Assembly: GCF_002904165.1 (NCBI RefSeq)
Contig: NZ_CVTD020000015.1
Span: 62,001-126,000, forward strand
Reading direction: 5' to 3'
DNA: 64,000 nt
Origin: Herbinix hemicellulosilytica
Lineage (GTDB): Bacteria; Bacillota; Clostridia; Lachnospirales; Lachnospiraceae
Positions 1 through 64,000 of the stretch are shown here, piece after piece. The position numbers and the translations under genes were made by a program. Within the stretch, counting starts at the first letter, position 1. Each line of letters begins with the position of its first letter. The notes beneath the pieces were generated by a model. That model did no database searches, was not told where the DNA came from, and worked only from the letters and a program-made list of their open reading frames with translations.

Positions 1-151
1 CATTAAGAATCCTTATATTACAAAAGAAAGAATGTATTATGAAGCAATGGAAGAGATTCTTCCTTCCCTCAAAGTTATTATAGACAACGGTGAAGGGGAT
101 ATAAATAAACTGCTTCCTCTTGATTCTCTTACGGAAGGAGGAAATGAATAA
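1..151 (+). CDS. hflK: HflK C-terminal end (partial)
   Basis: Only the last ~49 codons are present; the gene begins before the window. The frame starting at base 2 runs to TAA at 149-151 and ends in an acidic tail (LPLDSLTEGGNE). The identification rests on position: the stop overlaps the ATG of hflC by one base (TAATG), the usual hflK-hflC arrangement of translationally coupled SPFH-domain membrane proteins that form a complex around the FtsH protease. The visible YYEAMEEILPS stretch fits the C-terminal helix of HflK, where residues come from membrane-distal coiled coil. Too little is present to judge the domain itself. Confidence 0.7.
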   Translation, partial: IKNPYITKERMYYEAMEEILPSLKVIIDNGEGDINKLLPLDSLTEGGNE

Positions 152-1035
152 TGGCAAGGAAAGTTAAAGGTATTGTCGGGATATTGTTTTTGATTATAAT
201 AATCGGAGTAATTATAATCGGGTCCAACGCCCTTGTTATTACAAACGAAGATGAATATACCCTTATTAAAAGGTTTGGGAAAATAGAAAGAGTCATAGAC
301 AGTGCAGGCTTATCATTTAAGACCCCTTTTGTTGAAACGGTCGATAAACTTCCTAAAAGCATTCAATTTTATGATATGCCTCAGTCAGACGTAATAACAG
401 TCGATAAAAAAGCTATGGTTGCAGATTCTTATGTCTTATGGAAAATAACCGATCCGGTTTTATTTGCCCAGACCTTAAATTCCTCCTTGGTTCTGGCTGA
501 GAGCAGAATTAATACCATAGTATACAATGCCATGAAAAATGTTATCAGCCGCAATACCCAAAATGAGGTTATAAGCGGAAGAGACGGTGAGTTAAATGCT
601 GCTTTTATGAATGATATCGGCGACAGCATGAAGCAATACGGCATTGAACTTATCACCGTAGAAAATAAGCATCTGGATTTACCCAGTGATAACAAGAATG
701 CGGTATTCGAAAGAATGATTTCAGAAAGAGCCCAGATGGCTGCAACATATACAGCAGAAGGCGAATCTGAGGCTCAGATGATCCGTAACAGCACCGACAG
801 AGAGATAGAAATAAGCATATCAGATGCCCAAAAAGAAGCGGCAAAAATAATTGCCGAAGGTGAAGCGGAATATATGAGAATATTGTCCGAAGCATATTCC
901 GATAGCTCAAAAAGTGATTTTTATACCTTTATAAGAGCTTTAGACGCGGCAAGAACATCTTTTGCCGGTTCGGATAAGACCGTTATCTTATCTAAAGATT
1001 CACCGATAGCACAGATTTTTTACAATCTGGATTAA
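151..1035 (+). CDS. hflC: HflC, SPFH/band-7 membrane protein, FtsH modulator
   Basis: 294 aa, normal for HflC. An N-terminal membrane anchor (about residues 7-28, Ile/Val rich) is followed by the SPFH domain, starting with the ALVITNEDEYTLIKRFGKIE region, and an Ala/Glu-rich coiled coil (about 190-250; SERAQMAATYTAEGE, AAKIIAEGEAEY) as in HflC. In E. coli HflKC encloses FtsH and modulates its proteolysis; this role is inferred here from family. The start is fixed by the one-base overlap with hflK and by GGAGG just upstream inside hflK. A 14-bp hairpin follows, so hflKC probably ends its operon here. Confidence 0.9.
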   Translation: MARKVKGIVGILFLIIIIGVIIIGSNALVITNEDEYTLIKRFGKIERVIDSAGLSFKTPFVETVDKLPKSIQFYDMPQSDVITVDKKAMVADSYVLWKITDPVLFAQTLNSSLVLAESRINTIVYNAMKNVISRNTQNEVISGRDGELNAAFMNDIGDSMKQYGIELITVENKHLDLPSDNKNAVFERMISERAQMAATYTAEGESEAQMIRNSTDREIEISISDAQKEAAKIIAEGEAEYMRILSEAYSDSSKSDFYTFIRALDAARTSFAGSDKTVILSKDSPIAQIFYNLD

Positions 1036-1088
1036 TTGAATAATATCGGATTTAATTAATCTAATAATATAGGATGTAATTAATCTAT

Positions 1089-1120
1089 TCAAAAGGAAAT
1101 TCTTATGAATTTCCTTTTGA
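1089..1120 (+). terminator. hairpin terminator after hflC
   Basis: A perfect 14-bp inverted repeat (1089-1102 and 1107-1120) with loop TTAT. The stem is AT-rich and no clear U-run follows, so termination is plausible but not certain. Confidence 0.5.
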
Positions 1121-1430
1121 AATTTATGCAGATTTCCATACTAACTATTAAGCATATCTTTAGCCAAATACCCATATATTGTAGTGAATATAACCGTTTC
1201 CTTAGGACATAATTTGGATACGCAGCCGGCCAAAAAGCGATTCTATTATAACCACTCAGAGGAATGTTTTCATTGTATTTCTTGGATTCTTAATATTTTA
1301 CGATTTGATATGGTTTTTCGTTATTTGAAACATCCTTTGAAATAATATTTGTTTAAATTTTTATGGGTAATCATAATTTTAAGTTTTAATACCGGCATAA
1401 ATGTAACAGTTCTGAATAGGGAGTCTGCAT
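1121..1430. other. gene-free AT-rich interval before the M14 peptidase
   Basis: About 310 bases without a supported gene. No open frame with a ribosome site was found on either strand; a minus-strand frame of about 30 codons ending at 1141 has no start codon with a Shine-Dalgarno. No convincing sigma-A promoter pair is visible, although TTGAAA elements occur near 1325. Confidence 0.5.
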
Positions 1431-2396
1431 ATGATTATAGATTTTAATAAGCCTCAATATTCTTATATTGATTTAATTTCCGATGCCAATGCCCTGGCCC
1501 AAACCTATGGCAATATCTTGCAAAATGTCACGATTGGCAAATCCCATGACAATCGTGACATTGTTATGCTAAAACTGGGGACAGGCAAAAAATATATTCT
1601 TTTTTGCGCCGGCGTTCACGGCAGAGAAACCATAAATCCTATTGTACTGTTGAAGATAGCGGAATATTATGCGAAAATATATGAAGAATTTAATAATGCA
1701 ACAGAAAAATTTGAAAATCTTATAAAAAAACCCGATGGGGATGTTCAAAAGCAGTACAACCGGATGATTTTCGGGAAATGTGTGTATGAATTATTACGTA
1801 CATATACAATCCTGATTATTCCTCTTTTAAATCCGGACGGATATATGATATCATTATATGGATACAATGCTATTCAGGATCTTGACCTAAGAAAACGGGT
1901 AAAAAAAATGGGTATCAACCATACCGAATGGAAATATAACGGCCGGGGAGTAGATATTAACCGAAATTTTCCCTGCAGGTCCTGGAAGCCTAAGGGTCCG
2001 AGGGATTATGCCGCCAGTGAAAATGAAACCCAAACTCTTATTCAGATATTTCACCAGTACCGTATAAGATGTTTTTTGGATTTCCATTCAAGGGGCAAGT
2101 CCATATATTATTACAGAAACAGCATGACCTCTTCATATAACGAAAATCAATATAAAATCGCAAAAAAATTAAAGGAAATAACCGGATATGAACTGGTTAG
2201 TCCGGAAAATGAAATTGAATACGGCGATTCCGGCGGCAATACGGTCCATTATTTTTCAGAGCGGTTTAACAAACCGGCAATTACAATAGAAACAGTTGAC
2301 GAAGATGCAGGTTTTCCTTTAGATTATAAATACCGGTTTTCAACTTTTGAGGAAATAAAACTGGTATTGTTTATACTGGGAAGCCTGTCACTATAA
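1431..2396 (+). CDS. M14-family zinc carboxypeptidase, cytoplasmic
   Basis: 321 aa. The M14 active site is complete: zinc ligands His63 and Glu66 (HGRE) and His219 (DFHSRG), the NPDG and DINRNF substrate-binding motifs, and catalytic Glu287 (TIETVDE). There is no signal peptide or membrane segment, so the protein should be cytoplasmic. Substrate cannot be read from sequence. Clostridial relatives are annotated as gamma-D-glutamyl-meso-diaminopimelate peptidases in cell-wall turnover; peptide recycling is a reasonable inference. The ATG is preceded by AGGGAG. It stands alone between hflC and miaB; miaB follows after 35 bases. Confidence 0.85.
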   Translation: MIIDFNKPQYSYIDLISDANALAQTYGNILQNVTIGKSHDNRDIVMLKLGTGKKYILFCAGVHGRETINPIVLLKIAEYYAKIYEEFNNATEKFENLIKKPDGDVQKQYNRMIFGKCVYELLRTYTILIIPLLNPDGYMISLYGYNAIQDLDLRKRVKKMGINHTEWKYNGRGVDINRNFPCRSWKPKGPRDYAASENETQTLIQIFHQYRIRCFLDFHSRGKSIYYYRNSMTSSYNENQYKIAKKLKEITGYELVSPENEIEYGDSGGNTVHYFSERFNKPAITIETVDEDAGFPLDYKYRFSTFEEIKLVLFILGSLSL

Positions 2397-2431
2397 ATTA
2401 AATACATAATACAAATGATTTGGAGGTAACT

Positions 2432-3871
2432 GTGGAAAACATAATAAAAAACGAACTGGAAGCCCAAAGGCAACTAAATATAATTAATGAACTGAAAGAA
2501 AGATTTGAAAAGGAATACCAAAAAACCGGCATCAGAAAAACCTTTCATATAGTAACATTCGGATGCCAGATGAACAGCAGGGATTCTGAAAAAATATCTG
2601 GTATCTTAAAGCAAATCGGTTATGTTCCGACCGATACTGAAGATGCCGATTTTGTCCTATATAATACCTGTACTGTAAGAGAAAATGCCAATAACCGTGT
2701 TTACGGCAGGCTGGGCCACTTATATACCTTAAAAAAGCAACGCCCCGACATGCTTATTGCTTTGTGCGGTTGTATGATGCAGGAAAATACAACGGTAGAA
2801 AAAATCAAGAAATCCTATAATTTTGTAGATATAATTTTCGGTACCCATAATATTTTCAAGCTTGCAGAACTTATAAAGACCAGGCTGGATAATGAAAAAA
2901 CCGGCGGCGACCATTCCGATCATATGGTTATTGATTTATGGAATGATACGGACATGATAGTAGAAAACCTGCCCAATGACAGAAAATATCCGTTTAAAGC
3001 AGGAGTTAACATTATATACGGATGCAATAATTTCTGCAGCTATTGTATAGTTCCTTACGTTCGAGGCAGAGAAAGAAGCAGAAATCCCCAAGATATTATT
3101 GATGAAATAAAGGCCCTGGCACAAGACGGTGTTATAGAAGTTATGCTTCTGGGACAAAATGTAAACTCATACGGCAAAACTCTTAACCCTCCTACAAGTT
3201 TTGCAAAGCTTTTACAGGAAGTCGAAAAAATAGACGGAATACAAAGAATACGCTTTATGACTTCCCATCCTAAGGATTTGTCCCAGGAACTTATAGATGT
3301 TTTGGGCTCATCAAAAAAGATCTGCAAACACCTGCATCTTCCTCTGCAATCGGGAAGCAGCAGATTATTAAAGATTATGAACAGAAAATATACAAAAGAA
3401 GATTATCTTGATTTGGTGGAAAGAATCCGCAAAGCTGTACCCGATATTGCTCTTACAACCGATATCATTGTAGGCTTTCCGGGAGAAACCGAAGAAGATT
3501 TCCTTGAAACCCTGGATGTTGTAAAAAAGGTCCAATACAGCAATGCCTATACATTTTTATATTCAAAACGAACGGGTACTCCCGCCGCCAATATGGATAA
3601 CCAGGTGCCGGCTGAAGTAGCAAAAGAGCGTTTTGACAGATTGGTTGAAGAAATTCATAAATCTGTGCAAAATAACTCCAAGCGTTATGAAAACACGGTT
3701 CAGGAAGTATTGGTTGAGGAAGTCAATGAGCATGACAGTTCCCTGCTTACAGGAAGGTTAAGCAGCAATATGCTCGTACATTTCCCCGGAGATAAAAGCC
3801 TGATCGGTAAAATTATACCTGTATATTTAAAAGAAAGCAGAGGATTTTATTTTATAGGCTCACAGTTATAA
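2432..3871 (+). CDS. miaB: MiaB, tRNA i6A37 methylthiotransferase
   Basis: About 479 aa. Radical-SAM enzyme adding a methylthio group to N6-isopentenyl-adenosine 37 of tRNAs. The N-terminal UPF0004 domain carries the auxiliary-cluster cysteines (TFGCQMN, NTCTVREN, LCGCMMQ); the radical-SAM CxxxCxxC follows (GCNNFCSYCIVPYVRG); a TRAM domain forms the C-terminus. Start: a TTG at 2420 extends the frame, but GGAGG at 2422-2426 would lie inside that extension and is ideally placed for GTG 2432, so GTG is chosen. It is one of two methylthiotransferases in the window; rimO is at 32 kb and is distinguished by its own cysteine contexts. Confidence 0.94.
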   Translation: MENIIKNELEAQRQLNIINELKERFEKEYQKTGIRKTFHIVTFGCQMNSRDSEKISGILKQIGYVPTDTEDADFVLYNTCTVRENANNRVYGRLGHLYTLKKQRPDMLIALCGCMMQENTTVEKIKKSYNFVDIIFGTHNIFKLAELIKTRLDNEKTGGDHSDHMVIDLWNDTDMIVENLPNDRKYPFKAGVNIIYGCNNFCSYCIVPYVRGRERSRNPQDIIDEIKALAQDGVIEVMLLGQNVNSYGKTLNPPTSFAKLLQEVEKIDGIQRIRFMTSHPKDLSQELIDVLGSSKKICKHLHLPLQSGSSRLLKIMNRKYTKEDYLDLVERIRKAVPDIALTTDIIVGFPGETEEDFLETLDVVKKVQYSNAYTFLYSKRTGTPAANMDNQVPAEVAKERFDRLVEEIHKSVQNNSKRYENTVQEVLVEEVNEHDSSLLTGRLSSNMLVHFPGDKSLIGKIIPVYLKESRGFYFIGSQL

Positions 3872-3895
3872 ATAAATATAACATTTGCTTGACAT

Positions 3896-3937
3896 TTAAT
3901 AAGATAGGAATTTCGCAGGATTTTCCTATCTTATTAA
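3896..3937 (+). terminator. terminator after miaB
   Basis: A perfect 15-bp inverted repeat (3896-3910 and 3923-3937) around a 12-base loop begins 25 bases after the miaB stop. A smaller 7-bp hairpin (3949-3955 with 3962-3968) follows. Confidence 0.65.
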
Positions 3938-4096
3938 TTATATCATAAAATAGGAAATTTATCCTATTATCCTTAGCCATGATTATTTATAACTTATAAA
4001 ACAAACCCTTGGTTTTACCTTGTGTATATATTTACATTTTAGTTTAAATTTATGCATACATTATTTTGTCTTGTACTAAATTAATTTTAGCTATAC

Positions 4097-4125
4097 TTGA
4101 CAGATTCATAAATACGGTATAAAAT
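4097..4125 (+). promoter_or_regulatory. sigma-A promoter of rny
   Basis: TTGACA at 4097-4102, 17-base spacer, TAAAAT at 4120-4125. This predicts a 5' leader of about 140 bases for rny. The interval 3938-4096 before it is AT-rich and empty. Confidence 0.75.
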
Positions 4126-4173
4126 TAATTTATTGTATTATTTATAAAATTGAATTTCTAAATAACTTTAGGA

Positions 4174-4203
4174 GCAAGAAGAATATTTGAAGATTCTACT
4201 TGC
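4174..4203 (+). promoter_or_regulatory. structured hairpin in the rny 5' leader
   Basis: GCAAG-a-AGAAT (4174-4184) pairs with ATTCT-a-CTTGC (4193-4203), giving ten base pairs with one A/A mismatch. It is about 70 bases before the rny start and has no U-run, so it is a leader structure rather than a terminator. Confidence 0.5.
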
Positions 4204-4274
4204 AAATAAGGTTGTGAATTTACTAGAATTGATTTTGTAATTGTACAATGAAAACTGAATAAGGAGGTGCTCCT

Positions 4275-5822
4275 GTGCTCGAAGTAATAATTGCGGTTAT
4301 TGCTACCTTCCTGATAGTTGCTCCTCTGGCTTGGAAACTTGCGATTGCTTATCGTATAAAAGTATATGAGGCTAAGATAGGCAGCGCAGAAGAAAAAGCA
4401 AGGGAAATCATAGATGAAGCTTTGAAAACTGCCGAAACCAAGAAAAGAGAAGCTTTACTCGAAGCTAAGGAGGAAGCTCTCAGAGCTAAGAATGAGTTTG
4501 AGAGGGAAACTAAGGAAAGAAGAGCAGAGCTACAACGCTATGAAAAACGGGTTCTGACTAAGGAAGAGATTTTGGACCGGAAAACCGAAGCACTGGAAAA
4601 AAAGGAAGCTAAACTTGCTTTAAAAGAAGCCGAACTTGATAAATTAAAGCAAGATGTCGAAGAATTCCATGCTAAACAACTACAGGAGCTGGAGAAGATC
4701 TCCGGATTAACCTCCGAACAAGCTAAGGAATATCTTTTAAAGACTGTTGAGGAAGAAGTTAAGCTTGAAACCGCTGTTCTCATTAAGGAAATGGAGAGCA
4801 GGGCAAAAGAAGAAGCTGACAAAAAAGCCAAGGAATTAATCGTAAATGCAATTCAACGCTGCGCGGCAGACCATGTGGCCGAGACCACAATCTCGGTTGT
4901 GCAACTTCCTAACGACGAAATGAAAGGAAGAATTATCGGTAGAGAGGGTCGCAACATAAGAACCCTTGAAACCTTAACAGGCGTAGATTTAATTATTGAT
5001 GATACACCTGAAGCTGTAATATTATCAGCCTTCGATCCGATCAGACGAGAAGTAGCAAGGATTGCACTGGAAAAACTTATAGTAGACGGAAGAATACATC
5101 CTGCAAGAATCGAAGAAATGGTTGAAAAAGCCCAAAAAGAAGTTGATGTGATGATCCGTGAAGCCGGTGAAGCAGCTGCTCTTGAAGCCGGTGTCCATGG
5201 GCTTCATCCTGAACTGATTAAGCATCTGGGCAAAATGAAATTTAGGACAAGTTATGGTCAGAATGCTTTGAAACATTCTGTTGAAGTTGCCATTATAGCA
5301 GGCTTGTTAGCCAGTGAAATAGGAGTTGATGTAAGACTTGCAAAACGTGCAGGATTACTGCATGATATCGGTAAATCTGTGGATCATGAAGTCGAAGGAA
5401 CGCATGTACAGATTGGTGTAGATTTGTGTAAGAAATATAAAGAATCGCCTATTGTTATCAATGCTGTCGCAGCTCATCATGGTGATGAAGAGTTCCAGTC
5501 TTTGATTGCATGTATAGTTCAGGCTGCAGATACAATATCGGCAGCAAGACCTGGAGCAAGACGAGAAACCTTGGAAACATACACCAACAGGCTTAAACAA
5601 TTAGAGGATATTACCAATAGCTTTAAAGGAGTAGATAAGTCATACGCTATCCAGGCGGGTAGGGAGATCCGAGTAATGGTAGTTCCTGAACAGATCAGTG
5701 ATGCTGACATGGTATTACTTGCTCGTGACTTATCAAAGAAAATTGAAAGTGAATTAGAATATCCGGGACAGATCAAGGTTAATGTTATCAGAGAATCCAG
5801 AGTAATAGAATATGCAAAGTAA
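4275..5822 (+). CDS. rny: RNase Y, membrane-anchored endoribonuclease
   Basis: 515 aa, normal length. Order: N-terminal transmembrane segment (about residues 3-22), a long Glu/Lys/Ala coiled coil (about 30-200), a KH RNA-binding domain ([15 protein letters not shown] from about residue 216) and an HD domain with the metal-binding His-Asp pair at 363-364 (LLHDIGK). RNase Y initiates mRNA decay in Firmicutes from the inner membrane face. The GTG start has AAGGAGGTG at 4261-4269. It has its own promoter and a strong terminator, so it is monocistronic. In many Firmicutes rny sits next to recA; here recA is 45 kb away. Confidence 0.96.
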
Positions 5823-5832
5823 GAAAATTAGA

Positions 5833-5860
5833 GGGTGTCTTTAAATGACACCCTTTTTTA
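5833..5860 (+). terminator. intrinsic terminator of rny
   Basis: GGGTGTC (5833-5839) pairs with GACACCC (5847-5853), followed directly by a run of six T. Classic rho-independent terminator. Confidence 0.9.
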
Positions 5861-6012
5861 TTAACTTATTTATATAATCAATATAATGAATTCGATTAAT
5901 ACCCCTCTTATTCAATGTACTCCGCTTTTAGACAAATTGCACAATAATTCCGCCGTATACGGACATATGCCTACACTCCAAAATACTTTTTTGAAATTTT
6001 TTAATATTTTTG

Positions 6013-6041
6013 TTGCAATTTAAAAAATCATATATTACAAT
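6013..6041 (+). promoter_or_regulatory. sigma-A promoter of the aminotransferase gene
   Basis: TTGCAA at 6013-6018, exactly 17 bases, TACAAT at 6036-6041; the start codon follows about 50 bases later. Confidence 0.6.
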
Positions 6042-6089
6042 GTTATATAATTTTACAGCAAAGAAAAAAAGGAATAAGGAAGGTGCAGT

Positions 6090-7289
6090 ATGTCATTAAC
6101 ATTATCGAGAAAAGCTATGGCGGTAAAACCATCTTCTACATTGGCTATAACTGCAAAAGCCAAGGAAATGAAGGCAAACGGAATTGATGTTGTTGGCTTC
6201 GGCGCGGGAGAGCCGGACTTTAATACGCCAAAAAATATTTGTGACGCTGCTGTTAAGGCTTTGGATGAAGGCTTCACAAAATACACTCCGGTAGCAGGAA
6301 TGTTGGAGCTTCGCAAAGCAATATGCGATAAATTCTTAAAGTTTAACAATATAAAATACGAGCCCGATCAAATAGTTGTAAGTAACGGCGGAAAGCATTC
6401 TTTGGCCAATGTATTTTCAGCCATATTAAATCCCGGTGATGAAGTAATAATTCCTGCTCCTTATTGGTTAAGTTATCCCGAAATGGTAAGGCTTTCAGAC
6501 GGTGTTCCTGTATATATAAGAGCCGATAAAACCCAAAATTATAAGGTTACTGCCAAGCAAATAGAAGAAGCCTGTACGGAAAAAACAAAAGCTTTCATTT
6601 TAAATTCCCCCAATAATCCTTCAGGTATGGTATATACCAAGGAAGAGTTGGAAGCTATAGCCGAAGTGGCAATAAAGAAAGATATCTATGTCGTAGCCGA
6701 TGAAATTTATGAATACTTAATATACGGAGACGAAAAACATATAAGTATAGCTTCATTAAATGATGAAATTTATAAAAGAACTATAACCTGCAGCGGCCTC
6801 TCCAAAAGCTATTCCATGACAGGATGGAGAATCGGATATACCGGCTCGACAAAAGAGATAGCAAAACTTATGAGCAGCGTACAGAGCCATCTGGCTTCCA
6901 ACCCTAATTCAATCGCCCAAAAAGCCGCATATGAAGCTCTTATCGGCCCACAGGATTTTGTTTATGATATGAAGAATGAATTCGAAAAACGCAGGGACTA
7001 TATGTACGAGCGTATTTCGGGTATGAAACATATATCGGCCGTAAAACCTCAGGGGGCTTTTTATATGTTTATTGACATAAGCGAAGTTTTAAATAAATCA
7101 TATAAAGGCCAAAAAATCGGCAGCGTAGATACTATGGCTTCCATACTTCTTGAGGATTATAAAGTGGCTGTAATTCCTTGCAATGACTTTGGCTTTGACG
7201 ACCATATCCGTCTTTCATACGCAATATCCATTGAACAGATCAAAAAAGGTATGGACAGGATTGAAAACTTTCTTGAGGACTTATCATAA
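6090..7289 (+). CDS. class I PLP-dependent aminotransferase, AspC/AspB type
   Basis: 399 aa, fold-type I aminotransferase. The Schiff-base lysine is Lys239 in SGLSKSYSMTGWRIGY, where the following Arg is the conserved phosphate/substrate-binding region; NSPNNPSG and DEIYEYL are also canonical. The overall pattern fits Firmicute aspartate aminotransferases (oxaloacetate/glutamate transamination), but related enzymes act on aromatic or branched substrates, so specificity is inferred. ATG has AAGGAAGG upstream. It has its own promoter and a GC-rich terminator and so is probably a single-gene unit. Confidence 0.9.
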   Translation: MSLTLSRKAMAVKPSSTLAITAKAKEMKANGIDVVGFGAGEPDFNTPKNICDAAVKALDEGFTKYTPVAGMLELRKAICDKFLKFNNIKYEPDQIVVSNGGKHSLANVFSAILNPGDEVIIPAPYWLSYPEMVRLSDGVPVYIRADKTQNYKVTAKQIEEACTEKTKAFILNSPNNPSGMVYTKEELEAIAEVAIKKDIYVVADEIYEYLIYGDEKHISIASLNDEIYKRTITCSGLSKSYSMTGWRIGYTGSTKEIAKLMSSVQSHLASNPNSIAQKAAYEALIGPQDFVYDMKNEFEKRRDYMYERISGMKHISAVKPQGAFYMFIDISEVLNKSYKGQKIGSVDTMASILLEDYKVAVIPCNDFGFDDHIRLSYAISIEQIKKGMDRIENFLEDLS

Positions 7290-7378
7290 TTTTGAATTAC
7301 GGCAAAACCAATTAAAATATTTATGGAACTAACCAAAAATAAAAGATGCCTTTTATCAGGAAATACTTTTGATAAACT

Positions 7379-7412
7379 AAAGAGGCTGCGCTATATAGGC
7401 GCCGGCCTCTTT
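7379..7412 (+). terminator. terminator after the aminotransferase gene
   Basis: AAAGAGGC (7379-7386) pairs with GCCTCTTT (7405-7412), with an inner GCGC/GCGC stem (7388-7391 with 7399-7402). Confidence 0.75.
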
Positions 7413-7747
7413 ATATGTTATATTTATTATATGTTATATAAAAAATAGCATTAAATTAAAAATTTAAACTTCAGGCCTTTATTTAAACATTACAATAAAA
7501 AGTTTTCTTTATTGTATATTCATAACATATTCTGATTTATATTGAAAATACTGTTATTTATTAAAATAAATCTTTATTTTTGATAAACTATTTAAAAGAA
7601 ATACTACCTATTTTCTAATTTTTGTGTTATTATTTTAAAAGAGTTTAATGCAATTATATTCTTTTAAATCTAATTAAAATAAAATCTTCCGGATATAATC
7701 CTTTATCTTATAAATAAAAATTATTAACATATGAAAGAGGTAAATTT
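7413..7747. other. AT-rich gap before proC
   Basis: About 330 bases with no gene. A perfect -10 box TATAAT lies at 7694-7699, about 50 bases before proC, but the -35 position (TAATTA) is poor. No riboswitch-like fold was recognised. Confidence 0.4.
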
Positions 7748-8551
7748 ATGGCATTGTTTGGATTTATAGGGGCAGGAAATATGGGATTTGCCCTCTTAAA
7801 AGCTTGTTATAGTACCTTCGGTAAAAATGAACTTGTATATTTTGATGCATCTGCCCAAAAATGTCAGGAAACAGAAAGCCAACTTGGTATACCGGCCGAA
7901 GACAGTAATATATCTGTGGCAAAAAAGTGCAAATATCTGGTCCTTGCCGTAAAACCTCAATTTATGCCTGAAGTTTTGGATGAAATTAAAGATGTTATAA
8001 CCAATCAGATTATAATATCAATAGCGGCAGGAATAAGTATAGATTCAATCAGAGAAAAACTCGGTTTTCCCGCAAAAATAGTAAGAGCCATGCCCAATAC
8101 TCCGGCCTTAATTTTCAAAGGTATTACCGGTATCAGCTATTCTTCCGGCTCTTTTTCTGATGAAGAAAAAGAAATTATCGGCCGTTTCTTTAGCTCTTTC
8201 GGAAGATACGAGGTTTTTGACGAAAAGTTAATGAATGCGGTAACTTGCGCCAGCGGCAGTTCACCGGCTTATGTCTATATGTTTATTGAAGCATTGGCTG
8301 ACAGTGTAGTTGATCTTGGTATCCCCCGGGACAAGGCATATATTTTGGCAGCTCAGACCGTTTTGGGTGCCGCTGCCATGGTTTTAGAAACAGGAGAGCA
8401 TCCTGGTGCCTTAAAGGATAAGGTATGTTCACCGGGCGGAACCACCATAGCCGCCGTAAAGGCTTTGGAAGAGCATGGTTTTCGCAATGCCATAATGAAA
8501 GCTACCGAAGCATGTTTTAACAGAGCCGAAAAACTGACCCTAAAAAAATAA
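7748..8551 (+). CDS. proC: pyrroline-5-carboxylate reductase
   Basis: 267 aa. Last step of proline synthesis: NAD(P)H reduction of 1-pyrroline-5-carboxylate. N-terminal Rossmann motif GFIGAGNMGFAL; C-terminal dimerisation domain carries the P5CR signature from CASGSSPAYVYMFIEALAD to KDKVCSPGGTT. The ATG is preceded by AAAGAGG (7734-7740). The NUDIX gene follows after 27 bases in the same direction, suggesting a shared transcript. No proA or proB is nearby. Confidence 0.95.
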   Translation: MALFGFIGAGNMGFALLKACYSTFGKNELVYFDASAQKCQETESQLGIPAEDSNISVAKKCKYLVLAVKPQFMPEVLDEIKDVITNQIIISIAAGISIDSIREKLGFPAKIVRAMPNTPALIFKGITGISYSSGSFSDEEKEIIGRFFSSFGRYEVFDEKLMNAVTCASGSSPAYVYMFIEALADSVVDLGIPRDKAYILAAQTVLGAAAMVLETGEHPGALKDKVCSPGGTTIAAVKALEEHGFRNAIMKATEACFNRAEKLTLKK

Positions 8552-8578
8552 CCGTAAAGAATACTGAGGTGCATAAAA

Positions 8579-9115
8579 TTGGAACATCTTAAAAGAATAA
8601 AAAGAGAACTAGCCTACAAAGGGACATTAATAAATATATATAAAGATACCATATTGATTGATAATGACAGAGAAACCACTTATGATTTTATAGAACATCA
8701 TGGTGCTTCCGCTATAATACCGATTGATAAGGACGGTAATATTATTATGGTCCGTCAGTACAGAAATGCCATTGACGATTATACTCTTGAGATTCCCGCA
8801 GGCAGCCTTAACCAAGGAGAAGATAATATGACCTGTGCAATGAGGGAATGTGAAGAAGAAACCGGATACAAACCTTTAAAAGCGGAACATTTAATAGATG
8901 TACATACAACAGTAGCTTTTTGTAATGAGATGATTAAGATTTACTATTCGGATGATATTGTTCCGTCAAAGCAAAACTTGGATGACGGAGAATTTATAAA
9001 CGTAGAACGTCATTCATTGGACGAATTAATTTCCATGATATATTCAGGCAAAATAACCGATGCCAAAACTGTTGCGGGCCTTTTAGCCTTAAAACATAAA
9101 TTGTTTTATAAATAA
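8579..9115 (+). CDS. nudF: NUDIX hydrolase, ADP-ribose pyrophosphatase type
   Basis: 178 aa. The NUDIX box is intact: from GSLNQGEDN through RECEEETGY it fits G-x5-E-x7-RE-x2-EE-x-G. Upstream, MVRQYRNAIDDYTLEIPAG is the pattern of ADP-ribose pyrophosphatases (NudF/YqkG), which cleave ADP-ribose to AMP and ribose 5-phosphate. The start is TTG at 8579 with GAGGTG at 8566-8571; no ATG is better placed. Location next to proC, spoIIM and xerD matches the yqkG-spoIIM-xerD order seen in Bacillus and clostridia (family knowledge), which supports the assignment. Confidence 0.88.
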   Translation: MEHLKRIKRELAYKGTLINIYKDTILIDNDRETTYDFIEHHGASAIIPIDKDGNIIMVRQYRNAIDDYTLEIPAGSLNQGEDNMTCAMRECEEETGYKPLKAEHLIDVHTTVAFCNEMIKIYYSDDIVPSKQNLDDGEFINVERHSLDELISMIYSGKITDAKTVAGLLALKHKLFYK

Positions 9116-9138
9116 GCTTGTTCTATTTTTGAAATCCC

Positions 9139-9181
9139 GTCATATTAATCTATTGACAAATCAATATATATACAGTTTGAT
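9139..9181 (+). promoter_or_regulatory. candidate promoters of spoIIM
   Basis: Two overlapping possibilities. GTCATATT at 9139-9146 is a perfect match to the sigma-E -35 consensus; the -10 position (CAATATAT, 9162-9169) is a weak match to CATACAAT. TTGACA at 9153-9158 with TTTGAT at 9176-9181 (17-base spacer) would be a sigma-A promoter. SpoIIM belongs to the sigma-E regulon in B. subtilis. Confidence 0.4.
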
Positions 9182-9211
9182 TTGACAAAACAAAACAAGG
9201 CGGGATGGATA

Positions 9212-9835
9212 ATGAAATTATTAAAAATAAAATTGCAGAAACTGACTTTTGTTCAGCTGTCAATCCTCCTCATTGTAGTCGGATTACTTGTAGGCATATT
9301 ATTTGCCAACGTATTTCAACCGTTTTACTATGATATGATGATAAATTACCATAACCATATATTCCCCGAAATTGTAAGAGAAGATATAGATTATTCGGGA
9401 TTGTTCTTTTATATACTTGGCAAAAACTTCAGAGAATTTATTGTTTTTTGGCTGCTTTGCATTACGGTGTTAGGAATTCCTTATATGCTCTTTAAGCTTG
9501 TAGTATTCGGATTTACCACAGGTTTTTTTATATCGTCCGTTGCAATGCAGTATGGGATAAAAGGTTTGTTGCTGATTTTAGCTTATATATTTCCTCATGG
9601 ACTTATATATATTCCGATTATGATATTAAGTCTGTACAACGGCTATCGCCTTTCCAGAACAATAAACTATGATAACCCAGGTAGTTTGGGTTTTATTATT
9701 AGACACTTAAAATCATATATATTTTTGCTGATCTTTCTTACAGCTTTGATTTTACTGGGCAGTTTTCTGGAAGCATATGTGGGATCTTTTTTTCTGAAAA
9801 AAATTCTGGTGCTTTATACTATACATAGTTTATAA
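9212..9835 (+). CDS. spoIIM: stage II sporulation protein M
   Basis: About 207 aa with roughly five hydrophobic segments, matching the SpoIIM/DUF95 integral membrane family. SpoIIM joins SpoIID and SpoIIP in the peptidoglycan-degrading engulfment complex and anchors it in the mother-cell membrane (established in Bacillus). Start: a TTG at 9182 extends the frame, but it lies in the promoter region; ATG 9212 has AAGGCGGG at 9198-9205. The last residues before the XerD-like gene are 32 bases from its start, suggesting co-transcription. Presence of the gene indicates an endospore former. Confidence 0.85.
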   Translation: MKLLKIKLQKLTFVQLSILLIVVGLLVGILFANVFQPFYYDMMINYHNHIFPEIVREDIDYSGLFFYILGKNFREFIVFWLLCITVLGIPYMLFKLVVFGFTTGFFISSVAMQYGIKGLLLILAYIFPHGLIYIPIMILSLYNGYRLSRTINYDNPGSLGFIIRHLKSYIFLLIFLTALILLGSFLEAYVGSFFLKKILVLYTIHSL

Positions 9836-9867
9836 ATGTTAAACTAAAGCAAATGAGGAGGTCGGGG

Positions 9868-10728
9868 ATGAAGCAACAGATCGAAGATTTTATAACCTAT
9901 CTAAAGGAAGTAAAACATGCTTCACTGAACACAGTCAGGGCTTATCAAAATGATTTGGAAAAGTTGGAATCTTATCTTAGCCACCAGGGGATTGAAAAAG
10001 TTTCAAAAATAACAGAAACCAGTCTAAATTCTTACATTCTTTATTTGGAAAAGGACGGTATGTCGCCGGCATCGGTGTCAAGGCATATTGCGTCTATGAA
10101 AGCCTTTTTGTTGTTTCTTTTGAGAAACGGCATAATAAATATAGACCCTTCGGAACGGATAAAAGCTCCGAAAGTGGTAAAAAAACCGCCTCATATATTG
10201 GACGAAAAAAAGATACTGGAACTGCTTAAGCAACCGGATATTACCACATCAAAAGGAATCCGGGACAGGGCTATGCTTGAACTTTTATACGCCACCGGAA
10301 TAAAGGTGTCTGAAATAATAAATATTAAAATGATCGATATTAACCTATACGGAAAATACATAACATGCGGAGACAAGCAGGAAAGAATCATACCGTTCGG
10401 TTCGGCTGCCAAAAGAGCCTTAAAAGCATATTTGGATATACGTGACATAGCCTTTAATAAGAAAAACAAGGACTATCTTTTCCTGAACAGTCACGGAGAA
10501 CAGTTAAGCCGGCAAGGTTTTTGGAAAATCCTTAAAGAATATGCAAAAAGAGCCGGAATAGAAGAGATTAATCCCAATACTATTCGTCATTCTTTTGCCG
10601 CCCATATGCTGGACAACGGGGCCGATATCGGCGTTGTTCAAAGATTTTTGGGATATACCGATTTTTACATGACTTACAGCAATCAAAACATTCGTGAAGT
10701 ATATATGAATACTCATCCCAGGGCATAA
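9868..10728 (+). CDS. XerD-like tyrosine recombinase, catalytically degenerate
   Basis: 286 aa with the Xer architecture: N-terminal core-binding SAM-like domain (about 1-90) and C-terminal catalytic fold. Compared with E. coli XerD, the first catalytic Arg is Lys146 (ATGIKVSE), the His of HxxR is Asn237 (NPNTIRHS), the second His is Tyr263 (LGYTD), and the nucleophilic Tyr is Asn272. Only the second Arg (Arg240) and probably the beta-hairpin Lys remain. The four C-terminal positions keep the exact spacing of XerD, so the alignment is unambiguous. DNA strand exchange is therefore unlikely; DNA binding may persist. The start is ATG 9868, 5 bases from AGGAGGT; ATG 9853 lies ahead of that site. 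The frame is otherwise intact and ends in the usual HPRA. Confidence 0.85.
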   Translation: MKQQIEDFITYLKEVKHASLNTVRAYQNDLEKLESYLSHQGIEKVSKITETSLNSYILYLEKDGMSPASVSRHIASMKAFLLFLLRNGIINIDPSERIKAPKVVKKPPHILDEKKILELLKQPDITTSKGIRDRAMLELLYATGIKVSEIINIKMIDINLYGKYITCGDKQERIIPFGSAAKRALKAYLDIRDIAFNKKNKDYLFLNSHGEQLSRQGFWKILKEYAKRAGIEEINPNTIRHSFAAHMLDNGADIGVVQRFLGYTDFYMTYSNQNIREVYMNTHPRA

Positions 10729-10796
10729 TTCAAGTTAAAACAGGTTATAAACGTATATAATTAGACTCAACATATAAATAGCATTAGACAAAAAAG

Positions 10797-10862
10797 CCTG
10801 CTGTTATTTTTGCTTCATAAAAGTTTGCATTTATAGGCGTATGATGCAAAAATAACGGCAGG
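10797..10862. terminator. bidirectional terminator between the XerD-like gene and DAHP synthase
   Basis: A 17-bp stem (10797-10813 with 10846-10862, one G-U pair) with A-run before and T-run after, so it can stop both convergent transcripts. It starts with CCTGCTGTTATTTTT, a sequence shared in part with the terminators at 13458 and 41021. Confidence 0.9.
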
Positions 10863-10885
10863 TTTTACATTAGAATAAATCAATA

Positions 10886-11914
10886 TTACAGTAAATCCGC
10901 AATAGTATAAATCAATTTCTCGGATTCTTCCCAGCCGAGACACGGGTCTGTTATGGATTTGCCGTATATATGACCTTTTACAGGCTGATTGCCGCTTTCT
11001 ATATAACTTTCAATCATAACTCCCTTAACCAGCTTGGCTATATCAGGATTAATTCTTCTGCTGTGAAGAACTTCCTTTACTATTCTTGGTTGCTCGTCAT
11101 ATTTCTTATTTGAATTGGCATGGTTAGCATCAACTATAGTGGCAGGATTCTTTAAATTCCTCTCCTGATACATATTAAGCAAGCGTATAAGGTCTTCATA
11201 ATGGTAATTGGGTATGGCCTGGCCATGTTTGTTTACTGCACCCCTAAGAATTGTATGGGCAAGAGGGTTTCCGGATGTTTTTACCTCCCATTTACGATAT
11301 AAAAACGTATGGCTTGCCTGAGCTGCCACAACCGAATTAAGCATTACAGAAAAGTCACCGCTGGTAGGATTTTTCATGCCGGCAGGTATATCCATACCGC
11401 TTATTGTAAGCCTGTGCTGCTGATTTTCAACGGATCTGGCACCGACAGCCACATAAGAAAGCACATCCATTACATAAGGCCAATTTTCCGGATAAAGCAT
11501 TTCATCAGCTACCGTAAGCCCCGTTTCGGCTATAGCCCTAAGGTGCATCCTTCTCATTGTTATAAGGCCTTCCTGTAGGTCGGGATCTTTTTCGGGATCA
11601 GGCTGATGAACAACCCCTTTATAGCCTTCTCCTGTGGTTCTGGGTTTATTTGTATATAATCTCGGTATAATTATTATTTTATCCTCAACTTTTTCCTGCA
11701 CTCTGGCAAGTCTTGATATATAATCACATACGGCGTCCTCATTATCAGCAGAACAGGGACCGATTATAACAAGGAATTTATCGGACTCACCGGTTATGAC
11801 TTCTTTTATTTTTTTATCCCTTTCTTTTTTTATTAGCGCGTCTTTTTCAGGCAAAGGAAAAGCTTTTCTAAGCTCTTCAGGCGAAATTACCTCTCTTATA
11901 AATTCAAAGCTCAT
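10886..11914 (-). CDS. aroF: 3-deoxy-7-phosphoheptulonate synthase (DAHP synthase, type I)
   Basis: 342 aa. Condenses phosphoenolpyruvate and erythrose 4-phosphate, the entry to aromatic amino acid synthesis. The type I alpha (AroF/G/H-like) pattern is clear: VIIGPCSADNEDA, PRLYTNKPRTTGEGYKG (PEP-binding), NPTSGDFS and DANHANSNKK. Start: an in-frame ATG at 11944 overlaps the -10 box of the promoter, whereas ATG at 11914 has GGGAGG six bases away; the shorter form is chosen. No T-box or tryptophan-type leader is visible in the 22 bases of leader. Other aro genes are not in the window. Confidence 0.95.
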   Translation of the reverse strand: MSFEFIREVISPEELRKAFPLPEKDALIKKERDKKIKEVITGESDKFLVIIGPCSADNEDAVCDYISRLARVQEKVEDKIIIIPRLYTNKPRTTGEGYKGVVHQPDPEKDPDLQEGLITMRRMHLRAIAETGLTVADEMLYPENWPYVMDVLSYVAVGARSVENQQHRLTISGMDIPAGMKNPTSGDFSVMLNSVVAAQASHTFLYRKWEVKTSGNPLAHTILRGAVNKHGQAIPNYHYEDLIRLLNMYQERNLKNPATIVDANHANSNKKYDEQPRIVKEVLHSRRINPDIAKLVKGVMIESYIESGNQPVKGHIYGKSITDPCLGWEESEKLIYTIADLL

Positions 11915-11942
11915 TTCTATCCTCCCTTCTAGATGTTGTATC

Positions 11943-11971
11943 ATTTTATAATTTTTTAATTAAATAGTCAA
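11943..11971 (-). promoter_or_regulatory. sigma-A promoter of DAHP synthase gene
   Basis: On the minus strand TTGACT (11966-11971), 17-base spacer, TAAAAT (11943-11948). The short leader leaves no room for an attenuator. Confidence 0.75.
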
Positions 11972-12091
11972 TCCAAATTTTGTATAAAAATAAAATTTTT
12001 GAAATAAATAGTAGGATTTTTTTATAAAAATGGTATACTTATTAATGCATTACTTTAATTATTAAATATATTTTGAACAGGAGAGGTCCTT

Positions 12092-13420
12092 ATGCAAATG
12101 TATGATTTGATAAATAAAAAGAAAAATCACGGAGAACTGAATAAAGAAGAAATTGAATTTATAGTAAACGGTTATACCAAGGGGGAAATTCCCGATTACC
12201 AAATGTCCGCCTTTTTAATGGCCGTTTGCCTTAATAAAATGACCCATGAAGAAACGGCCCATTTAACCGTTGCTATGGCAAATAGCGGTGATATGCTGGA
12301 TTTAACAGCAATTCATGGGGTAAAGGTCGATAAGCACAGTACAGGCGGAGTAGGAGATAAAACCTCTCTGGTATTAAGTCCTATGGTTGCCTGTCTCGGA
12401 GTTCCCGTAGCAAAGATGTCCGGAAGAGGACTGGGCCATACCGGCGGCACTATAGATAAACTTGAAAGTATTCCAGGTTTTTCGACTTCTTTATCTCCCG
12501 AGCAGTTTATTGACAATGTAAACAGAATAAAGATGGCAATTGTCGGTCAAACCGCCAATCTGGCTCCGGCAGACAAAAAAATATATGCCCTAAGAGACGT
12601 TACGGCAACAGTAGACAATATTTCATTAATTGCTTCCAGTATAATGAGCAAAAAACTGGCTTCCGGAGCCGACGTAATTGTTCTTGACGTAAAAACCGGA
12701 AGCGGTGCCTTTATGAAAAAATATGAAGATTCTCTTGCTTTGGCAAAGGAAATGGTTCAGATCGGTACCCTGGCAGGAAAACCTACTTATGCAGTTATAA
12801 CCGATATGAATCAGCCTTTGGGAAGAGCAGTAGGAAATTCCATTGAAGTTATAGAGGCTATAGAAACCTTGTCCGGTAAAGGCCCTGAGGATTTACTTGA
12901 GGTCAGTGTTACTCTGGCTTCTTATATGCTTTTAGGTGCCGGAAGGGTAAAAAGTCCCGAAGAAGGCAGAGAATTACTGCTTGAAACTATACGTAGCGGC
13001 AAGGCGCTTGATAAATTTGCCGAGTTTGTCAGTGCCCAGGGCGGAGACAGCTCATTTATCTACAATCCTGAACTGTTTAAAAAAGCATCTATTATTTATG
13101 AAGTAAAAGCTCCCGAAGACGGATATGTGACGGATATCCGTACCGACGAAATCGGAATGGCGTCCGTGGTATTGGGAGGCGGAAGAGTAACAAAAGACAG
13201 CACGATAGATTTAAGTGTCGGTATTGTTATTCATAAAAAGCTGGGTGATAAGGTTTCAAAGAACGAACCCATAGTAACTTTGTATGCCAATGATGATGAA
13301 AAGAGAAAAGAAGCTAAAAAGAGAATTCTTAATGCATATGTTTTCGGCAAAGAAAAGCCTGAACGCCCTCCTTATATTTATAGTGTGGTAACTAAAGACG
13401 GCGTTTTGGATTTAAGATAA
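12092..13420 (+). CDS. pdp: pyrimidine-nucleoside phosphorylase
   Basis: 442 aa. Phosphorolysis of uridine, thymidine and deoxyuridine to base and (deoxy)ribose 1-phosphate. The family signature is present (SGRGLGHTGGTIDKLES), together with the phosphate-binding KHSTGGVGDKTS and the C-terminal domain (KAPEDGYVTDI). In Firmicutes the enzyme of this type has broad pyrimidine specificity (Pdp) rather than being a strict thymidine phosphorylase (DeoA); the choice is inferred. ATG with AGGAGAGG upstream. A TATACT -10 box lies at 12034-12039 without a good -35. It is isolated from other nucleoside genes. Confidence 0.93.
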   Translation: MQMYDLINKKKNHGELNKEEIEFIVNGYTKGEIPDYQMSAFLMAVCLNKMTHEETAHLTVAMANSGDMLDLTAIHGVKVDKHSTGGVGDKTSLVLSPMVACLGVPVAKMSGRGLGHTGGTIDKLESIPGFSTSLSPEQFIDNVNRIKMAIVGQTANLAPADKKIYALRDVTATVDNISLIASSIMSKKLASGADVIVLDVKTGSGAFMKKYEDSLALAKEMVQIGTLAGKPTYAVITDMNQPLGRAVGNSIEVIEAIETLSGKGPEDLLEVSVTLASYMLLGAGRVKSPEEGRELLLETIRSGKALDKFAEFVSAQGGDSSFIYNPELFKKASIIYEVKAPEDGYVTDIRTDEIGMASVVLGGGRVTKDSTIDLSVGIVIHKKLGDKVSKNEPIVTLYANDDEKRKEAKKRILNAYVFGKEKPERPPYIYSVVTKDGVLDLR

Positions 13421-13457
13421 ATATTAACAATTGCCCTACTTCATAAAGATATATATA

Positions 13458-13522
13458 AAATGCCGTTATTTGTGTCATAATCTGATTCGTAAACCGTTTT
13501 TACAGCACAAATAACGGCATTT
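13458..13522 (+). terminator. terminator after pdp
   Basis: A 17-bp perfect stem (13458-13474 with 13506-13522) containing TGCCGTTATTTGTG, with a 31-base loop. Confidence 0.8.
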
Positions 13523-13670
13523 ATTATATAAAATTATAATCACAATACAGCATATTTTCTTAAAATACCATTTCTCAAGTCAGATCTGTAAAAAATCTCA
13601 TATTATATAATAAAGCCATATATAAAACCAAAAATTAATATTTTATCATATCTGATTATATAATCGGAGG

Positions 13671-14243
13671 ATGAGGAAAATAACCTGCAAAAAAAACGAT
13701 CGAATAAAACGGATTATAAAATCTATTTTAATATCATTTATTATTTTTCTGATAATTTTTATGTTATACAGAAATTCCGGCTTATATTACCGTAAGACAA
13801 TAACCCTTCCCTTCAGCCTTCATCTTAACAGGCAGGAACTTATCATGACAAAAGGGGAAGAGGTTAAACTGTTTGTGTACGGTATAAACAAAAGGGTCAG
13901 CTTTTATTCCACCAACTTTCGTGTGGCCGGGGTTAACATAAACGGAAAAGTCACCGCCTATCAGACAGGAAAAGCATTTATAATTGCCAAGGTTGACAAT
14001 AAAAAATTAAAATGCCGGGTAAAAGTAATTGATTTGAATAAGAAAAATTTAAAACTAAAACCGGGAGATAAATACCGGTTACGGATAAAGGGGCCTGTAC
14101 TTTTTGCAAGTTATAAAAGCAGTAATCCTGAAGTTGCCACAGTAAGCATTTTCGGCAAAATAAAAGCAAAAAAACCGGGAAGAACAAAGATAATCGCAAA
14201 TGTAAAAGGAAAAAAGCTTGTATGTATAGTAACCGTCAGGTAA
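13671..14243 (+). CDS. membrane-anchored protein with two BIG2-like immunoglobulin domains
   Basis: 190 aa. A basic N-terminus (RKITCKKNDRIKR) precedes one transmembrane segment (about residues 17-37), so the protein is a type II membrane protein with its body outside. Two bacterial Ig-like (BIG2) repeats follow: the first covers about 60-120 (ending GKAFIIAKVDNKKLKC), the second about 123-190 (SSNPEVATVS..GKIKAKKPGRTKIIA). Function is probably adhesive or a wall scaffold, by family. The start is uncertain: GGAGG (13666-13670) abuts the ATG with no spacer, and no better ATG/GTG/TTG exists. A DD-carboxypeptidase follows 93 bases later. Confidence 0.65.
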   Translation: MRKITCKKNDRIKRIIKSILISFIIFLIIFMLYRNSGLYYRKTITLPFSLHLNRQELIMTKGEEVKLFVYGINKRVSFYSTNFRVAGVNINGKVTAYQTGKAFIIAKVDNKKLKCRVKVIDLNKKNLKLKPGDKYRLRIKGPVLFASYKSSNPEVATVSIFGKIKAKKPGRTKIIANVKGKKLVCIVTVR

Positions 14244-14336
14244 GCCTTATTTTGTAGACAAATTTACTTAAGGTAGGTCTAAAATCAAAGGGCATGGATT
14301 AAAATATTAGTAAACAAGAATCATGCGGAGTTTAAT

Positions 14337-15563
14337 ATGAAAAAAATTACTGCCCTAATTATTTTATCAGTGTTAATTAACCTTACCTGGTCCAGTGCTT
14401 TAGTCCATGCAAAAATAAATATGTCCAAACCTGACATGGAAGATGCAATTCCGGTTGCGGCTATGGCAGATCCGAAACTGGAGCTGGCTTCCCAGGCGGC
14501 TGTATTAATGGAAGGGTCCACAGGCAAAGTTTTATATGAAAAAAATAAAGACGAAAGGCTTAAACCGGCCAGTATAACAAAAATTATGACTTTGCTTTTG
14601 ATTTTCGAAGCCTTAGAATCAGGCCAGATCAAACTTACAGATGATGTTTCCGTAAGTGAACATGCGGCTTCCATGGGAGGTTCTCAGGTCTTTTTGGAGC
14701 CTTATGAAGTGCAGAAAGTTGATACCATGATAAAATGTATAAGTATAGCCAGTGCCAATGATGCCAGTGTAGCCATGGCTGAACATATTGCAGGTTCCGA
14801 AGAAGAGTTTGTTGCCAGAATGAATGCAAAAGCCAAAGAATTAGGCATGAACAATACCAATTTTGTCAACTGCACAGGCTTGGATACAGACAATCATTAT
14901 ACAACAGCTTATGATGTGGCCCTTATGTCCAGAGAACTAATAACAAAATATCCCCAAATCAGTAATTATGCCACCATATGGATGGATACTTTTGTCCATG
15001 AAACAAAAAAAGGCAGAACAGAATTCGGCCTTACCAATACCAATAAACTTATTAAATCTTATAAGGGCATTACCGGCCTTAAAACCGGTTCAACCAGTGT
15101 GGCAAAATATTGCCTTTCTGCAACTGCCAGACGCAATAATATGGATCTGATTGCTGTGATTATGGCCGCTCCCGATACCAAAACCCGTTTTATGGAAGCC
15201 GCCAAACTGTTAAATTACGGGTTTGCCAATTACTCTATTTATGTTGACGATAACAAGGACTTGGTTATTGACCCGGTCAAAGTAACAAAAGGTGTTTCCG
15301 ACTTTGTCGAAGGGGAAGTAAAAAAGGAATTTTCCTATCTTTGCGACAAAGGGAAGAAAGCGGAAAATATACGGAAAGAAGTGGTTTTATATGATAAGAT
15401 AAAAGCTCCTGTAAAGGCCGGTGATAAAATAGGAGAAGTTGTCTACTATTATGAGAATGCGCAAATCGGAAGTGTTGATATTCTGGCAAAATCGAATGTA
15501 GAAAAAGCCGGGTTTCTTGATTGTCTGGCAAAAGCATTAAAAAGATTTTTCATACAGAAGTAA
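14337..15563 (+). CDS. dacF: D-alanyl-D-alanine carboxypeptidase, DacF type
   Basis: 408 aa, peptidase family S11 penicillin-binding protein. A cleavable-looking signal peptide (residues 1-25) leads to the active site: SxxK at Ser79-Lys82 (PASITKIM), SxN at Ser139-Asn141 (ASANDAS) and KTG at 249-251 (LKTGST). A C-terminal PBP5-like beta domain and a hydrophobic tail near residue 390 follow. It removes the terminal D-Ala of muropeptides and so limits cross-linking; DacF works on spore cortex in Bacillus. Whether this copy is sporulation-specific is not shown by the sequence. A second paralogue is at 21353. Confidence 0.9.
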   Translation: MKKITALIILSVLINLTWSSALVHAKINMSKPDMEDAIPVAAMADPKLELASQAAVLMEGSTGKVLYEKNKDERLKPASITKIMTLLLIFEALESGQIKLTDDVSVSEHAASMGGSQVFLEPYEVQKVDTMIKCISIASANDASVAMAEHIAGSEEEFVARMNAKAKELGMNNTNFVNCTGLDTDNHYTTAYDVALMSRELITKYPQISNYATIWMDTFVHETKKGRTEFGLTNTNKLIKSYKGITGLKTGSTSVAKYCLSATARRNNMDLIAVIMAAPDTKTRFMEAAKLLNYGFANYSIYVDDNKDLVIDPVKVTKGVSDFVEGEVKKEFSYLCDKGKKAENIRKEVVLYDKIKAPVKAGDKIGEVVYYYENAQIGSVDILAKSNVEKAGFLDCLAKALKRFFIQK

Positions 15564-15630
15564 TGCCCTAACTTATACCCAAGATTTACTGATATTTAAT
15601 GCCTGCTAAAACATCCTGTTTTCATTTGTG

Positions 15631-15659
15631 TTGACAGTTCTTATCCTTACAGGTATAGT
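15631..15659 (+). promoter_or_regulatory. sigma-A promoter of the metallophosphoesterase gene
   Basis: TTGACA at 15631-15636, 17 bases, TATAGT at 15654-15659; a very good sigma-A match. Confidence 0.8.
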
Positions 15660-15711
15660 ATAATGGATAAAAAAATTTTAGTTGAAAATATAATGTAAAA
15701 TTGGAGAAACC

Positions 15712-16602
15712 ATGATTTATGTATATATATTTGCCGCTTTAATACTGCTTGTTTTTATCTGGTCTTTTATAGAGCAAAAAATAATTGTAAAAAAGGAGTA
15801 TACCATTAACCTTAAAGATAATGGTATAGATTCCGAAGGTGTTTCTTTTGTTCTTCTTTCCGATATTCACAATACCGGATTCGGAAAGGGAAATAAAGCT
15901 TTGCTTCAAAAAATATTTAAAGTAAATCCGGATTTTGTTATAATAGCAGGAGATCTTATTACAAAAAGAAAACCCTGTTATCCGGGCAAGGCCTATAATC
16001 TTATCAAAGATCTGTCCGATAGTTATCCGGTTTACTTTGCTTACGGCAACCACGAGCAAAGGTTTGAAGATATGGAACATAACCGGGATGAAAACGGTAT
16101 ACCGGATAATGAGCTTGTAAGATCCTGGACTGTTTTTAAGTCAAAACTTAAGGAAATGGGAGTTTTTATACTTGATAACAATACCATTACACTTAAGATA
16201 AAGAATAATACTCTGAATATAACAGGCCTTTCTATTGACTATGAATATTATAAGAGCAAATCCGAAAGTTTAACTAAGGATTATATAACCGATAAAATCG
16301 GAAAAAGATCCAGGGAAGGCTGCCAGATACTGATAGCCCATAATCCGGTTTATTTTAAAGATTACATCCTCTGGGGTGCGGATCTAGTCCTTTCCGGCCA
16401 TATACACGGAGGCCTTATAAGGCTTCCTTTTATCGGTGGGATAGTTTCGCCCCAGGTAAAGCTTTTTCCTAAGTATGATGCCGGATTGTTTGAGGATAAC
16501 GGGAGATATATGGTCGTATCCAGAGGTTTGGGTACCCATTCTTTTATGCCGCGAATATTTAATCCTCCCGAACTGGTTGTAATAAATTTAAAAGCCGATT
16601 AA
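15712..16602 (+). CDS. membrane-anchored metallophosphoesterase, YkuE type
   Basis: 296 aa. An N-terminal transmembrane segment (about 3-20) precedes a calcineurin-like phosphoesterase domain with all dinuclear-metal motifs: DIH (SDIHNTG), GDLI (IAGDLI), GNHE (YGNHEQR) and GHIHGG. YkuE-like enzymes are membrane or wall associated; some relatives (LpxG/LpxH types) act on lipid A, which is not expected here, so the substrate is unknown. ATG has TTGGAG upstream. scpA begins 36 bases later, so the three genes may form one operon from the promoter at 15631. Confidence 0.85.
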   Translation: MIYVYIFAALILLVFIWSFIEQKIIVKKEYTINLKDNGIDSEGVSFVLLSDIHNTGFGKGNKALLQKIFKVNPDFVIIAGDLITKRKPCYPGKAYNLIKDLSDSYPVYFAYGNHEQRFEDMEHNRDENGIPDNELVRSWTVFKSKLKEMGVFILDNNTITLKIKNNTLNITGLSIDYEYYKSKSESLTKDYITDKIGKRSREGCQILIAHNPVYFKDYILWGADLVLSGHIHGGLIRLPFIGGIVSPQVKLFPKYDAGLFEDNGRYMVVSRGLGTHSFMPRIFNPPELVVINLKAD

Positions 16603-16638
16603 AATATTAAATAGATTTTCCCGGATGAAAGGAGCATT

Positions 16639-17415
16639 ATGAGCATTCCTGTAAAACTGGAGGCATTCGAAGGTCCGCTGGACCTTCTGCTTCATTTAAT
16701 AGACAAGAATAAAATAAATATATACGATATACCTATTGTAGAAATTACAGAGCAATATCTGGATTACATAAGTCAGATGGAAAATAAAAACCTGGAAATC
16801 ATGAGTGAATTTCTGGTTATGGCTGCCACTCTTATCAATATTAAATCCCGAATGCTGCTTCCTGTTCAGGAAAAAACCGAAGAAGAACAGACAGACCCCA
16901 GGCAGGAACTTGTTGAAAGGCTGCTGGAATATAAAATGTTTAAGTATGTTTCGGAAATATTAAAAGAAAAACAGGAAGATGCCGCAAGATATTTATTTAA
17001 GCAGCCTACCATTCCGAAAGAAATCGCAAACTATAAAGAAGAAATAGATCCCAGTGAAATAATCGGCGATATTACTTTGCAAAAACTTCATGAAATATAC
17101 CGGTCCATAATGAAAAGGCAAAACGACAAAATAGACCCTATTCGCAGCAAATTCGGAAAGATAGAAAGAGAAGATATAAATCTGACTGAAGTATTTGCAA
17201 AAATTCAGGAATACGGTATAAAGCATAAGGTTTTTTATTTCAGAAATTTACTTGAAAATCAAAGCTCCAAAATGGAGATTATAGTTACTTTTTTAGGAAT
17301 TTTGGAACTTATCAGGCTCGGAAGAATGAAGATTGAGCAGGAAAAAATGTTTGATGACATAAAAATTACATATCTTGCATCGGACATTATTCAAATCGAG
17401 GAGGCAGGATTCTAG
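16639..17415 (+). CDS. scpA: segregation and condensation protein A
   Basis: 258 aa. Kleisin subunit of the bacterial condensin: bridges the SMC head and neck and binds ScpB. The start VKLEAFEGPLDLLLHLIDKN is the ScpA hallmark, and the C-terminal winged-helix part (VTFLGILELIRLG) is present. The stop overlaps the scpB GTG by one base (TAGTG), implying translational coupling. The partner SMC is encoded in the same window at 43459. Confidence 0.95.
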   Translation: MSIPVKLEAFEGPLDLLLHLIDKNKINIYDIPIVEITEQYLDYISQMENKNLEIMSEFLVMAATLINIKSRMLLPVQEKTEEEQTDPRQELVERLLEYKMFKYVSEILKEKQEDAARYLFKQPTIPKEIANYKEEIDPSEIIGDITLQKLHEIYRSIMKRQNDKIDPIRSKFGKIEREDINLTEVFAKIQEYGIKHKVFYFRNLLENQSSKMEIIVTFLGILELIRLGRMKIEQEKMFDDIKITYLASDIIQIEEAGF

Positions 17416-17987
17416 TGGAACTTAAGCAGGCAGAAGCACAAATAGAGGCAATACTATTTACAATGGGAGAAGCTGTTGAACTTAGCCGTCTGGCTCAGGC
17501 CATAGATCATGATGAAGAAACAACAAAAAAGATTATACATAATATGATGGACAAATATGCTGACGAAAGCAGGGGTATTCAAATAATCGAACTGGACGGG
17601 GCTTATCAGATGTGTACCAAAGCTTCCATGTATGATACCATAATAAAAATTACCCGAATACCTAAAAAACACGTTCTAACCGATGTTTTACTGGAAACTT
17701 TATCAATCATTGCCTATAAACAGCCCATAACAAAGCTTCAGATAGAAACTATCCGCGGTGTAAAATCGGACCATGCCATTAACAAATTGATAGAATATAA
17801 TTTAATCTGTGAAGTCGGAAGGCTTGATGCACCCGGAAAACCCATATTATTTGGAACAACTGAAGAGTTTTTAAGAACTTTCGGCCTTAATTCCCTTGAT
17901 AATCTTCCGGCTGTTAATCCGGAAAAATTAGAAGACTTTAAGCTGCAGGCCGAAGAAGAAGCCGAGCAGATAACCTTGGATATATAA
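17415..17987 (+). CDS. scpB: segregation and condensation protein B
   Basis: 190 aa. Tandem winged-helix protein that dimerises and binds ScpA. IEAILFTMGEAVELSRLA opens the family, with YKQPITKLQIETIRG and LFGTTEEFLRTFGL marking the second winged helix. GTG start shared with the last base of scpA. A strong short terminator follows, closing the operon. Confidence 0.95.
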   Translation: MELKQAEAQIEAILFTMGEAVELSRLAQAIDHDEETTKKIIHNMMDKYADESRGIQIIELDGAYQMCTKASMYDTIIKITRIPKKHVLTDVLLETLSIIAYKQPITKLQIETIRGVKSDHAINKLIEYNLICEVGRLDAPGKPILFGTTEEFLRTFGLNSLDNLPAVNPEKLEDFKLQAEEEAEQITLDI

Positions 17988-18006
17988 AACATAAAAATAA
18001 AGATTT

Positions 18007-18029
18007 AAGCACGCTTTATAAGCGTGCTT
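18007..18029. terminator. terminator between scpB and the ABC exporter
   Basis: AAGCACGCTT (18007-18016), loop TAT, AAGCGTGCTT (18020-18029), then TCGTTTT. Placed between convergent genes. Confidence 0.85.
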
Positions 18030-18077
18030 TCGTTTTCATCCCATATACATTTGTATTATTAAAATATGACTAATAAA

Positions 18078-20513
18078 TTAAGCATCATTAACCATGCTGC
18101 TGATAGTTTGCTTTTTATAGATAAAATATAAAATTATTCTGCAAAAATATGTCACGATCAATGATGTAAACAATGATACCGCCACCTGACCGGGTGTCAT
18201 GCCGTATTTTCCGGGAAAAGCCAGGTATCCAAGTAAACTTGCTATTACGGTTGAACATAATATACTGATGGTAAACTGCATAAAAAGTTTATGCTGCAAA
18301 ATATGATAACTCATGCCGAAACTTCGCAAAACTCCATATTCATGTTTATTATTTTCCCAATTAACAAATGTACTTAAATTTATATATATAATAACCGACA
18401 TAATACAAAAAATAATTATTGTATTACTTAAAAGACCGGTATAATTCTTAAGAAGCTTATTATCAGTCGCTTCCTTTAAGGTTGACCCTAACATACCTCC
18501 CTGTACGGAAGCTGCGATCGAATATATAATGTTATCTATTTCATATAATAAGTCTTCTGGAGTATCATCCTTAACCGTAACAGAAATAATATTATATCCC
18601 AAGATACTGCTGCTTTTTTTGGCTGTTTCTTCGGAAATTACCATTTGTATCGGCATTGATTGTGATGTAACAGGTGTGATTAATTTTTCTACCTTGAATT
18701 TTTCGATATGGAAGCTAAATTCATCATTTATTTTATTGATTCCGCCTATATTTATATACCCTTTTTCCTTAATAACGGCATTTTCATGACCGCCATCGTA
18801 ATTGGGAACAATCAATATGCATGATAAATTTTTATCTGTCAAAGAATCAGGCTCTGAATAACTTAGGTTTATATCATGCTTTTTCATAAACTCGTTAAGC
18901 TCTTTATCCGGCAAGACTTGAATAGAAATTTGATTAACGGGTACGGCAGTGTATTTTGCTGCTTCCCCGGAAATGAAAATTTTATCTTCGTTTTTCGAGG
19001 AATATCTGGTATCGCTGTCTATCAAATTTTTGAAATATGGGTCTGTTTTTCCTTTTTCAAACAGTATTGAAAACTGCAAAGCTTCCCCTTCAGTTGATAT
19101 ACTGATGTATTTGCTGTATTTTTTTAAAGTATCAAGAACCGAAAAAGGAAAATATCGGTCCTGATATAATGCCACATTATAAGTGCCTATATTTTCGCTT
19201 GAAAATGTTTTTTTGGAATATAAACTGTATTCGATTTTTAGGTCGGTTTTAAACATGGTCATAAAATTCATGGAAGCAATAATGCAAAACAGTAATACTG
19301 TATACATAAAAACCGTATTAATATTAATTTTCTTGAATTTCAAATTGGAGTTTCTTTTTTTGACAAATTTAATACCTTCCATAATTTGCAGATCTTCTGA
19401 CATTATTATTATGATTATAAAGCCGAATAAAAGCAGAAAAACCGTTATTAACTGTATTGTGAAATATTTTAAAATCTCACGGCTGAAGGCTTCTTTATAT
19501 TCTGAAAAGGTCTGGTTTATATAAGCTAAACCAACAGAATATACCATAAGGTAACTTAATGCCAGAGCCGATACAAGAAAAAAAGATATTAACCGGATCA
19601 TCAGTATCTTATTTTCCCTGGCAGACAAGCCCAGAGCTTTAAAAATATAAAAAGTATTTTTATTTTTTAACATAAATGACCGTATAATAATAATTTCCGT
19701 AATTAGCATAAAAATATAAAGCAATAAAGAGTGCACAACCCTGGAATTTATTATGTCTTTAAGATCATCAAAACCGTGCCAGGTCAATTTTTCATTTAAG
19801 CTTAGGTTATTGCTTCCAGAAGGAAGCTTTCTGTATTTACTTAAAAAATCCCATATATCATTGTCGGCTGTTTTAAAATTTAAATTTTTCTGACTGACTA
19901 CCAGACTTATACCGGCTTTATCGTCAAATTCACCACCGTAAATGGCTGAAGGATAGACATTGGTATTTAAAGACCTATTAACATCTACAGATAAATTACA
20001 AGAATAATTGGATATAATTCCGGTAATCTCGTAAGTTTTTTTGGTATCCTCGATAAACATATCTACAAAGCAGGGAAGCTTATCAAGACCCAGTTTTGTC
20101 GCCAGATATTCTTCAATCACTATCTGTTCTGCTGCAGACGGCCAGGTTCCGCAGATTAGCTTAAAACCTAAATAGTCACCCATTTTCTGTTCCGTATACC
20201 CGTAGGTAATTTTAGTATCCTGGTATGTTAAATTGCCTAATATTTGAAATTGCTTGTAATCATAATCAGGAATACTTGTTTTAATTTCTGATGCATGTTC
20301 ATTACTGATATCAGATATGACCACCAAAAATTTTCCGTAAGTTTTTACGGTGGATTTTTGCTTGGTATCAATTATGGCACCACTTATGGAGAAAAAAACG
20401 CAAGAAAATGAAAATCCGAAAATTAACGTAAATAATGAGAGAGAATAAAGTAATTTATTATTTTTTATTAATAACCGTACAAGTTTTATATAGCTAGTTT
20501 TGGCCTTTTTCAA
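18078..20513 (-). CDS. FtsX-family ABC transporter permease
   Basis: 811 aa. An N-terminal membrane helix (about 17-40) leads to a large extracellular domain, then three helices (about 260-380), a second short anchored segment (about 400-425), another extracellular domain, and three C-terminal helices (about 690-800): the duplicated FtsX/MacB-like layout. Such permeases work with a MacB/LolD ATPase in moving peptides or lipoproteins, or in resistance to antimicrobial peptides; the substrate is not evident. The start is TTG 20511-20513, inside the ATPase gene (20-base overlap), so the two are translationally coupled. No two-component sensor flanks it, unlike BceAB-type systems. Confidence 0.85.
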   Translation of the reverse strand: MKKAKTSYIKLVRLLIKNNKLLYSLSLFTLIFGFSFSCVFFSISGAIIDTKQKSTVKTYGKFLVVISDISNEHASEIKTSIPDYDYKQFQILGNLTYQDTKITYGYTEQKMGDYLGFKLICGTWPSAAEQIVIEEYLATKLGLDKLPCFVDMFIEDTKKTYEITGIISNYSCNLSVDVNRSLNTNVYPSAIYGGEFDDKAGISLVVSQKNLNFKTADNDIWDFLSKYRKLPSGSNNLSLNEKLTWHGFDDLKDIINSRVVHSLLLYIFMLITEIIIIRSFMLKNKNTFYIFKALGLSARENKILMIRLISFFLVSALALSYLMVYSVGLAYINQTFSEYKEAFSREILKYFTIQLITVFLLLFGFIIIIIMSEDLQIMEGIKFVKKRNSNLKFKKININTVFMYTVLLFCIIASMNFMTMFKTDLKIEYSLYSKKTFSSENIGTYNVALYQDRYFPFSVLDTLKKYSKYISISTEGEALQFSILFEKGKTDPYFKNLIDSDTRYSSKNEDKIFISGEAAKYTAVPVNQISIQVLPDKELNEFMKKHDINLSYSEPDSLTDKNLSCILIVPNYDGGHENAVIKEKGYINIGGINKINDEFSFHIEKFKVEKLITPVTSQSMPIQMVISEETAKKSSSILGYNIISVTVKDDTPEDLLYEIDNIIYSIAASVQGGMLGSTLKEATDNKLLKNYTGLLSNTIIIFCIMSVIIYINLSTFVNWENNKHEYGVLRSFGMSYHILQHKLFMQFTISILCSTVIASLLGYLAFPGKYGMTPGQVAVSLFTSLIVTYFCRIILYFIYKKQTISSMVNDA

Positions 20514-21189
20514 TTAATATTTCACCGTCCTTAAGCCGTATGACTTGGTCGCAGTTATCAATTAAATTTTCTTCATGAGTGACTATTATAAGTGTGGTTC
20601 CGTACCTTTTATTGAGATTTTTAAAAACATCAATAATAATACCGGTATTAATTGAATCTAAATTACCGGTGGGTTCATCGGCAAATACGATACAAGGTTT
20701 TAAAATCATAGCTCTGGCAATGGCGACCCGTTGCTGTTCGCCACCAGATATCTGATTTGGCATTTTATTAAGTAATGACCTTATGTCCAGGCTGTCGACA
20801 AGATAATTAAAATAATTCGTATCTATCTGCCTGCCGTTTATATATCCCGGACATTTGATATTATCTTCCACAGATATACGGCCTATAAGGTGAAATGCCT
20901 GAAAGACAAACCCGTAATTATTGCCACGAAGTTTTGAAAGCTGTGAATCTGTCATAGACCCGTACGCCTTATCTCGAAAGTAAATCTCACCATTTGAGGG
21001 CTTGTCCAGTGCCGCCAGAAGATTTAAAAGTGTAGTCTTTCCACTGCCGCTTTTGCCATAAATTAAACTTATGGTACCTTCATAAAAATCTAAATTGATA
21101 TTTCTTAATACCCTTGTGATTACTGTACCGTTTTCATAAGATTTAGAAAGATTTCTGCAGGAAAGAAGTATATCCTTTGCCTTATCCAT
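20494..21189 (-). CDS. ABC transporter ATP-binding protein, MacB/LolD type
   Basis: 231 aa, partner of the adjacent permease. Walker A YGKSGSGKTTLLN (about residues 40-52), Q-loop region FQAFHLIGRISVEDN, signature ISGGEQQRVAIARAM, Walker B IVFADEPTGNLDS and H-loop VTHE are all intact, so it should hydrolyse ATP. The Q-loop and TGNLDS pattern place it in the MacB/LolD/FtsE class. AAGGAG lies 9 bases before the ATG. Transcribed from the promoter at 21252-21280, divergent from the DD-carboxypeptidase gene. Confidence 0.92.
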   Translation of the reverse strand: MDKAKDILLSCRNLSKSYENGTVITRVLRNINLDFYEGTISLIYGKSGSGKTTLLNLLAALDKPSNGEIYFRDKAYGSMTDSQLSKLRGNNYGFVFQAFHLIGRISVEDNIKCPGYINGRQIDTNYFNYLVDSLDIRSLLNKMPNQISGGEQQRVAIARAMILKPCIVFADEPTGNLDSINTGIIIDVFKNLNKRYGTTLIIVTHEENLIDNCDQVIRLKDGEILIEKGQN

Positions 21190-21251
21190 AATAACTTACT
21201 CCTTGGAAATATTATTAACAATAAAGGAAAGTCAATATAATGATTACCATA

Positions 21252-21280
21252 ATTATACAACTTAGGAATAAGTCAGTAAA
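21252..21280 (-). promoter_or_regulatory. sigma-A promoter of the ABC exporter
   Basis: On the minus strand TTTACT (21275-21280), 17 bases, perfect TATAAT (21252-21257). Confidence 0.7.
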
Positions 21281-21352
21281 GTTACAAATAAATTTAAACT
21301 AAGCACACTCGATAGGATGATTAATTTGATAAATATAAAATTTAGGGTTAAT

Positions 21353-22618
21353 ATGAAAACTCTTATTGTCGGCATGATAGCCCTTATTTTTTTCCTGATC
21401 AATTATAATTCACTTAAAAATTATTATAATATGACACTTCCTAAATACATTCCCTTTAGAAATAATTTTGAAGAAAGGCTAAAGACAGAAAATTTAAATG
21501 CTAAAGAAAATTCCCAAAACCCACAGGATAATACGAATACTTCCGAGAAGCTTAAACTTAATGCCCAGGCCGCCCTTCTTTTGGATGCCGAAAACGACAG
21601 GGTACTATTCGAAGTTAACGGTTATAAGAAATTGCCTATGGCCAGTACAACAAAAATTATGACCTGCATAATCGCATTGGAAAAAGGCAAAATGGATGAT
21701 GTGGTCAATGTATCTTCGTATGCGGCCAGTATGCCCGATGTGCAGCTGAATATCAGGGAAGGAGAGCAGTATTACTTAAAAGACCTTTTATATGCCCTTA
21801 TGCTGGAAAGCCATAACGATGTTGCGGTAGCCATAGCCGAACATATAGGCGGATCTGTTGAAGGATTTGCCACTATGATGAACGATAAGGCCAGATCGTT
21901 AAATTGCAACAACACTAACTTTGTCACTCCCAGCGGCCTTGATGCGGAAGGTCATTACACGACGGCAAGGGACCTGGCTGTTATCGCCTCCTATGCCATA
22001 AAAAATAAAGACTTTATTGCCATAACCAATACAGCATCCTATCAGTTCAAAGAACTTAAGTATGGCAGGACCTTTTCGGTCACAAACAAAAACAAATTCC
22101 TCTACATGATGGACGGAGCCATAGGGGTAAAAACAGGCTTTACCGGAAAAGCAGGTTATTGCTTTGTGGGGGCCATAAAACGGCCGGACAGAACATTAGT
22201 ATCCGTAGTTTTGGGTTGTGGCTGGCCCCCGAATAAAAATCTGAAATGGACAGAAACAAAACGGCTTATGACTTACGGAATAGAGAATTTTGAAAAAAAA
22301 CAAATATTTGAAGAAAAAAAGTTTAATCCTCTTTATGTTGAAGATGGGCAAAGAGGCTATGTAGGTTTAAAAATCGAAGGTGACTTAAACCTGCTTTTGG
22401 GAAAAGATGAAAAAGTACATATAGAATATAACCTGCCCGAATATTTAACAGCTCCGATATTTAAAGGCCAGCAGGTAGGCTCTGCAAAATATTATATAGA
22501 CGGCAGCCTTTATACCGAAATACCCATTTATACAACCGAAGAAAGCAAGAAAATAGACTTTAATTTCTGCTTAATAAAAATTCTTAAACTTTGGAGCCTG
22601 CAATATGACAAAAATTGA
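21353..22618 (+). CDS. D-alanyl-D-alanine carboxypeptidase, second paralogue
   Basis: About 421 aa, peptidase S11. A membrane segment at the N-terminus (KTLIVGMIALIFFLINYN) acts as signal anchor or signal peptide. Active-site motifs: Ser98-Lys101 (MASTTKIM), Ser153-Asn155 (SHN) and KTG 260-262. A linker rich in Asn/Gln precedes the catalytic domain. The in-frame ATG 21317 would add 12 residues ahead of the hydrophobic segment; both starts have weak ribosome sites, so the start is uncertain. Like the copy at 14337 it trims D-Ala from peptidoglycan; it is divergent from the ABC exporter, which may or may not be functionally linked. Confidence 0.85.
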   Translation: MKTLIVGMIALIFFLINYNSLKNYYNMTLPKYIPFRNNFEERLKTENLNAKENSQNPQDNTNTSEKLKLNAQAALLLDAENDRVLFEVNGYKKLPMASTTKIMTCIIALEKGKMDDVVNVSSYAASMPDVQLNIREGEQYYLKDLLYALMLESHNDVAVAIAEHIGGSVEGFATMMNDKARSLNCNNTNFVTPSGLDAEGHYTTARDLAVIASYAIKNKDFIAITNTASYQFKELKYGRTFSVTNKNKFLYMMDGAIGVKTGFTGKAGYCFVGAIKRPDRTLVSVVLGCGWPPNKNLKWTETKRLMTYGIENFEKKQIFEEKKFNPLYVEDGQRGYVGLKIEGDLNLLLGKDEKVHIEYNLPEYLTAPIFKGQQVGSAKYYIDGSLYTEIPIYTTEESKKIDFNFCLIKILKLWSLQYDKN

Positions 22619-22652
22619 ATATTGTGACAGGAATGAATATTGTGACAGGAAT
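22617..22652 (+). repeat. 18-bp tandem duplication after the DD-carboxypeptidase gene
   Basis: GAATATTGTGACAGGAAT occurs twice in direct succession (22617-22634 and 22635-22652); the first copy overlaps the stop codon region. Confidence 0.85.
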
Positions 22653-22757
22653 CAAAGAAAAATATAAATAATAAACTATAATTTAAATCAAAGGAAATTA
22701 AGTTGATTTACAGATAAGCTTAATACCTGTCACTATAAACTTATGAAGAGGTGTTAT

Positions 22758-23948
22758 ATGGGAAAGAAAATTTCTGACAAAGTAACATGGGTCGGCAAAG
22801 TCGACTGGGAGTTAAAAACCTTTCATGGCCATGAATATTCAACAAACAAAGGCTCATCCTATAATTCTTATTTAGTAAGAGACGAAAAGACGGTTTTGAT
22901 AGATACCGTATGGCTGCCTTATGACAATGAATTTGTGGCAAATTTAAAGAAAGAAATTGACCTGAAAGAAATAGACTATATTATAATCAATCACAGTGAA
23001 ATAGACCATAGCGGTGCACTTTTTGAACTTATGAAGGAAATACCTGATACTCCTATATACTGTACTGCAAACGGTGCTAAAATAATTAAGGGTCATTTTC
23101 ATAAGGACTGGAACTTTGTAACCGTAAAAACAGGAGACACCCTAAATATCGGCAGTTCAACCCTGACTTTTATTGAAGCTCCCATGCTTCACTGGCCGGA
23201 TTCAATGATGACATATATGTCCGGTGAAAATATTCTGTTCAGCAACGATGCATTCGGTCAGCACTATGCCACAGAATCTTTATATAACGATATGGTGGAT
23301 AATTGTGAACTTTATAATGAGGCAATTAAATATTATGCCAACATACTGACCCCTTTCAGCAGATTTGTAACCAAGAAGATAGAAGAGGTCTTAAGCTTTA
23401 ATCTTCCGGTTAATATGATATGCACCAGCCACGGTGTTATATGGAAGCATAATCCTGCCCAGATTATTGAAAAATATCTGGAATGGGCAGGTGATTATCA
23501 GGAAAACCAAATAACCCTGATTTATGACACCATGTGGAACTCAACCAGGATTATGGCTGAAGCGATCGCCAAAGGCATAACCCAGGCCGATCCGGAAGTA
23601 ACTGTAAAACTATATAATGCCTCAAAGGAAGATAAGAATAACCTTATAACCGAAATCTTTAAATCCAAAGCCATTCTTGTCGGTTGTCCGACGGTAAATA
23701 ACGGGTTGCTTCATTCCATAGGCGGTCTTATGGAAATGGTTAAGGGGTTAAAATTTAAGAATAAAAAAGCTGCAGCTTTCGGAAGTTACGGCTGGAGCGG
23801 AGAAGTTGTAAAGCAGCTGACAGAAAAGCTAAAAGACTGTGGTTTTACAGTAGTAAACGAAGGTATCCGATCATTGTGGGTACCTGATACCGATGAAATA
23901 AACACTTTGACTGAAATCGGAAAGAGTTTTGTTGAGCAAATAAAATAA
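22758..23948 (+). CDS. flavodiiron protein (oxygen/nitric oxide reductase)
   Basis: 396 aa, two-domain FprA/ROO family. The beta-lactamase-like domain carries all diiron ligands: HSEIDH, His in APMLHWPDS, Asp in FSNDAFGQH, and His in TSHGVIW. The C-terminal flavodoxin domain starts near residue 250 (YDTMWNSTR binds FMN phosphate). These proteins reduce O2 or NO to protect anaerobes; electrons come from rubredoxin, which is not encoded next to it and has no fused domain here. Start: ATG 22758 with GAAGAGGTG upstream; ATG 22743 lies before this site. Confidence 0.92.
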   Translation: MGKKISDKVTWVGKVDWELKTFHGHEYSTNKGSSYNSYLVRDEKTVLIDTVWLPYDNEFVANLKKEIDLKEIDYIIINHSEIDHSGALFELMKEIPDTPIYCTANGAKIIKGHFHKDWNFVTVKTGDTLNIGSSTLTFIEAPMLHWPDSMMTYMSGENILFSNDAFGQHYATESLYNDMVDNCELYNEAIKYYANILTPFSRFVTKKIEEVLSFNLPVNMICTSHGVIWKHNPAQIIEKYLEWAGDYQENQITLIYDTMWNSTRIMAEAIAKGITQADPEVTVKLYNASKEDKNNLITEIFKSKAILVGCPTVNNGLLHSIGGLMEMVKGLKFKNKKAAAFGSYGWSGEVVKQLTEKLKDCGFTVVNEGIRSLWVPDTDEINTLTEIGKSFVEQIK

Positions 23949-23950
23949 AT

Positions 23951-24003
23951 AAAAATCAAGTAGGAGGCTGCTTGTTACTTAAGATGCCTCTTACTTGATT
24001 TTT
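23951..24003. terminator. bidirectional terminator between flavodiiron gene and uxaC
   Basis: An 18-bp stem (23951-23968 with 23986-24003, one G-U pair) with A-rich left and T-rich right ends; serves both convergent genes. Confidence 0.92.
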
Positions 24004-24023
24004 TTATTTTTTAATATCTTATT

Positions 24024-25436
24024 TTACAATTTATCGAAACCGAAATATTTCATGCAGTTGTTGTAGGAAATATCCTCCACAAGTTTTTTAAGTACCCTCA
24101 TATCTTTAGGAAATCTTCCGCTTTCAACCATTGTTCCAAATACGTCACAAAGGATCCTACGGAAGTATTCATGCCTTGTATATGATAAAAAACTTCTTGA
24201 ATCCGTAAGCATTCCGACAAAGTTGCTTATCATACCTAAACTGCAAACAGTGGTAAGGTGATCCCTCATGCCGATTTCATTGTCATTAAACCACCAGGCC
24301 GAACCATGCTGAAGCTTTCCGATAGCACTGTCATTCTGGAAGCATCCTATTACTGTGTCAATGGCCGCATTGTCAACAGGGTTGAGAGAGTATACGATTG
24401 TTTTTGGAAGCTCATCGGTCATATCAAGGGCATTGAGGAAGTCTGCCAGTTGTGCCGATGAATTTCTACTGTTATTTATACAGTCATAGCCGGTATTGGG
24501 CCCAATAATTTTATACATACGGGTGTTGTTATCTCTCTTTACCCCGTAATGAAGCTGCATAACCCAGTTTAAGCGGTTGTATTCTCTGCCTAAGAACAAC
24601 AATAAAGCGGTTTTAAATTTCAGAATTTCCTCTTCGGTAAGGACCTCTCCTTCAAGGCGGCGTTCCATTATCTTATCAATCTCTTCTTCACCGGCAGGAT
24701 AATACATTACAAAATCAAGTCCATGGTCGGCAGTTTTGCATCCCACATTATTAAAGAATTCCATACGTTTCTTAAGTGCTTCACAAAGGGCAGCAAAGGA
24801 ATCTATTTTTACATTGCTTACGGCCGACAGTTTTTCAAGATAAGCCTTATATCCCGGTTTTTCTATATTTACGGCTTCATCAGGGCGGAAGGCAGGAAGC
24901 ACTTTGGTTTCAAAGGTTTGATCCTTGGAAAGGCTGATATGATATTCCAAAGAATCCACCGGATCATCAGTAGTACAAAGCACAGTAACATTGGATTTTT
25001 TAATAATACCCCTGGCGCTTAAATCCGGATTTTTAAGCTTTTCATTGCAAAGTTCCCATACTTCATCCGCAGTTTCCGAATTTAAAATACCATCATAACC
25101 GAAATATCTCTTTAATTCAAGATGGCTCCAGTGGTAGATAGGATTACCTATGGCCAATTCCAGGGTCTGAGCCCATTTCTCAAACTTTTCCTTGTCAGGA
25201 GCATCACCGGTTATATAATATTCGCTTATGCCGTTGGCGCGCATTAACCTCCATTTGTAATGGTCCCCTCCAAGCCAAAGTCTGGTTATATTTTCAAACC
25301 TGACATCTTCGGCAATTTCCTTCGGACTGATATGGCAATGATAATCCACTATAGGCATATTTTTTGCAAATTCATGATATAAAGTCTTTGCAGTTTCGGT
25401 TGACAATAAGAAGTCCTGATCCATAAAAGGTTTCAT
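24024..25436 (-). CDS. uxaC: glucuronate/galacturonate isomerase
   Basis: 470 aa, the usual length. Converts D-glucuronate to D-fructuronate and D-galacturonate to D-tagaturonate, first step of hexuronate use. The amidohydrolase-like start VDYHCHISPKEIAED and TRLWLGGDHYKWRLMRANG are UxaC hallmarks; C-terminal RHEYFRRILCDVFG is also conserved. GGAGGG precedes the ATG. Divergent from kdgK across a 253-base region with a promoter for each; the pair supplies the first and fourth steps of the pathway, while the oxidoreductase, dehydratase and aldolase genes are not in the window. Confidence 0.95.
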   Translation of the reverse strand: MKPFMDQDFLLSTETAKTLYHEFAKNMPIVDYHCHISPKEIAEDVRFENITRLWLGGDHYKWRLMRANGISEYYITGDAPDKEKFEKWAQTLELAIGNPIYHWSHLELKRYFGYDGILNSETADEVWELCNEKLKNPDLSARGIIKKSNVTVLCTTDDPVDSLEYHISLSKDQTFETKVLPAFRPDEAVNIEKPGYKAYLEKLSAVSNVKIDSFAALCEALKKRMEFFNNVGCKTADHGLDFVMYYPAGEEEIDKIMERRLEGEVLTEEEILKFKTALLLFLGREYNRLNWVMQLHYGVKRDNNTRMYKIIGPNTGYDCINNSRNSSAQLADFLNALDMTDELPKTIVYSLNPVDNAAIDTVIGCFQNDSAIGKLQHGSAWWFNDNEIGMRDHLTTVCSLGMISNFVGMLTDSRSFLSYTRHEYFRRILCDVFGTMVESGRFPKDMRVLKKLVEDISYNNCMKYFGFDKL

Positions 25437-25468
25437 AAATACCCTCCAAATTATTTTAGTTCCATTTG

Positions 25469-25497
25469 ATTATATATTTCATCAACCATAAAATCAA
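25469..25497 (-). promoter_or_regulatory. sigma-A promoter of uxaC
   Basis: Minus strand TTGATT (25492-25497), 17 bases, perfect TATAAT (25469-25474). Starts about 30 bases from the uxaC ATG. Confidence 0.7.
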
Positions 25498-25617
25498 GTA
25501 TTGGGACAGTAAACAAATATTTATCATATTTTTTGACATTTTCAAACCATGTTAATCTTAATGATTTTACGGAAAAAAATTTATTAATTTAAAAATCGTT
25601 TTGAAATTCTGTTAAGG

Positions 25618-25646
25618 TTGACTTACGAAAATTTTAGTTCTATACT
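25618..25646 (+). promoter_or_regulatory. sigma-A promoter of kdgK
   Basis: TTGACT at 25618-25623, 17 bases, TATACT at 25641-25646. The sequence between the two divergent promoters is the natural place for a shared regulator; I could not pick out an operator with confidence. Confidence 0.75.
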
Positions 25647-25689
25647 TTATTTAACTACTAAAATATAACTCAAACGAAGGAGAGATTAT

Positions 25690-26712
25690 ATGGCTAAAAT
25701 TATAACTATGGGAGAAATAATGCTGCGTCTTTCCACTCCCGGATATCAGAGATTTATTCAGGCCGATAGCTTTGATGTATGTTACGGCGGAGGAGAAGCC
25801 AATGTAGCCGTATCACTGGCTAATTACGGCCATGAGGCATATTTTGTAACCAAAGTACCTAAAAACCCTATCGGAGAAAGTGCTATAGCATCCCTTAGAA
25901 AATTTAACGTAAATTGTGATTATATTGCCCGAGGGGGAGAAAGGTTAGGTATTTATTTCCTTGAAACCGGTGCTTCCATGAGAGCTTCCAATGTGGTTTA
26001 TGATAGAGCCCATTCGGCTATTGCCGAAGCTGATCCTTCCGATTTTGATTTTGATAAAATTTTTGAAGATGCCGATTGGTTCCACTTTACGGGTATAACT
26101 CCGGCTATCAGCGATAAGGCAGCCGTCTTAACCGAAGAAGCCTTAAAAGCAGCCAAAAGGCATAATCTTACCGTATCGGTTGATTTAAATTACAGGAAAA
26201 AATTATGGTCAACTGAAAAAGCTCAGCGCATTATGACTAATCTTATGCAGTATGTTGATGTATGCATCGGCAACGAAGAAGATGCTGAAAAAGTCTTAGG
26301 CTTTAAACCCGGCAACACCAATGTAGTAAGCGGTGAGCTGGAACTGGCCGGTTATCAGGACATCTTTAAGCAGATGGTCGACAAATTCAACTTTAAATTT
26401 GTAGCAAGCTCTTTAAGAGAAAGCTACTCTGCATCCGATAACGGCTGGTCGGCATGCATCTACGACGGAAAAGAATTCTATCATTCCAGGAAATATAATA
26501 TCAGAATAGTAGACCGTGTCGGCGGCGGAGATGCTTTTGCCGCAGGATTGATCTGCGGACTGGTAGAAGGCAAATCCATGAAAGAATCTTTAGAGTTTGC
26601 GGTTGCCGCATCCGCATTGAAACATACAATTCCCGGTGACTTTAATATGGTAACCAGAGCTGAAGTTGAAGCTTTAGTCGGCGGAGATGCTTCCGGAAGA
26701 GTACAAAGATAA
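25690..26712 (+). CDS. kdgK: 2-keto-3-deoxygluconate kinase (PfkB family)
   Basis: 340 aa. PfkB sugar-kinase fold: N-terminal YGGGEANVAVSLANYG and C-terminal catalytic RVGGGDAFAAG, in which Asp is the base. Together with the adjacent uxaC the substrate is inferred to be 2-keto-3-deoxygluconate, giving KDPG for aldolase cleavage; the family alone would not separate it from other PfkB kinases. ATG has GAAGGAGAG upstream. Followed by a strong terminator, so it is probably monocistronic. Confidence 0.85.
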   Translation: MAKIITMGEIMLRLSTPGYQRFIQADSFDVCYGGGEANVAVSLANYGHEAYFVTKVPKNPIGESAIASLRKFNVNCDYIARGGERLGIYFLETGASMRASNVVYDRAHSAIAEADPSDFDFDKIFEDADWFHFTGITPAISDKAAVLTEEALKAAKRHNLTVSVDLNYRKKLWSTEKAQRIMTNLMQYVDVCIGNEEDAEKVLGFKPGNTNVVSGELELAGYQDIFKQMVDKFNFKFVASSLRESYSASDNGWSACIYDGKEFYHSRKYNIRIVDRVGGGDAFAAGLICGLVEGKSMKESLEFAVAASALKHTIPGDFNMVTRAEVEALVGGDASGRVQR

Positions 26713-26811
26713 TTTCAGAATAAAATATAGTAAATATAAATTATAGATGTTTTACTTATGTATTTCTGAATTATCTAAGAAAGATTCTTATAATTAAATT
26801 AAATCAGACTT

Positions 26812-26852
26812 AAGCCAAATATCCATAATTATTCAGATATTTGGCTTTTTTA
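26812..26852 (+). terminator. terminator after kdgK
   Basis: A 12-bp stem (26812-26823 with 26836-26847; core AGCCAAATATC) followed by a T-run. Confidence 0.9.
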
Positions 26853-26931
26853 TGCAATAAATTTTGCTTGTCCTATTATTAACAGGATTAAATGTTAAAA
26901 TATGTTATTATGGTATTTCTGTAAATAGAAC

Positions 26932-26960
26932 TTGATTATTTTTAATATTACAAGTATTAT
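26932..26960 (+). promoter_or_regulatory. sigma-A promoter upstream of the small membrane protein and aconitase genes
   Basis: TTGATT at 26932-26937, 17 bases, TATTAT at 26955-26960. Confidence 0.6.
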
Positions 26961-26999
26961 TATTTATGTTTTAAATTTTAAATTACGGAGGTCTGTGAC

Positions 27000-27518
27000 A
27001 TGAGTAAAAAATCAAACAAAAAACAAATGAAAGCTCCCATGAATAAAAATACCAAAATCCTTATATATGCATTAGCCGGCATATTAATTTTATGCACTAT
27101 TGTTCTGATTGCAATAGAAAATGCTCCTAACCGTATTACTGTAGAAAATAAAACCGATAAAAAACTGGAATATGTTAAGGCTTATTTTGTAGATGAAGAA
27201 GGTCCTTTTACCGATCCAATTCAGTTTGATATGATTGAACAAGATAGTTCTAATTCCTTCGGTTTAGAAAGGCAGGATTTCTCATATCGTGAAGCAAATC
27301 TTGAGATACGATTCAAATTTGAAGGCTATGATGAGCTGTTTGTTGATGCAGGTTATTTTAACGATATATTTAAGGGTAAAATTACAATCAGCTTTACCGA
27401 TGAAGGCGAAAATGTTTTATTGCATGTAAAAGCGTCAAACGGAATTTTGCCAAATCGTAATATAGACTGCAATGAAGAATATTTAGTAAATCTTGAAGAA
27501 GGTTATGTGGACAATTAA
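27000..27518 (+). CDS. conserved membrane-anchored protein of unknown function
   Basis: 172 aa. The start is very basic (MSKKSNKKQMKAPMNKNTK), followed by one transmembrane helix (about residues 22-42) and an extracytoplasmic domain of about 130 residues, rich in Asp/Glu and predicted beta structure. I do not recognise the family. ATG has CGGAGG 9 bases upstream. It lies 34 bases before the aconitase-like gene in the same direction and shares its promoter. That link is positional only; nothing in the sequence indicates a metabolic role. Confidence 0.8.
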   Translation: MSKKSNKKQMKAPMNKNTKILIYALAGILILCTIVLIAIENAPNRITVENKTDKKLEYVKAYFVDEEGPFTDPIQFDMIEQDSSNSFGLERQDFSYREANLEIRFKFEGYDELFVDAGYFNDIFKGKITISFTDEGENVLLHVKASNGILPNRNIDCNEEYLVNLEEGYVDN

Positions 27519-27552
27519 TCAGTCATTAGCATAAAGTAAAGGAGTTAATAGG

Positions 27553-29844
27553 ATGGTTAAACTTTATGACAAAGGTGTATATCTGGTTAACGGCAGAGAT
27601 ATAATCGAAGATACAAATGATGCGGCTGCAGCCATTTATCAAAAAACCGGTTTAAAAGATGTTGACAAAGATACCGCCAAAAAAGCCACCATGGCGTATG
27701 AAATCCTTAAAAACCATAATACATCAGGAAATATGGAAAACCTGAAATTAAAGTTTGACAAACTGATTTCCCACGACATTACATACGTTGGAATCCTTCT
27801 TACGGCAAGAGCCAGCGGTCTTGAAAAATTTCCGATTCCTTATGTACTTACCAACTGTCATAACAGCCTGTGTGCCGTAGGCGGAACCATCAATGAAGAT
27901 GACCATATGTTCGGACTTTCCTGTGCAAAAAAATACGGCGGAGTTTATGTTCCTGCCCATCAGGCGGTTATACATCAGTATGCCCGTGAAATGATGGCTG
28001 AATGCGGCAGTATGATTTTAGGTTCCGACAGCCACACCCGTTACGGCGCTTTAGGAACTATGGCCGTCGGTGAAGGCGGACCTGAACTGGTAAAGCAGCT
28101 GCTTGAAAGAACATATGACATTCCAATGCCAAAAGTAATTGCAGTTTATTTAACCGGTTCCGTAAGAAAAGGAGTAGGTCCTCAGGATATAGCTCTGGCT
28201 ATTATAAAAGCCGTATTTAAGAACGGATATGTAAACAACAAAGTTATGGAATTTGTAGGCGACGGTATAAAAAATCTCAGTATGGATTACAGAATAGGTA
28301 TAGACGTAATGACAACCGAAACCACCTGTCTTTCTTCCATCTGGGAAACCGATGAGGCTGTAAAAGAGTATTATGAGATTCATAACAGGCCTTCGGCATA
28401 TAAAAAACTTCAACCAGGTCAGGTTGCTTATTATGACGGAATGGTTTATGTGGATCTCTCAGAGATAAAACCTATGATTTCCATGCCGTTCCATCCAAGC
28501 AACGCTTATACAATAGAAGAGTTCAATGCCAACCTCTATGACATTCTGGATGAAGTTGAAAAAAATGCCCTGATAAGCCTTGATAATAATAAGATAAAAT
28601 ATACCCTTAAAGATAAGGTAAGAAACGGTAAGTTTTTCGTGGATCAGGGAACCATTGCAGGCTGTGCGGGAGGAAGTTTTGAAAATATTTGTGATGCAGC
28701 AGATATACTGGAGAACAAATACATTGGTTCCGGCGAATTCTCATTAAGTATTTATCCTGCCAGTCAGCCCATCTTTATGGAACTGGTTAAAAACGGTGCT
28801 ATAGGCAAACTTATAGCTTCCGGTGCCACAATCAGAACCGCTTTCTGCGGCCCTTGTTTCGGAGCAGGAGATACTCCTGCCAATAACGGCTTCAGTATAA
28901 GGCATACCACCAGAAACTTCCCGAACAGAGAGGGTTCCAAGATAACGCAGGGACAGATCGCATCGGTTGCTTTGATGGATGCCCGTTCAATCGCCGCAAC
29001 GGCTGCCAACCAAGGTTATTTGACCTCAGCCGAAGATATAGACGTGAATTTCGGCAAACCCAGTTATTTCTTTGACAGCAGAATATATGAAAACAGGGTA
29101 TATGACGGAACAGGAAAACCCGAGCCCGAAGTTGAAATAAAAATGGGACCTAACATAGTCGACTGGCCCAAGATGTCTGAACTTACCGACGACATTATCC
29201 TTAAGGTTGTATCTGTTATTCATGATCCGGTTACCACAACCGATGAATTGATTCCGTCCGGTGAAACCTCTTCATACCGATCCAATCCTTTGGGTCTTGC
29301 TGAGTTTACTTTGTCAAGAAAAGACCCTGCTTATGTAGGCCGGGCAAAAGAGGTGCAGAAAGCCGAAAAAGCAAGAATTAACGGTGAGGAAATGACAGAT
29401 GCACTGCCGGAACTTAAGGACATATATAAAGCCATCGAAGCTAAGTTCGATATAGACAAAACCAAGACTCAAATAGGAAGTACAATTTACGCGGTAAAAC
29501 CCGGAGACGGTTCAGCAAGAGAACAGGCTGCAAGCTGTCAAAAAGTTCTCGGAGGACTTGCCAATATCGCTAAGGAATACGCCACAAAAAGATACCGTTC
29601 CAATCTGATAAACTGGGGTATGTTGCCTTTCTTATACGACGGTGAACTGCCTTTTGAAAACGGGGATTATATCTTTATCAAAGGAATTAAAGATGCGGTA
29701 CTTAATAAAAATTCCGAAATTAAAGCATATGTGGCAAATAAAGACATGAAAGAATTTACTTTGCGCCTCGGGGATCTTACCGATGACGAAAGAGAGATTA
29801 TTATAAACGGCTGCCTGATAAACTATTATAAAAACCGGAAATAA
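27553..29844 (+). CDS. aconitase-family hydratase
   Basis: 763 aa. All three [4Fe-4S] cysteines are present: GCAGGS (canonical CTNS replaced) and the FCGPCFGAG pair. Substrate-region motifs [13 protein letters not shown] and [11 protein letters not shown] match aconitase. The spacing and the altered first-cysteine motif fit the clostridial aconitase/YbhJ-like hydratase branch rather than classical AcnA/AcnB; the substrate may be citrate or a related tricarboxylate. The C-terminal swivel domain is included. GGAG precedes the ATG. No citrate synthase or isocitrate dehydrogenase is nearby, so a role in a partial TCA route for glutamate synthesis is inference. Confidence 0.88.
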
Positions 29845-29854
29845 AACAAGACTC

Positions 29855-30141
29855 AATTTCGGGTGTGATACAACGTTTTATAATCAGAAAAAAGCCATCT
29901 TACACATATGTGGAACGCATGCGCCTATGGAAATATATAAGAGTTTCTTTTTACCTGAGAATTAATGTTAGGCCATCAAACCGATTTGTTTGAGCAAAGC
30001 GAGTTATCGGTTTGATGGCCTGTTTAACATTAAATACTCAGGTAAATTAGAAACTCTTATATATTGAAATCGAAGCATGCGTCTACATGTGTGTAAGATG
30101 GCTATATTATAATACCTGACCGTTGTATCGCACCCGAAATT
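29855..30141. repeat. 287-bp giant imperfect palindrome (candidate MITE or structured RNA)
   Basis: Between two convergent genes. Ordered matching arms: 29855-29875 with 30121-30141 (21 bp, one G-U); 29893-29906 with 30090-30103 (14 bp); 29915-29922 with 30075-30082 (8 bp); 29933-29947 with 30050-30064 (15 bp); 29953-29959 with 30037-30043 (7 bp); 29962-29969 with 30026-30033 (8 bp); 29970-29985 with 30006-30021 (16 bp). Loop 29986-30005. At least 89 bp can pair in strict nested order. No coding frame inside and no obvious target-site duplication. It fills nearly the whole 301-base gap; its transcript would be a long double-stranded hairpin. Confidence 0.9.
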
Positions 30142-30145
30142 TTCA

Positions 30146-30904
30146 CTATTTATTTAGTGCTTCCAGATATACTCGTAAATCCTTGTCCTTTTCCAAAGCC
30201 TCTTTGGCCTTTTCGTCAGTATTTACTATCAGCTCCTGCACCTTTTCATCCAGATCTCTTTCATCATAATAAGCTTTCAGGATTTCATCCATTTCGGATG
30301 TGAAGATCTTATAATCACCTTTTTCATCGGTAATAAGATAGAACTTGTCCAACTTAGGGTAAGCGGTTTTTATATTGATATATTTTAGTTCATGATATAC
30401 ATATACGATATATGCGCCTTCCTCATAGCTTTTCATGATATAACAGGTAATATCACGAATATCATCCAAAAATCTTGTATCTTTCTGCAGGTCGGGTAAC
30501 GGCTGTATGTTGTCGGGATCGGTCACAAGAGTTTTTAATAACTGATAGTCGCATAAGTTTACCGCCACATAATAATCCTGGAAGAATTTCTCTATTTTCG
30601 GATATCCTCCCTTCTCCAGTTTATACACCGGCGGCGGAGTCGGTGTGGGAGAAGGAGTCGGCGTAGGTGAAGGTGTCGTGGCAGACAGCATACCTGGCCC
30701 TGCATTAAAAGCCTGCACAGTAATATCATTATTCTGATTATCTATTTCATTAAAATTGTTTGTCGTGCTTATCTCTTGTTTATTTTCGGACAAATCGCCG
30801 GCATATGATATGGGATGCAAAGTCCCAATGAATAAAGACAGGCCGCCGATTCCCATACAATATAACAATGTCATAATTAAAGATCTTTTCATATTCGGCT
30901 TCAT
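30146..30904 (-). CDS. secreted or membrane-anchored protein with Pro/Thr/Ser linker, unknown function
   Basis: 252 aa. N-terminal hydrophobic segment (about 10-33) with a possible signal-peptide site near SYAGD, an acidic/Asn-rich stretch, a low-complexity linker of PTPSPTPT repeats (about 78-92), then a globular domain of about 160 residues (PKIEKFFQDYYVAVNLCD..) resembling NTF2-like folds seen in Lachnospiraceae surface proteins; fold by resemblance only. AAGGAG precedes the ATG. It ends 5 bases from the giant palindrome, which may serve as its terminator. Confidence 0.75.
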   Translation of the reverse strand: MKPNMKRSLIMTLLYCMGIGGLSLFIGTLHPISYAGDLSENKQEISTTNNFNEIDNQNNDITVQAFNAGPGMLSATTPSPTPTPSPTPTPPPVYKLEKGGYPKIEKFFQDYYVAVNLCDYQLLKTLVTDPDNIQPLPDLQKDTRFLDDIRDITCYIMKSYEEGAYIVYVYHELKYINIKTAYPKLDKFYLITDEKGDYKIFTSEMDEILKAYYDERDLDEKVQELIVNTDEKAKEALEKDKDLRVYLEALNK

Positions 30905-30940
30905 AGTAACTCCTTAATTTATTATTTTTGTTACACGTCA

Positions 30941-30969
30941 ATTTTATCTAATAATGGGACAAATTACAA
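30941..30969 (-). promoter_or_regulatory. sigma-A promoter of the secreted protein gene
   Basis: Minus strand TTGTAA (30964-30969), 17 bases, TAAAAT (30941-30946). Confidence 0.6.
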
Positions 30970-31044
30970 GCGGTATTTCATTTTTTTGTAATATTTTTGT
31001 AATATGTTTAATATTAATTCTGCCTTACGTAATTTAAATATTTC

Positions 31045-31073
31045 TTGTTATATTTAATTCTGTATATTAGAAT
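31045..31073 (+). promoter_or_regulatory. sigma-A promoter of folD
   Basis: TTGTTA at 31045-31050, 17 bases, TAGAAT at 31068-31073; divergent from the promoter at 30941. Confidence 0.6.
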
Positions 31074-31115
31074 TAGTATGAGCTTTCCATAATTTATGAA
31101 GATAGGAGTGAGATT

Positions 31116-31955
31116 ATGGCAACAATTATTGACGGAAAGAAAATTTCAGGCGATATAAAAAATGAGTTAAAAGATAAGGTCGCAAAGTTAAATGAAAAAA
31201 ATATTACAATAACCTTATGTGTAATACAGGTAGGGAATGATTCTGCTTCTTCAATTTACGTAAGAAACAAGAAAAAAGCCTGTGAAGAAATAGGAATTAG
31301 GTCCATATCCTATGAGCTTCCTGAAGAAACATCTCAGGAGGAACTTATAAACCTTATACAAGAACTTAACCAAAGGCCGGATATCAACGGTATTTTGGTT
31401 CAGCTTCCCCTGCCGAAACATATAGATGAAGATACAATCATAAAAACCATATCTCCCGAAAAAGATGTGGACGGGTTCCATCCTTTGAATGTGGGTAAGT
31501 TAAGCTTAGGCCAAAAAGGATTGGTCTCCTGTACCCCAGCGGGAGTCATTCAGCTTTTAAAGCGTTACAACATACCCATTGAAGGTAAAGAATGTGTTAT
31601 AGTAGGAAGAAGCAATATAGTCGGAAAACCGATGTCAATGCTTATGCTTAAAGAAAATGCAACAGTAACAATATGTCATTCAAAAACTAAAAATCTGGCT
31701 GAAGTAACAAAAAGAGCCGATATTTTAATCGTAGCTATGGGCAAGCCCAAATTCATTACCGGCGAATATGTAAAAGAAGGGGCAGTTGTTATAGACGTAG
31801 GCATACACCGAAATGAAAATAACAAGATTTGCGGTGACGTAGACTTTGATGATGTGGTAGACAAAGTCAGCGCCATTACTCCCGTTCCGGGTGGTGTAGG
31901 TCCTATGACTATTGCAATGTTAATGCATAATTGCGTAGAGACTGCTATGAATTAA
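31116..31955 (+). CDS. folD: methylenetetrahydrofolate dehydrogenase/cyclohydrolase
   Basis: 279 aa, normal length. Bifunctional enzyme interconverting 5,10-methylene- and 10-formyl-THF. Catalytic region SSIYVRNKKKACEEIGI (Tyr and Lys of the active site), QLPLPKH, DVDGFHP, the Rossmann GRSNIVGKP and the terminal PGGVGPMT are all present. ATG with GATAGGAGTG upstream. Followed by rimO after 95 bases, probably in one transcript with pgsA and cinA. Confidence 0.97.
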   Translation: MATIIDGKKISGDIKNELKDKVAKLNEKNITITLCVIQVGNDSASSIYVRNKKKACEEIGIRSISYELPEETSQEELINLIQELNQRPDINGILVQLPLPKHIDEDTIIKTISPEKDVDGFHPLNVGKLSLGQKGLVSCTPAGVIQLLKRYNIPIEGKECVIVGRSNIVGKPMSMLMLKENATVTICHSKTKNLAEVTKRADILIVAMGKPKFITGEYVKEGAVVIDVGIHRNENNKICGDVDFDDVVDKVSAITPVPGGVGPMTIAMLMHNCVETAMN

Positions 31956-32050
31956 TAATACCTTGTAATACTTTTATTATATGCTAAAATATTAATGATT
32001 GATTTACTTAATACTAATTTAAAAAAATAAGAATAGAAGATGGAGATATT

Positions 32051-33406
32051 ATGGACATATTTTTTGTATCTTTAGGTTGTGACAAAAATCTGGTTGACAG
32101 CGAAAATATGATAGGTATCCTTAAAAGCCACGGATATACTATTACTGACAGTGAAGAACAGGCAGATATTATAATCGTAAATACCTGCTGCTTTATTAAC
32201 GATGCCAAGGAAGAAAGTATTCAGACCATACTGGAAATGGCACAGTATAAAAAATACGGTAAGTTAAAAGCATTAATAGTTACAGGATGTCTGGCTCAAA
32301 GATATAAAGACGAGATTCTTAAAGAAATCCCGGAGGTCGATGCACTTCTGGGAACTACCGCATTTACCGAAATCCTAACCGTTGTGGATGAGGTTATGAA
32401 AGGCAAAAAAACTACATACTTTTCCGACTTAAAAGAATTGCCCAAAAGTGAATCAAAAAGAATCTTATCTGCCGGCAGTTACTATTCGTATTTAAAAATA
32501 GCCGAAGGCTGCAATAAGCATTGTACTTATTGCATTATACCAAAGGTAAGGGGAAATTACAGAAGCAGACCCATGGAAGAGCTTATTGAAGAAGCTTCCT
32601 ATCTGGCATCAATGGGAGTTAAAGAACTGATACTTGTTGCTCAGGAAACCACCCTGTATGGTGTTGATCTATACGGCAAAAAATCTTTACCTGAGCTTTT
32701 AAAAAACCTTTGCAAAATTGAGGGTATTGAATGGATAAGACTATTATATTGTTATCCCGAAGAAATTACAAAAGAGCTGATCGATACCATAAAAAGTGAG
32801 CCTAAAATCTGCAAATATCTGGACATTCCTATCCAGCACTGTTCAGACAGAATTTTAAAACTCATGGGAAGAAGAACATCCAAAGCTGATATCATAAATA
32901 TAGTAAACCGCTTAAGGGAAGAAATCCCGGGTATAGTTCTTCGTACCACACTTATTACAGGATTTCCTACCGAAACAGACGAAGAACACGAAGAATTGAT
33001 GGATTTTATCAATAATCTTAAATTCGACCGTCTGGGGGTATTTACTTATTCCAGGGAAGAAGATACACCGGCCGCTTTATTAAAACCCCAAATTAAAGCT
33101 TCCGTTAAGAAAAAAAGACAGAAGGAATTGATGAAACTTCAGCAATCTGTTGTATTTGAGGCAAGTTCAAAACATATAGGTAAAACTTTTGATGTAATAA
33201 TCGAAGGAAGAATAGTTGACAAAGACAATGTATATGTTGGAAGGACCTATATGGACGCCCCGCAGGTGGATGGTTACATCTTTGTAAACGCCGACAGAGA
33301 GCTGTTTTCCGGTGAAATCGTTAAAGCCAAGGTTACCGGGGCAAATAATTATGATTTGATTGGAGAAATTGTGAAAGGAAGTGCTGGTAATGAATTTGCC
33401 GAATAA
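32051..33406 (+). CDS. rimO: RimO, ribosomal protein S12 methylthiotransferase
   Basis: 451 aa. Radical-SAM enzyme modifying Asp of ribosomal protein S12. N-terminal cysteines in SLGCDKNLVDSE, NTCCFINDAKEES and TGCLAQRY; radical-SAM CxxxCxxC in EGCNKHCTYCIIPKVRG; C-terminal TRAM domain. The VSLGCDKNLVDSE and CCFI contexts distinguish RimO from MiaB. Overlaps the pgsA start by 17 bases; in many Firmicutes rimO-pgsA-cinA are adjacent, as here. Confidence 0.95.
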   Translation: MDIFFVSLGCDKNLVDSENMIGILKSHGYTITDSEEQADIIIVNTCCFINDAKEESIQTILEMAQYKKYGKLKALIVTGCLAQRYKDEILKEIPEVDALLGTTAFTEILTVVDEVMKGKKTTYFSDLKELPKSESKRILSAGSYYSYLKIAEGCNKHCTYCIIPKVRGNYRSRPMEELIEEASYLASMGVKELILVAQETTLYGVDLYGKKSLPELLKNLCKIEGIEWIRLLYCYPEEITKELIDTIKSEPKICKYLDIPIQHCSDRILKLMGRRTSKADIINIVNRLREEIPGIVLRTTLITGFPTETDEEHEELMDFINNLKFDRLGVFTYSREEDTPAALLKPQIKASVKKKRQKELMKLQQSVVFEASSKHIGKTFDVIIEGRIVDKDNVYVGRTYMDAPQVDGYIFVNADRELFSGEIVKAKVTGANNYDLIGEIVKGSAGNEFAE

Positions 33407-33935
33407 ATTAACGATTATCCGGGTAATGATGATTCCTTTATATCTTATATTTATGCTTATTCCACAGATTCCCTACGGAAGAATAGTTGCCGGAATCATC
33501 TTTACCGTGGCGGCAGTTACGGATGCCCTGGACGGGTATATTGCAAGAAAGAATAATCTGATAACCAATTTCGGAAAATTCATGGATCCTTTGGCCGATA
33601 AAATTTTGGTCTGTTCCGCACTAATATGCTTTGTCGACCTTGGCTTAATGCCCGGTTGGATTGCGATCATTATTATAGCCAGAGAATTTATTGTAAGCGG
33701 CTTTCGGCTTATAGCTTCCGATAACGGTATTGTACTTGCTGCCGGATGGTGGGGTAAGATTAAAACCATAGTTCAGATAATTATGAGTGTTATGTTAACC
33801 GTTGATTTGGATTTTGAATTTATAAATATACTTGAAGTAATTTTTGTATATCTGGCTTTGGCTTTGACCATTATATCCATGATGGATTATTTAATAAAAA
33901 ACCGCAGCCTTTTATTTACCAACACCAATAAATAA
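33390..33935 (+). CDS. pgsA: CDP-diacylglycerol-glycerol-3-phosphate 3-phosphatidyltransferase
   Basis: 181 aa. Makes phosphatidylglycerol phosphate. The CDP-alcohol phosphotransferase motif D-G-x2-A-R-x8-G-x3-D-x3-D is complete (DALDGYIARK, then NFGKFMDPLADK). Several membrane helices. ATG 33390 (NLPNKLTIIR follows, the usual PgsA start) is preferred to GTG 33381. Translation is coupled to rimO, whose last 17 bases it overlaps. Confidence 0.94.
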   Translation: MNLPNKLTIIRVMMIPLYLIFMLIPQIPYGRIVAGIIFTVAAVTDALDGYIARKNNLITNFGKFMDPLADKILVCSALICFVDLGLMPGWIAIIIIAREFIVSGFRLIASDNGIVLAAGWWGKIKTIVQIIMSVMLTVDLDFEFINILEVIFVYLALALTIISMMDYLIKNRSLLFTNTNK

Positions 33936-33955
33936 TGACGAAAGAAGGCAGTTAT

Positions 33956-35239
33956 ATGACTGTAGAATTAATAAGTGTAGGGACGGAACTTTTACTTGGA
34001 AACATTGTTAATACCAATGCCAATTATTTGTCCGTTCAATGTGCCAAGCTGGGTTTTTCCATGTATCATCAAATTACCGTAGGGGATAATGAAGGCAGGC
34101 TTGCCGAGGCCATAAAGACAGCCATGAACAGGGCCGACATAATCATTCTTACCGGCGGCCTTGGCCCGACTTCAGACGATATAACAAAAGAAACTCTGGC
34201 TAAAGTATTGGGCAGAGAACTGATTATGGACGAACATTCAAAAAAAAGGATTCTCTCATACTTTGAAAGAATATACCCCGATGTAAACAGGAATTTGCCC
34301 GAAGGTTTGGCAAAAATAACGGAAAATAACTGGAAGCAGGCTTTGAAAATAAAAGATTCCATAGTTATAGACAATGAAAACGGAACCGCACCCGGTTATA
34401 TAGTGGAAGATAAAAGCAAAATCTTTATACTGCTTCCGGGGCCTCCTTCTGAAATGATACCGATGTTTGAAAACGGTATGATTCCTTATCTTAGAAAATA
34501 CCAGGATAAAGTATTTGTAAGCAAGATGGTTAAAATATGCGGTATCGGCGAAAGCAAAGCCGAAACCATGATTATGGATCTCATTAATGCCCAGAATAAT
34601 CCTACGATCGCTCCTTATGCAAAGACCGGTGAAGTTCATTTCAGAGTAACCGCCGGTGCCGATAATTATAAAGACGCAGAGGCTTTGATTGAACCGGTTA
34701 TTAATGAGTTAAAGTCTCGATTCGGTATAAATATCTATACAACCAGTGAGGATGTCACCCTGGAACAGGCAGTAATTGAACTGCTTCGCCGCCATAAACT
34801 TACCCTTTCTACAGCCGAATCGTGTACGGGAGGTTTGCTGTCCGGAAGGATAGTGAATGTTTCCGGTGCATCGGATGTATTTATGGAAGGGTTTATTACT
34901 TATTCCAATAATGCCAAGATAAAGTATCTGAATGTAGATGCCGATATATTAGACAAGTACGGTGCCGTAAGTGAAGAAACAGCAAGACAGATGGCAAAAG
35001 GGTGTGCCAAAGTTTCCGGCTGTGACGTAAGTGTAGCGGTAACTGGAATAGCCGGTCCTACAGGAGGAAGCATCGAAAAACCTGTAGGCCTTGTATACAT
35101 CGCCTGTCATATAAAAGGCAAAACCGTTGTAAGCAAACGTAATTTCAGAGGAAACCGGGAAAAAATCAGGGAGCAAAGTGTTGTTGCGGCATTGGATTTG
35201 GTCCGCCGGTGTGTACTGGAAACTTATGAAATATCATAA
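33956..35239 (+). CDS. cinA: CinA, competence/damage-inducible nicotinamide-nucleotide amidase
   Basis: About 427 aa. N-terminal MoCF/COG1058 domain (GTELLLGNIVNTNANYLS, TGGLGPTSDDITKE), an ADP-ribose pyrophosphatase in related proteins; C-terminal CinA amidase domain (TAESCTGGLLSGRIV, ATGIAGPTGG-type VTGIAGPTGGS), which deamidates NMN in pyridine nucleotide salvage. Start: ATG 33935 overlaps the pgsA stop, but GAAAGAAGG (33940-33948) sits 7 bases from ATG 33956, which gives the standard MTVELISVGTELL opening. recA, often downstream, is elsewhere. Confidence 0.93.
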   Translation: MTVELISVGTELLLGNIVNTNANYLSVQCAKLGFSMYHQITVGDNEGRLAEAIKTAMNRADIIILTGGLGPTSDDITKETLAKVLGRELIMDEHSKKRILSYFERIYPDVNRNLPEGLAKITENNWKQALKIKDSIVIDNENGTAPGYIVEDKSKIFILLPGPPSEMIPMFENGMIPYLRKYQDKVFVSKMVKICGIGESKAETMIMDLINAQNNPTIAPYAKTGEVHFRVTAGADNYKDAEALIEPVINELKSRFGINIYTTSEDVTLEQAVIELLRRHKLTLSTAESCTGGLLSGRIVNVSGASDVFMEGFITYSNNAKIKYLNVDADILDKYGAVSEETARQMAKGCAKVSGCDVSVAVTGIAGPTGGSIEKPVGLVYIACHIKGKTVVSKRNFRGNREKIREQSVVAALDLVRRCVLETYEIS

Positions 35240-35330
35240 TTTCGTTGAAAGAATACCATATTATTGACACAGTTCTACGTTATTCTGGTATCAATAAATA
35301 ATTTATTTTGTTTCCGGAAAGGAGGTTATC

Positions 35331-36005
35331 ATGAAATACCGCAATAAAATCTTGGCATTGGTACTTATTATATCCGTCATTTTCTTATTTTCCGGATGTA
35401 ATAGCATTAATTTCAAAACTTTCAAAGATAACGGCGAATCCGGGAATAACATAGAGAATAATGCAGATAATGATGATATAAACGATGATAAAACTGACGA
35501 TACCGATAATATGGAAAACAGTCCGGCACAAAAAACCGATGTTTTAAGCGAAAACAGTGGCTCAGATAACAATGCTTCCACAGATATTGATAATCCAAGC
35601 CCAGCAATCGTTCAGCCGACTCAAAATGTTGAACTGCTTATTTATATAGTAGACAGTTCCGCTCAGTTGGAAACGGTTCCTGCCTTAGTTCCTGCCGATA
35701 AAGATATTACACCTCAATTAATTGTTGATACGGTAGTAGATTCCATGGCAGATCGATCGATTTTAATAGGGGTAGAAAACGTAACAACTCAAAATGATAC
35801 GGTTATAGTAAGTTTTTATTCCGATCAGCCGCCTCTGAAAGATGTAGGAGCAAGCTTTGAGACCGCTATTCTTGATGCAATAGCTCAAAGCCTTGTAGAA
35901 AATCTTAAAGATTATAATAAGGTTATTTACCGTGTGGAAGGCGGCCCTTATATAAGCGGCCATCTTGAATTCGGAATAGATGAAGTATATGTAGAAGTTA
36001 AATAA
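35331..36005 (+). CDS. GerMN-domain lipoprotein
   Basis: 224 aa. A lipoprotein signal peptide with lipobox LFSGC (Cys about residue 23) is followed by a low-complexity Asn/Asp linker of about 60 residues and a GerMN domain (about 100-224: QNVELLIYIVDSS..GGPYISGHLEFG). GerMN domains occur in spore germination and sporulation lipoproteins (GerM); the role here is inferred from the domain. Strong AAAGGAGG upstream. It stands alone with a terminator after it. Confidence 0.85.
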   Translation: MKYRNKILALVLIISVIFLFSGCNSINFKTFKDNGESGNNIENNADNDDINDDKTDDTDNMENSPAQKTDVLSENSGSDNNASTDIDNPSPAIVQPTQNVELLIYIVDSSAQLETVPALVPADKDITPQLIVDTVVDSMADRSILIGVENVTTQNDTVIVSFYSDQPPLKDVGASFETAILDAIAQSLVENLKDYNKVIYRVEGGPYISGHLEFGIDEVYVEVK

Positions 36006-36023
36006 TTCATATGAATAAAATCA

Positions 36024-36062
36024 GGTAATTGCGATACTGTAAAAGTATTCGACAATTACCTT
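36024..36062 (+). terminator. terminator after the GerMN lipoprotein gene
   Basis: GGTAATTG (36024-36031) pairs with CAATTACC (36053-36060), with an inner interrupted stem (CGATACT against AGTATTCG). Confidence 0.75.
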
Positions 36063-36103
36063 AATTTATGCTATTCTATAATAATTAAAAACAGGTGAAA
36101 TCT

Positions 36104-37336
36104 ATGGGAAAAGTATTTGTAATAGGAGGCGGAGCCTCAGGAATGATAGCGGCCATAGCCGCCGCAAGAAAGGGACATAAGATTGTTATATTTGAGAAAA
36201 ATGAAAAGCTTGGAAAAAAGCTGTATATAACAGGCAAAGGAAGATGCAATCTTACCAATGCCTGCGATAAAGATGCTTTTTTTGAGAATGTTACTTCAAA
36301 CCCTAAATTTTTATATAAAGCATTTCATCATTTTGATAATTATGATGTCATAGATTTTTTCGAAAGCCTGGGGTTAAAAACTAAAATCGAAAGAGGAAAC
36401 AGGGTATTTCCGGTGTCTGACAAATCCTCGGATGTTATAGCCGTATTAAAAAAAGAAATGGAACGCCTTGGTGTTGATATTCGTTATAATAGTGAAGTAA
36501 GCGATATAATAATCGAAAACGGATGCTTTTACGGATTAAAATTAAAAAATTCCGATGAAATCCATCCTGCCGATGCGGTTATCGTAGCTACGGGAGGTTT
36601 ATCATATCCCCTTACAGGCTCTACCGGAGACGGTTACCGGTTTGCCAAAAAAGCCGGACACACTGTTACCGATTTATATCCGTCGCTGGTTCCCTTATAC
36701 GTATCGGACTCTTTTGTTAAAGACCTTATGGGATTATCTCTGAAAAATATAGCCATAACGGTTTTGGCCGGCCAAAAGGAGGTCTACAAAGATTTCGGTG
36801 AACTTTTATTTACCCATTTCGGTGTCAGCGGTCCGGTTATTTTAAGTGCCAGCCGTTTTTTAATCCCATATATAAATTCCGGTGAAAAAATAATATTAAA
36901 GATAGACCTTAAACCGGCACTTACTTTAGAGCAATTAGACCAGCGCTTGCTGAGGGATTTCGAAGAATTTAAAAACAGGCAGTTTAAGAATTCGCTTAAC
37001 CGCCTATTGCCAAATAAACTGATAGATGTTATTATTCGTCTAAGTCATATAGATCCTAACAAACAGGTTAATTCGGTTACAAGAAAAGAACGCCTTTATC
37101 TGGCGGAACTTCTTAAGAATTTAACCCTGAACATTGAAAGATTGGGATCATTCAGTCAGGCTGTAATTACAAAAGGCGGAATTAATATTAAAGAAGTAAA
37201 TCCCTCTACAATGGAATCTAAACTTATTAAAAATTTATACTTTGCAGGAGAAGTACTTGATTTGGATGCTTTAACAGGAGGCTTCAATCTTCAGATAGCC
37301 TGGTCAACCGGTTATCTGGCAGGCATAAGCATATAA
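36104..37336 (+). CDS. HI0933/YhiN-family FAD-dependent oxidoreductase
   Basis: 410 aa. Opens with the FAD dinucleotide motif VIGGGASGMIAAIAAARKG and continues with the family signature KLGKKLYITGKGRCNLTN; TGGLSYPLTGSTGDGYRFA and the C-terminal AGEVLDLDALTGGFNLQIAW are typical. The family (NAD(P)/FAD-dependent, BaiN-like) has no agreed common reaction, though one gut homologue (BaiN) reduces bile-acid intermediates. The ATG is preceded by CAGGTG; a GTG at 36095 is in frame but merely part of that site. Probably begins the cmk-ispH unit. Confidence 0.88.
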   Translation: MGKVFVIGGGASGMIAAIAAARKGHKIVIFEKNEKLGKKLYITGKGRCNLTNACDKDAFFENVTSNPKFLYKAFHHFDNYDVIDFFESLGLKTKIERGNRVFPVSDKSSDVIAVLKKEMERLGVDIRYNSEVSDIIIENGCFYGLKLKNSDEIHPADAVIVATGGLSYPLTGSTGDGYRFAKKAGHTVTDLYPSLVPLYVSDSFVKDLMGLSLKNIAITVLAGQKEVYKDFGELLFTHFGVSGPVILSASRFLIPYINSGEKIILKIDLKPALTLEQLDQRLLRDFEEFKNRQFKNSLNRLLPNKLIDVIIRLSHIDPNKQVNSVTRKERLYLAELLKNLTLNIERLGSFSQAVITKGGINIKEVNPSTMESKLIKNLYFAGEVLDLDALTGGFNLQIAWSTGYLAGISI

Positions 37337-37445
37337 TATTTGCAGTTTTAAGTAAAAAAGTAAAAAAAAGTATTTTTATTTATCAAAATTATAGTATAAT
37401 AATTATATAAATGTCAAAATCTGTATATTTATGTTTGGAGGTATT

Positions 37446-38120
37446 ATGAAGCATTTCAGTATAGCAATCGACGGACCTGCAGGGGCAGGAAAAAGTACAA
37501 TAGCCAAAAAAATAGCCAAAGAACTTAATTTTATCTATGTTGACACAGGCGCAATGTACAGAGCAATGGCTTTGTATTTTATAAGAAATAATATAGATGC
37601 TTCTGACAAAGAAAAGATAAAGAATAACATTAATTTGGTTGATATATCAATAGAATATATAGACGGAGAGCAGCAAATATTTTTAAACGGCGAAAATGTA
37701 AGCCGTCTTATAAGAACCGAAGAAGTTGGCAAAATGGCCAGTGCCGTGTCCGTTTACCCTGACGTACGATTAAAACTGGTTGAACTCCAACGAAGTCTAG
37801 CAAGCAAAGCGAACGTTGTAATGGACGGCAGGGACATAGGAACTTACGTGCTTCCGAACGCCGATTTAAAAATATACCTTACTGCCAGCACAAAAGAAAG
37901 GGCAAGAAGGAGATTCCTTGAATTGCAGGAAAAAGGCATCATGGCAGATATCGATGTTATAGAAAAGGATATAATTGATCGTGACTATCGTGACATGAAC
38001 AGGGATTTTGCCCCCCTAAAACAGGCTGAGGATGCCATAGTAGTCGATTCATCCGATATGACCATTGATGAAGTTAAAGACACCATAATACAATATTTTA
38101 AAAAAATAATTAATAATTGA
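37446..38120 (+). CDS. cmk: cytidylate kinase
   Basis: 224 aa. Phosphorylates CMP/dCMP. P-loop IDGPAGAGKSTIAKKIA at the N-terminus, YVDTGAMYRAM (substrate site), VMDGRDIGTYVLP and the lid DIDRDYRDMNRD region match Cmk. The ATG at 37446 has TTGGAGG (37435-37441); the ATG 37431 upstream overlaps that site and is not the start. cmk is followed by ispH-rpsA after 13 bases, the order common in Clostridia. Confidence 0.95.
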   Translation: MKHFSIAIDGPAGAGKSTIAKKIAKELNFIYVDTGAMYRAMALYFIRNNIDASDKEKIKNNINLVDISIEYIDGEQQIFLNGENVSRLIRTEEVGKMASAVSVYPDVRLKLVELQRSLASKANVVMDGRDIGTYVLPNADLKIYLTASTKERARRRFLELQEKGIMADIDVIEKDIIDRDYRDMNRDFAPLKQAEDAIVVDSSDMTIDEVKDTIIQYFKKIINN

Positions 38121-38133
38121 GATAGGAGCTGTA

Positions 38134-40101
38134 ATGTTGAATATTAAAGTAGCTAAAACCGCCGGTTTCTGCTTTGGAGTTCAAAGGGCAGTCGACTTGG
38201 TTTACAATAATATCGGCAGCAAAGAACCTATATATACTTTAGGTCCGATTACTCATAACGAGCAAGTCGTGGAAGATCTTGCAAAAAAAGGCGTAAAAGT
38301 TGTAGAAAATCCTGAAGAATTAAAAGATTTGCCAAAGGGAACAATAATTATACGCGCTCATGGTATTCCAAAAAAACTATATGATGAACTTTCTTCCTAC
38401 GGTCATAACATTATAGATGCCACTTGTCCCTTTGTTAAAAAAATACACAAAATTGTCGAAAAAGAAAAAAAGCGTCATATAATTATAGTCGGAAATCCGG
38501 ATCACCCTGAGATAAAGGGTATTATGGGATGGTGCAATGACGAAAACTATACCGTAATTCAGGATATTGAAGAAGCAAAAAATCTTAACCTTCCAACCGA
38601 TTTGCAGCTTTGTATAGTCGCACAGACGACATATAATTACATCAGATTTCAAGAATTAGTTGAAATTATATCAAAAAAAGGTTATGATATATTTGTTTTT
38701 AATACAATTTGCAGTGCCACACAGCAAAGGCAACAGGAAGCGTATGAACTTGCCAAAGTTTCGGATGCCATGATTGTGATAGGCGGAAAAGACAGTTCCA
38801 ATACCAGGAAACTGTATGAAATTTGTAAAAGTGAATGTAAAAATACTTACTATATACAAAAACCGGCCGATTTGGATTTAAGCCAGTTTAAATCTTATCG
38901 GAATGTAGGTATTACAGCAGGGGCTTCAACCCCACATTATATTATCAAGGAGGTTCTTACCGTTATGTCAGAAAAAAGTTTTGAACAATTATTAGAAGAA
39001 GAAAATTTGGTGGAAATTAACGCCGGTGAAATTGTAGAAGGGATAGTCTTGGACGTTAAAGATAACGAGATTATCTTAAATATAGGCTACAAAACTGAAG
39101 GCATTATAACTAAAGAAGAATTTACAAATTCGCCTAATATAGACTTAAAAGCCGTTGTTAAACCAGGCGACAAGATGGAGGCAAAGGTTATTAAAGTAAA
39201 TGACGGCGAAGGCCAGGTTATTTTAACTTATAAGCGCCTTGCTGCTGAAAAAGGATACAAGAAGCTTGAAGAAGCATACAAAAACAAGACTGTTCTTAAA
39301 GCCAAAGTTGCCGAAGTACTTAACGGCGGCGTAAGTGTTATTATAGATGAAGCCAGGGTGTTTATACCGGCCAGCTTAATTTCCGATACTTATGAGAAAG
39401 ATTTGTCCAAATATGCCGGACAGGAGATTGAATTTGTAATTACCGAATTCAATCCGAAAAAACGCAGGATAATCGGTGACCGCAGACAGCTTATAGTTGC
39501 TAAAAAAGAAGAAATGAAGAAGGAATTATATGAAAAAATCAAAGTCGGAATGACCGTAGAAGGTGTTGTAAAGAATATTACCGATTTCGGTGCATTCATC
39601 GATCTTGGCGGTGCAGACGGCCTTCTTCACATTTCCGAGATGTCCTGGAGCCGTGTTGACGATCCTAAGAAGTTATTTAAAGTAGGAGATAAGGTCAAGG
39701 CCTTCATTAAGGACATTCAAGGTGACAAGATAGCCTTAAGCTTAAAATTCGAAGATCAAAATCCTTGGTTGAAAGCTGAAGAAAAATATGCAGCCGGTAA
39801 TGTTGTAACCGGAAAAGTAGCACGTATGACCGACTTTGGTGCATTTGTAGAATTAGAGCCAGGCATTGACGCTTTGCTGCATGTATCTCAGATATCAAAA
39901 GAGCATGTTGAAAAGCCTTCGGACGTTCTTAAGATCGGTCAGGAAATAAAAGCCAAAGTTGTTGATTTCAATAAAGAAGACAAAAAAATAAGCATAAGTA
40001 TCAAAGCTTTGGAGTCCGAGAATAAATCTGCCGAAGAAGCAAAAGATATTCAGTCCGAAAATGCAGCCGAGAATAATTCCGAAGAAATTGCCAATCAGTA
40101 A
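38134..40101 (+). CDS. ispH: IspH-ribosomal protein S1 fusion (HMBPP reductase / S1)
   Basis: 655 aa, two functions in one chain. Residues 1-280 are IspH, the last enzyme of the MEP isoprenoid route (HMBPP to IPP/DMAPP); its [4Fe-4S] ligands are Cys13, Cys98 and Cys193. From about 290 there are four S1 RNA-binding domains (beginning GEIVEGIVLD, TVLKAKVAEV, GMTVEGVVKN, GNVVTGKVAR), then an acidic tail. The fusion is known in Clostridia. In-frame ATG 38965 has an AAGGAGG at 38948-38954, giving a possible separate S1 product. ATG with GATAGGAG upstream. Confidence 0.95.
   Translation: MLNIKVAKTAGFCFGVQRAVDLVYNNIGSKEPIYTLGPITHNEQVVEDLAKKGVKVVENPEELKDLPKGTIIIRAHGIPKKLYDELSSYGHNIIDATCPFVKKIHKIVEKEKKRHIIIVGNPDHPEIKGIMGWCNDENYTVIQDIEEAKNLNLPTDLQLCIVAQTTYNYIRFQELVEIISKKGYDIFVFNTICSATQQRQQEAYELAKVSDAMIVIGGKDSSNTRKLYEICKSECKNTYYIQKPADLDLSQFKSYRNVGITAGASTPHYIIKEVLTVMSEKSFEQLLEEENLVEINAGEIVEGIVLDVKDNEIILNIGYKTEGIITKEEFTNSPNIDLKAVVKPGDKMEAKVIKVNDGEGQVILTYKRLAAEKGYKKLEEAYKNKTVLKAKVAEVLNGGVSVIIDEARVFIPASLISDTYEKDLSKYAGQEIEFVITEFNPKKRRIIGDRRQLIVAKKEEMKKELYEKIKVGMTVEGVVKNITDFGAFIDLGGADGLLHISEMSWSRVDDPKKLFKVGDKVKAFIKDIQGDKIALSLKFEDQNPWLKAEEKYAAGNVVTGKVARMTDFGAFVELEPGIDALLHVSQISKEHVEKPSDVLKIGQEIKAKVVDFNKEDKKISISIKALESENKSAEEAKDIQSENAAENNSEEIANQ
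38948..38967 (+). promoter_or_regulatory. possible internal ribosome site and ATG for free S1
   Basis: AAGGAGG (38948-38954), 10-base spacer, ATG 38965-38967 in frame with the fusion (codon 278). Translation from here would give a protein of about 378 aa made of four S1 domains. The site falls at the IspH-S1 junction. The bases also encode IspH residues (KEV), so chance cannot be excluded. Confidence 0.45.
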
Positions 40102-40164
40102 TTCCTTAAAAGAATTAAAATTCAATATTGAATTATAAATGACAAATGATAAGGAGATACCGGT

Positions 40165-40944
40165 GTGCTTGGTAGCTATGAAGCATTTAAGGAAGCTATT
40201 TATCAATTGACAAAGATTGATTTAAATTCATATAAGGAAAGGCAAATGAAGCGTCGTATTGACGCTTTAATCCTAAAACACGGGATCACCTCCTATAAAA
40301 ATTATGTTGAAGTATTAAAAACCGAAAAAGCCTATTATGATGAATTCATAAACTATATAACAATCAATGTTTCCGAATTCTACCGTAACCCGGATCAATG
40401 GGCTGTTTTGGAGCATGAAGTGCTACCTCATCTCTTTAAAAGTTTCGGTAAACAGCTTAAAATTTGGAGTGCCGCATGTTCAACGGGAGATGAGCCCTAC
40501 TCATTGGTAATGCTACTTGCAAAGTTTCTTCCTTTAGACAAGATAAAAATATTGGCTACTGATATTGACCGTTTGGTAATTGAAAAAGCCAAAATAGGCT
40601 TATATCACTATAAAAGCTTAAGGGAACTTCCAAAAGAATATATTATTAAATACTTTAAGCAGGTAAGCGAACACACTTATAAAATATCCGATGATATTAA
40701 AGCTTGTGTTGAATTCAGACAACATGATTTGCTGCAGGACCCGTATCCCAACAACTGTGATCTGATAGTATGCCGTAATGTGCTTATTTATTTTACAGAT
40801 GAAGCCAAAACACGCATCTATCAAAATTTTAACAACGCTTTAAAAAATGACGGTATACTCTTTGTCGGAAGTACTGAGCAAATGCTGCAGGCCAATAAAT
40901 ACGGATTTTATACATTTAAATCTTTCTTTTATATAAAAAAATAA
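40165..40944 (+). CDS. cheR: CheR-type chemoreceptor glutamate methyltransferase
   Basis: 259 aa. S-adenosylmethionine-dependent methylation of chemoreceptor glutamates. N-terminal helical CheR_N domain (YEAFKEAIYQLTKIDL) and catalytic domain with the SAM motif WSAACSTGDEPYSLVML and CRNVLIYF are complete. The start is GTG 40165 with AAGGAGAT upstream. It is isolated from other chemotaxis genes; cheR-alone loci between ispH-rpsA and plsX suggest either a scattered chemotaxis system or a non-chemotaxis role. Confidence 0.9.
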   Translation: MLGSYEAFKEAIYQLTKIDLNSYKERQMKRRIDALILKHGITSYKNYVEVLKTEKAYYDEFINYITINVSEFYRNPDQWAVLEHEVLPHLFKSFGKQLKIWSAACSTGDEPYSLVMLLAKFLPLDKIKILATDIDRLVIEKAKIGLYHYKSLRELPKEYIIKYFKQVSEHTYKISDDIKACVEFRQHDLLQDPYPNNCDLIVCRNVLIYFTDEAKTRIYQNFNNALKNDGILFVGSTEQMLQANKYGFYTFKSFFYIKK

Positions 40945-41020
40945 CTGAATAATTTAGTTGCATTCTTATTATTCTTATTATTTGATTTAAGATTTATAGT
41001 GAATGTATCTCTTTAAAAAA

Positions 41021-41055
41021 CCTGCTGTGATTTATTACGCCAAAATCACGGCAGG
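41021..41055 (+). terminator. terminator after cheR
   Basis: CCTGCTGTGATTT (41021-41033) pairs with AAATCACGGCAGG (41043-41055), one G-U pair, with A-run before and T-rich sequence after. Same CCTGCTGT family as the 10797 terminator. Confidence 0.9.
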
Positions 41056-41363
41056 TATATTTTATTATCCGTTTTTACTGATGAATTTTTTGGTATCAGC
41101 CACCATTTAAAGGGTTGATTTTTCATATGATATCGTATATATTGATTTATATATTAGCCGACATACATATTTTATAAATTTTCGTCGGCCGATATTAATA
41201 ATAAGCACCATAAATAATGCAATATTACAGATATATTTCGATATCATTAATTTGCTATGTTATGCATATCGAATATAATGCAAGGGATAAATATTAAAGT
41301 ACATTATTTGTAATGTATAGCTATTAAATAACCTGCATTATTTTGGTGCGGATAGGAGTGAAT
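41056..41363. promoter_or_regulatory. long upstream region of plsX with several small inverted repeats
   Basis: About 300 bases, AT-rich. Contains a GCCGAC/GTCGGC hairpin (41157-41162 with 41184-41189) and TGATATCG / CGATATCA inverted copies (41129-41136 and 41239-41246). The rpmF gene that often precedes plsX is not present, and no FapR-like operator could be recognised. Function unknown; a regulatory role for the fatty-acid gene cluster is possible. Confidence 0.4.
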
Positions 41364-42374
41364 ATGAGCAAATCGATAACGGTTGCGGTTGACGCAATGG
41401 GAGGCGATTACGCTCCTAAAGAAATAGTTAAGGGAGCCGTCCTTGCCATACAAGACAAAGAGGACATTAACGTTATCCTGGTCGGAAAAGAAGAGGTAAT
41501 TCAAAGCGAACTTGGCGGATATGATTATGATAAAGAAAGAATTAGGATTGTAAATGCCGAAGAAGTTATCTCGAACAATGAGGCTCCTGTTATGGCAATC
41601 CGCCGCAAGAAGAATTCCTCAATAGTAGTGGCTTTAAACCTGGTAAAGAACGGGGAAGCAGATGCCTTTGTTTCCGCCGGAAGTACAGGTGCTGTTTTAG
41701 CCGGCGGCCAACTCATTGTGGGAAGGATAGAAGGAGTTGAACGTCCGCCTCTTGCCCCTCTTATTCCTACCATTTCAGGCGTTTCTTTACTGATTGACTG
41801 CGGCGCCAATGTTGATGCCAGACCAAGCCATCTGGTTCAATTTGCCAAGATGGGCTCTATTTACATGGAGAATGTGATAGGGATAAAAAACCCTAGGGTA
41901 GCAATTGTAAACATTGGTGCAGAAGAAGAAAAAGGCAATCAATTGGTAAAAGAAACATTTCCTTTGCTTAAAGAAATTCCTGATATCAACTTTATAGGTA
42001 GCATAGAGGCAAGAGATATCCCGTACGGCCATGCTGACGTTATTGTCTGCGAAGCCTTTGTGGGCAATGTTATACTTAAACTTTATGAAGGGCTTGGCAG
42101 TGCTCTTATAGAAAAAATAAAAGAAGGGCTTATGAGCACTACCAGGAGTAAAATAGGCGCTTTATTGAGTAAGCCGGCCCTAAAGAAAACTTTAAAGGCT
42201 TTTGATCAGTCCAGATATGGCGGTGCTCCCATGCTGGGTCTTAAAGGTCTGGTAGTCAAGACCCACGGAAACTCAAAAAGCAATGAAATCAGAAATTCTA
42301 TTTTACAGTGTGTAACTTTTACTGAGCAAAAAATTAAGGAAAAAATTGAAGTCAATTTAAAAAAACAAGAATAA
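41364..42374 (+). CDS. plsX: phosphate acyltransferase PlsX
   Basis: 336 aa. Transfers acyl groups from acyl-ACP to phosphate, giving acyl-phosphate for phospholipid synthesis. VAVDAMGGDYAPKEIVKG at the N-terminus and SAGSTGAVLAGG and CEAFVGNVILK are PlsX hallmarks. Start: TTG 41343 is in frame but ATG 41364 has GATAGGAGTG upstream and gives the family start. acpP, rnc and smc follow in the standard Firmicute order. Confidence 0.95.
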   Translation: MSKSITVAVDAMGGDYAPKEIVKGAVLAIQDKEDINVILVGKEEVIQSELGGYDYDKERIRIVNAEEVISNNEAPVMAIRRKKNSSIVVALNLVKNGEADAFVSAGSTGAVLAGGQLIVGRIEGVERPPLAPLIPTISGVSLLIDCGANVDARPSHLVQFAKMGSIYMENVIGIKNPRVAIVNIGAEEEKGNQLVKETFPLLKEIPDINFIGSIEARDIPYGHADVIVCEAFVGNVILKLYEGLGSALIEKIKEGLMSTTRSKIGALLSKPALKKTLKAFDQSRYGGAPMLGLKGLVVKTHGNSKSNEIRNSILQCVTFTEQKIKEKIEVNLKKQE

Positions 42375-42401
42375 ATATCTAAAAAAGAAGGGTGAATGCA
42401 T

Positions 42402-42632
42402 ATGGAATTTGAAAAACTGCAAAAAATAATTAGTGAAGTAATGAATGTCGATCCCGACGAGATAACAGAGGACACAACTTTCGTAGACGATTTAGGTGCA
42501 GATTCCCTTGATATATTCCAAATAATAATGGGTATCGAAGAAGAATTTGATATCGAAATTTCAAATGAAGATGCTGAAAATATTGTAACGGTCGGTGATG
42601 CCGTAGAGCAAATAAAAAAAGCATTAAGCTAA
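42402..42632 (+). CDS. acpP: acyl carrier protein
   Basis: 76 aa, very acidic. The phosphopantetheine attachment serine is Ser35 in LGADSLDIFQ. Carries growing fatty acids and donates to PlsX. ATG 42402 (MEFEKLQKIIS) with AAGGGTG upstream is chosen over ATG 42396. A GC-containing hairpin with a UUCG loop follows. Confidence 0.95.
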   Translation: MEFEKLQKIISEVMNVDPDEITEDTTFVDDLGADSLDIFQIIMGIEEEFDIEISNEDAENIVTVGDAVEQIKKALS

Positions 42633-42650
42633 AACAGAATTAGAGCTTTA

Positions 42651-42693
42651 TAAAAGCCCTGAAATAAGGTTCGCCTTATTTAGTGGGCTTTTA
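42651..42693 (+). terminator. UUCG-loop hairpin between acpP and rnc
   Basis: AAAAGCCC with GGGCTTTT, an internal mismatch, then AAATAAGG-TTCG-CCTTATTT. The stable tetraloop and flanking T-run indicate a terminator or partial attenuator, allowing acpP to be expressed above rnc. Confidence 0.75.
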
Positions 42694-42720
42694 TCTGTAA
42701 GTTGAAGGAGGAACGAAAAT

Positions 42721-43431
42721 ATGAGCAGACGAAACAGACAAGAAGCCTCCGTTTCTTTGCTGGAAGACAGAATCGGATATAAATTTAAAAACCCGTCTTT
42801 ACTGCTTCAGGCCATAACTCACAGTTCTTACGCCAATGAGATGAAAATGCGCAAAGAAAGCAACAATGAACGGCTTGAATTTCTCGGAGATGCCGTCCTT
42901 GAACTGGTGACCAGCGAATACGTATTTGAAAGATATAATGATCTTTCAGAAGGAGATCTAACCAAACTAAGGGCCGGTATGGTCTGTGAACAGGCCCTGT
43001 CTTCATGTGCCAAAGAATTAAATATTGGAGAATATCTGCTTCTAGGTAAAGGTGAAGATATCTCCGGGGGGCGTATGCGGGATTCCATCCTTTCCGATGC
43101 CTTGGAAGCAATCATAGGCGCAATATACCTGGACGGTGGTTTTACTAGTGCAAAAGAGTTTGTACAAAAAAATATCCTTAACCAGATTGAAGACAAGGAA
43201 CTCTTTTTCGATAGTAAGACTATCTTACAGGAAATGGTTCAAAACGAAAACCATAAACAGAAAATCCGATATAAACTCATATCCGAGGAAGGCCCCGACC
43301 ACAATAAATCCTTTACCATAGCTTTATATGTAGGCAACAAGCAATATGGCTGCGGGGTAGGAAGAACAAAGAAAGCGGCCGAACAGGAGGCTGCTTTGCA
43401 GGCCATAAAAAAATTACAGGAAAATAAGTGA
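42721..43431 (+). CDS. rnc: ribonuclease III
   Basis: 236 aa. Cuts double-stranded RNA in rRNA processing. The signature NERLEFLGDAVLEL is present with catalytic Glu/Asp residues; the second acidic cluster ISDALEAIIGA follows in the form LSDALEAIIGAIYLDGG. A dsRNA-binding domain fills the C-terminus (LQEMVQNENHKQKIRY..). GGAGG lies at the ATG. smc begins 27 bases later. Confidence 0.95.
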   Translation: MSRRNRQEASVSLLEDRIGYKFKNPSLLLQAITHSSYANEMKMRKESNNERLEFLGDAVLELVTSEYVFERYNDLSEGDLTKLRAGMVCEQALSSCAKELNIGEYLLLGKGEDISGGRMRDSILSDALEAIIGAIYLDGGFTSAKEFVQKNILNQIEDKELFFDSKTILQEMVQNENHKQKIRYKLISEEGPDHNKSFTIALYVGNKQYGCGVGRTKKAAEQEAALQAIKKLQENK

Positions 43432-43458
43432 CAAAATATACGGATGGGAGTTACTTGA

Positions 43459-46400
43459 ATGTATTTAAAAAGAATAGAAGTACACGGTTTTAAATCCTTT
43501 GCCAATAAATTGCAATTGGAATTTGACAGCGGTATTACGGCAATTGTAGGTCCAAACGGCAGCGGAAAAAGCAATATCGCAGATGCAGTCCGCTGGGTAC
43601 TTGGCGAGCAAAGTGCTAAGCAGCTTAGAGGTTCCAAGATGGAAGATGTTATTTTTTCCGGAACCGAAATGAGAAAACCCTTGGGTTATGCCTATGTTGC
43701 CCTAACCATAGACAATTCTGACCATAAACTTCCTATAGATTATGAAGAAGTTACTGTTGCAAGAAGAGTTTACCGTTCCGGTGAAAGCGAATATCTCATT
43801 AACGGCACATCCTGCCGTCTTAAAGATGTCCAGGAATTATTCATGGATACCGGTATCGGTAAAGAAGGCTATTCCATGATCGGACAAGGCCAGATAGATA
43901 AAATATTAAGCGGCAAGCCCGAAGACAGAAGAGAATTGTTTGACGAGGCTGCCGGTATAGTAAAATTCAAACGCAGAAAATACGAGGCCGAAAAAAACCT
44001 GGAAGAGGAAAGAGCCAATCTTGCAAGAGTATCCGATATTATTTCCGAAATAGAAAGACAGCTTATCCCCTTGGAAAAACAGTCCGAAACCGCAAAAGTT
44101 TATCTGAAATATAAAGAGGAACTAAAAAACCTTGAGGTTTCCCTGTTTTTAAAAGAATACGATAAATTGCGCTCATCAAAAGAAGATCTGGAAAATAAGC
44201 TGACAATCATTTCGGATGATTTGGATCAAACCAGAAGCGAATATGAAAAAATAAAGGATGAATATATACGTTTAGAATCTCAGCTTGAAGAACTGGATGC
44301 CGGGATAGATGCCGATAAGTCTTCTTATAACGAAAATCTCATAAAGAAGGAAAAAGCAGAGGGAGAAATTAAAGTATTAAACGAGCAGATTAATTCCCTT
44401 TTGCAAAACGACGAATATTATCAGGAAAGAATCCATTCAACAGAACAGGAAATTTCCGCAAAAAAGACCGAAGAACAGGAATATCTTGAAGAAAAAGAAA
44501 AACTGGATATTAACATCGGTCAGATAGACGATTTACTAAGTTCTACATTGGTAGAACTTGAGCAAGTAAGAGATAATATTAAAAATTATACCAAGGAAAT
44601 TGAAGATTGCAGCAATGCCGCCTTTGAATATCTTAATCAAAATTCCGTTATCAAAAGCAACATACAGCGTTATGAAACTATGCTTGAGCAGAATGCCATC
44701 CGCAGGGCTCAGCTTAATCAAAAGATTATTAAAAGCAAAAGCGAAGAAGGTTTATATGATGAAGAAATAGGCAGATTAAAAGCAGATTTAAACAACATAA
44801 CGGAAGAAATCGAAAAACTTACTGCCGAAAGTCAAAGTTTAGAAAATGAAATTAAGAATTCCCAAAATATAATTGATAATATAACGCTTAAGCAAAACGA
44901 GCTTCAGAGGCAATATCACATAGAAAAATCCAGGCTGGAATCTTTAATTAATCTAACCGAAAGATATGAAGGCTATGGCAACAGCATAAGAAAAATCATG
45001 GAACAGAAGAAAAGCATACCAGGTATTATAGGTGTTGTTGCCGATATCATTAAAACAAACAAAGAATTTGAGACCGCTATAGAAACTGCTTTGGGCCAAA
45101 GCATTCAAAATATTATTACCGAGGATGAAGGCACGGCAAAAGAATTAATCGCTTTCCTTAAAGCTAACAAGTACGGAAGAGCGACATTTTTGCCTCTTAC
45201 CAATATTAAATCCTCAAAAAGCCTACATAATCACAGCGTACTAAACGAAAAAGGCGTTATCGGCATTGCTTCAAGCCTTGTTGAAGCGGATAAAAAATTC
45301 CATGAATTAATTGAATATCTCCTTGGAAGAATCATAGTTATTGATAATATTGACAATGCCGCTTTGATAGCCAGAAAATACGATTACACCCTTAGGATTG
45401 TAACATTAGAAGGGGAACTGCTATCTCCAGGCGGTTCAATTTCAGGCGGTGCCTACAAAAATACCAGCAATCTGCTCGGAAGACGGCGGGAAATTGAAGA
45501 TCTGGAAGAATTAATTAAGAAACTGGATAAGCAGGTTGAAAACCTTGCTACTGAAAAAGAAAACGAAACCGCAAGAAAGACTGAATTTACGGTTCGTCTT
45601 GAAGAAATCAAAAAGCAACTTCAGGACAAATTTTTAATGCAAAATACCATAAAATTAAATCTTGAACAGGTTATTTCCAAAAAGTCCGAGGCAGAAGCCG
45701 TATACCTGGATTTTATAAAAGAATTAAATGAAATAGATCAGCAGGATACAGACCTAAAAAGCAATCTTGACGTATTAAATAATTCTCTTTCGGAAAACCT
45801 AAAGAATAATGCCGATAAGGAACAAAGGATTGAAGAATTAAATAGTCTTCTTTCAAAGGAAAGAGAGACTGAAAGTGAAGTTAACGAAAAGGCTTCAAAA
45901 TACAGGATGGAACTATCTGCCCTGGAGCAGAAAAACCATTTTATCTTGGAGAATATAAAGCGCGTTAAAAGGGAAATTGAAAAATTATATGAGGAAGAAG
46001 AAGCAATAAAGCTTGACATGCAAAAATCTTTCCATATAATTCAAGAGAAAAGGGAAATTATAAAAAAGACCGAAGAATTAATAAAGGAAACAGATACCGT
46101 TCTTCTGAGTCTGGATGAAAAAATCAAATCAAGGATAGCAGAGAAAGAAAATATTTCAAAAATTCATAAATCGTTCTTTGAAAAGAGAGATGAACTTTCT
46201 TTAAGAATTCATAACCTTGAGAAGGAACTTATCAGGCTTGGTAACCAGAAGGAAAAGCTTGCCGAGCAGCTTGACCAGCAGATTAATTATATTTGGAATG
46301 AATACGGTCTTACCTATTCTACAGCATTAGAATATAATGCGGGAAGGGAAATAAGCCTTGCAAGCGCAAAAAAATCCATCCAGGAAATCAAGGATAAAAT

Positions 46401-47016
46401 AAAAGCCCTTGGGGATGTAAACGTTAATGCTATCGAGGATTTCAAGAATCTTTCAGAAAGGCATAAGTTCCTTATAACCCAGAGGGAAGACCTGATTAAA
46501 GCCGAACAAGCCCTGCTGCAAATAATCAGTGATTTGGAAACGGAAATGAAAGTGCAGTTTGAAAAGCAATTTGCCGCCATAAACCGGCAGTTTGATGCGG
46601 TATTCAAGGAACTGTTCGGCGGAGGCAAGGCCGATCTGGAACTTACAGATGATGATGTTTTGGAAGCAGGAATAAGGATTAATGCCCAGCCTCCAGGAAA
46701 GAAACTTCAAAATATTATGCAATTGTCCGGTGGAGAAAAGGCTTTAACGGCTATAAGTTTGCTCTTTGCTATCCAAAACCTTAAGCCGTCGCCGTTTTGC
46801 CTACTTGACGAGATTGAAGCGGCTTTGGATGATTCAAACGTAAAACGCTTTGCAAAATACCTTTGCAAACTGTCAAAGGATACTCAGTTTATTGTTATCA
46901 CTCACAGAAGAAATACCATGGCTGTGGCAGATATCTTATATGGAATCACCATGCAGGAAAAGGGTGTTTCCACTCTGGTATCCGTAAGCCTTATAGAAAA
47001 TGAACTTGAAAAATAA
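43459..47016 (+). CDS. smc: chromosome segregation protein SMC
   Basis: 1185 aa. Condensin ATPase. N-terminal Walker A GPNGSGKSN (about residue 32), coiled coil about 170-500, hinge about 510-680 with the GG-rich GEDLSPGG-type LLSPGGSISGG, second coiled coil about 690-1010, and C-terminal signature LSGGEKALTAISLLFA and Walker B FCLLDEIEAALDD. It works with ScpA and ScpB (genes at 16639-17987). The C-terminal codons overlap a possible long start of ftsY. ATG has GGATGGGAG upstream. Confidence 0.97.
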   Translation: MYLKRIEVHGFKSFANKLQLEFDSGITAIVGPNGSGKSNIADAVRWVLGEQSAKQLRGSKMEDVIFSGTEMRKPLGYAYVALTIDNSDHKLPIDYEEVTVARRVYRSGESEYLINGTSCRLKDVQELFMDTGIGKEGYSMIGQGQIDKILSGKPEDRRELFDEAAGIVKFKRRKYEAEKNLEEERANLARVSDIISEIERQLIPLEKQSETAKVYLKYKEELKNLEVSLFLKEYDKLRSSKEDLENKLTIISDDLDQTRSEYEKIKDEYIRLESQLEELDAGIDADKSSYNENLIKKEKAEGEIKVLNEQINSLLQNDEYYQERIHSTEQEISAKKTEEQEYLEEKEKLDINIGQIDDLLSSTLVELEQVRDNIKNYTKEIEDCSNAAFEYLNQNSVIKSNIQRYETMLEQNAIRRAQLNQKIIKSKSEEGLYDEEIGRLKADLNNITEEIEKLTAESQSLENEIKNSQNIIDNITLKQNELQRQYHIEKSRLESLINLTERYEGYGNSIRKIMEQKKSIPGIIGVVADIIKTNKEFETAIETALGQSIQNIITEDEGTAKELIAFLKANKYGRATFLPLTNIKSSKSLHNHSVLNEKGVIGIASSLVEADKKFHELIEYLLGRIIVIDNIDNAALIARKYDYTLRIVTLEGELLSPGGSISGGAYKNTSNLLGRRREIEDLEELIKKLDKQVENLATEKENETARKTEFTVRLEEIKKQLQDKFLMQNTIKLNLEQVISKKSEAEAVYLDFIKELNEIDQQDTDLKSNLDVLNNSLSENLKNNADKEQRIEELNSLLSKERETESEVNEKASKYRMELSALEQKNHFILENIKRVKREIEKLYEEEEAIKLDMQKSFHIIQEKREIIKKTEELIKETDTVLLSLDEKIKSRIAEKENISKIHKSFFEKRDELSLRIHNLEKELIRLGNQKEKLAEQLDQQINYIWNEYGLTYSTALEYNAGREISLASAKKSIQEIKDKIKALGDVNVNAIEDFKNLSERHKFLITQREDLIKAEQALLQIISDLETEMKVQFEKQFAAINRQFDAVFKELFGGGKADLELTDDDVLEAGIRINAQPPGKKLQNIMQLSGGEKALTAISLLFAIQNLKPSPFCLLDEIEAALDDSNVKRFAKYLCKLSKDTQFIVITHRRNTMAVADILYGITMQEKGVSTLVSVSLIENELEK

Positions 47017-47044
47017 GATTACATCTACGGAGGTTTATATTTTT

Positions 47045-47977
47045 ATGGAACATCAAAAATCCGGTTTTTTCAGTAAACTGGTTAAAGGACTGGCAAAAAC
47101 CAGAAACAGTATAGCTAACGGTATAGATGCCATTTTCAGCGGTTTTTCCAATATAGATGAGGATTTTTATGAAGAACTGGAAGAAACTTTGATTATGGCA
47201 GACCTGGGAATTAAAACTACAGATGCTATTCTTGAAAATCTGAGAGCCAAAGTAAAAGAACAAAAAATAAAAGAACCTGCTCAGTGCAGGGAACTGCTTA
47301 TTAACAGCATGATAGAACAGATGGCTGTAGGCGAAACCGCTTATGAATTTGAGAACAGAAAATCCATTGTTCTTATTATGGGAGTTAACGGTGTAGGAAA
47401 AACCACCACCGTCGGAAAACTGGCAGGGCAATTAAAAGCCCAGGGTAAAAAAGTAATAGTGGCTGCTGCGGATACTTTCAGAGCCGCAGCCATAGAACAG
47501 CTTACCGAATGGGCCAACAGGGCAAACGTTGAAATTATTGCCCATAAAGAAGGGTCTGACCCTGCGGCTGTTATTTTTGACGCCGTAACGGCTTTCAAGG
47601 CACGAAATGCCGATGTACTCATTTGCGATACGGCCGGAAGGCTTCACAATAAAAAGAATCTTATGGAAGAATTAAGAAAGATAAACAGAATAATCGATCG
47701 TGAATGTCCTGATGTATACCGTGAAACTCTTGTTGTTCTTGACGGAACTACAGGCCAGAACGCACTGGCCCAAGCCAAGGAATTTAATGAAGTAGCAAAC
47801 TTAACCGGTATTGTTATCACTAAACTGGACGGTACGGCCAAAGGAGGTATCGCCATTGCCATTCAGTCCGAACTTAACATACCGGTAAAATATATAGGTA
47901 TTGGCGAACATATAGAGGATCTGCAGAAATTTAACGCATCGGATTTTGTCAATGCTTTATTCCAGAAAAACGAATAG
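47045..47977 (+). CDS. ftsY: signal recognition particle receptor FtsY
   Basis: 310 aa. NG-domain GTPase that docks SRP-bound ribosomes at the membrane. G1 [10 protein letters not shown] (about 112-121), [12 protein letters not shown]3 [14 protein letters not shown]4 [10 protein letters not shown]. The acidic A-domain is short, as usual in Firmicutes. ATG 47045 with GGAGG (47029-47033) is preferred to ATG 47000, which lies inside smc. The partner Ffh is encoded at 57549, separated from ftsY by about 10 kb. Confidence 0.95.
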
Positions 47978-47989
47978 GAGACGATTGAA

Positions 47990-49207
47990 ATGAACTTAGA
48001 GAAGTTCGAAGAAGCCACAGAAGCGGTGAAAAAAGTAATACTTCGTACTAAACTCATCTATAGCGATTATTTCAGCGAAATCTCAGGCAACAAAGTTTAT
48101 TTAAAACCGGAAAATATGCAATTTACCGGGGCTTATAAGGTAAGGGGAGCTTATTACAAAATCAGTACTCTTTCAAAAAAAGAAAGAGACAAAGGTTTGA
48201 TAACTGCTTCTGCGGGCAACCATGCCCAAGGGGTAGCCTATGCGGCAAAACTCTATAATGCCAAAGCTATAATCGTTATGCCCAATACAACGCCTCTTAT
48301 TAAGGTAAACAGGACCAAAAGCTACGGTGCTGAAGTTGTACTTTACGGAGATGTTTATGACGAAGCTTATAACTATGCCCGCAAGCTTTCGGAAGAAAAA
48401 GGGTATTGCTTTATTCATCCGTTTAACGACCTGGATGTTGCCACAGGACAGGGAACTATCGCAATGGAGATATTCAAAGACCTTCCTACGGTTGACATCA
48501 TCCTTGCTCCCGTCGGAGGCGGAGGGCTTCTTGCAGGTGTAGCCACTTTAGCCAAACAGTTAAATCCCAACATTAAAGTTATCGGTGTTGAGCCGGCCAA
48601 TGCAGCCTGCATGAAAGAATCCCTAAAAGCAGGCCATGTGGTTACGCTTGATAAAGTCGATACCATAGCAGACGGTACCGCAGTAAAGACTCCGGGAGAT
48701 GTAATATTCCCTTACATACAGAAATATGTAGACGACATTATAACCGTTGACGACTGTGAACTGATTGTAAATTTCCTGGATATGATTGAAAACCACAAAA
48801 TGGTTGTTGAAAATTCCGGTCTGCTTAGTGTAGCAGCTTTAAAGCATTTAAAATGCAAAAATAAAAAGATTGTTTCCATTCTTAGCGGCGGAAATATGGA
48901 CATCATTACCGTATCATCGGTTGTTCAGCACGGTCTTATTCAAAGAGGGCGGGTATTTACAGTTTCGGTACTCCTTCCCGACCGGCCCGGAGAACTGGTT
49001 AATGTAGCCAAAATTATAGCCAAAGAACAGGGCAACGTCATAAGACTTGATCATAACCAGTTTGTCAGCATTAACCGCAACAGTGCCGTTGAACTTACAA
49101 TCACCATGGAAACCTTTGGCCATGAACATAAGCAAAGGATAGTGGATGCATTGGTTCAGGCAGGATACAACCCGAAAATTTGCCTGCCAAATAAAATATA
49201 CGGCTAA
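47990..49207 (+). CDS. ilvA: threonine ammonia-lyase
   Basis: 405 aa. Deaminates threonine to 2-oxobutyrate. The PLP lysine is Lys50 in FTGAYKVRGAYYK; SAGNHAQGVA and GGGGLLAG follow. A C-terminal ACT domain (RVFTVSVLLPDRPGELVN) indicates the ~400-aa allosteric form (TdcB-like medium type) rather than the two-ACT biosynthetic IlvA, so it may be catabolic or biosynthetic. It starts 12 bases after ftsY with AATAGGAG, so it is probably co-transcribed with smc-ftsY. No T-box precedes it. Confidence 0.9.
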   Translation: MNLEKFEEATEAVKKVILRTKLIYSDYFSEISGNKVYLKPENMQFTGAYKVRGAYYKISTLSKKERDKGLITASAGNHAQGVAYAAKLYNAKAIIVMPNTTPLIKVNRTKSYGAEVVLYGDVYDEAYNYARKLSEEKGYCFIHPFNDLDVATGQGTIAMEIFKDLPTVDIILAPVGGGGLLAGVATLAKQLNPNIKVIGVEPANAACMKESLKAGHVVTLDKVDTIADGTAVKTPGDVIFPYIQKYVDDIITVDDCELIVNFLDMIENHKMVVENSGLLSVAALKHLKCKNKKIVSILSGGNMDIITVSSVVQHGLIQRGRVFTVSVLLPDRPGELVNVAKIIAKEQGNVIRLDHNQFVSINRNSAVELTITMETFGHEHKQRIVDALVQAGYNPKICLPNKIYG

Positions 49208-49209
49208 CC

Positions 49210-49391
49210 GCTATAAATCCGTTAGTAAAAGCTATAAATCCGTTAATAAGAAAGAATTATTAGACGGCATTAATGTATAGAATTAATTCATAGCATCAAT
49301 ATATAGCATTAACATAAGCAGTAAAGTAATATATATAGCAATTAATATATAGCAGCAATACATTCTAATACATAGCAGTAATACTTGCCAT
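49210..49391 (+). repeat. degenerate short repeats between ilvA and recA
   Basis: Two 21-base units starting GCTATAAATCCGTTA (49210 and 49231), then at least five degenerate copies of a TATAGCA-(A/T)TAA-like motif (from 49287 to 49391, written TATATAGCATTAA, TATATAGCAATTAA, TATATAGCAGCAA, TACATAGCAGTAA and similar). Confidence 0.6.
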
Positions 49392-49410
49392 ATATACAGG
49401 ATTTTTATTT

Positions 49411-49508
49411 ATGGCATTATTATCATGGTGTATTAAACGAGTTATTATTTAACACTATAAAATTGCCTTATTAACAATTTAAAATTATTTTTTATATGGC
49501 ATTATTAT
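49411..49508 (+). repeat. direct repeat of ATGGCATTATTAT upstream of recA
   Basis: The 13-base sequence occurs at 49411-49423 and 49496-49508, 85 bases apart, in an AT-rich gap with no coding frame. Confidence 0.6.
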
Positions 49509-49554
49509 ATAATCGTCGGTGTTATTTTTGGATAATGTTTATGGGTGGAAGACA

Positions 49555-49583
49555 TTTACATTCATGCTTGAAACTGATATAAT
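49555..49583 (+). promoter_or_regulatory. second sigma-A promoter upstream of recA
   Basis: TTTACA at 49555-49560, 17 bases, perfect TATAAT at 49578-49583. It would give a recA transcript with about 180 bases of leader. Confidence 0.5.
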
Positions 49584-49676
49584 ATTTATATCTTTATATT
49601 CTGTATTCTTTCAAGCGTCTGTAAATCACGGCTTTCGTCCATAGTAATCCGATTTCTCTTGATATCCCAAAAAGAG

Positions 49677-49705
49677 TTGACATCGGCCGGCTAATGCGTT
49701 ATTAT
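49677..49705 (+). promoter_or_regulatory. sigma-A promoter of recA
   Basis: TTGACA at 49677-49682, 17-base spacer, TATTAT at 49700-49705. The expected transcription start (about 49712) lies next to the LexA box. Confidence 0.8.
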
Positions 49706-49712
49706 ATTTTCA

Positions 49713-49724
49713 GAACATCTGTTC
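49713..49724 (+). promoter_or_regulatory. LexA (SOS) operator of recA
   Basis: GAACATCTGTTC, flanked as AGAACATCTGTTCG, matches the Firmicute SOS box CGAAC-N4-GTTCG at 9 of its 10 specified bases. It begins immediately at the predicted transcription start, so LexA binding would block the promoter at 49677. Confidence 0.85.
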
Positions 49725-49746
49725 GCGTATATTTGTCAGTATTATA

Positions 49747-49762
49747 GATGCTTATAAGCATC
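49747..49762 (+). repeat. perfect 16-bp palindrome in the recA leader
   Basis: GATGCTTATAAGCATC, directly abutting the Shine-Dalgarno AGGGAGGT at 49763-49770. Could fold as a hairpin or be a protein site. Confidence 0.6.
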
Positions 49763-49774
49763 AGGGAGGTTAGT

Positions 49775-50803
49775 ATGGGAAAAGATGACAGAATCAGGGC
49801 ATTGGAATCTGCATTGGCCCAGATTGAAAAGCAATACGGCAAAGGTTCCGTTATGAAACTTGGCGAAACCAGTTCCAATATGAATATTGAAACAGTTCCT
49901 ACCGGATCAATAAGTCTTGATATTGCCCTCGGCCTTGGCGGGGTACCGAAGGGAAGAATTATTGAAATATACGGCCCCGAATCTTCCGGTAAAACCACTG
50001 TTGCTTTGCATATGATAGCCGAGGTTCAGAAAATCGGAGGCATTGCGGGATTTATTGATGCGGAACATGCTTTGGACCCGGTCTATGCTAAGAATATCGG
50101 GGTAGATATTGATAATTTATATATTTCACAGCCTGACAACGGAGAACAGGCCTTGGAAATTGCAGAAACCATGGTACGTTCCGGAGCTGTCGATATAATT
50201 ATTATAGACTCTGTTGCCGCTTTGGTTCCGAAAGCGGAAATCGACGGAGAAATGGGAGATGCCCATGTAGGCCTTCAGGCAAGGCTTATGTCCCAGGCCT
50301 TAAGAAAGCTGACCGCAGTTACCAGCAAAACCAACTGCATAGTTGTCTTTATTAACCAGCTTCGTGAAAAAGTCGGTGTAATGTTCGGCAATCCCGAAAC
50401 CACTACCGGTGGCCGGGCTTTAAAATTCTATGCATCTGTCCGTCTGGATGTACGCCGGGTAGAATCCCTAAAGCAGGGAGGAGACGTTATAGGAAGCCGT
50501 ACAAGGGTTAAAGTTGTAAAGAACAAGATAGCTCCTCCTTTTAAAGAAGCGGAATTTGATATAATGTTCGGAAAAGGAATTTCCAAAGAAGGAGATATCC
50601 TTGATATAGCTTCCGAGATTGGACTTATTAATAAAAGCGGGGCCTGGTATTCATATAATGACACCAAGATAGGCCAGGGCAGGGAAAATGCCAAGCAATT
50701 TTTAGCGGAAAACCCCGAAATATGTGATGAATTATATGAGAAAATCAGAGAGCATTTTGGCTTAAAACCTGCCAAGAAATATTATGAAAGTTTAGAGGAA
50801 TAA
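49775..50803 (+). CDS. recA: RecA recombinase
   Basis: 342 aa. DNA strand exchange and SOS co-protease. Walker [10 protein letters not shown] (67-75), [20 protein letters not shown] (L1/L2 region), and [11 protein letters not shown] are canonical. ATG 49775 with AGGGAGGT is chosen; ATG 49748 is inside the upstream palindrome. Transcription from a LexA-controlled promoter. recX follows 193 bases on after a hairpin, so recX is probably read through at lower level. Confidence 0.97.
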
Positions 50804-50821
50804 AATAAGTTTTACTAGCGG

Positions 50822-50855
50822 CCACAGGTATAGTCCGGTTGGATTATCCCTGTGG
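50822..50855 (+). terminator. hairpin terminator after recA
   Basis: CCACAGGTATAGTCC (50822-50836) pairs with GGATTATCCCTGTGG (50841-50855), one mismatch and one G-U, loop GGTT; the tail TTTCGGT is a weak U-run. Confidence 0.7.
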
Positions 50856-50996
50856 TTTCGGTATATTTAGGATAACCATACTGATTATGATTATTTTTAC
50901 TGTTTATAAAAAAGTGGTTTAAAACTTTATATCTGTAAATATATTAATAGCTTATTATATTTATTATACAATATATTATTTTTGAAGGAGATTTAT

Positions 50997-51626
50997 ATGG
51001 AAATTACGGATATTCTTGAAGTTAAGGCCGGGCAAAATACAAAGAAAAAGGCTTTTAAAATATATATTGATTATACATATGCTTTTTTATTATACGAAAA
51101 TGAAATAAAGCATCTCCAACTGTCAAAGGGAACAGACATTTCGCAAGATACATATGAAGCAATACTTGAAGATATTATTTTAAAAAGAGCAAAGCATAAG
51201 GCCCTAAATATGCTTAAATATTCGGACAAAACCGAAAAAGAGATTTATATAAGGCTTAAAAATGAGTATTATAATGATGATATTATAGAAAGGACTATTG
51301 AGTACTTAAAAGACTATAATTATCTTAATGATGAAAGGTATGCCTTAAACTACATCCGGTCAAGAAAAGAAACGGAAAGTATACTTGCAATTAAAAACAA
51401 ACTTCTAAGTAAGGGTATAAATAAAAAAGTTTTAGATAAGATAATTGCAAGGGAATACGAAATATCGGACGACGAAGATAATGACCCTGAAATTTTGGCT
51501 ATAAAAAAGATTATAGGCAAATATTGTGATGATATTACAAATTTATCCTTTGAAAAGAAAATACGTTTAATCAATATGCTAGAAAGAAAAGGGTTTAATT
51601 CAGAAAAAATACACAAATGTATGTAA
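50997..51626 (+). CDS. recX: RecX, RecA regulator
   Basis: 209 aa. RecX binds RecA filaments and modulates strand exchange. The repeated three-helix modules are visible (ALNMLKYSDKTEKEIYIRL, YLKDYNYLNDERYALNYIRS). ATG 50997 has GAAGGAG upstream; the in-frame TTG at 50982 precedes it. Directly downstream of recA, the standard place. Confidence 0.9.
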   Translation: MEITDILEVKAGQNTKKKAFKIYIDYTYAFLLYENEIKHLQLSKGTDISQDTYEAILEDIILKRAKHKALNMLKYSDKTEKEIYIRLKNEYYNDDIIERTIEYLKDYNYLNDERYALNYIRSRKETESILAIKNKLLSKGINKKVLDKIIAREYEISDDEDNDPEILAIKKIIGKYCDDITNLSFEKKIRLINMLERKGFNSEKIHKCM

Positions 51627-51660
51627 ATTATTAATTTTTTTATAAATATTTTTTTGTTAC

Positions 51661-51689
51661 TTGCCTTTTGAAATAATTTATAATACAAT
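51661..51689 (+). promoter_or_regulatory. sigma-A promoter of the decarboxylase cluster
   Basis: TTGCCT at 51661-51666, 17 bases, TACAAT at 51684-51689; a second overlapping -10 TATAAT at 51679-51684. Confidence 0.6.
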
Positions 51690-51744
51690 TAGACTTGGCA
51701 GAAAATTGGTTTTCTACTAGATTCTGAAAAATGGAGGGCTGAAA

Positions 51745-53181
51745 ATGTCTAATAATGCACAATTATCGGCAAGAGAAAGAATTGCCTCTCTGCTCGATGA
51801 AAACAGTTTTGTTGAAGTCGGTGCATTAGTAACAAAAAGAAGCACAGACTTTAACTTGGAGCAGAAGGAGATTCCAAATGACGGCGTCATTACCGGCTAT
51901 GGCCTTATAGACGGTAATCCTGTCTATGTGTTCAGTCAGGATTCATCGGCTCTTGGTGGTTCTGTCGGTGAAATGCATGCCAAAAAAATTACCAGATTAT
52001 ATGATCTTGCACTTAAGGCGAAGGCTCCTGTTATCGGCCTGATTGATTCATCCGGCTTAAGATTACAGGAATCTTCTGATGCCTTAAACGGCCTGGGAGA
52101 AATTTATGCGAAGCAGGTAATGGCTTCCGGTGTGATCCCTCAAATTACCGCCGTATTCGGTAACTGCGGTGGTGGTCTGGCTGTTATGGCATCCTTAAGT
52201 GATTTTTCATTTATGGAAGAAAAATCTTCCAGACTCTTTTTACAAACACCCAACTCATTACTTGGAAACCACAAGCAGAAGTTAGACACTTCCGGTGCAG
52301 ATTTCAATGCGAAATCAGGTAATGTAGACTATGTCGGAGCTAACGAGCTTGAGGTTTTAAATAAAATCCGTGAGTTGATTTCCATTCTTCCGTCCAACAA
52401 CGAAGAAGGCGGACGTGTATCAGAAAGCAGCGACAACTTAAATCGTCTTGTTCCGAATTTCTCTTCGGAACTTGAAGATACGAAAAGTGCGCTCATCGAT
52501 ATTTCTGATAATTATTACTTCTATGAAATTAAGGCAGATTATGCCAAAGAGATGGTTACCGGATTTATCCGTTTAAACGGTGTAACCGTCGGTGCTGTTG
52601 CTAACCGTACCAAGATTCTTGATGAAAACGGAAAAGCAACAGATCAGTTTGATAATGTCCTTACTACAGACGGCTGTAAAAAAGCCGCAAGTTTTGTTCG
52701 TTTCTGTGATGCATTTAATATTCCAGTACTTACACTTACCAATGTCAGCGGATATAAAGCTGATGTAAACGAAGAAAAAACTATTGCCAAAGCTTCGGCT
52801 GAGCTTGCTTACGCCTTTGCCGATGCCACCGTACCGAAGGTTAATGTTGTAATAGGCAAGGCTTATGGCAGTGCATATGTTAACATGAACTCCAAACATA
52901 TCGGAGCAGATTATGTATTTGCACTTCCTACTGCAGAAATAGGTATGATGGATGCAAAACTTGCTGCCCAGATTATGTATGACGGATCTTCTGCGGAAGT
53001 TATAAATGAAAAAGCGGAAGAGTATGCTACACTTCAAAATGCTGCCCTTTCAGCGGCAAAACGGGGATATGTGGACAATATAATTGAACCGGAAACAGTA
53101 AGAAAACATGTTATCTATGCTTTTGAAATGCTGTATTCAAAATACGAAGAAAGGCCCTTTAAGAAGCACGGTTCATTTTAA
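51745..53181 (+). CDS. carboxyltransferase, acyl-CoA carboxylase beta type
   Basis: 478 aa. Two crotonase-like halves as in PccB/MmdA (12S) proteins, which move carboxyl groups between acyl-CoA and biotin. Helix-rich start SARERIASLLDENSFVEVG and GAVANRTKILDENG are typical. However the oxyanion-hole Gly-Gly-Ala-Arg is Ser-Gly-Leu-Arg (DSSGLRLQES) and the second Gly-Gly of the C-terminal site is Gly-Ser (KAYGSAYVNMNS), and the chain is shorter than the usual ~510 aa; activity may be altered or the substrate different. First gene of a five-gene cluster with biotin carrier and pump. GGAGGG before the ATG. Confidence 0.75.
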   Translation: MSNNAQLSARERIASLLDENSFVEVGALVTKRSTDFNLEQKEIPNDGVITGYGLIDGNPVYVFSQDSSALGGSVGEMHAKKITRLYDLALKAKAPVIGLIDSSGLRLQESSDALNGLGEIYAKQVMASGVIPQITAVFGNCGGGLAVMASLSDFSFMEEKSSRLFLQTPNSLLGNHKQKLDTSGADFNAKSGNVDYVGANELEVLNKIRELISILPSNNEEGGRVSESSDNLNRLVPNFSSELEDTKSALIDISDNYYFYEIKADYAKEMVTGFIRLNGVTVGAVANRTKILDENGKATDQFDNVLTTDGCKKAASFVRFCDAFNIPVLTLTNVSGYKADVNEEKTIAKASAELAYAFADATVPKVNVVIGKAYGSAYVNMNSKHIGADYVFALPTAEIGMMDAKLAAQIMYDGSSAEVINEKAEEYATLQNAALSAAKRGYVDNIIEPETVRKHVIYAFEMLYSKYEERPFKKHGSF

Positions 53182-53227
53182 TCCTTACTTATTCCCAAAG
53201 TCATACAAAGAAAGGTAGATTAATACT

Positions 53228-53635
53228 ATGACCATAATTAGCAACGGTATTGCAAATTCCACAATCCTTCTGTCTCAGGCACCGTTATCGGAACGTTTAA
53301 AAATGGCCGGATTAAATACCGTCCTGGGAATGGGAATCGTATTTGCTGTCCTGATTGTCATGATATTTATAATAAGCCTTTTAAAATATTTACCCGGACT
53401 ATTTTCGGGCTCAAGTAAAGAAAAAACAGTTCAGGACAATGAAACCGATTCCGTTATCGATACGGTAAAAGAAAATGCTTATTATGAAGAAGCCGATTTA
53501 ACTGACGATCATGAATTGGTAGCTGTAATTGCAGCGGCAATCAGTGCTTATTGTTCCGAAGATAATCAGGATGATCTTTCAGGCGGCTTTGTAGTCCGTT
53601 CCATACGTAAAATAAACAACAGAAGGATGTATTAA
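53228..53635 (+). CDS. OadG-type gamma subunit of a Na+-translocating decarboxylase
   Basis: 135 aa. One membrane helix (about 35-60, LNTVLGMGIVFAVLIVMIFII) followed by a charged, soluble tail, as in OadG/MmdD, which links the carboxyltransferase to the membrane pump. The tail includes an acidic segment and the family-like AVIAAAISAYCSEDNQD end. Identification rests on this topology and on position between the carboxyltransferase and the biotin carrier. Confidence 0.75.
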   Translation: MTIISNGIANSTILLSQAPLSERLKMAGLNTVLGMGIVFAVLIVMIFIISLLKYLPGLFSGSSKEKTVQDNETDSVIDTVKENAYYEEADLTDDHELVAVIAAAISAYCSEDNQDDLSGGFVVRSIRKINNRRMY

Positions 53636-53691
53636 GCTTAATCAGACGGTAACTTTATCAGATCAATCAGATCACAAGGAGGATTTATGTC

Positions 53692-54087
53692 ATGAAATAT
53701 TATACAATCACTGTTAACGGTAATACTTACGAAGTTTCAGTAGAAGAAAAAACCGGAGTATCAACTGCAGCCCCTGCGGCAGCACCTGCACCTGCTCCTG
53801 CTCCTAAAGTACCGGTTCAGAGCGCCGCACCTGCTCCCGCTCCTGCACCTAAAGCAGCATCCGGTTCAGAAGGAAACATTAAAGTAAGTTCGCCGATGCC
53901 CGGTAAAATCTTGTCCATAAAGGCTAATGTAGGACAGGCTGTAAAAAAGGGAGACGTTATACTTATTCTTGAAGCTATGAAAATGGAAAATGAAATAGTA
54001 GCTCCTCAGGATGGAACTGTTGCCAGCATTAACGTAAGTGCAGGCCAGTCTGTTGAAGCAGGAGATTTACTTGCTACTTTAAAATAA
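53692..54087 (+). CDS. biotin carboxyl carrier protein of the decarboxylase
   Basis: 131 aa. N-terminal segment KYYTITVNGNTYEVSVEE, an Ala/Pro linker (about 28-60, PAPAPAPK repeats) and a biotinyl domain with Lys97 in EAMKMENE, 34 residues from the C-terminus as usual. It carries the carboxyl group between a carboxyltransferase and the OadB pump. GGAGG lies 9 bases before the ATG. The flexible linker is typical of the Na+-pump carriers. Confidence 0.93.
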   Translation: MKYYTITVNGNTYEVSVEEKTGVSTAAPAAAPAPAPAPKVPVQSAAPAPAPAPKAASGSEGNIKVSSPMPGKILSIKANVGQAVKKGDVILILEAMKMENEIVAPQDGTVASINVSAGQSVEAGDLLATLK

Positions 54088-54153
54088 TTAACTAATGTTA
54101 AAATAAAAAAAGTCGGATTTTATACAATCCTTTTGAAAAGGAAGGACTGAAAT

Positions 54154-55305
54154 ATGGACTATTTGTTAAATACTTTGTACGATTTATATCAAGCTTCGGG
54201 CTTTGCATCAATAACATATAAAAATATTATTATGATTGTTGTTGCCTGTATTTTATTATATCTGGCAATTAAAAAAGATTATGAACCGCTTTTATTAATT
54301 CCAATTGCTTTTGGTATGTTGCTGGTAAACCTGTTTCCGGGAATTATGGCAAAACCCTATTACAATGAAAGCGGAAATCTGGTTCCCGGCGGACTGTTGC
54401 ATTATTTCTATATAGGTGACGAATACGGCATCTTTCCTGCTTTGATATTCTTAGGAGTAGGTGCCTTAACCGACTTCGGTCCCTTGATTGCCAATCCGTC
54501 CAGTTTTCTTCTGGGTGCTGCGGCTCAGTTCGGAATATATGTCGCTTTCTTCATGGCCACTTTACTTGGCTTTTCTGAAGGAGCAGCGGCTGCCATCTCC
54601 ATAATCGGAGGAGCCGACGGTCCTACATCCATATTCCTGGCTACCAAACTGGCTCCGGAAATGCTTGGACCGATTGCGGTTGCCGCATATTCCTATATGG
54701 CTCTGGTTCCTATTATACAGCCTCCGGTTATGAAGCTTCTTACAACCGAAGAGGAACGCAAAATCAGGATGGAGCAATTAAGACCGGTTTCCAAAATGGA
54801 GAAAATCATATTCCCTATAGTAGTTACTATAGTAGTTGTATTGTTGTTACCTGATGTGGCACCTCTTGTAGGCATGCTGATGTTGGGTAATCTCTTCCGC
54901 GAAAGCGGAGTTGTACGCCAGCTGACAGAAGTATCATCCAACGCCTTGATGTATATTATAGTAATAATGCTTGGTACCTCGGTAGGAGCTACTACCAGTG
55001 CCGAAACTTTCCTTAACATAAACACCATAAAAATTGTAATCCTCGGACTTATTGCCTTTGTATTCGGCACAGCCGGCGGTATCATTTTCGGTAAAATTAT
55101 GTGCAAGGTAACCAAAGGAAAAATTAATCCTTTGATCGGCTCCGCAGGTGTATCTGCAGTTCCTATGGCTGCCAGAGTTTCACAAAAAGTCGGGGCAGAA
55201 GCAGATCCTACCAACTACCTGCTTATGCATGCTATGGGACCTAACGTAGCGGGTGTTATCGGTACTGCCGTTGCGGCTGGAGTATTTCTGTCTGTATTCG
55301 GTTAA
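54154..55305 (+). CDS. OadB-type Na+-translocating decarboxylase beta subunit
   Basis: 383 aa, integral membrane protein with about 9-11 helices. Decarboxylates carboxybiotin while pumping Na+. The conserved GGADGPTSIF (Asp155) of the pump pathway and the C-terminal GPNVAGVIGTAVAAG are present, as is the helix-rich FALGVGALTDFGPLIANP region. OadB, MmdB and GcdB are very similar, so the physiological substrate is set by the carboxyltransferase, of which this cluster has two. Confidence 0.92.
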   Translation: MDYLLNTLYDLYQASGFASITYKNIIMIVVACILLYLAIKKDYEPLLLIPIAFGMLLVNLFPGIMAKPYYNESGNLVPGGLLHYFYIGDEYGIFPALIFLGVGALTDFGPLIANPSSFLLGAAAQFGIYVAFFMATLLGFSEGAAAAISIIGGADGPTSIFLATKLAPEMLGPIAVAAYSYMALVPIIQPPVMKLLTTEEERKIRMEQLRPVSKMEKIIFPIVVTIVVVLLLPDVAPLVGMLMLGNLFRESGVVRQLTEVSSNALMYIIVIMLGTSVGATTSAETFLNINTIKIVILGLIAFVFGTAGGIIFGKIMCKVTKGKINPLIGSAGVSAVPMAARVSQKVGAEADPTNYLLMHAMGPNVAGVIGTAVAAGVFLSVFG

Positions 55306-55354
55306 AGAGTATAATGAGTCTAATATATGACTCATATTGAACAGGAGGTAAATT

Positions 55355-56767
55355 ATGGCTGAACAAGCAAAGAGACCCGTAAAAATAACAGAAACCATCC
55401 TTCGGGACGCCCATCAGTCTTTAATAGCTACAAGAATGTCCACCGAAGAGATGCTTCCTATAATAGAAAAAATGGATAAAGTAGGCTACCATGCAGTAGA
55501 ATGCTGGGGTGGCGCTACTTTTGACGCTTCCCTTCGCTTCCTTAAGGAAGATCCTTGGGAAAGATTAAGAAAATTAAGGGCTGGATTTAAAAATACAAAG
55601 CTGCAGATGCTTTTCCGCGGCCAGAATATATTGGGATACCGTCATTATGCAGATGACGTTGTAGAATATTTTGTTCAGAAATCCATTGCCAACGGTATCG
55701 ATATCATCCGTATATTTGATGCTTTAAACGATCTTCGCAATCTTGAATGTGCCGTAAAAGCAACCAAAAAGGAAAACGGCCATGCCCAGGTTGCTATCTG
55801 CTATACTTTGGGAGACGCTTACACCATAGATTATTATGTTAATCTGGCAAAAGATATTGAATCCATGGGTGCTGATTCCATCTGTATCAAGGATATGGCA
55901 GGCTTACTTGTTCCTTATCAGGCAACCGAACTGGTAACTGCCCTTAAGAAAGCTGTCAATATTCCTATTGACCTTCATACTCACTACACCAGCGGTGTTG
56001 CTTCCATGACTTACATGAAAGCGGTTGAGGCAGGCTGCGATATCATTGATACCGCTATGTCCCCGTTTGCTCTGGGAACCAGCCAGCCGGCTACCGAAGT
56101 CATGGTTGAAACCTTTAAAGGTACACCTTATGACACAGGCCTTGATCAGAATCTTCTTGCCGAAATTGCAGACTATTTCCGCCCCTTAAGAGACAAGGCC
56201 TTAGAAAAAGGACTTCTTAATCCCAAGGTTATGGGCGTTGATATTAAAACTTTACTTTATCAGGTACCGGGAGGTATGCTCTCCAATCTGGTTTCCCAGC
56301 TTAAAGAGCAGAAGGCTGAAGATAAATACTATGAAGTTCTTGCAGAAGTACCTAGAGTCCGTAAAGACTTCGGTGAGCCGCCACTTGTTACTCCTTCCAG
56401 CCAGATTGTAGGTACTCAGGCTGTATTAAACGTACTTGCCGGAGAACGCTATAAGATGGTAACTAAGGAAACCAAGGCCCTTCTTTCCGGTGAATACGGA
56501 AGAACAGTTAAACCTTTCAATCCTGAAGTGCAAAAGAAGGTTATCGGGGATAAAAAGCCCATTACCTGCAGGCCGGCAGATCTGCTTGAACCCGAACTTA
56601 AAAAGATTGAAGCAGAGATTGCGGAATGGAAAGAGCAGGATGAGGACGTATTGTCCTACGCTTTATTCCCTCAGGTAGCTATGGAATTCTTCAAATACCG
56701 CAAGGCTCAAAAGACAGGTATTGACATAACCGAAGGGGATAAGGAAAACAAGGCTTATCCTGTATAA
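55355..56767 (+). CDS. oadA: oxaloacetate decarboxylase / pyruvate carboxylase subunit alpha (5S)
   Basis: 470 aa. TIM-barrel carboxyltransferase acting on pyruvate/oxaloacetate: ITETILRDAHQSLIATRM, RGQNILGYRHYADDVVEYF, SICIKDMAGLLVPYQA and LHTHYTSGVASMTYMKA are canonical. It ends without a biotinyl domain, so the carrier at 53692 must serve it. Together with the carboxyltransferase at 51745 this makes the set resemble a transcarboxylase (12S, 5S, 1.3S) plus Na+ pump. GGAGG before ATG. Confidence 0.93.
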   Translation: MAEQAKRPVKITETILRDAHQSLIATRMSTEEMLPIIEKMDKVGYHAVECWGGATFDASLRFLKEDPWERLRKLRAGFKNTKLQMLFRGQNILGYRHYADDVVEYFVQKSIANGIDIIRIFDALNDLRNLECAVKATKKENGHAQVAICYTLGDAYTIDYYVNLAKDIESMGADSICIKDMAGLLVPYQATELVTALKKAVNIPIDLHTHYTSGVASMTYMKAVEAGCDIIDTAMSPFALGTSQPATEVMVETFKGTPYDTGLDQNLLAEIADYFRPLRDKALEKGLLNPKVMGVDIKTLLYQVPGGMLSNLVSQLKEQKAEDKYYEVLAEVPRVRKDFGEPPLVTPSSQIVGTQAVLNVLAGERYKMVTKETKALLSGEYGRTVKPFNPEVQKKVIGDKKPITCRPADLLEPELKKIEAEIAEWKEQDEDVLSYALFPQVAMEFFKYRKAQKTGIDITEGDKENKAYPV

Positions 56768-56826
56768 TAAAGTAATTGAAAAATTAGTTTTTGTATAGTT
56801 TATAATTGAATAATATAAAAAGTTAT

Positions 56827-56867
56827 AAAAAGGTATCATATACAGCAAAAGTATTTGATACCTTTTT
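56827..56867 (+). terminator. terminator of the decarboxylase cluster
   Basis: AAAAAGGTATCA (56827-56838) pairs with TGATACCTTTTT (56856-56867); the downstream arm supplies the U-run. Confidence 0.85.
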
Positions 56868-56927
56868 GTATTTAGGAAAACTCTGGTTTTATTGAAGCAA
56901 AGCCAAATAGATCACAAAAAAAGCTAT

Positions 56928-57084
56928 ATGGAAACTATTAAAAAAATTTGAAAAGCTTATATGTTGTACAATAATAGCCATTGCCATTATTATATCCGGC
57001 GCTTTAATTGCCGATACCATTAAGGTCGGATTTGACAATTTACGGGGCGCAATAGTTTATCTGGCCGAATTACAACCTCGTTAG
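56928..57084 (+). pseudogene. small hydrophobic ORF interrupted by a frameshift
   Basis: From ATG 56928 the frame stops after METIKKI. Removing one A of the seven-A run (56940-56946) opens a ~51-residue frame: METIKKFEKLICC, one transmembrane helix (IIAIAIIISGALIA), then DTIKVGFDNLRGAIVYLAE and stop at 57082-57084. The downstream half has codon usage like its neighbours. There is no good Shine-Dalgarno at 56928. Either a decayed gene, a sequencing error in the homopolymer, or slippage; no family recognised. Confidence 0.45.
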
Positions 57085-57103
57085 GCACTGTAAAATTTTT
57101 TAC

Positions 57104-57132
57104 TTGACAACGTCTTAGTAATTATGTATACT
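57104..57132 (+). promoter_or_regulatory. sigma-A promoter of ylxM-ffh
   Basis: TTGACA at 57104-57109, 17 bases, TATACT at 57127-57132. Confidence 0.85.
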
Positions 57133-57137
57133 ACCAA

Positions 57138-57160
57138 CTGTAAAGAAAAAACCTTTACAG
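57138..57160 (+). promoter_or_regulatory. hairpin at the ylxM ribosome site
   Basis: CTGTAAAG (57138-57145) pairs with CTTTACAG (57153-57160), just overlapping the Shine-Dalgarno AGGTGG (57159-57164). It sits at the very 5' end of the transcript and could affect initiation or mRNA stability. Confidence 0.5.
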
Positions 57161-57172
57161 GTGGTGTTTTTA

Positions 57173-57547
57173 ATGCAGGACACAATATCAGGGGACTCCA
57201 AACTGGATGAACTGATATATTTATCGATGTTATATGATTTTTATGGAGAACTTTTGCCTGACAATAAAAAACAGGTTTTTGAAGATTACGTTCTGAATGA
57301 TTTATCCTTGAGCGAAATTGCGGAGCATATGAACATAAGCCGCCAGGGAGTCCATGATATTGTAAAGCGTTGTACCCAGGAATTAAAGGATTACGAAGAA
57401 AAGTTATCTTTACTTAAGAAATTTGCCAAAATTAAAGATATGCTTGAAAGTATCAAAAATTTATGCTATAAGATATCGGAAACCGGAGAAACAGACAAGT
57501 TGCAGGAAATTGCAGCCTTGGCAGATGATATATTAAAGGAGCTGTAA
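57173..57547 (+). CDS. ylxM: YlxM, SRP-associated helix-turn-helix protein
   Basis: About 124 aa. A sigma70-region-4-like helix-turn-helix (LSLSEIAEHMNISRQGVHDIVKR written here in part) in residues 40-65; the family partners Ffh in the SRP pathway. ATG 57173 is 8 bases from AGGTGG; GTG 57161 is in frame but part of that site. The ffh ATG begins one base after the stop, so the two are tightly coupled. Confidence 0.9.
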   Translation: MQDTISGDSKLDELIYLSMLYDFYGELLPDNKKQVFEDYVLNDLSLSEIAEHMNISRQGVHDIVKRCTQELKDYEEKLSLLKKFAKIKDMLESIKNLCYKISETGETDKLQEIAALADDILKEL

Positions 57548-57548
57548 T

Positions 57549-58892
57549 ATGGCATTTGATAATTTATCTGAAAAGCTTCAGAATATTTTTAAAAATTTAA
57601 GAGGAAAAGGACGCCTTACGGAAGCTGACGTAAAAACGGCTCTTAAAGAAGTAAAAATGGCTCTACTTGAAGCAGACGTCAATTTTAAAGTTGTAAAAAA
57701 CTTTATTGCTTCCGTTCAGGAAAGGGCAATAGGACAGGATGTCCTAAACAGCCTGACTCCGGGCCAAATGGTTATTAAAATCGTAAACGAGGAAATGATA
57801 AATATGCTGGGAGGCAGTGCTGCCCAGCTGCAGCTTCAGCCTGCCGGTGAAATAACCGTAATTATGATGTGCGGTCTGCAGGGTGCCGGTAAGACCACAA
57901 CCGTGGCAAAACTGGCTGGAAAGCTAAAATCCATGGGAAGAAAGCCTTTGCTTGCAGCCTGCGATATATACAGGCCCGCCGCTATAGATCAGTTAATAAT
58001 CAACGGAGAAAAACAGGGTGTCAGCGTATTTTCCATGGGTGATAAGCATAAACCCTTAAATATCGCAAAAGCGGCAGTGGAGCATGCATCAAAAAACGGT
58101 TTTAATGTGGTTATACTGGATACCGCAGGAAGGCTTCATATTGATGAAGGCATGATGGAAGAGCTGCAGGAGATTAAGTCCAATATGCCCGTTCATCAAA
58201 CTATACTCGTTGTAGACGCCATGACAGGTCAGGATGCGGTTAACGTAGCCCAGACCTTTAACGATAAGCTCGGTATTGACGGGGTAATTCTTACCAAACT
58301 GGACGGCGATACCAGAGGCGGCGCCGCTTTATCCATACGGGCCGTAACCGGAAAACCTATCCTTTATGCCGGTATGGGCGAAAAACTGTCAGATCTTGAA
58401 CCATTCTACCCTGACAGAATGGCATCCAGAATCCTCGGCATGGGTGATATACTTACCCTTATAGATAAGGCCCAGGCACAATTTGATGAAGAGAAAGCCC
58501 GCGAGATGGAAAGGAAAATCAAGAAAGCCGAGTTTGATTTCAACGATTTTCTTGAACAAATGCAGCAAATTAAGAAAATGGGCGGTATAGCTGACATCCT
58601 TAGTATGCTTCCCGGTATGGGAAAACAATTAAAAGATGTAGAAATAGACGAAAAGGCTCTGGCAAGAACCGAAGCCATCATATATTCCATGACCAAGGAA
58701 GAAAGAGCCAACCCTGATATATTAAACCTTTCCCGCAAAAAAAGAATAGCAGCCGGAGCAGGAGTGGACATATCGGAAGTCAACGCCCTGGTAAAGCAAT
58801 TTGACCAGATGAAAAAGATGATGAAACAGATGTCCGGCATGCTCGGCAAAGGCGGCAAGCGGGCCAGATTTAAATTGCCTTTCGGTTTATAA
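57549..58892 (+). CDS. ffh: signal recognition particle protein Ffh
   Basis: 447 aa. SRP54 homologue. NG GTPase domain with GLQGAGKTTTVAKLAG, DTAGRLHIDEGMM and TKLDGDTRGGA, then a Met-rich M domain (about 300-440; MKKMMKQMSGMLG) that binds signal peptides and 4.5S RNA. AAAGGAG precedes the ATG. FtsY, its receptor, is in the window at 47045. rpsP follows. Confidence 0.97.
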   Translation: MAFDNLSEKLQNIFKNLRGKGRLTEADVKTALKEVKMALLEADVNFKVVKNFIASVQERAIGQDVLNSLTPGQMVIKIVNEEMINMLGGSAAQLQLQPAGEITVIMMCGLQGAGKTTTVAKLAGKLKSMGRKPLLAACDIYRPAAIDQLIINGEKQGVSVFSMGDKHKPLNIAKAAVEHASKNGFNVVILDTAGRLHIDEGMMEELQEIKSNMPVHQTILVVDAMTGQDAVNVAQTFNDKLGIDGVILTKLDGDTRGGAALSIRAVTGKPILYAGMGEKLSDLEPFYPDRMASRILGMGDILTLIDKAQAQFDEEKAREMERKIKKAEFDFNDFLEQMQQIKKMGGIADILSMLPGMGKQLKDVEIDEKALARTEAIIYSMTKEERANPDILNLSRKKRIAAGAGVDISEVNALVKQFDQMKKMMKQMSGMLGKGGKRARFKLPFGL

Positions 58893-58905
58893 AACAGCTT
58901 GTTGT

Positions 58906-58972
58906 GTTATTTGATGTAATACATCAGATATTATATATTTGATGTATTAAACACCTGATAACATTTCATATA
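58906..58972 (+). promoter_or_regulatory. rpsP leader with mutually exclusive hairpins
   Basis: Arm B (58918-58926, AATACATCA) can pair with arm A upstream (TGATGTA, 58912-58918; 7 bp around a one-base centre) or with arm C (TGATGTATT, 58940-58948; 9 bp). GTTAT (58906-58910) and ATAAC (58968-58972) can close an outer stem. Attenuator-like arrangement; no terminator U-run visible. Confidence 0.4.
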
Positions 58973-58997
58973 AATCCTAATCAAGGAGGTGAAGAAC

Positions 58998-59240
58998 ATG
59001 GCAGTAAAAATCAGATTAAAAAGAATGGGCCAAAAGAAAGCTCCTTTCTATAGAATAGTTGTTGCTGATTCCAGATCTCCCAGAGACGGAAGATTTATCG
59101 AGGAAATCGGCACTTATGATCCTACAAAAAATCCCAGCGCCTTCAATGTAAATGAGGAGGCTGCTAAGAAGTGGCTTGCTAACGGTGCAAAACCGACTGA
59201 TACGGTAGCTAAGATATTTAAGCATGCCGGTCTTCTTTAA
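58998..59240 (+). CDS. rpsP: 30S ribosomal protein S16
   Basis: 80 aa. [20 protein letters not shown] and [17 protein letters not shown] are S16 hallmarks. ATG 58998 with AAGGAGGTG upstream; GTG 58989 is in frame within that site. In the ffh-rpsP-khpA-rimM-trmD-rplS order. Confidence 0.97.
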
Positions 59241-59270
59241 TAATGGGATCCTATAAATTTCAACCGTAAT

Positions 59271-59381
59271 AAAGTTCAAAATGAACAAAGTTCATAAAGA
59301 GCAAAGTTCAACATGAACAAAGTTCATTTTTGAACTATTGGAAGTTCATAAATGAACATATAAAGTTCATTTATGAACTTT
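59271..59381 (+). repeat. array of six GTTCA/TGAAC palindromic repeats
   Basis: Units: 59271-59286, 59287-59302, 59303-59318, 59319-59335, 59342-59357 and 59362-59381. Consensus AAAGTTCA-N3-TGAAC, about 16 bases, each nearly palindromic; the second unit has a mutated right half. The last unit (AAAGTTCAT-TT-ATGAACTTT, then TT) is a good intrinsic terminator. The repeats also create TGAAC-AAA-GTTCA palindromes between units. Confidence 0.9.
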
Positions 59382-59395
59382 TTGGTAAGGATTTA

Positions 59396-59411
59396 GCTGC
59401 CATATGGCAGC
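59396..59411 (+). repeat. perfect 16-bp palindrome abutting the khpA ribosome site
   Basis: GCTGCCATATGGCAGC, ending next to ATGGAGGT (59412-59419). Same placement as the palindrome before recA. Confidence 0.6.
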
Positions 59412-59424
59412 ATGGAGGTTGAAT

Positions 59425-59655
59425 ATGAAAAAATTGGTTGAAGTAATTGCTAAATCACTCGTAGATCATCCCGATGAGGTTGTTGTTACGGAAAAGGAAA
59501 CCGACAAATCAATTATAATTGAATTGAAAGTCGCTTCCGAAGATATGGGGAAAGTGATTGGCAAGCAAGGCCGTATTGCAAAATCCATACGTACCGTAGT
59601 AAAAGCAGCCGCAGCTAAGAGTGATAAAAAAGTAGTGGTTGAAATTATACAATAA
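59425..59655 (+). CDS. khpA: KhpA, KH-domain RNA-binding protein
   Basis: 76 aa. Single KH domain with the GxxG loop in GKVIGKQGRIAKSIRTVVK. KhpA binds RNA, usually with KhpB/EloR, affecting cell elongation and division. ATG 59425 with TGGAGGT upstream; ATG 59404 lies in the palindrome. Position between rpsP and rimM is standard in Firmicutes. Confidence 0.92.
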   Translation: MKKLVEVIAKSLVDHPDEVVVTEKETDKSIIIELKVASEDMGKVIGKQGRIAKSIRTVVKAAAAKSDKKVVVEIIQ

Positions 59656-59660
59656 TTCAA

Positions 59661-59704
59661 AATGATTAATATTCAAAGGGATTAGCTTCCGGATATTAAT
59701 CATT
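59661..59704 (+). terminator. AT-rich hairpin just after khpA
   Basis: AATGATTAATAT (59661-59672) pairs with ATATTAATCATT (59693-59704), 12 bp perfect. Confidence 0.6.
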
Positions 59705-59712
59705 TCGGATGC

Positions 59713-59745
59713 AGGCTGTTGTTCTCTTAGCAACAGCCTTTATTT
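59713..59745 (+). terminator. intrinsic terminator after khpA
   Basis: AGGCTGTTG (59713-59721) pairs with CAACAGCCT (59731-59739), followed by TTATTTTC. Confidence 0.85.
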
Positions 59746-60038
59746 TCATATAAAATGCAATTATATTCAATTGCAATTATCTTTATAAAAGTTTGAAGAT
59801 TATAGATAATAAATAGTAATTTAGTTGCCTTTACAAAATTATCGTTTTATTTTATGTTCGGGTATTGGGCTGTTTAATACCTGTCTTTAATATTTAATCG
59901 AAAATCAAATCACATATTTGTCTTTTATTTAGTCGATGTAATATTATAAAGGAAATTTCAAAGTGATATTTTAATAAAGAAAAAATTCTGTAAAGATTAT
60001 ACTTCAATAAAAATTAATAAAAATAGAGGAAGAAAGCA
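59740..60038. other. AT-rich gap before rimM
   Basis: About 300 bases, no open frame with a ribosome site. Contains the rimM promoter (59918-59947) and a small hairpin GGTATT/AATACC near 59850-59870. The ylqD gene often found here in Bacillus is absent. Confidence 0.5.
59918..59947 (+). promoter_or_regulatory. sigma-A promoter of rimM-trmD
   Basis: TTGTCT at 59918-59923, 18 bases, TATTAT at 59942-59947. Confidence 0.55.
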
Positions 60039-60545
60039 ATGGAAAACTATTTGAGAGTAGGCGTTATTACAACAACCCACGGTATTAAAGGTGAGGTTAA
60101 AGTCTATCCCACCACAGACGATATTAACCGTTTTGAATACCTGAAAAATGTATATCTGGATACCGGAAAAGGTTATTTGTCTCTGGAAGTAGAAGGGGTA
60201 AAATACTTTAAACAGTCTGTTATACTAAAATTTAAAGGTTTCGATAATATCAACGATATAGAAAAATACAGGGGTAAGGATCTTTTAGTCCCCAGGGAAG
60301 AAGCAATAAAACTGGAAAAAGACGAATATTTTATCTGTGATATTATAGGTTCGGAAGTATTTACGGATGAAGGGGACAGGCTTGGTATTCTGACTGAAGT
60401 AATTACCACAGCGGCTAATGATGTTTATGTGGTAAAAAACGAAAACAATAAAGAAATTTTGCTTCCTTCCATTAAAGAGTGTATTCTCGATATAGATATT
60501 GAAAATAAAAAGATAAAAGTTCATTTAATGAACGGTTTAATATAA
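60039..60545 (+). CDS. rimM: ribosome maturation factor RimM
   Basis: 168 aa. 30S assembly factor. N-terminal RimM barrel with [20 protein letters not shown] and a C-terminal PRC barrel ([16 protein letters not shown]). ATG has GGAAG upstream. trmD follows with a 32-41-base gap, as usual. Confidence 0.93.
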
Positions 60546-60586
60546 ACGAATACCAAGATAACCCTACGAAAGGTACGGTGGGAAAT

Positions 60587-61366
60587 GTGAATTTTCATGT
60601 TATGACCTTATTCCCTGAAATGATAGAAACTGCCATAAATACCAGTATTACTGGAAGGGCTATTGAAAAAGGAATCATATCCGTAAATACGGTAAATATA
60701 AGGGATTTTGCCAACAATAAGCATAACAGGGTTGACGATTACCCTTATGGCGGCGGAGCAGGTATGGTTATCCAGGCCGAACCTGTGTATAAAGCATACG
60801 GATATTTGGTAAATCACATAAAATTATCAAAACAAGATCAGACCAATTTTAAAAAACCCAGGGTTATCTATCTGACTCCTCAGGGCCGAATATTCAATCA
60901 AAATATGGCCAGGGACCTTTCACGGGAGGAAGACCTTATCCTGCTATGCGGTCATTATGAGGGTATAGACGAAAGGGTCCTGGAAATGATAGTAACGGAC
61001 AACATTTCCATAGGGGATTATGTACTAACCGGCGGCGAACTGCCGGCTCTTGTTCTCATTGATGCAATTTCCCGGTTGGTTCCCGGTGTACTTAACAATG
61101 AAACAAGTGCTGAATTTGAAACCTTTAAGGATAATCTGCTCGAATACCCTCAATATACCCGGCCTGAAGTATTTATGGGCCGTAGAGTTCCTGAAGTTTT
61201 ACTTTCCGGTCATCATGCCAAAATTGAAGAATACAGAAGAAAGCAATCAATTATCCGTACTTATGAAAGACGTCCCGATTTACTGGAAAATGCAAATTTA
61301 ACTGAAGAAGAACGGGAGTTTTTAACCCGATTGATATTTGAAAAAAATTATGATATATATGAGTAA
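60587..61366 (+). CDS. trmD: tRNA (guanine-N1)-methyltransferase
   Basis: About 259 aa. Methylates G37 of tRNAs next to the anticodon. The SPOUT trefoil knot is clear: LLCGHYEGIDERV and NISIGDYVLTGGELPAL. GTG 60587 gives the normal family start (MNFHVMTLFPEM); GTG 60578 is also in frame with AAAGG closer upstream, so the exact start is uncertain. Confidence 0.93.
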   Translation: MNFHVMTLFPEMIETAINTSITGRAIEKGIISVNTVNIRDFANNKHNRVDDYPYGGGAGMVIQAEPVYKAYGYLVNHIKLSKQDQTNFKKPRVIYLTPQGRIFNQNMARDLSREEDLILLCGHYEGIDERVLEMIVTDNISIGDYVLTGGELPALVLIDAISRLVPGVLNNETSAEFETFKDNLLEYPQYTRPEVFMGRRVPEVLLSGHHAKIEEYRRKQSIIRTYERRPDLLENANLTEEEREFLTRLIFEKNYDIYE

Positions 61367-61373
61367 AAAATAC

Positions 61374-61402
61374 TTGCTTTATGTAAAATTATATGATAAA
61401 GT
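61374..61402 (+). promoter_or_regulatory. possible sigma-A promoter of rplS
   Basis: TTGCTT at 61374-61379, 17 bases, TAAAGT at 61397-61402, between trmD and rplS. Confidence 0.4.
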
Positions 61403-61476
61403 TAAGAATTGTGAGAATGGATGGTCCTCTGTTACCTCTGTGTAATAAGAACATCTAAATGATAGGAGGTCACAAA

Positions 61477-61824
61477 ATGAACGATATTATCAAAGCAATC
61501 GAAGCAGAACAGTTGAGAAACGATATTGCTGATTTTAATGTAGGCGATACGGTTCGTGTTTATGCAAAAGTTAAGGAAGGTAACCGCGAGAGAATTCAGG
61601 TTTTTGAAGGTACCGTACTTAAAAGACAGCACGGTGGTGCAAGAGAAACTTTTACCGTAAGAAAAACTTCAAGCGGCGTAGGTGTAGAAAAAACCTGGCC
61701 CCTTCACAGTCCTAACATTGACAAGATTGAAGTTGTAAGACGCGGTAAAGTAAGAAGAGCAAAACTGTTCTATCTGCGTGACAGAGTCGGTAAGAAAGCT
61801 AAAGTTAAAGAGATATTAAAGTAA
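61477..61824 (+). CDS. rplS: 50S ribosomal protein L19
   Basis: 115 aa. [20 protein letters not shown] and [20 protein letters not shown] are L19 hallmarks, as is the basic tail [18 protein letters not shown] 61477 has AGGAGGT upstream; ATG 61459 is in frame before that site. A terminator follows. Confidence 0.97.
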
Positions 61825-61838
61825 TTAAAGTAATCGAA

Positions 61839-61875
61839 AAAAAGGGACATACCTTGTGTATTGTCTCTTTTTTAT
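61839..61875 (+). terminator. intrinsic terminator after rplS
   Basis: AAAAAGGGACA (61839-61849) pairs with TGTCTCTTTTT (61862-61872) with one G-U pair; the T-run continues. Confidence 0.88.
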
Positions 61876-62245
61876 TGAACAAATATGCCTTAACCTATAT
61901 GATTTTATACGAAACATATTACCGGCTTTATATAACCGCAATATTAGGTTGTAACCTGCCTTATTTCAATATATAATAAGATAAACAGTTTCTTTGAAAC
62001 AAAAATTAGTCTCAATAAATTTTTATTTATTTGATTTGTAGATAATTAAGTTACATTAATATTTATCTTATAATTTAATGATTTTATTTTATAATTGGAA
62101 ACTTTAATCTTAAATTTAATATAAAACACATTATATAGCACATTTAATAAATTAAATTTATATTTTATAAAAACTTTTAATTTTTCCTGATTTAATTTTA
62201 GATTGACATTGATAAAAAAACTTACGGCGGAAGGGGAGAATTACA
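61876..62245. other. AT-rich gap before lepB
   Basis: About 370 bases with very high AT content and no supported gene. TTGACA occurs at 62203-62208 but without a matched -10 at usual spacing before the lepB start, so no promoter is claimed. Confidence 0.5.
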
Positions 62246-62830
62246 TTGGACTTTGATTTTGAACGGGAAAGCAAAAAACCTGCTGTTATGAAAATACTGA
62301 TTGAAATATTTATTTGGGCGGCACAAATTGCGGCGGTTATTTTCCTTGCATATTTTATAATTTATTATTGTGTTGAGAAAACTACTGTAATAGGAAGTTC
62401 GATGGAAAAAACCCTTTCTGCCAATGACCAGATCATAATTAATAAATTTATTTATCATGTATCTGATCCGAAGCGCTTTGATGTTATTGTATTTAAACAA
62501 AGCGGAAAAGAACACAGTTTTTACAATATTAAGCGTATTATAGGCCTTCCCGGCGAGACCGTCCAGATAAAAGACGGTTATATATATATAAACGGTGAAG
62601 TGCTGGAAGAAATAATCGAAGTCGATGAAATGGTCAATTACGGACTGGCGGCAGAAGAAATAGTGCTGGAGGAAAATGAATATTTTGTACTTGGCGATAA
62701 CAGAAACAACAGTGAAGACAGCAGATTTGCCAGTATCGGAAATATAACAAGAGATGAAATCATCGGAAAAGCTTCTTTAAGATTATCTCCTTTTAACTTC
62801 ATAAGCAAACTTAACTTAAAAGAATCATAA
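62246..62830 (+). CDS. lepB: signal peptidase I
   Basis: 194 aa. Cleaves signal peptides outside the membrane. One N-terminal membrane helix (about 18-40), catalytic Ser52 (GSSMEKTL) and Lys96 (IKRIIGLPGE), and the conserved LGDNRNNSEDSR. The start is TTG 62246 with AAGGGGAG upstream. Gram-positive SipS/LepB length. rbgA begins 22 bases later. Confidence 0.95.
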   Translation: MDFDFERESKKPAVMKILIEIFIWAAQIAAVIFLAYFIIYYCVEKTTVIGSSMEKTLSANDQIIINKFIYHVSDPKRFDVIVFKQSGKEHSFYNIKRIIGLPGETVQIKDGYIYINGEVLEEIIEVDEMVNYGLAAEEIVLEENEYFVLGDNRNNSEDSRFASIGNITRDEIIGKASLRLSPFNFISKLNLKES

Positions 62831-62852
62831 AAATAGAAAATGAGGTATTATA

Positions 62853-63713
62853 ATGAATGTACAATGGTATCCCGGTCATATGGCCAAAGCCAAACGTATG
62901 ATGCAGGAAAATATCAAATTAATAGATGTCATAATAGAACTTGTAGATGCCAGAATTCCATTGTCAAGTAAAAATCCGGATATAGATGCTTTAGCCGGCA
63001 ATAAATCCAGAGTTCTGCTTCTCAATAAATATGATATGGCAGATCCAAAATATAATGAAATGTGGAAAAAATATTTTGAAGATAAAGGCTTTCATACGGC
63101 TTTAATCAATTCAAAAAACGGTCAGGGGATTAATCAGATAAAAGATATCGTATATAAAGCCTGTGAAGCAAAAATAGAAAGGGACAGAAGACGGGGTATT
63201 TTAAACAGGCCTGTCCGGGCTATGGTTGTGGGAATTCCCAACGTGGGCAAATCCACTTTTATAAACAGTTTCGTGGGCAAAGCAACCGCAAAGACAGGAA
63301 ACAAGCCCGGCGTAACAAAAGGCAAACAGTGGATCAGATTAAGCTCAAAAATAGAGCTTCTTGACACTCCCGGAATTTTATGGCCCAAGTTTGAAGATCC
63401 TGCTGCCGGTATGCGTCTTGCATTTATCGGCTCTATAAATGACGATATAATTCAGATGACTGAACTGTCATTGGAGCTTATACTTTTTCTAAGCAAATAT
63501 TATCCCAACGCCTTAAAAGACCGTTATGACATACTTATACCCGATAATTTGGAATCAATTAAAGACGGTGTAGGTGTCCTTGAGCAAATAGCCACTAAAC
63601 GGTCATGTATTATGAAAGGCGGGGAGCCCGATATTGACAGGGCGGCACTGATACTGATTGACGAATTCAGAAACGGGCGCCTGGGAAAGGTTACTCTGGA
63701 ATTTCCGGAATAA
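62853..63713 (+). CDS. rbgA: ribosome biogenesis GTPase RbgA (YlqF)
   Basis: 286 aa. Needed for late 50S assembly. The circularly permuted GTPase order is seen: G4 LLNKYDMAD first, then G1 GIPNVGKSTFIN and G3 DTPGILWPKF; the N-terminal VQWYPGHMAKAKRMM is an RbgA hallmark. lepB-rbgA-rnhB order is typical of Firmicutes. Confidence 0.95.
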   Translation: MNVQWYPGHMAKAKRMMQENIKLIDVIIELVDARIPLSSKNPDIDALAGNKSRVLLLNKYDMADPKYNEMWKKYFEDKGFHTALINSKNGQGINQIKDIVYKACEAKIERDRRRGILNRPVRAMVVGIPNVGKSTFINSFVGKATAKTGNKPGVTKGKQWIRLSSKIELLDTPGILWPKFEDPAAGMRLAFIGSINDDIIQMTELSLELILFLSKYYPNALKDRYDILIPDNLESIKDGVGVLEQIATKRSCIMKGGEPDIDRAALILIDEFRNGRLGKVTLEFPE

Positions 63714-63811
63714 ACGCCTGCATCGGACGATAAATAGACTTAGGTTATATAAATTAGGCATTGAATATCTTAGTACACAAAAAAATTAAATAACAAAGGA
63801 TGTGCAGACAT

Positions 63812-64000
63812 TTGGAAAATATAAATAATGACTTTTCCAATCTTACCGTAGCCCAGATAAAACTTCAATTCATGCAGGCAAAGATGGACAGTATCCCGGC
63901 TTTATTGGAAAAGTACAAATCGGATGAAAGAAGCGGTGTTAAAAATATTTGCCGCCAGTACAGCTCAAAATATGAAGAATATCAAAAAGAACTTAGACGT
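63812..64000 (+). CDS. rnhB: ribonuclease HII, N-terminal part (partial)
   Basis: First ~63 codons only; the gene runs off the window. TTG start at 63812 with AAAGGA upstream. The segment (LTVAQIKLQFMQAK..LLEKYKSDERSGVKNICRQY) matches the N-terminal extension of Firmicute RnhB (substrate-binding helices before the catalytic domain). Assignment rests on this and on position after rbgA; the catalytic domain is not in view. Confidence 0.7.
   Translation, partial: MENINNDFSNLTVAQIKLQFMQAKMDSIPALLEKYKSDERSGVKNICRQYSSKYEEYQKELRR

Follow-up and report, generated by a model that had tools for sequence, protein, structure and literature searches.

A giant palindrome between convergent genes of Herbinix hemicellulosilytica is probably an old copy of a dispersed, MITE-like family with a conserved structured core

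In the stretch of the Herbinix hemicellulosilytica genome analyzed here (64,000 nucleotides, hereafter the window), a + strand ORF encoding an aconitase (27553-29844) and a - strand ORF (30146-30904) converge on a short intergenic gap. The initial annotation, made from the sequence alone, described the gap as filled by a 287-bp imperfect palindrome with at least 89 base pairs, and this description is borne out: nested inverted arms occupy 29855-30141, ending ten bases from the end of the aconitase ORF and four bases from the end of its neighbor, and refolding gives 110 nested pairs round the center over 287 nucleotides. The outermost 21-nucleotide arms match, as had been claimed, at 20 of 21 positions, the remaining one being a U-G pair. 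Complementarity is 78% in the arm pair 29855-29914/30082-30141, 82% in 29915-29948/30049-30082, 93% in 29950-29963/30033-30046, and 100% in 29970-29985/30006-30021, the last of which encloses the 20-nucleotide loop noted earlier. The RNA fold of 29845-30151 has a free energy of -156.9 kcal/mol (z -19.2), and none of 100 dinucleotide shuffles was as low. The palindrome is real and far above chance (Table 1).

Table 1. Features of the palindromic element, in window coordinates
Feature	Position	Strand	Basis
Whole palindromic element, 287 bp	29855..30141	+ (the strand giving the tip as TGTTTGAGCAAAGCGAGTT)	Inverted-repeat search, folds
5' outer arm, sequence particular to the window copy	29855..29918		Arm comparison, ten-copy alignment
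Conserved core common to other copies; full-length match to model R1	29919..30078	+	Alignment, consensus fold, R1
Base loop, 5' strand (GCCTATGGA), unpaired	29923..29931	+	Consensus fold
Middle motif, 5' side (TAAGAGTTTCTTTT; in relatives TTAGA-N4-TTCTTA)	29938..29951	+	Alignments; motif named by eye
Apical stem, 5' side, 16 bp, full complementarity	29970..29985		Inverted-arm search
Tip 19-mer, the part conserved most widely	29987..30005	+	Alignments, 19-mer scans
Apical stem, 3' side	30006..30021		Inverted-arm search
Middle motif, 3' side (TTAGAAACTCTTA)	30047..30059	+	Alignments; motif named by eye
Base loop, 3' strand (GAAATCGAA), unpaired	30066..30074	+	Consensus fold
3' outer arm, pairing imperfectly with the 5' outer arm	30079..30141		Arm comparison, ten-copy alignment

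The core of this palindrome is not single-copy. A DNA search, which the initial annotation had proposed as a check for further copies, located one additional core copy in the same genome (G000:C23:30725-30881, 77%) and matches in 7 of 34 genomes of the genus, G007 having 7 such places and G015 having 5. A covariance model built on the element core, R1, matched 11 of the 34 genus genomes and, across the family, 30 of 299 genomes (29 of 298 genera), with just two matches in the window's own genome; R1 gives credit to any long hairpin, and its scores were at most 37 bits in three of the 11 genus genomes (G013, G016, and G024). Folding of 19 places in the genus gave mostly long hairpins, some of them truncated. 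Ten aligned copies follow one plan, in which outer arms that differ are followed inward by a base loop (GCGCCTATGGAAA opposite TTGAAATCGAAGC), a middle motif, and the tip. The tip (TGTYTGAGC-GNA-GCGAGTT), the middle motif, and the asymmetric base loop are conserved among these long hairpins, while the arms vary from copy to copy yet remain largely complementary. Two short versions, L017 in G007 and L019 in G015, keep the base loop and by eye lack the inner hairpin, as if it had been deleted between two TATTAGA direct repeats. At the family level (28 loci, one per genome, with G000 and G016 excluded) the tip lies at the palindrome center with at most four substitutions in 22 loci. By eye, at least five more of these loci (L060, L067, L069, L075, and L083) have variant tips, and L080 has a TwoAYGGAY apex. 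Among the tip hits as a whole, variants such as GTGAAAC and ACGAAGT stand in place of GCGAAGC, and the helices are longer in L067 and L075; both observations speak for a small stem below the loop of the tip. The oligonucleotide d(GCGAAGC) is an unusually stable DNA mini-hairpin.

Covariation was assessed on a consensus fold from nine cores, the tenth, L008, being excluded because its 3' side has diverged. Compensatory changes are present: 23 of the 55 consensus pairs are altered on both sides, against a shuffled mean of 7.1, and none of 500 shuffles reached 23. When the partner strand was slid by 1-3 columns, paired cells fell from 94.5% to 36-42%, a control biased toward the consensus structure, which came from this very alignment. 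An ordinary inverted repeat, present once and lacking homologues and covariation, had been named as the contrary outcome; copies, homologues, and compensatory changes were found instead, and the palindrome belongs to a multi-copy family with a conserved core. The initial annotation had also raised a long structured RNA, and a strand test bears on this suggestion, the rationale being that the strand which folds should tolerate G-T over A-C. Among 118 elements (from 220 tip hits, the others having arm scores below 20), G-T prevailed over A-C at the 30 positions adjoining the tip in 48 elements vs. 18 (p 0.0003), the figures being 27 vs. 8 for family loci and 21 vs. 10 for the wide set (p 0.07). 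Farther from the tip there was no overall strand bias (47 vs. 37, p 0.33), and the subsets disagreed, with family loci at 30-70 leaning to A-C (12 vs. 25, p 0.047) and wide loci at 30-150 leaning to G-T (30 vs. 14, p 0.02). In the outer arms of the G331 and G079 copies described below the mismatch count was 18 to 6, partly reflecting one mismatch common to three copies. Because DNA tolerates G-T too, the strand test speaks for RNA and for single-stranded DNA alike; the compensatory changes and the G-T bias near the tip fit a structured RNA, but are equally what a folded DNA strand would produce.

Within the window's family, the palindromic element is plainly mobile in G331 and G079, two genomes of one genus. 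R1 matched 65 places in G331, the sole congener of G079 searched, and 10 in G079; 20 of the G331 matches and every G079 match were read, and one (L387) showed no tip. Terminal inverted repeats, GTTACAGTTCA, are present with at most three substitutions in 25 of 29 copies, 18 of these 25 are exactly 289 bp long, and 15 of the 25 are flanked by identical 8-bp repeats, with 7 of 8 bases matching in 3 more. When flanks were taken from different copies as a control, 8/8 matches arose in 0 and 7/8 matches in 8 of 2000 comparisons. The end motif occurs at least 134 times in G331, vs. 3 for a reversed control, and at least 26 times in G079, vs. 5. The same GTTACAGTTCA ends bound short palindromes of 48-91 bp (6 read), and exact 8-bp duplications were seen by eye at L467, L471, and L472, which are elements with the shared ends. 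A second palindromic element, 151 bp long and sharing the ends of the 289-bp element, was also observed in both genomes (L464-L468, 5 read). Of 20 regions read inward of lone ends, among the ends listed, several were 150-bp elements, and in 13 the three longest ORFs were judged by eye, with no transposase recognized among them. The window core was linked to the G331 and G079 core through R1 scores, which reach 90 bits, and through a by-eye comparison of motifs.

Elsewhere the marks of insertion are fainter. The best flanking match at the window copy is 4 of 8, and in 96 copies outside G079 and G331 the 8-bp flank matches resemble the control, with the exception of L194 from Sedimenticola (8/8; control 0 of 5000); mobility is therefore shown for part of the family. 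The ends of window-genus copies differ from GTTACAGTTCA, and the whole window element is an inverted repeat. In the genus of G147 (L104-L107, L415-L443) the copies are ~203 bp long and carry extra common bases outside the palindrome (..CCA on the left, G-ACCTCCCGCG on the right), hinting at a further outer module. Within the window's genus, one occupied/unoccupied orthologous site was found: at L014 a giant hairpin of G007 sits between two REP-like repeats, and in G015, anchored on both flanks, the REP-like repeats surround a short loop. No giant hairpin was present at this site in G019, G013, G000, and G016, each anchored on one flank only, and gain of the hairpin in G007 is likelier than repeated loss. 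Thus, the MITE-like nature proposed in the initial annotation stands for the family, given the second genome copy, the terminal repeats with 8-bp duplications, and the occupied/unoccupied site, but the window copy itself lacks a matching 8-bp duplication. In two of four orthologous pairs (L012/L018 and L003/L015), with contig orientation allowed for, the core is inverted relative to its flanks, as expected from recombination between the arms.

The arms themselves change in a paired manner. In 19 in-register G331 and G079 copies (11 of 30 were dropped for want of a tip or ends, for another length, or as off register), the outer arms differ within copies at 25 of 1273 positions. Between copies, both-sided changes outnumber one-sided ones by 3727 to 422 in position comparisons that are not independent, and in nearest-neighbor comparisons (n = 19) both-sided changes were more numerous in 15, equal in 1, and fewer in 3. 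An earlier alignment of six G079 copies gave 289 both-sided vs. 34 one-sided changes, and seven copies from G147 gave 140 vs. 7, with less perfect arms (21 of 147 positions mismatched). Moreover, L099, a G079 copy also listed as L394, has a base loop in which the complement of one strand stands in place of the other. Together, the paired arm changes and this replacement suggest arm-to-arm copying of DNA. The idea that arms are rebuilt at every jump was dropped, as L393, L395, and L397 in G331 have one arm mismatch in common. In the window's genus, two orthologous pairs (G007/G015) carry 24 and 7 one-sided changes and one both-sided change each, showing that the arms drift separately at these two old sites.

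These findings make it probable that the window palindrome is an old, immobile copy from a family of non-autonomous, MITE-like palindromes whose core is conserved and structured. To move the element, a transposase would act on its ends in trans, and the matching of its arms would be kept by arm-to-arm DNA copying, by either template switching or gene conversion. The core may be conserved because the machinery that mobilizes or maintains the element needs its folded single strand, as RNA or as DNA. The window copy would have come by such an insertion, and would now be a passive hairpin at two convergent 3' ends.

An alternative is that selection acts in place on a structured RNA or on the 3' end of an RNA, as a giant bidirectional terminator or mRNA-protecting hairpin with compensatory pairing. 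The compensatory changes in core pairs and the G-T bias next to the tip are what such selection would leave, and the gene context is in keeping with it. Of 118 copies classified with a simple ORF finder, 31 lie between convergent and 6 between divergent ORFs and 33 between codirectional ORFs (22 against the tip strand, 11 with it), while 14 sit at locus edges and 34 within ORFs of at least 80 aa, of which many are probably spurious; by raw count, convergent ORFs thus flank 31 of the 70 classifiable copies. Furthermore, in at least several relatives, ordinary hairpins of unrelated sequence follow the same aconitase gene. However, the copies are dispersed and have target duplications, the strand bias does not extend farther out, and one-sided arm changes predominate at the two orthologous sites. 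In addition, a simple scan for a G+C-rich stem followed by a U run (loops of 3-8 nt, at most 20 pairs counted) found no consensus terminator at the window element. We therefore regard selection as an RNA in place as unlikely. The two-way terminator of the initial annotation keeps the support of its position and of the hairpins after the same gene in relatives, but not that of the terminator scan; the simplest guess is that the window copy is a passive 3'-end hairpin for both genes. At L139, in G004, the same aconitase gene is followed by a different long palindrome whose ends (CGAGTGYCAAAAGTC) resemble those of window-genus copies.

It is also conceivable, although we give it little credence, that the core alone moves into the loops of existing palindromes, such as terminators or REP pairs, and that the arms are host sequence. 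The arms are indeed unrelated between window-genus sites, and the G007 hairpin lies between two REP-like repeats, but a single such site was seen, and in G331 and G079 the duplications lie outside the arms, which indicates that arms and core travel together. Least credible of all is a REPIN-like element that a RAYT (Y1) transposase would mobilize: a divergent gene of the Y1 type, chosen by eye on its scores, occurs in 6 of 11 R1-matched and 4 of 23 unmatched genus genomes, but the RAYT gene of the window's own genome is flanked by other palindromes (with a weak R1 hit of 21 bits on one), the other element loci examined have no RAYT homologue, and the G331 and G079 copies have 8-bp duplications, which Y1 enzymes are not known to make. 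This RAYT-like gene encodes 183 aa and lies outside the window (L355:2814-3365, in G000:C15), with the separate palindromes (GGTGTCAGGCACTG...) adjoining it at L355:98-161 and 3559-3633.

The preferred reading, an old copy of a MITE-like family, invites comparison with described elements. Bacterial MITEs such as QMITE2 and Chunjie, as presented in PMC10969869, are likewise short, noncoding, and hairpin-forming, with terminal inverted repeats and target duplications, the latter shared by the G079 and G331 copies. In contrast, the present element is palindromic nearly throughout, its arms show paired changes, and its core is conserved across phyla with lineage-dependent ends and arms. REP and REPIN sequences, as described in PMC3733652, are likewise palindromes scattered outside genes in several phyla and have sequence-specific features, but measure 20-40 bp vs. 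~200-290 bp here; no GTAG/CGTC tag was seen in our element, which has 8-bp duplications and no RAYT beside its copies. RAYT genes with long terminal repeats on either side are mentioned in the same source. Bidirectional intrinsic terminators share the placement of a hairpin between convergent gene ends, but the element is far longer, has conserved loops and dispersed copies, and lacks a consensus terminator. In one open-access library, nothing alike was found among published palindromic, MITE, or REPIN elements, and the inner part of the 19-mer, searched as text, returned only plant, human-cell, or neuron papers.

The tip extends well beyond the family. In a scan of one genome per species, the 19-mer TGTYTGAGCGAAGCGAGTT occurred in at least 118 stretches. 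Among the 135 exact matches listed, 123 are flanked on each side by 60 bases or more, and 75 of these have palindromic arms (score at least 15; the other 48 score lower), vs. 0.9% of mismatched arm pairs used as a control. Palindromic arms accompany the 19-mer in Marinobacter, Ralstonia, Variovorax, Vibrio, Bacteroidota, Nitrospira, Negativicutes, and Halanaerobium, as well as in the candidate groups Magasanikbacteria, Pacebacteria, and Vogelbacteria, so that Proteobacteria, Bacteroidota, Nitrospirota, and candidate phyla also have the tip at the apex of palindromes. A phage origin was considered and rejected: the 19-mer is present in 60 viral contigs, but with palindromic arms in 2 of the 59 that have enough flank. 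Loci from Bacteroidota and Variovorax (L176, L178, and L195, and in Variovorax L156, L159, and L177) have a further hairpin, TTTTTGGTTCTTTT...AAAAGAAC or similar, 3' of the tip hairpin.

No Rfam family reached its gathering score in window positions 29700-30300 (the best sub-threshold match had 30.7 of 70 bits) or in eight loci from other groups, and no match appeared to the 'Skipping-rope' RNA. In 19 further loci, only L078, with a separate cobalamin riboswitch, and L080, with TwoAYGGAY, had matches at gathering score. TwoAYGGAY (RF01731, clan CL00106) is classed by Rfam as cis-regulatory, and is entered as y/n/n (human gut, gamma-Proteobacteria, Clostridiales) in a table of a 2010 paper (PMC2864571). 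L080 joins a window-type base to a TwoAYGGAY apex (RF01731, 102 bits; R1, 48 bits), and in the RF01731 consensus UAUGGAA, UAG, and UCUUA are by eye spaced similarly, but the TwoAYGGAY apex differs in having two AYGGAY hairpins. Since R1 hit none of the ten other TwoAYGGAY loci tested, the link consists of one chimeric locus and this similar spacing. RF01731 matches 10 of the 34 genus genomes, 9 above the cut-off, with no match in the window or its own genome.

We tentatively raise the possibility, itself rather doubtful, of an undescribed pan-bacterial superfamily of palindromic mobile hairpins, in which the 19-base tip, conserved from Firmicutes to Proteobacteria, Bacteroidota, Nitrospirota, and candidate phyla, would be read by a common machinery as a single strand in folded form, the ends would be particular to each lineage, and the arms would be rewritten continually in paired fashion; TwoAYGGAY would then form a further branch and be mobile DNA instead of a cis-regulator. 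If the overall interpretation is right, it accounts for giant intergenic palindromes, a class overlooked by annotation, ties an orphan Rfam motif, TwoAYGGAY, to mobile DNA, and offers natural material on palindrome arm matching, with 65 matches in G331 and nearly perfect arms in the copies compared. Conservation of the tip across phyla implies a shared recognizing factor, which can now be searched for. The tip hairpins of Marinobacter and Pacebacteria and the TwoAYGGAY RNAs often occur as inverted pairs (- then +), ~160-700 bp apart (L080; L109; G033:C20 and C75; L148, L180, and L226).
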